From: an uncultured Lachnospiraceae bacterium
GTDB lineage: Bacteria > Bacillota > Clostridia > Lachnospirales > Lachnospiraceae
NCBI GenBank assembly: GCA_947385425.1
Contig: CANDKY010000031.1
Location: 1-38,275 of the forward strand
Length of the DNA: 38,275 bases
Direction of reading: 5' to 3'
This document shows, one piece after another, positions 1-38,275 of this stretch. The translations under genes were made by a program, and so were the position numbers. Every line of letters starts with the position of its first letter. Positions within the stretch are counted from its first letter, which is position 1. The notes below the pieces were generated by a model. That model was given only the letters and a program-made list of their open reading frames with translations. It did not search any database and had not been told where the DNA came from.

Positions 1-52
1 GAATGTACTGCTTCATGCTAAAATCGGAATAACTCGGAAATCGGAATAATCC
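1..52. mobile_element. Possible insertion-sequence end at the window edge
   Basis: The motif ATCGGAATAA occurs twice within about 30 bases (near 24-33 and 40-49), separated by CTCGGA. On the minus strand the Rpn-like reading frame loses family resemblance exactly where this sequence begins. Repeated short motifs at an end are typical of IS21-type elements, so this may be the terminus of an element lying to the left. No transposase is visible, so the family assignment is a guess. Confidence 0.3.
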
Positions 53-354
53 ACATTCAGTTTTGCCCCTGTGCTGTCCGTAGCCAGGATATCCAGCCTC
101 ACCGAACGGTTCAGCAGGTTCTCCACAAATACCTGGGTGCGGACGTCCAGCACCTTTAAATCCGGCTTTTCCAGTACAATCTGCAATACCAGTTCTATGC
201 TTGCCGTATCTCCCTCAAAACACTTTGTGAGGAAGTCATCATCAAGCAGGCGAAAGCCTCTTAGCCTCTGTAAATCTTCCTGATGTTTCTGGTCTATCTG
301 TTCCGTCACGGTCAATCTTCCCACCTGCTTTCCTTTCTGTTTTCGTATCTCCAT
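13..354 (-). pseudogene. Rpn/PDDEXK-type nuclease-transposase family protein, truncated
   Basis: The N-terminal ~100 residues (RLTVTEQID, FRLLDDDFLTKCFEGD, QVFVENLLNRSVRLDILATDS) match what I know of the Rpn / PDDEXK_2 family of recombination-promoting nucleases, common in multiple copies in Clostridia. Family members continue with a conserved V-E-V/I-Q-R stretch after the LNV segment, carrying catalytic PD-(D/E)XK residues, and run to about 280-300 residues. Here the frame instead reads a few unrelated residues and stops at 113 aa. The divergence point coincides with the repeated ATCGGAATAA motif at 1-50, so an element appears to have interrupted the gene. The catalytic part is missing, so it is unlikely to be a working nuclease. 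The start is an ATG at 354. Confidence 0.65.
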
Positions 355-446
355 ACTATCATAAACCTCCTGATTTTACAAGCCGGGAGCAGGCACAAAT
401 AGCGCCGCGCATTTCTGAATCCCGGCTTGTTTCCGTTATCGCTTTT

Positions 447-572
447 TTACATCTGCCGTATCTCATTTTTCAGTATACGCTTGATTTTGTTGCTGATGGA
501 ATTACTCTCACCTTGGAGTTCATCGTCACGGGAGAGCCTCTCGTACAGCGGGGTAATCTTGGTTTTCGTCAT
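447..572 (-). pseudogene. N-terminal remnant of a large serine recombinase
   Basis: The 41-residue frame starts MTKTKITPLYERLSRDDE and continues through QGESNSISN. That is the typical N-terminus of TnpX/TndX-like large serine recombinases of Firmicute integrative elements, including the catalytic-serine region (RLSRDDE). After residue ~28 it changes to a short Lys/Arg-rich tail and stops, whereas intact proteins are over 500 residues. A strong AAGGAGG site lies about 8 bases upstream of the ATG. It is best read as the 5' scar of a decayed integrative element. It cannot catalyse recombination because the rest of the catalytic domain and the DNA-binding domains are absent. Confidence 0.6.
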
Positions 573-594
573 AGCGTCTGCCTCCTTACATGAA

Positions 595-663
595 ATATGC
601 TCTAAATGTGTCCTTCACTAACCATGAGAAAATCTCGTGATTAAGAAGTCATTTAGAGCATAT
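595..663. repeat. Inverted repeat upstream of the recombinase remnant
   Basis: A 14-base arm ATATGCTCTAAATG (595-608) is repeated exactly in inverse orientation at 650-663. The loop holds a second small palindrome (GAGAAAATCTC). It lies just upstream of the recombinase remnant start and could be an old operator or a recombination-site remnant. Function is unknown. Confidence 0.6.
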
Positions 664-693
664 ATCACCTGACACAGCCAAGTCAAAATCGCC

Positions 694-722
694 TTAAAAT
701 GAGTCAAAATACAGTCTATAAT
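694..722 (+). promoter_or_regulatory. Candidate promoter
   Basis: TTAAAA (694-699) and a perfect TATAAT (717-722) are separated by 17 bases. The -35 box is weak. Two GTCAAAAT repeats overlap the region. It would transcribe the small frame starting at 833. Confidence 0.35.
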
Positions 723-832
723 TCTTTAGAAATAAAAGGTAAGATATAGCGTACGAAGGGGATGCAGTCTCATAAAAAAGTGAGAAGAAGAGGCTGATAA
801 GGATAGGCGAAAAGAAAGGAGATGTTTGGCTT

Positions 833-1018
833 ATGAGTATGGTAGGATTAAGAAAAAGGGTATTTGAAAAGGGCAGGAGAAGTATACCGGTGAGAGAAAG
901 GATGGCAAAGTATGCAAATGAAATCTATGCGGAATATGGCGCTGAAATTTTATGCGGTATGTTTGCAATGGACGGGAATAAGGACTCTTTGCGGACGTAT
1001 GGGATGCTGAAAAGATAG
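833..1018 (+). CDS. Small hypothetical protein (61 aa)
   Basis: A 61-residue frame, rich in Arg/Lys at its N-terminal half (LRKRVFEKGRR), ends in a mildly hydrophobic stretch. I recognise no family. A GAAAGGAG motif lies about 13 bases upstream of the ATG, a little farther than usual, and a candidate promoter sits at 694-722. It is flanked by mobile-element debris, so it could be a fragment of a lost element or a chance frame. Confidence 0.3.
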   Translation: MSMVGLRKRVFEKGRRSIPVRERMAKYANEIYAEYGAEILCGMFAMDGNKDSLRTYGMLKR

Positions 1019-1153
1019 GCGGCATACAGATGGGAAGCGAAGGAAAAAGAAAAAATAATAAGAAAAAGGAGCCGGTAAAATGCATGGGAAAGCAGGTTAT
1101 CGGTTCTTTTTTTGCCGTGCGCCTGCCGTGCGTATTTGCTGATAGCAGCGCGT

Positions 1154-1209
1154 GCCAGGATGGGATATATGGTTTGCGGCACTATGGAAAGTTCAAGTGA
1201 ATGACATTG
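1154..1209. repeat. Degenerate half copy of palindromic element D
   Basis: The segment matches the right arm of the 189-bp palindromic element at 30471-30659. Shared blocks include GGATATATGGT, TGCGGCAC and a terminal TGACATTG. No clear left arm is present about 190 bases upstream, so this is an eroded or truncated copy. It fills most of the gene-free stretch 1019-1335, together with the promoter at 1264. Confidence 0.6.
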
Positions 1210-1263
1210 CCGGTGGACGGCAGTGCAGATATTATTGTTTTCCGTGAAACTTAAAAGAAACCA

Positions 1264-1292
1264 TTTACAATCGCGTCCTGTTATGTTATTCT
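1264..1292 (+). promoter_or_regulatory. Candidate promoter of the coiled-coil gene
   Basis: TTTACA (1264-1269) and TATTCT (1287-1292) are 17 bases apart and lie about 45 bases upstream of the ATG at 1336. Confidence 0.5.
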
Positions 1293-1335
1293 TGTCTTAT
1301 AAATCATATTACTTATAGGTTACAGGAGGCTGAAA

Positions 1336-1545
1336 ATGGCACGAGGAAAGAAAACATTAACTTTGGATGAGCAGCTTGAAAAGGTTACTTCTGAAATTGA
1401 AGAAATGGAAACAACTTTGAAAGAGTTGAAGAAAGAAAAGAAGGAACTGGAAGAGCAAATCAGGATTAACCGTCTTTCAGAATTGGATGAACTCATTGCT
1501 GCAAGCGGGAAAAGCTTTGACGAGGTGAAGGAACTTTTACAGTAA
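1336..1545 (+). CDS. Small coiled-coil protein (69 aa)
   Basis: After a basic N-terminus (MARGKK), residues ~10-50 are a continuous Glu/Lys/Leu heptad-like stretch, strongly suggesting one long coiled-coil helix. A short conserved-looking C-terminus follows (ELIAASGKSFDEVKELL), resembling a small helical motif. Similar short proteins occur in Lachnospiraceae genomes, sometimes near mobile elements, but I cannot name a function. A CAGGAGG site sits 6 bases before the ATG, and a promoter and downstream hairpin frame it as a monocistronic gene. It is probably real; a structural or adaptor role is only a guess. Confidence 0.6.
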   Translation: MARGKKTLTLDEQLEKVTSEIEEMETTLKELKKEKKELEEQIRINRLSELDELIAASGKSFDEVKELLQ

Positions 1546-1569
1546 GCGTAGAAGTTTGTGAAAGGGAAA

Positions 1570-1610
1570 GGCCGGAAGAAGAAGGGTTTTAAACCATTCT
1601 TTTTCCGGCC
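1570..1610. terminator. Bidirectional hairpin terminator between the coiled-coil gene and potD
   Basis: Arms of about 20 bases (starting GGCCGGAAG and ending TTCCGGCC) pair with two G-T-type mismatches around a short TAAA-containing loop. It lies between two converging stop codons (1545 and 1618). The T-run is weak on both strands. Confidence 0.6.
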
Positions 1611-1617
1611 AAATTCA

Positions 1618-2679
1618 TCAGTTTGATTTCACTTCTTTCCACAGATCATTGTATAGCTGGTCAGCATCTTCGCCCAGGTAGCGGAAAGTTTCCAGGTTGG
1701 AATACTGGGACAGTTCCGGGAAGGCAATCGGCGAGTTGCGGATGTCGTCTTCTTCTATAAGTTCCCTTGCGGCATCGTTGGGAGTGGAGTAGGTAATGTA
1801 TTCAAAATTCTTCAGTGCTATATCGGGCCGGCACATGAAGTCGATGAACTTTTCGGCATTTTCTTTGTTCGGTGCGTTCTTTGTTATTACCCAGGAATCA
1901 ATCCATACGTTGGTCCCTTCTTTTGGGATGACATATTCCAGGTCGGGATTTTCACGCTGGGTATAGATGGCTTCCCCGGAGTAAATAACACCGATGGCGG
2001 CTTCATTGCCGATCATTTTGTCGCGTACCTGGTCAACGACGTAAGCCTGTACCAGGGGTTTTTGATCGATCAGGTCTTGTTTTGCAGTCTCCAGTTCCCC
2101 GGCATCCGTGGAATTCATGGAATAGCCGTTTCGTTTCAGGCTTACCATGAACGCGTCACGGACGGAATCCTGCATCAGGATATTGTCCGCGTATTTTTCA
2201 TCCCAGAGGACGGACCAACTGTCAATGGTCCCGTCCACCATCGTTTTGTTATAGAGAATTCCTACGGTCCCCCAGCAGTAGGGGACGGAATATTTGTTTT
2301 CCGGATCAAATTCCGTGGATTGCTCCCAATATTGGCTGCCGATATTGGCTTTGGCATTGGGGATGTTGTCAAAGTTTAATTCCGCCAGGAGATCGTTGTC
2401 AATTAATTTCTGGATCATATAATCGGAGGGACAGAGGACATCATATTCCGTTGCCCCGGTTTCCACTTTCGGGTACATGATTTCATTTGTCTCATATTCA
2501 TCATAGACAACACGGATACCGGTTTCTTCCTCGAACATCTGCAAAGTTTCCGGATCCAGGTATTCCCCCCAGTTATATACGATTACTTCCCCGTTTTCAC
2601 CGGAAGAAGTATTTCCGCAGCCGGAAAGGGGGAGCAGGAGGGCGGCGGATAAGCAGGCTATGGATAATATTTTTTTCAT
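1618..2679 (-). CDS. potD: Spermidine/putrescine ABC transporter, substrate-binding lipoprotein
   Basis: This is the extracytoplasmic solute-binding protein of a polyamine importer, 353 aa, the usual PotD length. The N-terminus is a lipoprotein signal: MKKILSIACLSAALLLP followed by lipobox L18-S-G-C21, so it should be anchored through Cys21. The mature part begins VIVYNWGEYLDPETL, the hallmark of PotD/PotF proteins, and contains the conserved Asp/Trp-rich ligand-pocket segments (SVPYCWGTVGILYNK, WIDSWVITKNAP). The ATG at 2679 is preferred over one eight codons upstream because it has an AAGGAG site and puts the signal peptide at the start. It is the last gene of the potABCD operon, 70 bases after potC. 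Confidence 0.93.
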   Translation of the reverse strand: MKKILSIACLSAALLLPLSGCGNTSSGENGEVIVYNWGEYLDPETLQMFEEETGIRVVYDEYETNEIMYPKVETGATEYDVLCPSDYMIQKLIDNDLLAELNFDNIPNAKANIGSQYWEQSTEFDPENKYSVPYCWGTVGILYNKTMVDGTIDSWSVLWDEKYADNILMQDSVRDAFMVSLKRNGYSMNSTDAGELETAKQDLIDQKPLVQAYVVDQVRDKMIGNEAAIGVIYSGEAIYTQRENPDLEYVIPKEGTNVWIDSWVITKNAPNKENAEKFIDFMCRPDIALKNFEYITYSTPNDAARELIEEDDIRNSPIAFPELSQYSNLETFRYLGEDADQLYNDLWKEVKSN

Positions 2680-2749
2680 TCTGTTTTTCTCCTTATCATG
2701 CATTGTATTACTTATTATTTTTCTTTTTTGGACTGTCCCGGATATTTGA

Positions 2750-3547
2750 TTACCCTGTTTTTACAGTCTGTATTTTCCCCCTTTTTTCTTTCGGCGCTTT
2801 GTTGACAAGGAAAAGCAGGAGCAGCACCGTTACAAAAATAATGGTGGAAAGGGCGTACATTTCCGGTTTAATCCCCTTTTTCACTTCGGTATAGATCTTG
2901 GTGGAAAGGGTATCCACGCCCGCGCCTTTGGTGAAATGGGTGATGATGAAATCGTCAAGGGAAATCGTAAACGCCATCAGGTAGCCGGACAGCACGCCCG
3001 GGAGGATATCAGGGAACACCACTTTGAAAAAGGCTTTAAGCGGCGGCGCGCCCAAGTCCAGGGCCGCTTCATATACGCTGGCATCCACCTGCCTGATACG
3101 GGGCATGACGCTCAGTACCACGTAGGGGATGCAGAAGGTAATGTGGGAGAGCAGTATGGTGCCCAGCCCGAATTTTAACCCGAAACTGATAAAAAGCAGC
3201 ATCAATGAAATACCGGTAACAATTTCCGCATCCAGCATGGGGATATTGGTGATCCCCATCATAACGGCCCTGGAACGCCGTCCCATCCGGTTGATGGCGA
3301 TACAGGCGACTGTGCCGATAACTACCGCGACAAAGGAAGCGATAAAAGCGATCAGCAGCGTATTCCAGAGGGCCTGCATAATCTCACGGTTCCGGAAAAG
3401 GTCTGCATACCATTTCAGGCTGAAACCGCCCCATTTCGCCCTTGTACGGCTGGCATTGAAGGACAGCATCATGAGGGTCAGGATGGGGGCGTAAAGGAAA
3501 AGGAAAATCAGCCCTACATATATTTTTTGCGCCGTTGTTTTGATCAT
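2750..3547 (-). CDS. potC: Spermidine/putrescine ABC transporter permease PotC
   Basis: An integral membrane permease of 265 aa with about six predicted transmembrane segments (first at ~10-30, last at ~235-255). The cytoplasmic EAA loop (YEAALDLGAPPLKAFFKVVFPDILPG, ~residues 160-185) is the coupling site for the ATPase. LDDFIITHFTKG, typical of PotC, follows. It heterodimerises with PotB to form the transport channel. Its start overlaps the potB stop by four bases (ATGA-type), implying translational coupling. Confidence 0.93.
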   Translation of the reverse strand: MIKTTAQKIYVGLIFLFLYAPILTLMMLSFNASRTRAKWGGFSLKWYADLFRNREIMQALWNTLLIAFIASFVAVVIGTVACIAINRMGRRSRAVMMGITNIPMLDAEIVTGISLMLLFISFGLKFGLGTILLSHITFCIPYVVLSVMPRIRQVDASVYEAALDLGAPPLKAFFKVVFPDILPGVLSGYLMAFTISLDDFIITHFTKGAGVDTLSTKIYTEVKKGIKPEMYALSTIIFVTVLLLLFLVNKAPKEKRGKIQTVKTG

Positions 3548-4386
3548 AGCATATTTCCCTCCCCGTTTTTATCAAAGACAGCGGAAATAACCATGTTGAA
3601 GATAATGAATATCATCAAAACAATGGAAAGCCCGCTTCCCAGGTGCCAGTTGCCTGCCTGGGTAAATTCTTCTTCGATGACGTTTCCGATTAAAAGTATT
3701 TTGCTCCCGCCCAGCAGTTTGCTGATGACAAAGGTCGTAAGGGCCGGGACAAAAACCATAGTGACGCCGCTGATCACCCCCGGTATGGTGAGCGGAAAAG
3801 TGATTTTAAAAAAGGTCTGGAGTTCGTTTGCGCCTAAGTCCCTCGCCGCGTTTATTACATTTGGATCTACCTTTACCAGGGAGTTATAAATGGGCAGCAC
3901 CATAAACGGCAGGAAGTTGTATACCATGCCGAGGATGATGGCTGCGGGCGTATTGATGATATTGAGCGGAGGTATATGTAAAAATTCCAAAATATTGTTG
4001 ATAACCCCGTTTTTTTCCAGGAGTGTCTGCCATGCCAGTGTCCGCAGCAGGAAATTCATCCACATGGGCAGAATGAAAATCAATACGATAAAGCTGTGCT
4101 GGTTTACATTCATATTGGCAAGGATCATGGCCAGTGGATAGGCTAACAGGAAGCAAATCAGCGTGCTGACGAACGACAGGCAGACGGAAAGCCAGAGCGC
4201 TTTTGCATGTTCGGCGCCCAGGATGGCCGCAACATTTTCCAGCGTAAAGGCGCCGGAGCGGTCTGTCAGCCCGTAATAAAATACCATTGCCAGCGGCACT
4301 ATGATAAAAAGGGTTTCCCACAGAAGGAAAGGGGCGGACAGAAGCCTGCCTGCCGGTTTGTTATGTTTCACAGTATTAAGCTTCAA
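3544..4386 (-). CDS. potB: Spermidine/putrescine ABC transporter permease PotB
   Basis: 280 aa, six predicted membrane helices. The EAA loop reads [26 protein letters not shown] (~residues 183-208). PotB signatures include [14 protein letters not shown] and [18 protein letters not shown]. It pairs with PotC. Its start lies 11 bases inside the 3' end of potA, so the two are translationally coupled. No anomaly was seen. Confidence 0.93.
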
Positions 4387-5449
4387 GTTGCGCAGCCTCC
4401 TCGTCTTCGGATTCCGGTTTATTCATGATCTGGATGTTGAACGGGTTCACGCGGATACCGACCTGTGTCCCTACAGGGAACAGTTGGGTGGAATGGACGA
4501 GCCATTCAAAACCGTTTGCCATTACTTCCATTTCATAGTGGACGCCTTTGAAAATCAGGTGGGTAACAGTACCCTGTATGACGCCTTCCTCCGGTTTAAC
4601 CAATTCCACGTCTTCGGGGCGGATGACGACATCCACAGGTTTGTTTGTACCGAACCCGGTATCTACGCAGGCGAACCTGGCGCCCAGGATGGAAACAAGT
4701 TTATCCTCCAGCATAATGGAATCGATAATGTTGCTGTCCCCGATAAAATCGGCGACAAAAGCATTTTCCGGTTCGTTGTAGATGGTTTCCGGCGATCCGA
4801 TCTGCTGGATGTAGCCCTGGTTCATGACAACGATGGTGTCGGACATGGTGAGGGCTTCCTCCTGATCGTGGGTGACATATATAAAAGTGATGCCGAGTTC
4901 GTTTTTCAGACGTATCAATTCATATTGCATATCCTGCCGGAGCTTTAAGTCCAATGCCCCTAACGGTTCGTCCAGAAGGAGGACTTTCGGCTCGTTTACG
5001 ATAGCCCTGGCAATGGCAATACGCTGCTGCTGGCCGCCGCTTAAGGAATTGGGCATACGTTTTTCGTAACCCTCCAGGTTGACCAGTTTTAAGGCGTATT
5101 TGATTTTATCGTCTATATAGCTCTTTGGTTTATTTTTGATTTTCAGGCCGAAGGCAATGTTTTCCGCGATATCCATGTGGGTAAAGAGGGCGTATTTCTG
5201 GAAAACGGTATTGAGCTGCCTTTTATTCGGCGGCAGGGAGGTGATGTCTTTGCCGTCAAAAACGACACGTCCTTTATCCGGGGAGACGAATCCGCCCAAA
5301 ATACGAAGCGTAGTGGTTTTGCCGCAGCCGCTGGGGCCTAAAAGCGTCAGGAATTCATTTTCATGGACATTTAAGTCCAGTTCATCCAATACCAACTCAC
5401 CGTCAAAGGATTTGGAAATATCAATTAAGTTAATCAGTTCTTTCTTCAT
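4376..5449 (-). CDS. potA: Spermidine/putrescine ABC transporter ATP-binding protein
   Basis: 357 aa. The nucleotide-binding domain has Walker [10 protein letters not shown] (38-46), Q-loop FQKYALF (~83), signature LSGGQQQR (136-143), Walker B VLLLDEP (156-162) and H-loop His194 ([10 protein letters not shown]). The C-terminal ~110 residues form the TOBE-type regulatory domain ([16 protein letters not shown]), which in PotA-type importers helps subunit contact and feedback control. It energises polyamine import through PotB/PotC. It lies 81 bases downstream of the XRE-cupin regulator gene and is probably cotranscribed from that gene's promoter. Confidence 0.95.
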
Positions 5450-5530
5450 GGCAGCGGCCTCCGGTATATGTATAATCTGTTGTTTCCCTTCTGCGGCAGC
5501 CGGCAGAAGGTTTGCGGTATGTTTTTTATA

Positions 5531-6073
5531 TTAAAAACTGGGCGGTGAACTTACCCATAAAATAGCGGCTCCGGTCTTGCTGTTTGCCGTGATATAATGG
5601 GTGGTGTCAGGGCGGAAATAAAAGGATTCGCCTTTTTTTGCCCGTATTTTCTTTTTGCCCAGTATAATGGTTATGCTCCCCGACAGCACATAGCCGAATT
5701 CTTCGCCTTCGTGGGGATTGTCGGGGTAGGTGGAGCCGCCCGGCTGCAGGGTAAGGCGGATGGGTTCCATGATGTTTTTCTGTGCGTTGGGGATAATCCA
5801 CTCCACTGTGTTGCCCAGTTCCTTATCTATCTTTTCAAAATAATCCGCATCGTGGAAGACAATCTGTTCTTCCTGGGGCGTTTCGGAAAAAAATTCCTGA
5901 AGATCGGTTCCAAGGCACTGCAGGATGTCTACCAGTGTGGCGATGCTTGGGGAAGTGAGGTCGCGTTCCAACTGGGAAATGAACCCTTTGGACAATTCGC
6001 TGCGGTCGGCAAGCTCCTCCTGTGTCAGCCCTTTCTGCATTCTTAATTCCTTTAACCGGTTTCCTATTTCCAT
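5531..6073 (-). CDS. XRE-family regulator with C-terminal cupin (polyamine operon regulator)
   Basis: 180 aa. Residues ~5-60 form a classic Cro/C1 helix-turn-helix (LKELRMQKGLTQEELAD, SKGFISQLERD). Residues ~105-175 form a small cupin_2 beta-barrel (GEEFGYVLSGSITIILG, GESFYFRPDTTHYI). XRE-cupin proteins such as PuuR regulate polyamine or amino-acid genes, with the cupin likely sensing a small ligand. Its position as first gene before potABCD supports a role as local regulator. Two palindromes just downstream of its -10 box fit autorepression. Ligand and direction of control are inferred only. Confidence 0.88.
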   Translation of the reverse strand: MEIGNRLKELRMQKGLTQEELADRSELSKGFISQLERDLTSPSIATLVDILQCLGTDLQEFFSETPQEEQIVFHDADYFEKIDKELGNTVEWIIPNAQKNIMEPIRLTLQPGGSTYPDNPHEGEEFGYVLSGSITIILGKKKIRAKKGESFYFRPDTTHYITANSKTGAAILWVSSPPSF

Positions 6074-6295
6074 AGATTTACCCCATTTCTGATTTCCGGC
6101 CGGGCAGGGGAGATTTTCCCCTGCCTTGCGCCCGTTTTGCTGTCCGGGCCTTTAAAGCGGCAATTTGGTTTTACGCCTGTTTGCCTATGTCCGTATGCCT
6201 GCCTGACGGCATTTTGCGGAAATAAATTTCCATACATATTTTAAAAGATTTTCAAATATGCTCTGGCAGGAATTGCTGCGGGTTATAAAAATAAT

Positions 6296-6321
6296 AAACT
6301 AAAAGTTTACTGATACTAAAC
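6296..6321 (-). promoter_or_regulatory. Candidate operators for the XRE-cupin regulator
   Basis: Two overlapping palindromes lie just downstream of the -10 box. One is the perfect 13-mer AAACTAAAAGTTT (6296-6308). The other is the imperfect 17-mer GTTTACTGATACTAAAC (6305-6321) with GTTTA/TAAAC half-sites. The placement is that of a repressor site. The link to the regulator is inferred from position. Confidence 0.5.
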
Positions 6322-6335
6322 AAACGCTGATATCC

Positions 6336-6363
6336 ATTATACTATGTAGCGGACGAATGTCAA
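6336..6363 (-). promoter_or_regulatory. Promoter of the regulator-potABCD operon
   Basis: On the minus strand TTGACA (6358-6363) is followed after 16 bases by TATAAT (6336-6341). Both boxes are perfect consensus. It points toward the regulator start at 6073, leaving a leader of roughly 255 bases in which I see only the palindromes at 6296-6321. Confidence 0.8.
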
Positions 6364-6401
6364 TAGGGAATATGATAAACTTTGAGGGCGCTTAGATTTG
6401 T

Positions 6402-6446
6402 CGTTACAGTTCACTCCGCGCCCTATGCGCGGAGTGAACTGTAACG
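6402..6446. repeat. Perfect 20-bp stem palindrome
   Basis: CGTTACAGTTCACTCCGCGC (6402-6421) is exactly inverted at 6427-6446 around a 5-base loop. A GATTTGT direct repeat borders both sides, with the right copy sharing the last stem base. Similar hairpins are frequent in Lachnospiraceae intergenic DNA (recollection, not checked). It sits between the divergently placed regulator promoter and the 3' end of the nuclease gene. It could also stop transcription, though no T-run follows. Confidence 0.75.
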
Positions 6447-6481
6447 ATTTGTCCGGACGGGACAGAAAATTGCTGCTGTGG

Positions 6482-8050
6482 TTAACGAAATTGTTCTATT
6501 ATGCATTCATGCTCTTTTTTCTCATTGTAATTGATGCCGACAAGTAGTATGTTTCCTGTGTAGGTTTTAATCCAATCCGCATATTTTTTGTCTTTTATCT
6601 GTGCGATAGCCCCGTCTGCGGATTTTTTCCATTTCAGTTCAATGAGCAGGGCCGGATGGTTAATATTTGGCCTGGGGAGATATACAATATCCGCGAATCC
6701 TTTTCCGGAAGGAAGTTTCATCAAGGGAGGCAGATAATACGTTTTGGCGCTGTAATATGCCATGAGGACCGTGCATTTCAGTGAATTTTCATCATTGTAT
6801 TTGAGGATGGAGGAAGTTTCGCTGTGGATTGCCGCCAAACCGTCTGCCACGGCTTTTCCGTCCATTGCCCATGTACTTTCCAGGAGATCAGCGGAGCGTA
6901 CAAGGGACTGGCTGACCCCGTCCCAGCCGGGGCCTTCCACCGCGTTTAAGAATTCCAGGGAAACTTCCTGGTTCGGGATGGATGCCTCATTTGTTTCTTC
7001 ATTAAACGTTAAATACCCAAGATGGATCAGAAGGGTCAGTATATCATCCTTTGTCTGGAAAGTGGTCATATCGTTCTGGAATTTACCGGTATTAATTTTG
7101 TACCGCCCGTTTCCGAGCATTTCAATAACGGCTTCTTTTAAACCGTCAAAATTTTGGTCAATATATATTTTAAGCGCTTCATAAGTTTCCGTACCGGTCC
7201 AGTAACTTTTGAATTTTTTCCATGTAAGTACGTCGGCAACGGATTTGGGATTATAAATATGGATAGTTCCTAACTGATACCCGTCATACCAGCGTTCAAC
7301 TTCCGTATAATCCATTTCCTGCATCCGGCATTGTTCCTGTACTTCTTCTTTTGTAAATCCAAAATATTTTCCCATATTTTTTGATTCTATCATGGAATAT
7401 TCATCAAAAATGTTGAGAGCCGAGTGTTCCCCGTATTTTTTGATGGGAAGAATTCCGGTCATATATGCCAGTTCGACGTACTGTGCGCCTTTGAAAAGCC
7501 CCCTTAAAAAATCCAGGTAGGCTTTCTGGATATCCTGACGCTGTTTTGCAAAACGGAACACGCAGTCCCATTCGTCTATAATGAAAATAAAGCCTTTTCC
7601 CGTATGTGCGTAAATTTGTCTCAGAATACCTGGAAGCCCGTAAGCATCCCGCATAAAGCAGTCCCCAAATGCCAGTTCCAGTTCTTTTATTACAGCATCC
7701 TGGATTTTTTCGATAAAAATGTCCAGATGGAATTTTTGAAAGATAAATTGCTGTATATCCAGCCGGATTACATTATGCCGGTTCAGGTGTGTTTTATAGG
7801 TACTTTCTTTTTCAATCTTTTTTCCGGCAAAAAGATTGGCCGAATCACAGCCTTTGCCGTAATAGGCGGCAAGCATGTCGGCGGCCATGGATTTGCCAAA
7901 CCGCCGCGGGCGGCTGAGGCAGACATACTTTAACCGGGATTTGTTCAGCTTCCGGTTTATAAGGGAAATCAATTCTGTTTTATCGATATAGAGCTCGTCT
8001 GTTATTGCCTGTCTGAAGGCTTCATTGCCTGGATTTAAATATAGTCCCAT
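6482..8050 (-). CDS. AAA-ATPase_like / PD-(D/E)XK nuclease-like protein
   Basis: 522 aa from the ATG at 8050, chosen because GGGAGTAAGGAA precedes it; an in-frame ATG eight codons upstream lacks a site. N-terminal AAA-ATPase_like domain: Walker A with the family hallmark SRPRRFGKS (~residues 46-54) and Walker B FIFIIDEWD (~160). The C-terminal domain (~last 100 residues: GFADIVYLPRP, ALLIELKWKK, AIAQIKDKKYA) has the D...E-x-K arrangement of PD-(D/E)XK nucleases (DUF1703 type). These proteins are abundant paralogues in gut Clostridia and Bacteroidetes; their role is unestablished. It appears intact. A truncated relative lies at 24376, upstream of nhaC. Confidence 0.85.
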   Translation of the reverse strand: MGLYLNPGNEAFRQAITDELYIDKTELISLINRKLNKSRLKYVCLSRPRRFGKSMAADMLAAYYGKGCDSANLFAGKKIEKESTYKTHLNRHNVIRLDIQQFIFQKFHLDIFIEKIQDAVIKELELAFGDCFMRDAYGLPGILRQIYAHTGKGFIFIIDEWDCVFRFAKQRQDIQKAYLDFLRGLFKGAQYVELAYMTGILPIKKYGEHSALNIFDEYSMIESKNMGKYFGFTKEEVQEQCRMQEMDYTEVERWYDGYQLGTIHIYNPKSVADVLTWKKFKSYWTGTETYEALKIYIDQNFDGLKEAVIEMLGNGRYKINTGKFQNDMTTFQTKDDILTLLIHLGYLTFNEETNEASIPNQEVSLEFLNAVEGPGWDGVSQSLVRSADLLESTWAMDGKAVADGLAAIHSETSSILKYNDENSLKCTVLMAYYSAKTYYLPPLMKLPSGKGFADIVYLPRPNINHPALLIELKWKKSADGAIAQIKDKKYADWIKTYTGNILLVGINYNEKKEHECIIEQFR

Positions 8051-8257
8051 GGGTTCCTTACTCCCTTTTGGCATTTTGATAATTTTTTTTGTTTTCTGTT
8101 ATATCTTAACATGGGGATGCTGTTGCCCGCAAGAAAGATTTCCACCTGTGCGGTTGGCACCGGGACTGCGCTATGTTATATTTTAGATTGCCCTGATTGT
8201 AGGATGTTCAGAAAGAAAAACACAATATGCTTTTAAAGATGAGAGAACTGCTTTTCA

Positions 8258-8286
8258 TTGATTATTGCCGTATTTTTGAGTATAAT
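8258..8286 (+). promoter_or_regulatory. Promoter of the YitT-family gene
   Basis: TTGATT (8258-8263) and a perfect TATAAT (8281-8286) are 17 bases apart, about 40 bases upstream of the start codon. Confidence 0.7.
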
Positions 8287-8324
8287 ATAAAAAAGTTATC
8301 CTAAGAAGAGGGAAGGTGGAGCAG

Positions 8325-9257
8325 ATGGCGCAAAAGACAGAGGAAAGCAGGCATGAGGCGGAGGTCTGGCAGGAGTATGAGAAAAAGAGGGAAGAGGGGA
8401 AAACGCTGAGGCAGAGGGTATTGGATTTTATCATTATAACCGCTGCTTCCGTGACGTACGGCATGGGGGTCAGCCTGTTTATTGATCCGAACAATATGGC
8501 TCCCGGAGGGGTGACGGGGCTGTCCATTATTTTAAGCCGTGTCGTGCCTCTGGAAACAGGTACTCTGATTCTGGTTATAAATATCCCTATTATCATTCTC
8601 GGAATATGGAAGTTTGGGTTCCGGTTTATTATTTCTACTTTTTATGCGATTTTCATGACTTCTTTTTTTACGAATGTTTTTGCAGGGTTCGGGGCGGCGA
8701 CGGGAGATATCCTGCTGGCAGCACTGGCCGGAAGTGTATTGATTGCTTCTTCGATTGGTGTTATCTTTAAAAGGGGGGCGACGACCGGCGGGACGGATAT
8801 TATTGTGAAATGCCTGCGGTTAAAGTATCCGCATTTGAAGACCGGCGCGCTGTTTTTTATGATGGATGTCTGTATTGTGGCTTTGTCGGGTGTTGTGTTC
8901 CGGAATATTGATTCCGCGCTTTATGCAGGCATTTCCGTGGTGGTCACGGCTGTGGTGCTGGATATGGTGCTTTACGGCAGGGACGGGGCGAAGCTGGTTT
9001 ATATTATCAGCGACCGCCAGAAGAGGATTACCGACAGGCTGCTGGAGGAATTGAATATCGGTGTGACAAGGCTCAGCGGGGAAGGGGCTTTCAGCGGGAC
9101 CGAGAAAAAGATTATTATGTGCGTGGTGCGCAAGCCGTTGGAGCCGAAGGTGGAGGAAGTCGTAAAGGAAGAGGATGCGGATGCGTTTATGATAGTCACC
9201 AGTGCGACGGAAATATTCGGGGAAGGGTATAAGAGTTATTTCGGGGAAAAGTTTTAA
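8325..9257 (+). CDS. YitT family membrane protein
   Basis: 310 aa from the ATG at 8325, which has AAGGTGG five bases upstream; a GTG three codons earlier (8316) is possible. After a charged N-terminal tail (~1-30) come about five hydrophobic helices (~32-205), including the family segment DPNNMAPGGVTGLSIIL and the glycine-rich GATTGGTDIIVK. A soluble C-terminal DUF2179 domain follows (~215-305; KLVYIISDRQKRITDRLLEEL). The family is widespread in Firmicutes; its transport substrate or role is not settled. The stop codon overlaps the first base of a palindromic repeat. Confidence 0.9.
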   Translation: MAQKTEESRHEAEVWQEYEKKREEGKTLRQRVLDFIIITAASVTYGMGVSLFIDPNNMAPGGVTGLSIILSRVVPLETGTLILVINIPIIILGIWKFGFRFIISTFYAIFMTSFFTNVFAGFGAATGDILLAALAGSVLIASSIGVIFKRGATTGGTDIIVKCLRLKYPHLKTGALFFMMDVCIVALSGVVFRNIDSALYAGISVVVTAVVLDMVLYGRDGAKLVYIISDRQKRITDRLLEELNIGVTRLSGEGAFSGTEKKIIMCVVRKPLEPKVEEVVKEEDADAFMIVTSATEIFGEGYKSYFGEKF

Positions 9258-9398
9258 GAGCCTGTCTAAAATCTGCTTTTTGCCGGATGTGCGCCGCAGT
9301 TTGAGCGGTTTGCCCCGAATAAGGGGCAAAGATCCCGCAAAATGGCGAAACGGCTACACCGTGTACAGATGGTGAAAATGAGATTTGAAACATGCTCT
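9257..9398. repeat. Palindromic repeat element A, full copy (142 bp)
   Basis: Its ends are imperfect inverted repeats: AGAGCCTGTCTAAAATC at the left and the inverse of AGAGCATGTTTCAAATC at the right. Inside are GATGTGCGCCGCAGTTTG, an 8-base hairpin (TTGCCCC...GGGGCAA) and GCAAAATGG...GGTGAAAATGAG. Related partial copies lie at 14365 and 26826. No coding capacity, so it is MITE-like. It fills the YitT-GH25 gap. Confidence 0.75.
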
Positions 9399-9445
9399 AA
9401 GCGCGGCGGACGATAAATAAGGCCGATAAGGGAATTGAGGTGCAG

Positions 9446-11092
9446 ATGAGGAAAAAGAACAGATATTCGTATGAGGCGGACGGAAAGGCCGGTTACGGCA
9501 TGGATTATAAGGCGGAAGATGCGCCAGGCGGAAACGGCGGTTATATGCCGGAAGAAGTGTCAGGCGGAAACGGCGGTTATATAAACATGAGTGAAAACGT
9601 CGATGATACCGATGAAGAACTCCTGATTGATGATTTGAATGATCTGGCAGTTCAGCTGCAGTGGGCAAGGCAGAGTGCCCGGCAGAGTGCAAGGCAGGGG
9701 GCCTGGCAGGATCCCCGGCCCTCTGCCCGGCAGGATCTCGGGCGGGATGCAGGGCAGAGGGCCAGACGGGGTGCGCGGAAGGATGCAGGGCAGATCGCCG
9801 GACGGGATGCAGGGCAGGATGCCTGGCAGAGTATCCGGCAGGGTTCCGGGCGGATTGCGGCGTCTGGCCGGGGCCGGGAGCGGGGAAAATGGAAGAGGTG
9901 GGATTATGCGGCAGGGAAGGGGCAGGGGGACGGAAATAGAGGGGAAAAATTCCCTGAAACAGCATACGGGGGAATGGAAAATGCCGAAGATACCGGGACG
10001 ATAAGCCGGGTTAAGCGTAAAAACAGAAAGCGCAGGAAGAGAAGGGCCGTTTTTTCCGCATTTTTATGCCTGGCGGTTCTGGCGGCGCTTACCGGCTGTT
10101 TCTTCCTTGCGTTGGAGAACCGGAAACTGCAGGATGAGGTCCAGGTTGCCATGGCATATGTGGAGGAGGTGGATTCCATTACTACATATACGGAAGAAGA
10201 GGTGCAGAAGCTGACAAAGGAGGCGGCCGCAGAGGCAGCGGAACGCTCTTCCATGGAAAAGGAGAAGGAAATCCTGGATGACATCAGGGCCAGGATGGAG
10301 AGCGGGGACGGTACGGCGCCGATGCTGCGGGCAATTTATAAGAATGAGCTGGTAGTGGCAGATGATGGCAGGTATTATTTCTTCCCGGTTGTAGATACTC
10401 TGAAACATCATTCTTATCAGGCGGATCAGTTCAAAATGAATGAGGAGGATATCTTAGAGTATTTTGCAGACGGAAATGTGGTTTCCAAAAAGGGGATCGA
10501 TGTCTCAAAATATCAGGGCGATATTGATTGGAAAAAGGTTGCGGGCGATGGTGTGGAGTATGCGTTTATCCGTCTCGGGATACGGGGTTCTTCGGAGGGA
10601 AAGCTTGTACTGGACAGTACCTATGAGGCGAACATTAAGGGGGCGCTTAAAAATGACATTGACGTCGGGGTTTATTTTTTTACACAGGCTGTAACAAAGG
10701 AAGAGGCAGTGGAAGAGGCGGAATATGTGATCGAGCATCTGAAGGGGTATGACGTGTCGTATCCGGTGGTGCTGGATGTGGAGGAAGTGGAGACCGGCAA
10801 TCCGCGCACGGAAGGGATGACGCAGCAGGATTGGACGGATGTGTGCATTGCTTTCTGTGACCGGATAAGGGATGCAGGATATACGCCGATGATTTACGGG
10901 AATCTGAAAACGTTCCTGCTGATGCTGGATTTGGAGCAGTTGGAGGAATATGAGAAATGGTTTGCCTTTTATCAGACACCTCTGTATTTTCCGTATGAAT
11001 TCAGTATATGGCAGTATTCTTCCACGGGGAGCGTGGACGGAATCAAGGGTGATGTGGATATGAATGTCAGCATGAGGGAGTGGGGAAGCTGA
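9446..11092 (+). CDS. Membrane-anchored GH25 muramidase with Arg/Gln-rich cytoplasmic repeat
   Basis: 548 aa from the ATG at 9446 (GAGGTG just upstream). Order: acidic N-terminus (~1-70); low-complexity Arg/Gln/Ala tract of ARQSARQ-like units (~74-140); very basic stretch VKRKNRKRRKRR (~189-200); one membrane helix (~202-222); predicted coiled coil (~225-285); C-terminal GH25 lysozyme domain (~347-545). The domain starts GIDVSKYQGDIDW, and YPVVLDVEEVE provides the paired acidic residues (Asp444, Glu446) of the catalytic DxE motif. Topology predicts N-in, with the hydrolase outside, where it would cut the MurNAc-GlcNAc bond of peptidoglycan. The domain call is firm; the function of the cytoplasmic repeat is unknown. 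Confidence 0.88.
   Translation: MRKKNRYSYEADGKAGYGMDYKAEDAPGGNGGYMPEEVSGGNGGYINMSENVDDTDEELLIDDLNDLAVQLQWARQSARQSARQGAWQDPRPSARQDLGRDAGQRARRGARKDAGQIAGRDAGQDAWQSIRQGSGRIAASGRGRERGKWKRWDYAAGKGQGDGNRGEKFPETAYGGMENAEDTGTISRVKRKNRKRRKRRAVFSAFLCLAVLAALTGCFFLALENRKLQDEVQVAMAYVEEVDSITTYTEEEVQKLTKEAAAEAAERSSMEKEKEILDDIRARMESGDGTAPMLRAIYKNELVVADDGRYYFFPVVDTLKHHSYQADQFKMNEEDILEYFADGNVVSKKGIDVSKYQGDIDWKKVAGDGVEYAFIRLGIRGSSEGKLVLDSTYEANIKGALKNDIDVGVYFFTQAVTKEEAVEEAEYVIEHLKGYDVSYPVVLDVEEVETGNPRTEGMTQQDWTDVCIAFCDRIRDAGYTPMIYGNLKTFLLMLDLEQLEEYEKWFAFYQTPLYFPYEFSIWQYSSTGSVDGIKGDVDMNVSMREWGS
9664..9860 (+). repeat. Short-period tandem repeat inside the GH25 gene
   Basis: Degenerate units of about 12 bases (variants of GCCCGGCAGAGT / GGGCAGGATGCC) run through this stretch, encoding ARQS/ARQD/AGQD-like tetrapeptides. 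Several other frames stay open here, as expected of low-complexity GC-rich repeats. This is a likely site of copy-number variation. Confidence 0.7.
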
Positions 11093-11139
11093 ATTTCTGC
11101 AGGTGAGACAGATTTGCATGTTTTCAGGCAATTTTCTTC

Positions 11140-11168
11140 TTGTATACAGAAGGTAAATCTTGTATAAT
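11140..11168 (+). promoter_or_regulatory. Promoter of pta-ackA
   Basis: TTGTAT (11140-11145) and a perfect TATAAT (11163-11168) are 17 bases apart, about 70 bases before the pta ATG. Confidence 0.65.
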
Positions 11169-11238
11169 TTGTTTATATAATGCAGGCAGAATACAAAATC
11201 CCTGTGAAAAATGAATAGGAAGGAAAGGAGACGGAATT

Positions 11239-12240
11239 ATGCCTTATATAGACATTATTAAAGACAAGGCAAGGAGTGACAGAAAAACCATCGTTTTGCC
11301 GGAAACCACGGACAAGAGGACGTTGATTGCGGCATCTCATATTATGGCAGAGGGGATTGCCAATATTATACTGATTGGTAACGAAGAGAAGATTATGGAC
11401 GGTGCCGGATGGCTGGAGGTAGAACTGGACGGGGCTACGATTATTGATCCGGATTTGACGGATAAACTGGACGGTTACGTAGAGTTATTGTATGAAACGA
11501 GAAAATCCAAAGGGATGACGCCGGAGAAGGCGCGTGAAGTCCTGACGAAGGATTATCTGACCTTCGGTGTTATGATGGTAAAAGCGAACGATGCGGACGG
11601 GATGGTGGCGGGCGCGTGCCACGCGACGGCCGACACGCTGCGGCCTGCGCTGCAGATATTAAAGACGGCGCCGGGCGTAAAGCTGGTGTCCGGTTTCTTC
11701 CTGATGGATGTGCCGGATTGCGAGTTCGGCGACGGGGGGACTTTCCTGTTTGCGGACTGCGGGCTGAACCAGGATCCTACGGCGGAGGAACTGGCCGCTA
11801 TTGCGGATTCCAGCGCAAAGAGCTTTAAGCAGTTGGTAGGCTCCAAACCGATTATTGCCATGCTGTCCCATTCGACGAAGGGAAGCGCGAAGCATCCTCT
11901 GGTGGACAAGGTTGTGGAGGCTACGGCGATTGCTCATGAAAAGTATCCCCATCTGACCTTGGACGGCGAGCTGCAGACGGATGCCGCCCTGGTTCCTCAG
12001 GTAGCAAAATCGAAAGCGCCGGGCAGCGAAGTGGCCGGAAAGGCCAATGTGCTTATTTTCCCGAATCTGGATTGCGGAAATATCGGGTACAAGCTGGTGC
12101 AGAGGCTGGCAAAGGCGGAAGCGTACGGCCCCATGCTCCAGGGGATTGCGAAGCCGGTCAACGACCTGTCCCGCGGATGTTCCTGGCAGGATATCGTGGG
12201 TGTAGTTGCCCTGACGGCTGTCCAGGCGCAGCTTGCTTAA
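11239..12240 (+). CDS. pta: Phosphate acetyltransferase
   Basis: Interconverts acetyl-CoA and acetyl phosphate. 333 aa, the usual length of the short (catalytic-domain-only) Pta of Firmicutes. Diagnostic stretches are [13 protein letters not shown] at the N-terminus, [65 protein letters not shown] and [23 protein letters not shown] precedes the ATG. It forms an operon with ackA (85 bases apart), the standard substrate-level ATP route to acetate in fermenting anaerobes. Confidence 0.97.
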
Positions 12241-12325
12241 TAAGTGCCGTGAGATAATTGGTGTATTTTCCGGGGATGGGTTTCAGGTATTTGCATGCAG
12301 ATATGGGAAATTGGAGGAAAAGGAA

Positions 12326-13531
12326 ATGAATATATTAGTTATTAACTGCGGAAGTTCATCGCTGAAATTCCAGTTAATTGATTCTGAATCAGAAAAAGTA
12401 AGCGCGAAGGGGCTGTGCGAGAGGATTGGTATAGAGGGCAGCCAGCTTGTGTACAGTCCGGCAGGCGGGGAGAAGGTGACTGCCGTAACGCCCATGGATG
12501 ACCATACGCAGGCGATCAAACTGGTACTGCAGGCATTGACGGATGAAAAGACGGGTGTGGTAAAAAGCCTGGATGAAATCGGGGCGGTAGGGCACCGCGT
12601 TGTGCACGGCGGCGAGAAGTTTGCCGCATCTACGCTGATTACGGACGAGGTAATCCAGGCAATTGAAGAATGCAATGAACTGGCGCCGCTGCACAATCCG
12701 GCGAATCTGATCGGCATCGCCGCCTGCAGGGAACTGATGCCGCAGACGCCTATGGTCGCGGTTTTCGATACGGCTTTCCATCAGACGATGCCGGAAGAGG
12801 CGTATATGTACGGCCTTCCGTATGAATATTATAAGAAATATAAGGTGCGCAGGTACGGGTTCCACGGAACGAGCCATTCTTATGTTTCACGCCGTGCGGC
12901 GGAGGTTCTCGGGCAGAAGTATGAGGATTTGAAGATTATTGTCTGCCATCTGGGCAACGGGGCCAGCGTGTCGGCGGTTAAGAACGGGAAATGCGTGGAT
13001 ACGTCCATGGGCCTGACCCCGCTGGAGGGCCTGATAATGGGGACGCGTTCCGGCGATATTGACCCGGCGATTATAGAGTTTCTGGCCCATAAGGAGAACA
13101 AAGGCATTGATGATATAATGAAGGTATTGAACAAGGAGTCCGGCGTGCTTGGGCTTTCCGACGGCTTGTCTTCCGATTTCCGTGATCTGGAGGAGAGCTA
13201 TCATAAAGGGGAGGAAGCGGGTATCCGCACGCTGAAGACTTTTTCCTACCGGGTGGCGAAGTATATCGGCGCATATACGGCGGCCATGAACGGCGTGGAT
13301 GCGATCTGCTTTACCGCGGGGCTTGGGGAAAACGGGCCTTTTGTGCGGGATATGATATGTGGCTATCTGGGCTATCTGGGGGTTTCCATTGATGCGGAGG
13401 CTAACGGCAGACGCGGTGAGGATGTTGTGATTTCAACGGCTGATTCCAGGACGAAGGTGCTGGTGATACCGACGAATGAGGAGCTTGCAATTGCCAGGGA
13501 GACGGTGGCTTTGGTGAAGCCTTCCGTGTAA
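12326..13531 (+). CDS. ackA: Acetate kinase
   Basis: Converts acetyl phosphate plus ADP to acetate plus ATP. 401 aa from the ATG at 12326; the upstream in-frame extension is rejected because the conserved [15 protein letters not shown] starts here behind GGAGG. Conserved ASKHA-fold motifs follow: [46 protein letters not shown] and [10 protein letters not shown]. Length and motifs are complete. It is downstream of pta and is followed after 69 bases by nagB in the same direction. Confidence 0.97.
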
Positions 13532-13600
13532 TATATGGCGGATTTTACGGCCGGTTTGGGGTGCCGCGGTGCGGTATCACGGCTGTCAGGAGGGAAGGAA

Positions 13601-14326
13601 ATGAAAATTATTAAAGCGAAGGATTACAATGATATGAGCAGGAAAGCGGCAAATGTGATATCTGCTCAGGTTATTATGAAACCGGGCTGCGTGCTGGGGC
13701 TTGCTACCGGATCGACGCCGATAGGGACTTATGCGCAGTTGGTGGAATGGTATCAGAAAGGGGATTTGGATTTTTCAGAAGTAACTACGGTCAACCTGGA
13801 CGAATACAAAGGCCTGCCCAGGGACAATGATCAGAGCTATTATTATTTTATGAACCATCATCTGTTCAGTAAAGTGAATGTGGATCCCGCGCGTACGTTT
13901 CTGCCGGACGGTATGGAGCCGGACAGTGGCAAGGCGTGCAGCGATTACAATAAGGTTATTGCGGATGCGGGCGGTATCGATTTGCAGCTTCTCGGGCTGG
14001 GGCACAATGGGCATATCGGTTTCAATGAGCCGTCGGATGTGTTTGAGGCCGGGACGCATTGTGTTGATTTGACGGAATCGACGATAAAGGCGAACCAGAG
14101 GTTTTTTGCATCCATAGAAGAGGTTCCGCGCCAGGCGTATACGATGGGGATCCAGACGATTATGCAGGCGAAAAAGGTGCTGGTGGTAGTCAGCGGGGAG
14201 GATAAAGCGGCTATTGTGAAAGAAGCCTTTTTCGGCCCCATTACGCCCAGGGTGCAGGCTTCCGTGCTGCAGCTCCACAGTGATGTGACGGTTGTGGCGG
14301 ATGAGGCGGCTTTGTCACTGATATAA
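13601..14326 (+). CDS. nagB: Glucosamine-6-phosphate deaminase
   Basis: Converts glucosamine-6-phosphate to fructose-6-phosphate and ammonia, feeding amino sugars into glycolysis. 241 aa, normal for Firmicute NagB. The ATG at 13601 is preceded by AGGAGGGAAGG. Motifs are GLATGSTPIGTY (phosphate loop), TVNLDEYKGL (catalytic Asp), LLGLGHNGHIGFNEPSD and the YTMGIQTIMQAK segment near the C-terminus. It precedes nagA by 142 bases. The pair handles GlcNAc from mucin or cell-wall recycling, which fits the nearby muramidase. Confidence 0.96.
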   Translation: MKIIKAKDYNDMSRKAANVISAQVIMKPGCVLGLATGSTPIGTYAQLVEWYQKGDLDFSEVTTVNLDEYKGLPRDNDQSYYYFMNHHLFSKVNVDPARTFLPDGMEPDSGKACSDYNKVIADAGGIDLQLLGLGHNGHIGFNEPSDVFEAGTHCVDLTESTIKANQRFFASIEEVPRQAYTMGIQTIMQAKKVLVVVSGEDKAAIVKEAFFGPITPRVQASVLQLHSDVTVVADEAALSLI

Positions 14327-14364
14327 AACATGAAAGTTTCTCAATGTCCGGAAGGATGCCCTGG

Positions 14365-14418
14365 AGAGTGTTTGAAAAATGCTTTCCGGCAGATGTGCGT
14401 CACAATTTGTGGGAGATT
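14365..14418. repeat. Partial copy of palindromic element A
   Basis: AGAGTGTTTGAAAAATGCTT and CGGCAGATGTGCGTCACA, with TTTGTGGG following, correspond to the left half of the element at 9257. The right half is missing or eroded. It occupies most of the nagB-nagA gap. Confidence 0.55.
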
Positions 14419-14468
14419 AAAAGCAAGCAGGTATTTTTCCGGGCGGAGAGGAAAAGGAGACAGGATTT

Positions 14469-15605
14469 ATGATTATAAAAAATGCCAGTGTTTATACGGA
14501 AGACGGTATTTTCCTTACGAGGGATATTTATATAGAAGGCGATAGTTTTGCGGACGGAAAGGAAAACCTCAGTGATATGCGGGAGATCGATGCATCCGGA
14601 TGTTTCGCGCTGCCCGGGCTGACGGACATCCATTTCCACGGCTGTATGGGGCATGATTTCTGTGACGGTTCCAGAGAGGCTGTGGATGCAATGGCGGCTT
14701 ATGAGGCATCTGTGGGTGTGACAAATATTGTGCCGGCTACAATGACCCTTTCCGAGGATATGCTTCTGGGGATTTGCAGGACGGCAAAGGCTTATAAGGA
14801 AGAGGGGAAGCAGGAAAAGAGGGCGCGTTTCCATGGCATAAATATGGAAGGGCCGTTTGTGTCAATGGGTAAAAAGGGTGCGCAGAACGCGGAGTATATC
14901 CGGGAACCCGATATGGCTATGTTTGACCGGCTGCAGGAAGCGTCGGGAAATTGCGTGAAGCTTCTGGCCATAGCGCCAGAGGAAAAGGGGGCTATGGAGC
15001 TTATTGAAAAGCGGCACAGGGAGACTGTGATTTCCCTGGCGCACACCTGCGCGGATTATGATACGGCGATGGAGGCATTTGAGAAAGGGGCCGGGCATGT
15101 GACCCATCTGTATAATGCCATGCATCCCTATACGCACAGGGCGCCGGGAGTCATAGGGGCCGCCGCGGACAAAGCGGATGCGGAAGTGGAACTTATCTGT
15201 GACGGTGTGCATATTCATCCGGCCGCGGTAAGGACGACTTTTAAAATATTCGGTGACAGCCGCATTATTCTGATCAGTGACAGTATGAGGGCGACGGGGC
15301 TGGAAGACGGGGATTATACGCTGGGCGGACAGGCGGTGAAGGTAACGGGTTCCCTGGCAACGCTGCAGGACGGGACGATTGCCGGTTCGGTTACGAATCT
15401 CCTGGATTGTATGCGCACGGCAGTGCTGAAAATGGGGATCCCTTTGGAGGCCGCCGTGAAATGTGCCGCGGTTAACCCGGCAAAGTGCGTGGGGATATAT
15501 GATAAGCATGGGAGCATCTCGGCCGGAAAGAAAGCGGATGTGGTTCTTTTGAAAAAGGACGGCCTGGCGCTGCAGCAGGTGATTCTGGACGGGGAACTTT
15601 TGTAA
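14469..15605 (+). CDS. nagA: N-acetylglucosamine-6-phosphate deacetylase
   Basis: Removes acetate from GlcNAc-6-phosphate to give the NagB substrate. 378 aa, amidohydrolase (TIM-barrel) family. Visible motifs are LPGLTDIHFHG (metal-binding HxH), INMEGPF (metal Glu), LAHTCADYD, HVTHLYNAMHPYTHRAPG, LICDGVHIHP and ISDSMRATG (catalytic Asp). The C-terminal KKADVVLLKKDG closes the beta-sandwich domain. An AGGAGACAGGA site precedes the ATG. A strong hairpin terminator follows at 15698. Confidence 0.96.
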   Translation: MIIKNASVYTEDGIFLTRDIYIEGDSFADGKENLSDMREIDASGCFALPGLTDIHFHGCMGHDFCDGSREAVDAMAAYEASVGVTNIVPATMTLSEDMLLGICRTAKAYKEEGKQEKRARFHGINMEGPFVSMGKKGAQNAEYIREPDMAMFDRLQEASGNCVKLLAIAPEEKGAMELIEKRHRETVISLAHTCADYDTAMEAFEKGAGHVTHLYNAMHPYTHRAPGVIGAAADKADAEVELICDGVHIHPAAVRTTFKIFGDSRIILISDSMRATGLEDGDYTLGGQAVKVTGSLATLQDGTIAGSVTNLLDCMRTAVLKMGIPLEAAVKCAAVNPAKCVGIYDKHGSISAGKKADVVLLKKDGLALQQVILDGELL

Positions 15606-15697
15606 GGGACTGGCGGTAAATATCAGGATAGTGGATTCCTTAGGGCTTTATAGCCGGTTTTGGGTTTGTGCAGCTTTTAATCAAAAAAGATTGGATT

Positions 15698-15731
15698 CCC
15701 CGCAGCTTGCTGCGGGGAGTTTTGGTTTTAG
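15698..15731 (+). terminator. Rho-independent terminator after nagA
   Basis: CCCCGCAG (15698-15705) pairs with CTGCGGGG (15710-15717) around CTTG, followed by AGTTTTGGTTTT. The rest of the gap 15606-15947 shows nothing else I can support. Confidence 0.8.
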
Positions 15732-15947
15732 GGCATGCTCCAGTGTTCCGTCCGGCTGGGAATTAGACTTCCGCTTTGCATTCTCCGTGCCAGTGCAGGG
15801 CAAAATATCGACGGCGATGTAACGGTGCGGCGGGGCATCGGCCGGAGATTTCCACACAGCAATGGTGATAACAGGCAGGACGGATATCTGTCATAGTTTC
15901 CGTTTGTTTTAAATATATATTTACAAATCATTTTGCAGGTAAAATAT

Positions 15948-16388
15948 ATGATAAACTGGGAAAAGGTAAAAAAGCAACGGAAGAATATTTTGATAGCGGT
16001 TATTCTGTGCTCTATGTTTTTTGCCGGCAGGGGGGCAGGATATTTGACGCAGAGGCTGGAAGCAGCTTCCGGCAAACCGATTAATTCCGTGGGCTCAAGC
16101 CATATCGCGGCATCTGAGAACTGGGGGCTGGGCGGTTACGGGGAGGGGACGCAGCCTACGGGCATTGCTTCCGCGGAAGAACTGAAAAAGTACGATGCTT
16201 ATTATGTGGGCGGTGCAGAGGAGAAGGTGATTTATCTGACCTTTGATGCCGGGTATGAGAACGGAAATACGGCGCCTATATTGGATGCGCTGAAGAAGCA
16301 CAATGCCCCTGCCACTTTCTTTGTAGTGGGGCATTATCTGGAATCGGCCCCGGATCTGGTGAAGCGGATGGTGGATGAGGGTGATTGA
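15948..16388 (+). pseudogene. 5' part of a PdaA-type polysaccharide deacetylase, interrupted
   Basis: The ATG at 15948 is chosen over an in-frame TTG at 15933. The frame has a signal anchor (~12-35) and the start of a NodB/polysaccharide-deacetylase domain: VIYLTFDAGYENGNTAPIL (motif 1, catalytic/metal Asp), NAPATFFVVGHYL, PDLVKRMVDEG. It then runs into a TGA at 16386. The missing half, beginning CVGNHTYHHLDMS, resumes in the same orientation at 17213 after about 0.83 kb. PdaA-type enzymes make muramic delta-lactam in the spore cortex. With motif 1 (Asp) and motif 2 (His-x-x-x-His) on separate frames, no active enzyme is expected. Confidence 0.85.
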
Positions 16389-16505
16389 GTTATAATAATG
16401 ACAGAACAGGGACTATTCATGTGCAATGCCATTGATTCAGGTGTAATTGGCCGGAGTGCCGGACGCATAGAGGGAAAAGTTTATGGACGGAAAGGGACGG
16501 GTAAA

Positions 16506-16808
16506 ATGGACAGCAATGTATTTACCATACAGGATATTGTAAGTTTGGTCAGGCCGATTGCGGAACGATACGGGGTAAAGGAAATATATTTATTTGGCTC
16601 GTATGCAAGGGGGGAAGCGGATGAGGACAGTGATCTGGATTTTCTTGTATTCGGCGGCGATCATTTTAAACTTACGATGATTTTTGCTCTTGCTGAAGAA
16701 CTGCGGGAGGCGCTGAAAAAAGATGTGGACGTGTTTGAAATCAATGAGATTAATCAGGACAGTGATTTTTACAATACAATAATGAAAGAGAGGTTGCCTG
16801 TTGCATGA
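16506..16808 (+). CDS. Minimal nucleotidyltransferase antitoxin (MntA-like)
   Basis: 100 aa from the ATG at 16506, preceded by GGGACGGG; in-frame ATGs at 16398 and 16419 would add residues not typical of the family. The nucleotidyltransferase signature is complete: GSYARGEADEDSDLDFLV gives GS (31-32) with the metal pair Asp43/Asp45, and a third acidic position in DVDVFE (73-75). Known MntA antitoxins neutralise the HEPN partner by adding AMP to its Tyr. It overlaps the HEPN gene by four bases (ATGA), so the two are coupled. The pair interrupts a deacetylase gene in the same orientation. Confidence 0.85.
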   Translation: MDSNVFTIQDIVSLVRPIAERYGVKEIYLFGSYARGEADEDSDLDFLVFGGDHFKLTMIFALAEELREALKKDVDVFEINEINQDSDFYNTIMKERLPVA

Positions 16809-17152
16809 AGTATTCGGATCACCAGCGTATACGTAAGATATATGAAAAAGCGTCGGAGTTATATGGATATATTGTAAACCATCAGATAAAGAAAGAAGAT
16901 TTATTAACGGAAACTCCTTTGCAGTGGCTTGTTACAACACCATTATATAACATTGGGGAACATGTCTATAATCTGTCCGGCGAATATAAGGAAGCACATA
17001 GTGAAATTCAGTGGGCGATGATAGCCGGGCTCAGGCACCGGCTGATTCACGATTACGATGGTACGAATTGGAATATTATTGTGGAGGTTGTTTTTGAAGA
17101 GCTGCCTGTCCTGATAGGTCAGTTGGAAAAAATAATGCAGGGAGAGCCGTGA
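16805..17152 (+). CDS. HEPN-domain toxin (HepT-like ribonuclease, DUF86)
   Basis: 115 aa, all-helical. The catalytic motif R-x4-H is present as Arg77...His82 in GLRHRLIHDYDG, followed by Tyr84, the position AMPylated by MntA in studied systems. Compared with the common RNxxxHxY form, the Asn position is His here. HEPN toxins of this type are RNases acting on tRNA or mRNA. Start overlaps the antitoxin stop. Both genes look intact, unlike the host gene they interrupt. Target and activity here are inferred from family only. Confidence 0.85.
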   Translation: MKYSDHQRIRKIYEKASELYGYIVNHQIKKEDLLTETPLQWLVTTPLYNIGEHVYNLSGEYKEAHSEIQWAMIAGLRHRLIHDYDGTNWNIIVEVVFEELPVLIGQLEKIMQGEP

Positions 17153-17187
17153 GGGGACAGGGCGCCAACCGCGCGGGTGGAATAATT

Positions 17188-17209
17188 TTGTGTCATTACC
17201 CTGACACAA
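17188..17209. repeat. Perfect hairpin at the right edge of the cassette
   Basis: TTGTGTCA (17188-17195) is inverted exactly as TGACACAA (17202-17209) around a six-base loop, immediately before the deacetylase frame resumes. The host sequence at 17218-17224 also reads TTGTGTC. It could be the element terminus or a transcription stop for the toxin, though no T-run follows. Confidence 0.6.
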
Positions 17210-17212
17210 GCA

Positions 17213-17629
17213 GGGCATTGTGTCGGAAATCATACATACCATCACCTCGATATGTCTAAAATCTCGGATAAGGTATCTTTCCAGAAGGAAATGGATGATG
17301 TGGCAAATCTGTATGAAGAAATTACAGGGCAGAAGCTTGCCATGTATTACCGTCCGCCCCAGGGGAAATACAGCACGGAGAATCTGGCTATGGCAAAGGA
17401 GCTTGGCTATAAGACTTTTTTCTGGAGCCTCGCTTATGTGGACTGGCAGCAGGATAAGCAGCCGTCGAAGGAGGAAGCTTTTGAGAAGATGACGGGGAGG
17501 ATCCATCCCGGAGCGATTGTGCTTTTGCACAGTACTTCACAGACGAACGGGCAGATCATGGATGAACTGCTGACGAAATGGGAGGAAATGGGATATACTT
17601 TTAAGCCTTTGTCGGCTCTGGTGCAGTAA
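17213..17629 (+). pseudogene. 3' part of the PdaA-type polysaccharide deacetylase
   Basis: Reading on from 17213 (GGG CAT TGT GTC), the frame gives GHCVGNHTYHHLDMS, the second NodB motif (His-x-x-x-His metal site). YYRPPQGKYSTENL (motif 3), KTFFWSLAYVDW (motif 4) and HPGAIVLLHSTS (motif 5) follow, ending at 17629. An internal ATG at 17252 could start a fragment, but it would lack the metal-binding histidines. Together with 15948-16388 it reconstitutes a full-length protein of about 285 residues. Confidence 0.85.
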
Positions 17630-17716
17630 GGAAGTTCCCATGTCAGAATATGTGGCATCACCAGTGATGGAAATAGGGGCAGGGGGATCTTTTCTACAGT
17701 TTCTTACTGTGAAGAA
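17630..17716. repeat. Intergenic repeat B, copy 1
   Basis: Begins right after the deacetylase stop. GTGGCATCACCAGTGATG and AGGGGCAGGGGGA are shared, with few changes, with 22666-22740. Function unknown. Confidence 0.6.
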
Positions 17717-17799
17717 ATGAATTTTCCCGGTTCTAAGTGCCTCATAAAATCTTCCCGGATGGCATAATCTATGTTAAGAGATAATTGCGGGGCAGGGCA

Positions 17800-18249
17800 A
17801 TGGGGAAATTTTCATCGGATCAAAAGCTCCAGTTGGTACAGATGATACGGGCGGAAAGCCAGGATAACAGGATGAGGATGAGGAGCCGGGAACGGCTGCT
17901 TTACGGTATAACCGGTAAGCAGGAGGAGGAGTTCCCCCTTTACAGCAGGGGTTATCATGATTATGGGAAGGGGATGAAGGATACGGAACTGTATGCCCTG
18001 GAAGAAGGTATGGGCAATGGTGGGGAAGCGCCCTTTTCCTCTTTTAAAATCCGCCTGGTGCTTGCGGCGGCTTTGTTTACGGCTTTTCTTTTGGCGGACG
18101 CAGGAAGCGGGACGATTGCGGGTATTTCTACGGCGGTTCTGCGGGAGGAAATGAATAAGGATTTTGACAGCGGCCTGGATGAGGTAGTGTTTGATTTCGA
18201 GAATAATTTTCCTTATACTTTGTTTGGGCAGGAGAGAAATTCTGATTGA
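17800..18249 (+). CDS. Hypothetical single-pass membrane protein
   Basis: 149 aa from the ATG at 17800 (GGGGCAGGG upstream is a weak site; a TTG five codons earlier is also in frame). N-terminal half is charged and probably cytoplasmic (KLQLVQMIRAESQDN, then an Arg-rich stretch). One hydrophobic helix runs at ~84-105 (IRLVLAAALFTAFLLADAG). The acidic C-terminus contains DFDSGLDEVVFDFENNFPYTLF. I recognise no named domain. It lies just upstream of the repeat array and radical SAM operon, in the same direction. Confidence 0.65.
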   Translation: MGKFSSDQKLQLVQMIRAESQDNRMRMRSRERLLYGITGKQEEEFPLYSRGYHDYGKGMKDTELYALEEGMGNGGEAPFSSFKIRLVLAAALFTAFLLADAGSGTIAGISTAVLREEMNKDFDSGLDEVVFDFENNFPYTLFGQERNSD

Positions 18250-18277
18250 CTTTTTACGGTAAATGGAATACTATACT
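18246..18277 (+). promoter_or_regulatory. Candidate promoter of the radical SAM-RNase G operon
   Basis: TTGACT (18246-18251) is followed after 17 bases by TACTAT (18269-18274) or after 20 bases by TATACT (18272-18277). If used, it gives a roughly 360-base leader containing the whole tandem hairpin array. Confidence 0.45.
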
Positions 18278-18329
18278 GTTATAGAGGAAAGTATAGGGCC
18301 TTGCAAGATTTGTGCAGGGCTCTATTTAT

Positions 18330-18600
18330 GCACACGGGCACCCAAAGGAAAATGTCAGCAAGAGCTGACGGGTGCCCGGCGCGCGAGTAGGGGGAAAAGC
18401 CTCCCCTACTCGATTGCACACGGGCACCCAAAGGAAAAATGTCAGCAAGAGCTGACGGGTGCCCGGCGTGCGGGCAGGGGAAGATGGCTCTTCCCTGCTC
18501 GGTTGCACAGGGGCGTACAGATGAAGTTGCTGCTTATGCGGCATGCGCCCCGCGCGGCGGGCAGGGGAGAAGGGCATTCCCTTATTTGGTTGTGGCAGGG
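18330..18600 (+). repeat. Three tandem ~87-bp structured repeats in the operon leader
   Basis: Units start at 18330, 18416 and 18505 (spacing 86 and 89). Units 1 and 2 are nearly identical in their first half: CGGGCACCC pairs with GGGTGCCCG, enclosing an A-rich bulge and a second stem GTCAGC/GCTGAC with an AAGA tetraloop. Each is followed by a second hairpin whose arms vary but keep pairing: CGAGTAGGGG with CCCCTACTCG (unit 1, one extra base per arm); GCAGGGGAAGA with TCTTCCCTGC (unit 2, one base bulged). Unit 3 is diverged but keeps GGGGCG/CGCCCC. The maintained pairing suggests RNA structure. Confidence 0.75.
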
Positions 18601-18644
18601 CAACGGGCATGGATAAGGTACGGAAATCGGGCGGAAGGAAATGT

Positions 18645-20528
18645 ATGAGAAAACTGGCGTTAAGTGATGAAATATTATTGAAAGTTGAGAAGCCGGCGCG
18701 CTACATCGGGAATGAAGTGAACAGCGTCATGAAGGATAAGCGGAAGGTAGAGGTGCGTATGGCGATGTGTTTTCCGGATGTGTATGAGATTGGCATGTCG
18801 CATTTGGGGATCCAGATTCTATATGATATGTTTAACCGTTTTGAGGATGTGTGGTGTGAACGGGTTTATTCGCCCTGGGTGGATTTGGATAAAATTATGA
18901 GGGATGGCAGGATTCCTCTTTTCGGGCTGGAATCCCAGGAACCGGTTAAGGATCTGGATATCCTGGCGGTTACGATCCAGTATGAGATGTGTTATACGAA
19001 TATCCTGCAGGTGTTGGATTTGGCGCAGATTCCGCTTCGGGCAGGGGAGCGGACATGGGAGCATCCGATTGTGATAGGCGGGGGGCCCTGTACGTATAAT
19101 CCAGAGCCGGTTGCAGAATTTTTTGATGTGTTTTATATCGGGGAGGGGGAGACACGCTACAGGGATTTTTTGGATCTTTATAAAGAGGCGCGCCGGGAAG
19201 GCGTTTCCAGGAGGGAATTCCTGCGGCGTGCCGCAAAACTGCCGGGAATGTATGTGCCGTCGTTTTACCGGGCGGAGTATAAGGAGGACGGTACGATACT
19301 GGCTGTGAGGCCGACGGAGGAAGGGATCCCTGCAAAGATAAAGAAGGAAATAGAGATGGATGTGTCGGATACTTATTATCCGCAAAAACCGGTAGTGCCT
19401 TTTATCAAGGTGACGCAGGATCGTGTGGTGCTGGAGATTCAGCGGGGGTGTATCCGGGGATGCCGTTTCTGCCAGGCAGGACAGATATACCGTCCGGTGC
19501 GGGAGAGGGATGTGGGGATGCTCAAGGAGTATGCCCTTAAGATGCTTAGGAATACGGGGCATGAGGAAATTTCTTTAAGCTCTTTAAGTTCCAGTGATTA
19601 TTCAAAGCTGCCGGAATTGATTGATTTTCTGATAGAAGAGTGCCGTGAGAGGAAGGTCAATATTTCGCTGCCTTCCCTGCGCATCGATGCTTTTTCCCTG
19701 GATGTGATGCGTAAGGTGCAGGATGTGAAAAAGAGCAGCCTGACGTTTGCGCCGGAAGCCGGAAGCCAGAGGCTGAGGGATACGATAAATAAAGGGCTGA
19801 CGGAGGATGCCATTTTAAAAGGCGCCGCCATGGCATTCGAGGGCGGATGGACAAGGGTGAAACTGTATTTTATGCTGGGGCTTCCTACGGAGACGGAGGA
19901 GGATATCCGGGGGATCGGTGATTTGTGTAATAAAATCGCTGCCGTCTTTTTTGAGACGGTGCCGAAAGACAGGCGGGTAAACGGGAAGGTGCAGATTGTG
20001 GCGAGTACTTCGTTTTTTGTGCCAAAGCCGTTTACCCCGTTCCAGTGGGCGCGGATGTGCACGAAGGAAGAGTTTCTGGACAAGGCATACCTGACGCGTA
20101 CGGCTATCCACAGCCAGTTAAACCAGAAGAGTATCAAATATAATTGGCATGAGGCGGATGTCAGTGTGCTGGAAGGGGTTTTTGCCAGAGGTGACAGGAA
20201 GGTTGCGGAAGTGATCCGGAAAGCTTATGAAAAGGGCTGTATTTTTGACGCGTGGAGCGAATATTTCCGCAACGATGCCTGGATGGAAGCGTTTGAAGAA
20301 TGTGCCGTTGATGTCGGGTTCTATACGACAAGGGAGCGGGGGATGGATGAGGTTTTTCCCTGGGATTTCCTGGACTGCGGCGTGACAAAGGAGTTCCTGG
20401 CGAGGGAATGGGAGAAGGCAGTGGCAGGGGAAGTGTCGCCTAACTGCCGGGTGCAGTGCCAGGGATGCGGCGCCGGCCAGTTCGGGGGCGGTGTATGTTT
20501 TGAGGAAAGGGACGGGGAAGGGGCATGA
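18645..20528 (+). CDS. B12-binding-type radical SAM protein (TIGR03960 family)
   Basis: 627 aa from the ATG at 18645 (GGAAGGAA upstream); a longer frame would start inside the repeat array and is rejected. N-terminal B12-binding-like region (~residues 40-200; IGMSHLGIQILYD, PIVIGGGPCTYNPEPVAEFFD, GEGE). The radical SAM core has Cys269-x3-Cys273-x2-Cys276 (LEIQRGCIRGCRFCQAGQ). The C-terminus has another Cys cluster (CRVQCQGCGAGQFGG), a possible second metal site. It is found almost always with DUF2344 and RNase G genes in Clostridia, as here. The substrate is not established. It overlaps the next gene by four bases. Confidence 0.92.
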   Translation: MRKLALSDEILLKVEKPARYIGNEVNSVMKDKRKVEVRMAMCFPDVYEIGMSHLGIQILYDMFNRFEDVWCERVYSPWVDLDKIMRDGRIPLFGLESQEPVKDLDILAVTIQYEMCYTNILQVLDLAQIPLRAGERTWEHPIVIGGGPCTYNPEPVAEFFDVFYIGEGETRYRDFLDLYKEARREGVSRREFLRRAAKLPGMYVPSFYRAEYKEDGTILAVRPTEEGIPAKIKKEIEMDVSDTYYPQKPVVPFIKVTQDRVVLEIQRGCIRGCRFCQAGQIYRPVRERDVGMLKEYALKMLRNTGHEEISLSSLSSSDYSKLPELIDFLIEECRERKVNISLPSLRIDAFSLDVMRKVQDVKKSSLTFAPEAGSQRLRDTINKGLTEDAILKGAAMAFEGGWTRVKLYFMLGLPTETEEDIRGIGDLCNKIAAVFFETVPKDRRVNGKVQIVASTSFFVPKPFTPFQWARMCTKEEFLDKAYLTRTAIHSQLNQKSIKYNWHEADVSVLEGVFARGDRKVAEVIRKAYEKGCIFDAWSEYFRNDAWMEAFEECAVDVGFYTTRERGMDEVFPWDFLDCGVTKEFLAREWEKAVAGEVSPNCRVQCQGCGAGQFGGGVCFEERDGEGA

Positions 20529-21304
20529 AACTGCGGGTAAAATTTGCAAAATCAGGCGCTATGCGTTTTATCGGGCATTTGGATGTCATGCGGTATTTTC
20601 AGAAGGCCATCCGGCGGGCAGGAATCGATATTGCTTATTCGGAAGGGTTCAGCCCTCATCAGATTATGTCTTTTGCCGCGCCGTTGGGTGTGGGGCTGGA
20701 GAGCAGGGGGGAATATTTTGACATGGAAGTCCGCTCTTATACAACCTTGGAGGAGGTGAAAGCAGGGCTTAACCGGGTTATGGTGGAGGGGATGGAGGTT
20801 TTGAATGTGACGGCGCTTGGGGAAGGGGAAAAAAATGCCATGGCAAGCGTTGCCGTGGCGGCTTACACCGTCCGTTTCCGGGAAGGGTATGAACCGGATT
20901 TTGACTGGGCGGGCGCTATGGAGGCTTTTTATGCGCAGCCGTCAATCCCGGTAACGAAGAAGACAAAGAAGAGTGAAGTTTTGTTGGATTTGAAGCCCGC
21001 CATTTATTCGCTGGAAGTGGAACGGGAGGAAGACGGTATCCCTGTGGTGCATATGCAGGTGGATGCCAGCAGTTCGGGCAATATCAAGCCGGGGCTGGTC
21101 ATGGAGGCTTTCCTTAGAGGGCAGGGCAGGGAACTGCCGGATTTTGCATTGTTGGTTACACGGGAAGAGACTTTTACCAATATCGGTACGGCGGAGGAAC
21201 CGGTGCTGGTTCCGCTGGATGCGGCCGGGATCAGGAAGGGACAGGAAGGCGGCAGAATAGGGGAATGGAACCTGCCGGATGCGGCCGGGATCAGGACGGA
21301 ATAG
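20525..21304 (+). CDS. DUF2344 / radical SAM-linked protein (TIGR03936 family)
   Basis: 259 aa. It opens MKLRVKFAKSGAMRFIGHLDVMRYFQKAIRRAGIDIAYSEGFSPHQIMSFA in pieces, the family signature. In many bacteria it is fused to the preceding radical SAM protein; here it is a separate, coupled gene (ATGA overlap). The last ~35 residues (from LDAAGIRKG) are encoded by a 60-bp tandem repeat and are unlikely to be part of the conserved domain. The stop codon itself lies in a repeat unit. Molecular role is not known. Confidence 0.9.
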   Translation: MKLRVKFAKSGAMRFIGHLDVMRYFQKAIRRAGIDIAYSEGFSPHQIMSFAAPLGVGLESRGEYFDMEVRSYTTLEEVKAGLNRVMVEGMEVLNVTALGEGEKNAMASVAVAAYTVRFREGYEPDFDWAGAMEAFYAQPSIPVTKKTKKSEVLLDLKPAIYSLEVEREEDGIPVVHMQVDASSSGNIKPGLVMEAFLRGQGRELPDFALLVTREETFTNIGTAEEPVLVPLDAAGIRKGQEGGRIGEWNLPDAAGIRTE

Positions 21305-21410
21305 GAAGGCGGCAGAACAGGGGAATGGAACCCGCCGGGTGCGGCCGAGATCAGGCCGGGACAGGAAGGCGGCAGGGCAGGGGAATTGAATTCGCCGGAT
21401 GCGGCCGGTA
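21206..21410 (+). repeat. 60-bp tandem repeat across the end of the DUF2344 gene
   Basis: GATGCGGCCGGGATCAGG recurs at 21218, 21278, 21338 (as GGTGCGGCCGAGATCAGG) and partly at 21398, exactly 60 bases apart, with GACAGGAAGGCGGCAG between. About 3.5 units are present. A change in the second unit (AATAG in place of GACAG) creates the stop codon, and the repeat continues past it toward the RNase gene. Confidence 0.85.
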
Positions 21411-21466
21411 CATCGGAGGATGCCTAAAGCTTAGCAAATGGGGAAGCAGACTTTTCGGGATAGGTT

Positions 21467-22708
21467 ATGGAAGACAGGAAATATATTGTGGTAAAATGGC
21501 ATGGGGAATTAGTGTCCCTGTTGTTTCACGGCCGCCGGCTTATGCTGGCCCATGCGGAGGATGCCGGGGACGGGGAAAATCTGTTGGGGAATATTTATGT
21601 GGCGCGGGTGAGAAATGTGGTAAAAGACCTTCACGCGGCGTTTGTGGAGATTGCGCCGGGGCAGGGCTGCTTTCTGGATTTGCGGGACGCGGACGAACCG
21701 CTGCTGTTAAACCGTAATTATGACGGCAGGCTGTTGGCGGAAGACGAGGTTATCGTCCAGGTAAACAAAGAGGCAATGAAAACGAAACCTCCGTCCGTGA
21801 CGTGCTGTATTTCGATGGACGGGAAGTATTGCGCGGCGGTGAAGGGCAGGCCGGGCCTTGCGTTTTCCGCGAAGCTGCCCGCAAGGGTTAAGGAGAGGAT
21901 CCATGCGGGGATGGTATCTTCGGGGTTCCCTTTGGAAAAGTATACGGAAAAGTTCGGTATTATCGTCCGCACCAACGCCAGGGATCTGGGGGCGGATCCG
22001 GAGCCTTTGATGCAGGAGATTCAGGAACTGACAGGGCGGCTGGAGGAGCTTTTGCATAACGGTATCCACCGGAGCTGTTATTCTGTGCTTTTCCGCAAAC
22101 CGGCCGGATATTTGCTGAGGCTCCGGGATATGCATGAGGGCTGGTGCGGCGAGATTGTGACGGATGAAGAGGGGATTTATCAAAAGATCAGGGATTTTGC
22201 CGCGGAAAATCCGGATTTTCATTTGCCTCCGGTGCGGTTTTATCAGGATGAGAGGCTGCCGTTAAGTAAGCTCTATGCTGTGGATACAAAGCTGCAGGAG
22301 GCGCTTGCGAAAAAGGTGTGGTTAAAATCCGGCGGTTATCTGATGATAGAACCTACGGAAGCGTTGACTGTGATAGATGTGAATACGGGTAAGGCGCTGC
22401 CTAAAAAGGGGGAGCAGGAAAATTTTTTACAGGTGAATATGGAGGCCGCCGGGGAAATAGCCAGGCAGATTGCACTCCGGAACTTGTCGGGTATCATTAT
22501 TATAGATTTTATCAATATGAAGAAAGAAGAGGATCGCGGCAGGCTTATGGCGTATCTGGGCAGCCTGATCCGGCAGGATACGGTGAAGACGACGCTGGTG
22601 GATATTACGGCCCTTGGGCTGGTGGAGCTGACACGGATGAAAACCAGCAGGCCGCTTGGCGAGCAGTTAGGAAATCCCCATGCCCCGAATGTGCGGCATC
22701 ACCAGTAA
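21467..22708 (+). CDS. rng: Ribonuclease G/E family endoribonuclease
   Basis: 413 aa. It carries an N-terminal S1-like RNA-binding region (~35-120; GNIYVARVRNVVKDLHAAFVEI, GCFLDL). The catalytic DNase I-like part has the two metal-binding aspartates in LTVIDVNTGKA (~303) and IIIIDFINM (~346). The CPxC zinc link of longer RNase E/G proteins is not evident. It acts in RNA processing and decay in the cytoplasm. The last ~10 residues (NPHAPNVRHHQ) and stop come from intergenic repeat B, so the native C-terminus has been replaced after RPLGEQLG. The ribosome binding site (GGGATAGG) is modest. Confidence 0.92.
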   Translation: MEDRKYIVVKWHGELVSLLFHGRRLMLAHAEDAGDGENLLGNIYVARVRNVVKDLHAAFVEIAPGQGCFLDLRDADEPLLLNRNYDGRLLAEDEVIVQVNKEAMKTKPPSVTCCISMDGKYCAAVKGRPGLAFSAKLPARVKERIHAGMVSSGFPLEKYTEKFGIIVRTNARDLGADPEPLMQEIQELTGRLEELLHNGIHRSCYSVLFRKPAGYLLRLRDMHEGWCGEIVTDEEGIYQKIRDFAAENPDFHLPPVRFYQDERLPLSKLYAVDTKLQEALAKKVWLKSGGYLMIEPTEALTVIDVNTGKALPKKGEQENFLQVNMEAAGEIARQIALRNLSGIIIIDFINMKKEEDRGRLMAYLGSLIRQDTVKTTLVDITALGLVELTRMKTSRPLGEQLGNPHAPNVRHHQ

Positions 22709-22740
22709 TGAAAATGGGGGCAGGGAGACTTTTTCATAGT
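22666..22740. repeat. Intergenic repeat B, copy 2 (in rng 3' end)
   Basis: Matches 17630-17716: GCGGCATCACCAGTAATG, GGGGGCAGGGAGACTTTTT. It provides the terminal codons and stop of the RNase G gene. Confidence 0.6.
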
Positions 22741-22759
22741 AACTGTCCCGAAATAACTT
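22741..22759. repeat. Partial end of palindromic element C
   Basis: AACTGTCCCGAAATAACTT equals, with one change, the terminal inverted repeat of the element at 30195-30357. No partner arm is seen nearby, so it is a remnant. Confidence 0.5.
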
Positions 22760-22894
22760 AGCGATAGATTTTGCAGGAGGCATAAATCGGGAATTGTATG
22801 TAAATAAACTGTGGCGTTTGCGCGGGATTTTTCGGGTGACAGCGGACAGGTATTTGGGGCATATGCCGGGAAAGCGGAAGGGAAGGGTGGAAGG

Positions 22895-23455
22895 ATGCAG
22901 CTTATCAGAATGGAGAAAGTAAAGGACGGGAAATATCTGAAGAATTATGAACTGACTTATTTAAATAAGGCGGGCAGGGAGAAGACGTATGAGATCGTGA
23001 GCAGGAAGGAACTGCACGGCGTGGAGGAGATTGGCAGGAAAGTCAGCGGTATGTCCATAGCCGCGGTCAATGACGGGAAGCTTCTGCTGTTAAAGGAGTT
23101 CCGCATGGGTGTGAATAAGACGATATATAATTTATGCGCCGGGATGATGGAGGAGGGAGAGACGGTTATAGACTGCATCAAGAGGGAGCTGTATGAGGAA
23201 ACGGGGCTTTCGGTGAAGAAAATTATTGATATCCTTCCGGCTTCTTATGCCGCGGTGGCCATATCGGATACGAAGACGCATATTGTGTTTGTGGAGGCCG
23301 AGGGGGAATTTGAGGATCATACATCGGAAAATGAGATGATTGAGGCCGGCTTTTACAGCCGTGAGGAAGTGGCGGCGCTTTTACAGGCTGAGGAATTCAG
23401 CTCCCGGGCGCAGATGGCTGCTTATTTCTTCTCGAAAAATCTTTTTCCGGGGTGA
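22895..23455 (+). CDS. NUDIX hydrolase (ADP-ribose pyrophosphatase-like)
   Basis: 186 aa from the ATG at 22895 (GGGTGGAAGG just upstream). The NUDIX box G-x5-E-x7-RE-x2-EE-x-G is complete at GMMEEGETVIDCIKREL followed by YEETG (~residues 86-108). The surrounding sequence (LLLLKEFRMGVNKTIYNLCAG) resembles ADP-ribose/nucleoside-diphosphate-sugar pyrophosphatases. It probably hydrolyses ADP-ribose or a similar dinucleotide; the substrate is not provable here. It is close to the ybaK-like gene (18 bases between), so a small operon is likely. Confidence 0.88.
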   Translation: MQLIRMEKVKDGKYLKNYELTYLNKAGREKTYEIVSRKELHGVEEIGRKVSGMSIAAVNDGKLLLLKEFRMGVNKTIYNLCAGMMEEGETVIDCIKRELYEETGLSVKKIIDILPASYAAVAISDTKTHIVFVEAEGEFEDHTSENEMIEAGFYSREEVAALLQAEEFSSRAQMAAYFFSKNLFPG

Positions 23456-23473
23456 ACCGATTTGGGGGTAAAA

Positions 23474-23953
23474 ATGAAAAACAGTGAGAAAACGAACGTA
23501 ATGCGTCTGCTTGACCAAAAGAAAATCCCATATGTGGGCCATACGTATGAACCGGATGCGTCGATGAGCGGCGGGGAGATTGCCGATGTTTTGAATGAGG
23601 ATGCGGAGATGGTATTTAAGACGCTTGTTACGCAGGGAAAGACCGGGCAGTATTATGTCTTTGTGGTTCCCGTCAGGGAAGAGCTGGATTTGAAGAAGGC
23701 GGCAAAGGCTGCAGGGGAGAAAGGGATCGGTATGATCCGGCAGAAGGAACTGCTTCCGCTGACAGGTTATGTGCATGGCGGCTGTTCTCCGATAGGTATG
23801 AAGAAGCCGTTCCCGACTTTCGTCCATGAGACGGCGAAGGGTTATGGGAAGATGTTTGTCAGTGCCGGGAAGGTAGGGTTTCAGATTGAGCTTTCGCCGG
23901 AGGATTTGGCAAGGGCAACAGAGTGCGGTTTTGCGGATATTGTGCAGGCGTGA
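23474..23953 (+). CDS. ybaK: Cys-tRNA(Pro)/Cys-tRNA(Cys) deacylase YbaK/EbsC family
   Basis: 159 aa from the ATG at 23474; a TTG four codons upstream is the alternative. Family features are an N-terminal NVMRLLDQKKIPYVGHTYEP, a Lys in EMVFKTLV (the residue needed for Cys-tRNA hydrolysis in YbaK), VPVREELDLKKAAKAAGEK, and GYVHGGCSPIGMKK followed by the C-terminal GKVGFQIELSPEDLARAT. It edits mischarged Cys-tRNA(Pro) in trans. The domain is complete. Confidence 0.92.
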   Translation: MKNSEKTNVMRLLDQKKIPYVGHTYEPDASMSGGEIADVLNEDAEMVFKTLVTQGKTGQYYVFVVPVREELDLKKAAKAAGEKGIGMIRQKELLPLTGYVHGGCSPIGMKKPFPTFVHETAKGYGKMFVSAGKVGFQIELSPEDLARATECGFADIVQA

Positions 23954-23999
23954 TGTGCCGGCATGTCCGGCGGAGGAAGACGGAAGGGAGAAAAAAATT

Positions 24000-24359
24000 A
24001 TGATCTTTATTCATTATCCGAAATGCGGTACTTGCAGGAAAGCCAGGAAATGGCTTGACGACAATGGGATATCCTATGAAGCCCGCGATATAAAGGAAGA
24101 GAACCCGACAGCCTGCGAGTTAAAGGAGTGGTATGGGAAAAGCGGGCTTCCGATGCGGAAGTTCTTTAATACAAGCGGTGCGCTTTACCGGGAAATGGGA
24201 TTGAAGGATAAGCTGGGTACCATGTCGGACGATGAGATGGTTGAACTGCTGGCAACGAACGGAATGTTGGTAAAACGCCCGATTGCCGTGGATGGGGAAA
24301 AGGTGCTCGTCGGTTTTAAGGAGAGTGAGTGGGAGGAAACATGGAATAAACTAAAATAG
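24000..24359 (+). CDS. ArsC/Spx-family (YffB-like) thioredoxin-fold protein
   Basis: 119 aa from the ATG at 24000 (GGAAGGGAG upstream). N-terminal IHYPKCGTCRKARKWLDDNGI carries the CxxC redox motif. The middle part (FFNTSGALYREMGLKDKLGTMSDDEMVELLATNGMLVKRPI, seen in pieces) and GFKESEWEETW match the ArsC/Spx/YffB family. It may be a thiol reductase or Spx-like regulator. True arsenate reductases usually sit with ars genes, which are absent, so I do not call arsC. Confidence 0.88.
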   Translation: MIFIHYPKCGTCRKARKWLDDNGISYEARDIKEENPTACELKEWYGKSGLPMRKFFNTSGALYREMGLKDKLGTMSDDEMVELLATNGMLVKRPIAVDGEKVLVGFKESEWEETWNKLK

Positions 24360-24375
24360 AAAGGAATCGCAGTCT

Positions 24376-24861
24376 ATGGGTATGTTTTTGAATAGCAGAA
24401 TACCATACGAATCTTATCGGTTGGTCAGAAGAGACACTTATTTTGTTGACAAAACGGCCCTGATTGGAGAACTGATTCCTTTTCTGGATGTGGAAAAACG
24501 GTTCATTTGTATTACGAGGCCACGCCGGTTTGGAAAAAGCGTGGTGGCAGGTATGATTGGGGCTTTTTTTGGGAAAGCGGCGGATGCGGGTATTTTGTTT
24601 GACGGGCTTAAGATTGCTTCGTCCGGGGAGTACCAGAGGCATCTGAACCGTCACTGTGTGATATATATCGATTTTAGCCGTATGCCGCAGGACTGCGGCG
24701 CTTACCGTGCATATATCGGGCGTATTGCCGGGGGGATCAGGCAGGATTTGGCGGAGGAATATCCGGATGTGGATTTTGGGCAGGGCAGGGATTTGTGGGA
24801 TATGCTCCAGATTGTTTTTGACAGGACAGGGCAGAAGTTCCTAGAAGGAAGGAGCGCAAAG
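24376..24861 (+). pseudogene. Truncated AAA-ATPase_like gene fused in frame to nhaC
   Basis: The first ~155 residues match the N-terminal part of the AAA-ATPase_like protein at 6482-8050: YFVDKTALIGEL, the Walker A hallmark ITRPRRFGKS, and LWDMLQIVFDRTGQKF. The match stops just before where Walker B (IIDEWD) should be, and the nuclease domain is gone. The frame has no stop and runs straight into nhaC, so one 620-residue fusion could be made. An ATG with AAAGGA upstream starts it. Confidence 0.75.
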
Positions 24862-26238
24862 ATGGAACAAAAAGCAAAAAGGATAGAATTTCGTTTTGGG
24901 AAGGCCGGAAAGCTGGCTCCGCTTCTTGTTGCGGCGGCGATGATCGGATGGGCGGCGTTTGGGCAGTCCAACGTGAACGGATATGTGCTGGCTTTTTTTG
25001 CGGCGCTGGTGGCGGGAGTTATTTTTGCAAAGGATGAAAAGGCATACGGGGAGGCGCTGATCTTCGGGCTGGGCAAGCCGATGTTTGCCGTGATTGTGCT
25101 GGCTGTGATACTGGCGGCGGTTTCCGGCAAGCTGATCTCCGCCAGCGGGGCAGTACAGACGATTGCGGCGTATGTGGTGGCCGCAGGCTTTACGGGAAAG
25201 CTTTTTGTGGCTGCTGCCTTTCTTATTACCTGCCTGTTAGCTTTTGCGACAGGGACGTCAGTGGGTACTTATTTTGTGGTGATCCCGATTTTGTTCCCGG
25301 TAGGCGTGATGGCGGGGGCGACGCCGGAATTTATGATCGGAGCCATCGTGTCGGGCGCTGCTTTCGGGGATAATTTAGGGCCGATCTCGGATACTACCAT
25401 TGCTTCCTCCGCCACGCAGCATGCGGATTTGGGAACCGTGGTGAAGACAAGGACGCGTTACAGCCTGCCTGCGGCGGCAGGGGCGCTTGTTTTATTTTTG
25501 CTGTTTTCCAGGACTACGGACGCAAGCGCGGCGGCGGAGGCGGCGGGCGGGGAGGTAAACCCGGCCAGTCTGGTGATGCTGGTGATCCCTGTGGTCATTA
25601 TTGTTTTGTGTATGATGAGGAAACATCTGATCACGGCCCTTGCATGGGGCATTCTGGCGGGAAGCGCCGCAGGGCTGCTTTCCGGCGTCTATACGGTAGA
25701 TCAGCTTATCTCGTTTCCCGGCGGATTCTCAGTGGGCGGGGCTGTGATAGATGCCATCTCGGGGACTGCGGGGACGGTGGCTATGCTGATCGGGGTGTTT
25801 TCCCTGTTGGGTGTGATGGAGTGCAGCGGCCTGTTTGAAGATGTGAGAGGGCTTCTGGAACGTTTTGCGAAAAAGGAGCGCAGTACAGAGGCGACGATTA
25901 TCCTGTCTGTGGGCATATTGAGCATGGTGACAGGCGTAATTTCGGTGGCTATCGTGGCGCTTGGGGATCTTGTCAATGAGATTGGGGAAAAAGCGGGCGT
26001 GAACCGTTACCGCCGGGCAAATCTGATGGATTGTACGGGCTGTGTGTTCTGTTTCCTGGCGCCCTGGACGGTACATTGCGTGATCCCGGCGCAGCAGTCC
26101 GCTCAGTTCGGCGAGGGGTTTGCGGTGGCGCCGGCTTCCGTGCCTTTTGTGAATTATTATTCGATTTGTATGCTTGTGATGCTGTTAACGGCGGTGCTTA
26201 CCGGGTATGGGAGGAAACCGCCTGAAACCGGGCGGTGA
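24862..26238 (+). CDS. nhaC: NhaC-family Na+/H+ antiporter
   Basis: 458 aa from the ATG at 24862, which has its own AAGGAAGGAG site eight bases before. About eleven hydrophobic segments are visible. Family motifs are LAFATGTSVGTYFVVIPI, GAAFGDNLGPISDTTIASS (ion-site region) and the late GCVFCFLAPW. It exchanges Na+ for H+ (some members exchange malate/lactate plus ions). Length is normal, so the gene looks intact. Upstream in-frame codons belong to a truncated ATPase gene. The fusion would add a 162-residue soluble domain if translation starts at 24376. Confidence 0.9.
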   Translation: MEQKAKRIEFRFGKAGKLAPLLVAAAMIGWAAFGQSNVNGYVLAFFAALVAGVIFAKDEKAYGEALIFGLGKPMFAVIVLAVILAAVSGKLISASGAVQTIAAYVVAAGFTGKLFVAAAFLITCLLAFATGTSVGTYFVVIPILFPVGVMAGATPEFMIGAIVSGAAFGDNLGPISDTTIASSATQHADLGTVVKTRTRYSLPAAAGALVLFLLFSRTTDASAAAEAAGGEVNPASLVMLVIPVVIIVLCMMRKHLITALAWGILAGSAAGLLSGVYTVDQLISFPGGFSVGGAVIDAISGTAGTVAMLIGVFSLLGVMECSGLFEDVRGLLERFAKKERSTEATIILSVGILSMVTGVISVAIVALGDLVNEIGEKAGVNRYRRANLMDCTGCVFCFLAPWTVHCVIPAQQSAQFGEGFAVAPASVPFVNYYSICMLVMLLTAVLTGYGRKPPETGR

Positions 26239-26276
26239 GGGGCAGTTCCTTAGAGCCTAAAAAAGTGGGTGGTATT

Positions 26277-26858
26277 ATGGAATATACATGGAACGATATA
26301 GAAGAGCATATTGCTGTCTGTACAGGCTGTCCGCTGAGCCGGACCAGGAACCGCCCGGTCATGGGGCGCGGGGACAGGCAGGCTGATATTATGCTGATCG
26401 CGGAGGCGCCCGGAGGGCAGGAAGACGAGCAGGGGATTCCCTTTGTCGGGAAATCAGGGGAGGTGCTGGACAATCTTTTGCGGGACTGCGGACTGGGCAG
26501 AAAAGAAATATATATTACCAATATTTTGAAATGTCATCCGCCGGGCAACCGTGACCCGAAAGAGGAGGAAAAAGAAGCGTGTTTTCCCTATTTAAAGTAC
26601 GAAACATTCCTTTTGAAGCCAAAGATTATTGTCTGTCTCGGCCGCGTCGCCGCACAGCGGATTATTTCGCCGGATTTTAAGATCACCAGGCAGCACGGCA
26701 CCTGGGCTTACCGGAAAAACTGTGCGATGACGGCGGTATATCATCCTTCGGCTATTCTGCGGGATCCATCCAAATATGAGGAAGCGAAGAAGGATTTTGC
26801 AGAGATTGTTAAAAAACGGGAGGAGCTGGTTTTCGCAGATGCGCGCCATAGTTTGTGA
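26277..26858 (+). CDS. Uracil-DNA glycosylase, family 4 (Fe-S type)
   Basis: 193 aa from the ATG at 26277 (GGGTGGT upstream). The N-terminal Cys pair CTGC (~residues 14-17) and later cysteines in LKCHPPGNRDP and EACFPYL are the four Fe-S ligands expected of this family. Motif A is AEAPGGQEDEQGIPFVGKSG, and the late motif is YHPSAILRDPSK. It removes uracil from DNA in base-excision repair. The last residues (FADARHSL) and stop codon lie in a copy of repeat A, so the original C-terminus was altered slightly. Confidence 0.92.
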   Translation: MEYTWNDIEEHIAVCTGCPLSRTRNRPVMGRGDRQADIMLIAEAPGGQEDEQGIPFVGKSGEVLDNLLRDCGLGRKEIYITNILKCHPPGNRDPKEEEKEACFPYLKYETFLLKPKIIVCLGRVAAQRIISPDFKITRQHGTWAYRKNCAMTAVYHPSAILRDPSKYEEAKKDFAEIVKKREELVFADARHSL

Positions 26859-26908
26859 GTGGAAAAGATCACGTAAAATGGTGAAAATAAGATTTTAAAC
26901 AGGGTGTA
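26826..26908. repeat. Degenerate copy of palindromic element A at the udg 3' end
   Basis: GCAGATGCGCGCCATAGTTT and AAAATGGTGAAAATAAGATT match the element at 9257 minus a ~26-base internal segment. Its left half encodes the last residues of the glycosylase. Confidence 0.6.
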
Positions 26909-26933
26909 AGGAGGTGAAGGAAGGGTGGAAAGA

Positions 26934-28859
26934 ATGGCAAAGGCGGATGCGGCATATGGTGCTTCAAGCATAACGGTTTTAGAGGGGCTGGAGGCAGTCC
27001 GGAAGAGGCCGGGGATGTACATCGGGAGTGTTTCAACGAAAGGTTTGAACCATCTGATATACGAGATAGTGGACAATGCGGTGGATGAGCATTTGGCCGG
27101 GCATTGCGATACGGTAAAGGTGACGTTGGAAGCGGACGGTTCCGCAACGGTGGAGGATAATGGACGGGGTATCCCGGTAGGGATGCATGAGAAGGGCATC
27201 AGCGCGGAGCGGCTTGTATTTACTACGCTCCATGCGGGCGGTAAATTTGACAATGCGGCTTATAAGACGAGCGGCGGCCTGCATGGGGTAGGTTCTTCGG
27301 TAGTCAACGCACTGTCGGCGCGCCTGACGGTGCAGGTGAAGCGCGGCGGGCAGGTTTATGAGGATAAATATGAGCGCGGGAACCCTGTTGTGGAGTTAAG
27401 GGACGGCCTGCTTCCGGTAATCGGGAAGACGAAGGAGACAGGGACGAAAATTAATTTCCTGCCGGACGATACTATTTTTGACAAAACCAGGTTTAAGGAG
27501 GAGGAAGTCAAGAGCAGGCTCCATGAGACTGCGTACCTGAACCCGGAACTGACGATCCTTTTTACGGACAGGCGAAAAGAGCCGGAGGAAAGGGTGGAAT
27601 TCCACGAACCGGAGGGGATTGTCGGTTTTATCAAGGATATGAATAAAGCGAAGGAACCCATCCATGAGGTGATTTATTTCCAGGGGGAGAGCGAAGGGAT
27701 TTCCGTGGAGGCGGCGTTCCAGTATGTAAATGAATTCCATGAAAATGTGCTTGGCTTCTGCAACAATATTTATAATTCGGAGGGCGGCACGCATCTTACG
27801 GGCTTTAAGACAATGTTCACCAATGTGATCAATACGTATGCGAGGGAGCTGAACATATTAAAGGAGAAGGATGTGAATTTCACCGGGGCGGATGTGCGCA
27901 ACGGCATGACGGCTGTCGTTTCGGTCAAGCACCCGGATCCCCGTTTCGAGGGGCAGACGAAGACGAAGCTGGATAACCAGGATGCGGCCAAGGTGGTCAG
28001 CAAGGTAACGGGGGAGGAGATTGTCCGTTATTTTGACCGTAATCTGGAAACGCTGAAAAATGTCATCGGCTGTGCGGAGAAGGCGGCAAAGATAAGGAAG
28101 ACGGAGGAGAAGGCGAAGACGAATATGCTGACGAAGCAGAAGTTTTCCTTTGATTCCAACGGGAAACTGGCCAACTGTGAGTCGCGGGATGCTTCCAAAT
28201 GTGAGATTTTCATCGTGGAGGGGGATTCTGCGGGGGGCAGCGCGAAGACGGCAAGGAACCGAGCGTTCCAGGCGATCCTGCCGATCCGGGGGAAAATCCT
28301 GAATGTGGAGAAGGCCAGCATCGATAAGGTGCTTGCCAATGCGGAGATAAAGACGATGATCAATGCTTTCGGATGCGGTTTTTCCGAGGGGTATGGAAAT
28401 GATTTTGATATCTCGAAGCTGCGGTATGATAAGATTATTATTATGGCCGATGCGGATGTGGACGGCGCCCATATTTCCACGCTGCTTCTGACCTTGTTTT
28501 ACCGGTTTATGCCGGAGCTGATTTATGAAGGGCATGTGTATATCGCCATGCCGCCTTTGTATAAGGCCATGCCAACAAAGGGGGCGGAGGAGTATCTGTA
28601 TGACGACAAAGCCCTGGAGAAGTACAGGAAACGGCATAAGGGGCCTTTTACTTTGCAGCGGTACAAGGGCCTGGGGGAAATGGATGCGCAGCAGCTTTGG
28701 GAAACGACGCTGGATCCGGAAACAAGGCTGTTAAAGCTGGTGGAGATCGAGGATGCGCGTATGGCTTCCGAGGTGACGGAGATGTTAATGGGGACGGATG
28801 TGCCGCCGAGGAAGGCTTTTATCTATGAACATGCTACGGATGCGGAGCTTGATGTGTAG
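26934..28859 (+). CDS. Type IIA topoisomerase ATPase subunit (ParE/GyrB-like)
   Basis: 641 aa from the ATG at 26934; a GTG three codons upstream also follows the GAAGGAAGG site. GHKL ATPase motifs are EIVDNAVDE, DNGRGIPVG and GGLHGVGSSVVNALS. The TOPRIM domain has IVEGDSAGGSAKTARNR, PIRGKILNVEKA and MADADVDGAHI. The C-terminus RRKAFI-type motif reads PPRKAFIYEHA. Length suits GyrB/ParE of Gram-positives. Its partner lies 2.4 kb downstream at 31218. Because the partner lacks a GyrA box, the pair is more likely topoisomerase IV-like (decatenation) than the main gyrase, but this is inference. Confidence 0.9.
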   Translation: MAKADAAYGASSITVLEGLEAVRKRPGMYIGSVSTKGLNHLIYEIVDNAVDEHLAGHCDTVKVTLEADGSATVEDNGRGIPVGMHEKGISAERLVFTTLHAGGKFDNAAYKTSGGLHGVGSSVVNALSARLTVQVKRGGQVYEDKYERGNPVVELRDGLLPVIGKTKETGTKINFLPDDTIFDKTRFKEEEVKSRLHETAYLNPELTILFTDRRKEPEERVEFHEPEGIVGFIKDMNKAKEPIHEVIYFQGESEGISVEAAFQYVNEFHENVLGFCNNIYNSEGGTHLTGFKTMFTNVINTYARELNILKEKDVNFTGADVRNGMTAVVSVKHPDPRFEGQTKTKLDNQDAAKVVSKVTGEEIVRYFDRNLETLKNVIGCAEKAAKIRKTEEKAKTNMLTKQKFSFDSNGKLANCESRDASKCEIFIVEGDSAGGSAKTARNRAFQAILPIRGKILNVEKASIDKVLANAEIKTMINAFGCGFSEGYGNDFDISKLRYDKIIIMADADVDGAHISTLLLTLFYRFMPELIYEGHVYIAMPPLYKAMPTKGAEEYLYDDKALEKYRKRHKGPFTLQRYKGLGEMDAQQLWETTLDPETRLLKLVEIEDARMASEVTEMLMGTDVPPRKAFIYEHATDAELDV

Positions 28860-28877
28860 GGACAGGGGGGATGGCTT

Positions 28878-29180
28878 ATGGCGGCCGGACAGGCGGAATG
28901 GACAGAGGCAAGGGACGGACTTGTGCGTGCGGTAAGGGATCTCGGATTCCCGGAGGAGCTGGGGAATGAGATTGCTAAGAATCTTGGAAGCCCAAAGGCT
29001 ATGGGCAGGATGACCGCGTACCTGCACCATGTGAAACCCAAAAAGGTGGAACTTGTTGTGGATGAGATGCTGGCAATCCGAAGCGAGACAGAGGCGTGGA
29101 GGAAGAAAAAAGCATGCGGGGAGGCCGGTATGAAATATAATGGGATGCACTACGGCCTGTATGGAAGCGGGGAGGAATGA
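28878..29180 (+). CDS. Hypothetical helical protein (100 aa)
   Basis: Predicted mostly helical and charged, with a middle part SPKAMGRMTAYLHHVKPKKVELVVDEMLAI. No domain I can name. AGGGGGG lies eight bases before the ATG. It starts 18 bases after the topoisomerase subunit and ends just before the HD gene (overlapping region of its ribosome binding site), indicating one transcript. Confidence 0.65.
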   Translation: MAAGQAEWTEARDGLVRAVRDLGFPEELGNEIAKNLGSPKAMGRMTAYLHHVKPKKVELVVDEMLAIRSETEAWRKKKACGEAGMKYNGMHYGLYGSGEE

Positions 29181-29187
29181 AAAAAAC

Positions 29188-29649
29188 ATGGGAAGATTGA
29201 AAGAACTGCGAAAATATGTGGATGCTGAACTGGGCAAAATAGAGGATGCCGACAAGCGGAATGCCGCTTTTGTACATATTTATGGTGTGTCGCTGGCCGC
29301 TACCATGATAGCAAAGAAGCGCGGGCTTGACCCGGAGATTGCTTCGATGGCGGCAATGATGCACGATCTGTATGCATATAAGTCGGGCTCTTATGAGGAT
29401 CATGCCCGTAAAGGGGCGGAACTTGCAAGCCAGATTCTTTCGGAACTGAAGTTGGCGGATGATGCGGAGACGGAAATGATTTGCTCGGCAATCCGCCGCC
29501 ATGATGATAAGCTGGCGGCGGACAGCCCGATGGATGAGGTGTTAAAGGATGCGGATGTCATCCATCATTGTATGAACGATTTATCAAAGCCGGTCAAAGA
29601 AAAGGAACAAGCGCGGTTCCATAAGCTGTGTGAGGAATTTGGGATGTGA
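29188..29649 (+). CDS. HD-domain phosphohydrolase-like protein
   Basis: 153 aa from the ATG at 29188, with GGGGAGGA 12-17 bases before, inside the end of the previous gene. The HD metal-binding pattern is seen as His30, His59-Asp60 (AAMMHDLYAY), His72 (YEDHARKG), then IRRHDDK and DADVIHH. Such small HD proteins hydrolyse phosphate esters of nucleotides or similar; the substrate here is unknown. Confidence 0.82.
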   Translation: MGRLKELRKYVDAELGKIEDADKRNAAFVHIYGVSLAATMIAKKRGLDPEIASMAAMMHDLYAYKSGSYEDHARKGAELASQILSELKLADDAETEMICSAIRRHDDKLAADSPMDEVLKDADVIHHCMNDLSKPVKEKEQARFHKLCEEFGM

Positions 29650-29703
29650 AGAAGGCAGAGGTATCGGGAATAGGACGTATTATGGGATGTGAAGGAGGAC
29701 AAA

Positions 29704-30096
29704 ATGGAAAGAGCGGTAAAATTTTTAAAAGATGCGGGTATTTATTATCTGGCAACGATGGAAGGGGATCAGCCGAGGGTAAGGCCGTTTGGTACGGCGC
29801 ATATTTTTGAGGGGAAGCTTTATATCCAGACCGGAAAGGTAAAAGAAGTGTCGAAACAGATTCACGCAAACCCGAAGGTTGAGATCTGCGCGTTCAAGGG
29901 CGGGAATTGGCTGCGCATTGCAGGCGAGCTGGCTGAGGATGACAGGAGGGAAGCGCGCCAGGCTATGCTGGACGCGTATCCTTCGCTCCAAAACAGGTAC
30001 TCCACGGACGATGGGAACACGGAAGTTTTTTATTTTAAGGCTGCTGTGGCTACATTCAGTTCCTTTACCCATGAGCCGGAAGTAGTGGAATTCTAA
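29704..30096 (+). CDS. Pyridoxamine 5'-phosphate oxidase-like FMN-binding split-barrel protein
   Basis: 130 aa from the ATG at 29704 with GAAGGAGG five bases upstream. It has the split-barrel pattern YYLATMEGDQPRVRPFGTAH...LYIQTGKVKEVSKQIHANPKVEIC (in pieces) followed by WLRIAGEL. It likely binds FMN or a related cofactor and acts as a small oxidoreductase, with substrate unknown. The stop is followed at once by repeat sequence. Confidence 0.85.
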   Translation: MERAVKFLKDAGIYYLATMEGDQPRVRPFGTAHIFEGKLYIQTGKVKEVSKQIHANPKVEICAFKGGNWLRIAGELAEDDRREARQAMLDAYPSLQNRYSTDDGNTEVFYFKAAVATFSSFTHEPEVVEF

Positions 30097-30194
30097 GGAA
30101 CTGTTCCTAAGTTTGGAGGGGTTCCAGGGAAAACTGTATGCCGGGTTTTATCGTTTTATACATCGGAAAAGGCGGCTGGGAGAATGCCATTCCT

Positions 30195-30357
30195 TTAGGA
30201 ACTGTCCAGAAATAACTTGTGCAAGTTACGCAGAATTTTTCTTCGGCAGTGTCGGCCAAAAATCGGGCGCATAGTGGGCTATGTAACTGATTTTTGGCTG
30301 ATGCTGCCGGAGAAAAAGGCAAGTAAATTGCACAAGTTATTTCCGGACAGTTCCTTA
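30195..30357. repeat. Palindromic element C (163 bp)
   Basis: The left end GGAACTGTCCAGAAATAACT and the inverse of the right end agree over 28 bases with about three differences. Further inward GAATTTTTCTTCGGCA pairs loosely with TGCCGGAGAAAAA, and GCCAAAAATC with GATTTTTGGC, so nearly the whole element folds on itself. No coding potential; MITE-like. The preceding bases 30097-30194 carry a short AGGAACTGTTCCT palindrome and nothing else I can support. Confidence 0.8.
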
Positions 30358-30470
30358 CTATCGGCTTAGCAGATAGAGGAATGGTATTTTTATGCTGTCT
30401 TTTCCCATTCAAATAAGCAGCAAAGAAGCAGATGGGGATTCAGGATCGGACAGAGCCCACACCCGTGTAC

Positions 30471-30659
30471 CAATGTCAGTAACTTAAGCTTCCCGGAGCG
30501 CCGCAGACCACATATCTCATCCGGACGCGCTTTCGCTCAGCGGCAGACGCAACGGCACTAAGGCGCCAAAACACGTCGCCTAAGTGCCGGCGTCTTTCGA
30601 TGGTCCGGATTGAGATATATGGTCTGCAGCACCCCGAAAAGCTTAAGTTATTGACATTG
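30471..30659. mobile_element. Palindromic element D (189 bp) with 9-bp target duplication
   Basis: Terminal inverted repeats begin CAATGTCA-(G/A)-TAACTTAAGCTT and continue imperfectly over ~55 bases. The centre holds a further inverted pair (GGCACTAAGGCG with CGCCTAAGTGCC). CCCGTGTAC occurs directly at both borders (30462-30470 and 30660-30668), a perfect 9-bp target duplication. Noncoding, so a MITE mobilised by a transposase elsewhere. Other copies are at 38222 (left end) and 1154 (right arm, degenerate). Confidence 0.85.
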
Positions 30660-30714
30660 CCCGTGTACAGTAACGCCGTATCGAAGTGTTGTTGCCAAAC
30701 AGGGTATTTTACAC

Positions 30715-30743
30715 TTCACAATGTACAAAACCTGTGCTATACT
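30715..30743 (+). promoter_or_regulatory. Promoter of the mazG-like gene
   Basis: TTCACA (30715-30720) and TATACT (30738-30743) are 17 bases apart; each differs from consensus at one position. They lie about 95 bases before the ATG and just after element D. Confidence 0.6.
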
Positions 30744-30835
30744 ACAAATTACTTTCCCGGTTTCCCGGACTATAGGGCTGAGTTGTTTTTTAATAAAGCT
30801 GAGTTGTCATAAACATTGTTTTTTGGGAGGTAATT

Positions 30836-31165
30836 ATGGGTAAAACGTTTGCGGAAATGGAAGAGATGTACCGGGAAGTGGTGAGGAGATTCAATAAAAT
30901 AGAATTGCAGGAGTGGAATGCGGAAGGTACAATGATTGAGTTGTCCAAACAGGTTGGCGAACTGGCAAAGCAGGTTATGATAAAAGAAAGGTATTATGCC
31001 CTGGAAGGCGAGGCCAGTAATGTTGATGAGCGTTTAGGCAATGAGATGGCGGATGTAATTGCGCAGGTAATGAGATTAGCGGATTTTTATAAAATAGATC
31101 TGGAAAAAGCATTTATTGAGGCGAGAGAAGATGAGGACAGATACTTGAAGTCCAGAGGGCATTAA
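30836..31165 (+). CDS. MazG-like nucleotide pyrophosphohydrolase
   Basis: 109 aa, all-alpha NTP-PPase fold. The metal-binding pattern appears as acidic residues in IELSKQVGELAKQV (helix 1) and E-x2-D in GNEMADVIAQVMRLAD (helix 3), as in MazG-type enzymes. The first helix carries Gln where a second Glu is common, so activity is uncertain. GGGAGG precedes the ATG by five bases. It may cleanse non-canonical NTPs. It is probably cotranscribed with the next topoisomerase gene, 52 bases on. Confidence 0.8.
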   Translation: MGKTFAEMEEMYREVVRRFNKIELQEWNAEGTMIELSKQVGELAKQVMIKERYYALEGEASNVDERLGNEMADVIAQVMRLADFYKIDLEKAFIEAREDEDRYLKSRGH

Positions 31166-31217
31166 CGGGGAAAGAAGCTTTAAGGATGCCTGATAACAGG
31201 TTTGGAGGAAGAAAAGT

Positions 31218-33464
31218 ATGGACATGGATGACAGCAGGATCATCAAAACGGAATATTCGGAAGTGATGCAGAAATCTTATATTGATTATGCGATGAGCGT
31301 TATTATTGCCAGGGCGCTGCCTGATGTGAGGGATGGGTTAAAGCCGGTGCAGCGCAGGACGTTGTATGATATGCATGAACTGGGTATCCGGTATGACAGG
31401 CCGTACCGTAAGAGCGCCCGTATTGTTGGCGATACGATGGGTAAATACCATCCGCATGGGGACAGTTCGATTTACGATGCCCTCGTAGTAATGACGCAGG
31501 ATTTTAAGAAAGGGCTGCCCCTGGTGGACGGGCACGGTAATTTCGGGAATATTGAAGGCGACGGGGCGGCGGCTATGCGTTATACGGAAGCAAGGCTGCA
31601 GAAAATTACCCAGGAGGCTTTTTTGGCGGATTTGGATAAGGATGTGGTGGATTTCATCCCGAATTTCGATGAGACGGAGAAAGAGCCTTCCGTGCTTCCG
31701 GTGAAAATACCGAATCTGCTGGTCAATGGTTCCGAAGGGATTGCCGTGGGCATGGCTACCAGCATACCGCCCCATAACCTGGGGGAGGTGATTGATGCGG
31801 CAAAGGCGTATATGAAGAATCCGGACATTACAACCAGGGAATTGATGCGTTATATCAAAGGGCCGGATTTCCCTACCGGGGGGATCGTGATTAACAAGGA
31901 TGAACTGTTAAATATATACGAAACCGGGACGGGTAAGATAAAGGTGCGCGGTAAGGTGGAAACCGAGAAGGCGAAGGGCGGGAAGACCAACTTAGTTATT
32001 ACCGAAATCCCATACCCGATGGTGGGGGCCAATATTTCCAAATTTTTGTCTGATGTGGCAGCTCTGGCCGAGTCCAAAAAGACACAGGATATCGTAGACA
32101 TTTCTAACCAATCTTCCAAAGAAGGCATCCGCATCGTGATAGAACTGCGCAAAGACGCGGATGTGGAAAATTTTAAAAATATGCTGTATAAGAAAACCCG
32201 CCTGGAGGATACTTTCGGCGTAAATATGCTTGCCATCTCGGACGGCAGGCCGGAAACCATGGGGATGAGGCAGATTATTAAAGCCAGTGTGGATTTCCAG
32301 TTCGAGGTGACGACGCGGAAGTACCAGACCCTGCTTGCTAAGGAAAAGGAGCGCAAGGAGATACAGGAGGGCTTGATTAAGGCATGCAATGTCATCGATC
32401 TGATTATAGAAATCCTGCGCGGAAGCAAAGACCGCGCTATGGCAAAGGCGTGCCTGGTGGAAGGGAAGACCCAGGGCATAAAGTTTAAGTCTAAGGAATC
32501 AAAAGTGATGGCAGAGCAGCTTCAGTTTACCGAGAAGCAGGCCAACGCTATCCTGGAAATGCGTCTGTACAAATTGATTGGCCTGGAAATCGAGGCGTTG
32601 ATAAAGGAACATGAGGATACGATGGCAAATATTTATCGGTATGAGGATATCCTTGATCGCAGGGATTCCATGGCGCAGGTCATTATGAACGAACTGGATG
32701 CCATTAAGAAGGAGTATGGCAGGCCGAGAAGGACGGTAGTGGAAAACGGGGAGGAAGCGGTATATGAGGAGAAGAAAGTCGAAGAGATGGAAGTGATGTG
32801 CCTGATGGACCGTTTCGGATATTTGAAAACGGTGGATATGGGTACTTATGAGCGCAACAAGGAGGCGGCGGATGCGGAGAATAAATATGTATTCCCCTGC
32901 AGGAATACGGGCAGGATATGCCTGTTTACCAATACGGGGCAGCTCCATACGATCAAAGTGTCGGATCTGCCTTTCGGGAAATTCCGGGATAAGGGAATAC
33001 CGGTGGATAATGTGAGCAATTTCAGTTCCGGGAAGGAAGAGATCCTGCTGGCCGCCAGCCAGCCGCGTCTGAATTTATGCCGGCTGATTTTTGTCACCGG
33101 CCAGTCTATGTTGAAAATCGTGGACGGCAGTGAGTTTGATGTGGCAAAGAGGACGGTGGCGGCGACCAAACTGTCTGAGGGGGATGAAGTGGTATCTGTT
33201 GCTATTATGGAAGAACAGAAAAATATCATTTTGCAGACTGCGGAGGGTTATTTCCTTCGTTTTGCCGTGGAAGAAATACCGGAGAAGAAGAAAAGCGCCG
33301 TCGGGGTACGGGGCATGAAGCTGGGGGAAAAGGATGTGGTGGAGAATGTATATTATACAACGGTTTTAACGGATCCGGTGATTGAGTATAAGGGGAAAAA
33401 GGTGGAGCCGGGAAAAATAAAGGCCGGGAAACGGGACGGGAAGGGAGTGAAGATACGGGTTTAG
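31218..33464 (+). CDS. Type IIA topoisomerase cleavage subunit (ParC/GyrA-like)
   Basis: 748 aa. The breakage-reunion domain includes the active-site Tyr122 ([11 protein letters not shown]). The quinolone-determining region [16 protein letters not shown] has Ser83 and Asp87, the drug-sensitive states in E. coli GyrA numbering. The C-terminal beta-propeller begins about residue 535 ([15 protein letters not shown]). The canonical GyrA box (QRRGGKG) is not seen; the matching place reads [10 protein letters not shown]. Lack of the box suggests a topoisomerase IV-like enzyme without strong negative supercoiling. GGAGG lies before the ATG. Confidence 0.9.
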
Positions 33465-33555
33465 GCGGAATGCGGTTTTGAATTGCAGCGTACATTGCAG
33501 TCTGTTGTTTTTTGTGGTAAGATAAATTTATAAAACACCGGAAAAGGAGTATGCC

Positions 33556-34110
33556 ATGTCCGCAGTATTAATACAGGAAAATAATTGTACAGAAGACGAC
33601 TACTACAACCTTCCCGAAAATATCCGGGCGGAATTGATTGACGGGCAAATCTATTATCAGGCGGCTCCCAGCCGCAGGCATCAGAAAATACTGAATTTTC
33701 TGAATACGGAAATAAATATCTATATCCGATCGAAAGACGGTTCCTGTGAGGTTTATCCTTCCCCGTTTGCCGTTAAGTTATCGGAGCAGGAGGAAAATAT
33801 TGTAGAGCCGGATATCAGTGTGATATGCGATCCGCGAAAACTGACAGACCGCGGTTGTACCGGGGCTCCTGACTGGATTATCGAAATTGTTTCACCAGGT
33901 ACATCCAGCCATGATTATGACAGGAAACTGAAGCTTTATCTGGATGCGGGTGTCAGAGAATATTGGATCGTGGACCCGTCGAAAGAAAGTATACTTGTAT
34001 ATTGGATGGAAACGCCTGGTTTTGAAATAAGCACATATACATTTTCGGATAATATCAAAGTAAATCTTTACCGGGATTTATCCATTTGTTTGGATAAGCT
34101 GAATCTGTAA
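33556..34110 (+). CDS. Uma2 family endonuclease-like protein (DUF820)
   Basis: 184 aa. Uma2 family pattern: LPENIRAELIDGQIYYQAAPSRRHQKI, VEPDISVICDPRK, PDWIIEIVSPGTSSHDYDRK and YLDAGVREYWIVDP. The D...E-x-(S)...K residues match a restriction-endonuclease-like (PD-(D/E)XK) fold. Members are multiplied in cyanobacteria and found singly in many Firmicutes; their biological role is unsettled. AAAAGGAG precedes the ATG. Confidence 0.88.
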   Translation: MSAVLIQENNCTEDDYYNLPENIRAELIDGQIYYQAAPSRRHQKILNFLNTEINIYIRSKDGSCEVYPSPFAVKLSEQEENIVEPDISVICDPRKLTDRGCTGAPDWIIEIVSPGTSSHDYDRKLKLYLDAGVREYWIVDPSKESILVYWMETPGFEISTYTFSDNIKVNLYRDLSICLDKLNL

Positions 34111-34204
34111 ATATCCGGGGGAGTACAGTACCGGGGGCTGTGCCGGCGCGGCATTAGCGTTTAACGAAAAAACGGTTTATAAAGAAAGGTTACAGGAGAA
34201 GGAG

Positions 34205-34591
34205 ATGCAGGGATCAAAAATTGAGCAGCAAAGAAAAAATCTTGTTAACATGGGAGTCCTGGCGCCGGATGAAGAATTGTATGGCTCCAGTTCCATAAAT
34301 TATGCGGAGAAGCTGGTCGGTAAATTCGGCGTGTGGAGACAGGGCGGCGCTGTGATTTTTACAGACAGGCGGCTGATTCTTTCGAAAGGCGTTTCCGGCC
34401 AATACATATATATACCTTATGATTGTATAAAAAGGCTGGAAAAGTGTAATCAGGGATTTTTCCCGATAGGGCTGGTTATTACTTATGAAGACAGGGAGAC
34501 AAAGGAAATGGCATGTGATAAAATATCTTTCATGAAAAGGAAAAAATGGCTGGGTATTTTATCGGATAAAACAGGTTTGCCATGTCTGTAA
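34205..34591 (+). CDS. PH/GRAM-like domain protein of unknown function
   Basis: 128 aa. After a charged helix, residues ~25-110 resemble a bacterial PH-like fold (GGAVIFTDRRLILSKGVSGQYIYIPYDCIKRLEKC, in pieces). It is soluble, with no signal peptide. AGGAGAAGGAG lies just upstream. It is followed by a hairpin terminator at 34610. I cannot assign a function. Confidence 0.68.
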   Translation: MQGSKIEQQRKNLVNMGVLAPDEELYGSSSINYAEKLVGKFGVWRQGGAVIFTDRRLILSKGVSGQYIYIPYDCIKRLEKCNQGFFPIGLVITYEDRETKEMACDKISFMKRKKWLGILSDKTGLPCL

Positions 34592-34609
34592 GTATCGGCG
34601 GCAGAGTCC

Positions 34610-34632
34610 CTCCCGCAGTTTTTCTGCGGGAG
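34610..34632. terminator. Hairpin terminator between converging genes
   Basis: CTCCCGCAG (34610-34618) pairs with CTGCGGGAG (34624-34632) around TTTTT; a T-rich tract follows on the plus strand. It lies between the PH-like gene and the end of the minus-strand ABC permease. Confidence 0.65.
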
Positions 34633-34703
34633 CCTGATTTCGATTTCTATTTGATTTCTACCATTTGGTTTCTGCCGTTTGGCTTCTGTTTTTTCCCGCT
34701 GTT

Positions 34704-37430
34704 TTATTCCGATTCCCGCAGGCGTTCCACTACGCTGTGTTTTGCCGCCTGGCCATAGAGCACGGAAGGGATGAGCCATCCAAGCAGGGCAAAAACAGGG
34801 ATTGCAGCCAATACAGGCATAATCATAAAGTGTGCGCTGAAAAACCAGAACATGTTTTCCAGTAGGTTCCCAACCAATGGGTTTAGGAGGACGGAAAGCA
34901 CCAGCGCGGCCAGGGCAGAGCCAAGGGCATAGAAGAGCCCTTCGTATATGAGCATGGCTTTTAACTGCCTGTTTGTCATGCCGACGGACTGCAGGACGGC
35001 AAACTCCCTTTTGCGGGACAGGATGCCTGTCATAACCGCATTGAAGAAGTTCAGGACGCCGACAAGGCCGATGATGGCGCACAGCAGCCCGCCCAGCAGA
35101 AGGAACATATTCCGGAAGCCATTAAAGTCCGCACGCACGGTTGCTTTGCTTTCGTACATCAGCGGGGAGAGGCTGCCTGCGGTCAGGCCCGCCAGATAGT
35201 GTTCCGCTTCTTCCTCCGCCGCGCTGTCAGGGGTATCGAAGAGGTAAACAATCGCCTCTGCGGCCTGCCCGCTGTCCTGTTCCAGCTTACCGACAGGGAG
35301 TACGGCGCTGTACCCGGTATTCCTGTAGCGGTAACCCATGGAATGCGGGACGGTTATATAGGCGCATACGGTGTAGTCGATATCCCGGCTGGAAATGATT
35401 TGGTATTCCAGGAATTCTTCCGGTGTATCTTCGCCGGCTTCTTTCCCGGTCCGGCTGTCTGTATAATAGGCTTCCTGGATATAGCTGACGGTAAGCGTGT
35501 CCCCGATGGCAGGGAAAAATTCCGGTATGGAGATATTCCCGTAATCATCGGTATAAATTTCCAAAGCAATCCCATGGCTGTCTTCCCGGAAGAGGGGATC
35601 CAGGCTGCCTTCCGCCACAGACAGTTTTTCAAACAATGCATCGTCCAGCCCTTCGATTAATATATTTTCTGCAACCAGGCTGCCTCTTCTGGTTTTCTGC
35701 TGCAATACGGCTTCCGCTGTATCGGGGGATTCGAACCGGGATACGGATGATTTCCATGCGTCTTCGGTCATCCATCCTATTGGGTAGCTGCCCGGCAGTG
35801 TGTATCCGGAACCGGCAGTCTGCTGCGTTGTGTTTGCTTCGATTTGGGCAATGACGTCCGGGGTGAGGTATGCATCTGCACTGCGGTTGAAACGGAAATA
35901 GTCTGTCTTGCCGATGATAAAGTCGGCGCATGTATTCTTCGCCAGGTATTTTTCCATATCGAAGCCGCTGACAAAAGTAACAAGGATATTCAGCAGCACC
36001 ACCGACAGGGAGAGGGACACAACCACAAGGGCTGTTTTGCTTTTGTTCCGTCCCAGGTTGGCATATGCCATCTGATGTACTTTGGCCCCGCGGGTACTGC
36101 GGCGCTTTTTGTTATGCCTGCTGTGTCTGCCCTGTGTATTTTCGGTATATTTTGTCGCTTCCACAGGGGAAACCCTGGCGGCAATCCGGCCGGGGCGGGA
36201 GCAGGATAACAATACCGTAATCAGGGCAAACAACGCCGAGGCGATGAAAATAAGCGGCGAGGCGCTGACCGTAGCATAGGCAGAGCCGAACGATGTCTGT
36301 GCCATGACGACAGGCGTCAGGACGGCGCCTGCGCCGTAGCCGAGCAATAATCCCAGGGGGATGCCGGCAAGGCACAGGAGCAGCGCCTGCTGCCGGATAA
36401 TGCGCCTAAGCTGCCTGGGAGTTACGCCGATGGTTTTTAACAGCCCGTAAAATCGGATGTCCCCGGTAACGGAAATCTGGAAAATGTTATAGATAATCAG
36501 GTATCCGGTGAAAATAACAAGGGCGAGGAAGGCAGCAATGGCCAGTACGGAAGCAGCATCCATGGCTTCCCCGGCCTGGGCGGAAGTATATCCCCAGTTT
36601 ACGCCGATGCGTACAACGTTTTCTCCCTCATAGTGTTCCCAGTCATAGCCCAGATCCAAGTCTACCTGTTCCATCTGCCCGCGGATATCCGCGGCTGACG
36701 CCATCATAACATTCAGGTCGCTGCGGAAAGCTTCCATTCCGGTGGCCATGCCCTCCGCTTCGACGGATGCGGCGTATTCCCGGGAAACATTCACGTAATG
36801 GACAGGGCTGATATCGTCATAGTCCCACCAGCCTGCCAGTGTGAAAGTATCCGTTTTTTCGTATGCCTGCTGGTTTTTGTCGCCGATGGTGAAGGTCAGC
36901 GTCACACTGGCCCCCAGTTTGGGCCGGATGCCTAACAGCTCCAGCGCCCCGGTATCCATGGTTATTTCTTTGCCTTTTTGCGGCATATGCCCTGCGGCAG
37001 GTTCCGCATAGCTCCATTTGGTACAGTTGGCGTCCATGTAGCTGACTTCCGCGGGTTTTTTTCCAAAAATGCCGCTGGAGATAGTGCCGATCACGGTGCG
37101 TATGCCGGTTTCCCTGACCTTGGGATGGGCGGCGATGGCGCCTGCCTGTTCTTCCGTTACGTCTTTGAAGGTGCCGTGGCTGTAACCGCCGATCTGGCGG
37201 AACATGTATGTCTCATAACTGGAATTTATGGACATTGCTATGGTGAACAGGGAGGTAAACAGCAGGGCTGTCAGCGCGATGGCGGTAATGGCAATGGCGT
37301 TCCGTTTGCGGGAAGCCCACAGGGTACGGGAGCTTAAACGGCGGATGCATTTCCCGTTTTTTACCTTACAGGTAACGGCGCCGTCCGGGCCCATGCGGTG
37401 AGAGTGGTTTTCATTTATTTTTGCATTCAT
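34704..37430 (-). CDS. FtsX/MacB-type ABC transporter permease
   Basis: 908 aa from the ATG at 37430 (AGGGAGG upstream; a TTG three codons earlier is possible). Layout: basic N-terminus, membrane helix (~46-70), large extracellular domain (~75-285), three helices (~290-415) with an FtsX core (GDIRFYGLLKTIGVTPRQLRRII), a helix (~465-490), a second extracellular domain (~490-760) and three C-terminal helices with the second FtsX core (KREFAVLQSVGMTNRQLKAML). Duplicated FtsX domains are typical of large Firmicute permeases linked to antimicrobial-peptide resistance or lipoprotein export. The substrate cannot be told. It is downstream of its ATPase (15 bases between). Confidence 0.88.
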   Translation of the reverse strand: MNAKINENHSHRMGPDGAVTCKVKNGKCIRRLSSRTLWASRKRNAIAITAIALTALLFTSLFTIAMSINSSYETYMFRQIGGYSHGTFKDVTEEQAGAIAAHPKVRETGIRTVIGTISSGIFGKKPAEVSYMDANCTKWSYAEPAAGHMPQKGKEITMDTGALELLGIRPKLGASVTLTFTIGDKNQQAYEKTDTFTLAGWWDYDDISPVHYVNVSREYAASVEAEGMATGMEAFRSDLNVMMASAADIRGQMEQVDLDLGYDWEHYEGENVVRIGVNWGYTSAQAGEAMDAASVLAIAAFLALVIFTGYLIIYNIFQISVTGDIRFYGLLKTIGVTPRQLRRIIRQQALLLCLAGIPLGLLLGYGAGAVLTPVVMAQTSFGSAYATVSASPLIFIASALFALITVLLSCSRPGRIAARVSPVEATKYTENTQGRHSRHNKKRRSTRGAKVHQMAYANLGRNKSKTALVVVSLSLSVVLLNILVTFVSGFDMEKYLAKNTCADFIIGKTDYFRFNRSADAYLTPDVIAQIEANTTQQTAGSGYTLPGSYPIGWMTEDAWKSSVSRFESPDTAEAVLQQKTRRGSLVAENILIEGLDDALFEKLSVAEGSLDPLFREDSHGIALEIYTDDYGNISIPEFFPAIGDTLTVSYIQEAYYTDSRTGKEAGEDTPEEFLEYQIISSRDIDYTVCAYITVPHSMGYRYRNTGYSAVLPVGKLEQDSGQAAEAIVYLFDTPDSAAEEEAEHYLAGLTAGSLSPLMYESKATVRADFNGFRNMFLLLGGLLCAIIGLVGVLNFFNAVMTGILSRKREFAVLQSVGMTNRQLKAMLIYEGLFYALGSALAALVLSVLLNPLVGNLLENMFWFFSAHFMIMPVLAAIPVFALLGWLIPSVLYGQAAKHSVVERLRESE

Positions 37431-37445
37431 CAGTTTCAACCTCCC

Positions 37446-38117
<672 letters not shown>

Positions 38118-38221
38118 TTCTGATACCTCCTTACTCTTTACAGGCTGATTATCTCACAAAATTCTTTCTACATTCTTTCGGGAGGGAAAATAATTATGAC
38201 AGTTTTGAAAGATTTAGCCTG

Positions 38222-38275
38222 CAATGTCATTAACTTAAGCTTCCCGGAGCGCCGCAGACCACATATCTCATCCGG
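38222..38275. mobile_element. Palindromic element D, left end (cut by window edge)
   Basis: CAATGTCATTAACTTAAGCT and the following ~35 bases match the left arm of the element at 30471 with a single difference. It lies upstream of the ABC ATPase gene and continues beyond the window. The remaining stretch 38118-38221 carries the ribosome binding site and a weak GATAAT-like -10. Confidence 0.85.

Follow-up and report, generated by a model that had tools for sequence, protein, structure and literature searches.

The window, i.e., the whole stretch of 38,275 nucleotides that was analyzed, contains a PdaA-type deacetylase gene that is interrupted by a short unit with a candidate toxin-antitoxin (TA) gene pair. 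The features of the locus are as follows:

15948..16381, plus strand: 5' half of the PdaA-type deacetylase gene with NodB motif 1, GG core included (ORF, Pfam, NCBIfam)
16380..16381, plus strand: GG core, left junction (attL) (attachment-site comparison, empty sites in relatives)
16382..16403, plus strand: left attachment arm, TGATTGAGTTATAATAATGACA (pattern present three times in the genome, always in NodB genes; dyad partner of the right arm)
16398..16808, plus strand: MNT (MntA-like) nucleotidyltransferase, longest ORF (PF01909 55.3 bits, PF18765 54.7 bits)
16805..17152, plus strand: HEPN (HepT-like) candidate ribonuclease toxin (PF01934 52.2 bits)
17157..17183, plus strand: one arm of a dispersed palindromic repeat (ACAGGGCGCCAACCGC...), adjoining the right end (genome pattern search)
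17188..17209, plus strand: 8-bp perfect inverted repeat at the right end, TTGTGTCA/TGACACAA (17188-17195/17202-17209), inside the right attachment arm region
17191..17212, plus strand: right attachment arm (TGTCATTACCCTGACACAAGCA) (attachment-site comparison)
17213..17629, plus strand: 3' half of the PdaA-type deacetylase gene, from zinc motif 2 onwards, starting with the GG core (Pfam, NCBIfam)

The 5' half starts with the ATG at 15948 and runs into an in-frame TGA stop codon (16386-16388), which begins four bases past the GG. The 3' half has the same orientation, opens at the GGG codon at 17213, and encodes 138 amino acids up to the natural stop codon TAA (17627-17629). On the PF01522 profile the two halves cover consecutive stretches with a slight overlap (positions 4-61 and 53-123), and for each of them TIGR02884 (PdaA) is the top-scoring NCBIfam family; a protein of half length cannot reach the whole-protein cut-off. 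This agrees with the preliminary description, which had recognized one NodB/PdaA-type gene in two halves on the same strand. The inserted unit (16382-17214) has a length of 833 bp; its insertion point is a GG dinucleotide within the codons for Gly-His, ahead of zinc motif 2. The junctions are precise, i.e., host sequence ...GAGG is followed by the element, TGATTGAGT...CACAAGCA, then by GG, one base that completes the host codon, and CAT, and GG alone is repeated (16380-16381 and 17213-17214). Two resembling edges (AGGGTGATTG and AGGGCATTG) had been noticed before, and their likeness is due to the shared GG core. The perfect hairpin that had been seen at one edge is also real, and it lies in the right attachment arm.

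An intact MNT/HEPN pair within about 0.83 kb had been described earlier, and indeed both genes are intact, score above the Pfam cut-offs, and overlap in an ATGA (16805-16808). The conserved part of the MNT ORF starts near an internal ATG at 16506. The MNT sequence shows the motif GSx10DxD, and RHRLIHDY in the HEPN sequence fits the motif Rx4HxY. In type VII MntA/HepT systems the toxicity is neutralized by AMPylation. The overlap of the nucleotidyltransferase gene with the HEPN gene resembles these systems and makes the two a candidate pair, judging from the genes; unlike in the known systems, both proteins remain under the NCBIfam cut-offs of 60 bits, with 54.4 bits for MntA and 24.9 bits for HepT. 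PADLOC listed the MNT protein as candidate PDC-S09, and the PADLOC scan of the HEPN protein gave no match.

The alignment with relatives that have an intact gene, which the preliminary description had proposed, yielded the exact junctions. The gene is continuous over the insertion site in eight relatives of the same genus, showing that the insertion is not due to chance; in one of the eight (L026) the sequence starts about 20 bases before the site. The window 5' half is 63-78% identical to the unbroken orthologues (7 loci). It had been considered that the TA pair might stand beside a naturally shorter deacetylase in relatives; the eight relatives have the continuous gene and no TA pair there, and a naturally short deacetylase is thus ruled out by the unbroken orthologues. 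As stated earlier, neither a transposase nor a recombinase is present, i.e., no transposase-like ORF lies between the halves, and a tblastn search with three large serine recombinases (LSRs) as queries (threshold 1e-3) detected no LSR-like ORF in the 38-kb window.

The three query LSRs stem from the same genome (G000), a draft assembly of 198 contigs. Of the ten rows that a PF01522 search of this genome yielded, six represent the halves of three split genes. The gene on contig C1 (L009) is split by a 5.5-kb element with a PTS operon (antiterminator, EIIA, enzyme I, HPr, EIIBC) and without a recombinase, and the gene on contig C9 (L010) is split by a 9.9-kb element with a cation efflux gene, a TetR regulator, a DUF6870 protein, and the three tandem LSRs, which have 548, 596, and 570 amino acids and LSR domains according to Pfam. 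The window gene and these two genes are cut at one and the same codon, and the ends of the three elements are alike, but their cargoes differ. A 24-position pattern of the left end, searched with up to 3 mismatches, has three matches in the 4.4-Mb genome, all inside NodB genes, and the reversed control has none. The two other NodB genes of G000 that were scanned for their family are an amidase-NodB fusion on C32 (CwlD-like) and a PgaB-like protein on C2, both under the cut-off; besides these there is one further PF01522 row on C2 (249-aa frame). If the element stays in place, the sole PdaA-type gene seen in G000 is broken, and the formation of cortex delta-lactam may be lost, as had been suggested earlier; the amidase-NodB fusion or an excision of the element might supply the function.

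The right arm, GG, and the left arm together form a dyad of 22-bp half-sites, and 16-17 of the 22 positions are matched in all 12 elements for which both ends are available. Shuffling of one arm reached the observed dyad 0 or 1 times per 20,000, whereby the 12 elements are related and not independent. The C1 element is unlike most others in both arms, and at two positions its changes match each other. The inverted repeat of the right end is kept in most right ends, albeit not in all; G412 and the C1 element have a weaker version of it. The putative attB, the NodB stretch that codes for Gly-His, has no such dyad symmetry (2-7 of 20). In all 12 two-ended elements GG and one variable base are followed by CAT or CAC, as is the case in the unbroken relatives, so that the flanks rejoin in frame. 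The base after the right GG varies (G, C, A) like the third base of the host codon, and thus the core consists of two bases. A two-nucleotide core and a dyad attP are marks of large serine recombinases, and the joined ends of the elements are, as predicted from their sequence, attP-like with the core GG. An undescribed route of movement, which had been offered before as one option, is therefore not supported, because the ends show the anatomy of serine integrase sites (two-nucleotide core, dyad attP, no further duplication). The attB is alike in paralogues because it codes for a zinc-binding motif, and this may be the reason why several paralogues per genome are hit.

The right-end pattern was searched in a collection of 84,980 species, and 18 loci were found. 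Thirteen are NodB genes (four of these matches belong to G004 and G010, which were already part of the genus searches), three lie in another gene (L063, L066, L067; variant CACAAGCCGG), one lies in a gene that looks histidine-kinase-like by eye (L060), and the last one, in Ruminiclostridium (L052), is probably a chance match. By eye, the target of L063, L066, and L067 appeared SpmA-like; Pfam and NCBIfam assigned no family to the two pieces that were scanned. When the right-end, genus, and left-end searches were combined, NodB insertions of this family were present in 11 genomes (G000, G004, G010, and G411-G418). The carriers are mostly Lachnospiraceae; G411 is a Clostridia bacterium, G412 belongs to the genus of the Lachnospiraceae genome G417, and G000 and G004 are of one genus. 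Right-end matches in viral contigs were not found, and the 833-bp unit had no DNA match to plasmids; a comparison with phages revealed one HepT-like match (45.5%) in an unannotated record.

The left-end pattern was less selective outside of G000. Among 397 family genomes four had matches, i.e., three in G000 and one each in G032, G128, and G212; those of G128 and G212 lie between ORFs of at least 110 aa, that of G032 lies at a contig end, and none of the latter three is in a NodB gene. In the 16 genus genomes nine matches with up to 3 mismatches were found, six of which correspond to element left ends in NodB genes of G000 and G004 and to a mirrored copy at a contig end, and the other three (two in G006, one in G007) have 2-3 mismatches. 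In the ten genomes with right-end matches there were 16 matches, eight at NodB left ends and eight with 2-3 mismatches; the reversed control also matched in these ten genomes, and thus weak left-end matches mean little there.

The cargoes of the family are diverse. They include sialic-acid-type catabolic genes (L086), a 44.7-kb ICE whose VirB4 exceeds the curated cut-off for the CD1110 family (L087-L089, G417), a relaxase-bearing element (L092), an FtsX-type permease with a lipoprotein-like ORF (L084), and little beyond the LSRs (L085). Eight elements are complete on one contig stretch; four of them contain LSR1-3, one contains LSR1 and LSR2, and three have no LSR. Two of the three recombinase-less elements are in G000 and one is in G411, and each of these two genomes has a triplet in another deacetylase gene. 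In G004, LSR1 and LSR2 are in one deacetylase gene (C111) and LSR3 is in another (C194). Besides the C9 element, triplets were found in five further genomes (L085, L086, L087-L089, L090, L059). Pairwise identities of the NodB-element LSRs are 58-84% at equal triplet positions and about 28-35% between positions, which means that these LSRs group by their place in the triplet; a triplet with another target (L098) has 31-42% identity at equal positions, and tandem accretion of the CIME-like kind may be visible there. The G417 element has a further LSR (L087:3174-4829), which is 32% identical to LSR1. The C1-type gene is unbroken over the site in 13 of the 16 genus genomes and split in G000, G004, and G010; precise empty sites in relatives were found eight times for the window gene and twice for a PdaB-like gene.

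The recurrence of the same ends, the GG core, and the Gly-His codon in 11 genomes argues against an artefact. The rival explanations are an assembly error at the junctions, ordinary transposition, or homologous replacement. The source is a draft assembly; moreover, an inverted repeat that ends contig C191 of G004 shows that odd contig ends occur. However, the 11 genomes include KE159819.1 (Lachnospiraceae bacterium 10-1, with the 44.7-kb element), a record that is not titled MAG, and nothing beyond GG is repeated at the window junctions. These explanations are thus very improbable, and a transposase as origin is ruled out by the lack of a transposase-like ORF between the window halves, the GG-only repeat, and the usage of one codon in many genomes.

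Very probably, the window unit is a recombinase-less, site-specific mobile cassette of the LSR triplet family, resembling a CIME, that was presumably inserted in trans. The layout would be left arm, TA pair, and right arm, while full relatives hold tandem LSR1-3 in addition. The C9 triplet or a relative would supply the recombination in trans; the circular form would contain the attP, two 22-bp half-sites around GG, and its recombination with a NodB attB would split the gene without loss, so that a precise excision would restore the gene in frame. The TA pair would favor the retention of the element, and one may speculate that excision occurs in sporulating cells, as for the skin or gin elements. 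Mobilization in trans had already been proposed in the preliminary description; it is the likeliest origin in view of the C9 triplet element, which has matching ends and lies in a second deacetylase gene. In two genomes recombinase-less and triplet members coexist. Among the 16 genus genomes LSR2 was found at E<=1e-180 only in G000 (one copy) and G004, both of which have split genes; G010 has two split genes and no LSR2 at E<=1e-180, and its contigs break inside the elements. Among the 17 right ends compared, those of the window and C9 elements are the only two with the right-arm variant CCCTG; as far as the arm sequences tell, this would fit that the resident triplet or its recent kin inserted the TA cassette. 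The 27 bp that both elements share next to their right ends are weakened as a proof of kinship because they are one arm of the dispersed repeat, which has 54 matches in the genome at up to 3 mismatches (control: none). A scripted search for an unbroken copy with the same flanks revealed no excised circle or mixed population among the loci examined.

The window element may alternatively have carried its own LSRs and lost them. It would then be a CIME of which the triplet was deleted, perhaps at the dispersed repeat, the element would be stuck, the gene would be dead, and addiction would keep the TA pair. In both the window and the C9 element the repeat arm adjoins the right end, and the HepT ORF finishes at the border of the repeat; partial LSR sets do occur, as seen for C111 and C194 of G004, and CIMEs are an already described class in the excerpt of PMC5704250. 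Nevertheless, intact arms are kept by three recombinase-less elements, which lie in two genomes that each have a resident triplet, no LSR-like remnant was found in the window, and the intact arms would still permit excision in trans. Such a decay is possible, yet rather doubtful.

As a trans-inserted cassette the unit has relatives among several known systems. In the excerpt of PMC4701971, the triplet ICEs and dICEs of Streptococcus have three LSR genes of the same orientation, which are classed by position, as well as direct repeats of 2-8 bp, and their integration disrupts mutT, traG, or hsdM. Compared with that account, the NodB family also has triplets in one direction and disrupts genes, and the G417 element carries a VirB4 of the CD1110 family. 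Unlike the Streptococcus elements as characterized there, it targets NodB-domain, sporulation-type deacetylases in several paralogues per genome, has recombinase-less members down to 833 bp, and in G004 has its LSRs on two elements. The window element shares the core and the dyad, but not the three LSRs, and is thus a dependent relative of the triplet elements and not a full member.

The preliminary description had also drawn a loose parallel to intervening elements in sporulation genes, and the likeness is closer than had been supposed. According to the excerpt of PMC5595907, the gin element in gerE of Bacillus cereus is a non-phage element with 31 genes and three serine recombinases, of which GirC alone is needed, and its precise excision was tested. 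The NodB family resembles gin, as portrayed in that excerpt, in having three serine recombinases and, putatively, in interrupting sporulation genes; it differs from this single element by its several cargoes and paralogous targets, and its excision is a prediction. The elements yin, skin, and SP-beta are prophage-like and have a single recombinase gene in the same excerpt, and yin interrupts yabG site-specifically (excerpt of PMC10747680). In so far as these excerpts describe them, site specificity is a common feature and sporulation genes as targets are a putative one, whereas the window element has no recombinase. CIMEs are elements that lost the genes for integration and transfer (excerpt of PMC5704250). 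Like CIMEs thus defined, the window element keeps attL and attR and lacks recombination and transfer genes; unlike them, it is a minimal cassette with a single TA pair inside a coding gene. Serine integrase triplets, CIMEs, and elements intervening in sporulation genes are already known, each separately. Among the listed matches in the open-licence PMC literature there was no report on elements splitting NodB/polysaccharide deacetylase genes, and the NodB target, the minimal TA cassette, and the simultaneous cutting of three paralogues might be new. For a system of site-specific cassettes in gut Firmicutes, the family provides the recombinases, the exact attachment sites, and several natural cargoes; it suggests that a TA pair needs no recombinase of its own to travel as a bare unit of 833 bp, and the triplets and half-sites may serve as integration tools.

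A PdaB-like gene was analyzed in the 37 genomes of the genus of G417, and it was classed by the match interval. It was unbroken in 14 genomes and interrupted or truncated in 20, at about five sites; G423 was ambiguous, and G438 and G440 had no usable match. The sites are:

site A, near residue 88: 9 genomes
site B, the NodB site of the family described above: 4 genomes
site C, near residues 206-212: 3 genomes
site D, near residue 238: 2 genomes
site E, near residues 105-120: 2 genomes

Both halves were present on one contig for site A in G421, G422, G444, G447, G439, and weakly in G443 (49% identity), for site C in G433 and G439, and for site B in G417, G413, and G412. The other half was missing from the examined stretch in G425, G449, G430, and G450, and the contig ended first in G431, G435, G437, G448, and G427; some of the unpaired halves may be truncations, and thus, given also the draft genomes, the number of 20 is an upper estimate. 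G415 was classed as unbroken and has a split copy with the family ends in addition (L058). Two genomes contain two elements in one gene, i.e., G439 at sites A and C and G414 at sites E and B, which are 16 codons apart. Four of the sites (A, B, C, and E) lie beside different LSRs. At site A an LSR is located up to 1.5 kb before the right junction in five of eight loci and further away in L155 and L164, another LSR type is present at site C in four of four loci, and a third one at site E in two of two loci and also in G414, the site-E LSR of which is 83-86% identical to that of G427 at the same site.

The identity of the targets and the state of their halves bear on the question of whether the interrupted genes are used. 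The window gene has PdaA as its best family and the C9-type gene has PdaB, and the unbroken orthologues remain just under the cut-offs (284.6/298 and 224.1/237.4); PdaB and PgdA scores are alike for the C1-type gene. A Spo0A-type DNA-binding domain is present in all 16 genus genomes, and thus the sporulation machinery is at least partly there. All 16 right halves are open, 14 to the natural stop codon and two to a contig end. Twelve of the 13 left halves are open over at least 97 codons, and G414 keeps only 21 codons because the second element lies directly upstream. Thirty pairs of right halves were unsaturated (another 21 were saturated); their dN/dS values are 0.009-0.089, except for a single pair with 0.21. 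Such low values fit a recent insertion as well as a rejoining on need and thus do not decide between them.

The open in-frame halves would, as read from the sequences, fit an excision during sporulation. The elements would be cut out precisely in sporulating cells, the deacetylase genes would be rejoined as are sigK (skin), gerE (gin), and yabG (yin), and the interruption would be neutral or useful in vegetative cells. Sporulation families as best matches of the window and C9-type targets and the frequent, even double, interruption of the PdaB-like gene speak for it, as does a paralogue with 73-79% identity that shows no break in the 12 rows listed. However, this listing favors unbroken copies, and a paralogue fragment in G444 (residues 138-245, one TGA) may be a broken copy; many dS values are high, so that the purifying selection may predate the insertions; the cell may simply not require the gene if paralogues take its place; and the C1-type gene is not assigned to a sporulation family over PgdA. 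PdaA of B. subtilis is made in the forespore, and a forespore PdaA would not fit an excision that is restricted to the mother cell. Rejoining during sporulation is thus a real possibility, albeit on the improbable side. A question that can now be put to the test is whether gut Lachnospiraceae excise DNA when they sporulate and thereby restore spore-wall genes.

A second testable question is why different lineages of mobile elements converge on one deacetylase gene. Tentatively, and with some doubt, the sporulation deacetylase genes of gut Lachnospiraceae could behave as if they had DNA introns: unrelated LSR lineages could each be specialized on a different conserved motif of the gene, at times with two of them in one gene, cassettes no larger than one TA pair could use the same sites, and resident recombinases could remove all of them on need. 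If so, mobile elements would share the interrupted gene as a docking port, which is open in vegetative growth and closed in development only. At site E of G448, an ORF that appeared tape-measure-like by eye suggests that the inserted element is a prophage.

A second lineage of elements that carry three large serine recombinases (LSR1-3) in tandem was found in locus L098 of genome G411 (4770-13431), and also in loci L066 and L067. Its ends read ...CACAAGCCGG, and its target is not a NodB gene; the target gene is SpmA-like by eye only and has no family match. In L098 the end of the target gene is present twice, with an AAA ATPase (PADLOC HEC-02A) in between, an arrangement that looks like accretion. 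In both triplet lineages a small protein is encoded upstream of LSR1, and this DUF6870-type protein is a candidate directionality factor.

Small proteins upstream of LSR1
L010 (9.9-kb triplet element of the window's genome), 8043-8393: DUF6870 by Pfam
L098, 4770-5096: DUF6870 by Pfam
L088, 16132-16545: assigned by likeness
L090, 5138-5482: assigned by likeness

Ends and end-like sequences were also seen at other places. A right end lies at L097:11794 (contig C4 of G411), at GGACATCACATGGGG inside an apparent histidine-kinase gene, and this is likely a secondary insertion site. The DNA upstream of it holds a gene of the MNT type (PDC-S09) together with an ORF similar to the AbiD-like ORF of L091. 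An identical 24-base left-end-like sequence, GGGCTTTGAGTTATTATAATGACA, is present at G006:C258:430-453 and G411:C34:39473-39496 (L049, L081, L100). The sequence GGGGATTGAGATATAATAGTGACAAGC... is conserved in L021 and L023 (G032 and G212, two other genera), not in NodB genes, and may be the terminus of a related element.

The window's genome also contains a dispersed palindromic repeat, ACAGGGCGCCAACCGC..., with 54 matches and none in the control; the copies are often paired, inverted and about 220-240 bp apart.

Dispersed palindromic repeat
Window, 17157-17183
L010, around 1920-2190 and 8470-8750

In the genus of G417, the PdaB-like gene is interrupted or truncated in 20 of the 37 genomes, at about five sites (L070, L132-L148, L149-L164), and different serine recombinases stand next to four of these sites. 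The copies of G439 and G414 contain two elements each. In G428 the gene occurs as two tandem copies separated by 1.2 kb, and one of these copies contains a stop (C19, L119). In G449 an apparent further MNT/HEPN pair, recognized by eye, lies directly downstream of the interrupted gene (L140:2310-3034).

While pdaA is split, an open gene on contig C32 of the window's genome (L001:562-2097), encoding a CwlD-like amidase fused to NodB, might be a source of the delta-lactam steps.

In all 16 genomes of the window's genus, the best TIGR02875 row for Spo0A starts only at about positions 126-146 and extends to about 260; the reading frames are 174-246 aa long. Spo0A thus looks to be without its receiver domain.

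Spo0A genes
L165, 899-1492
L167, 1203-1766

By eye, a SpoIVB-like gene adjoins the Spo0A gene in both loci.
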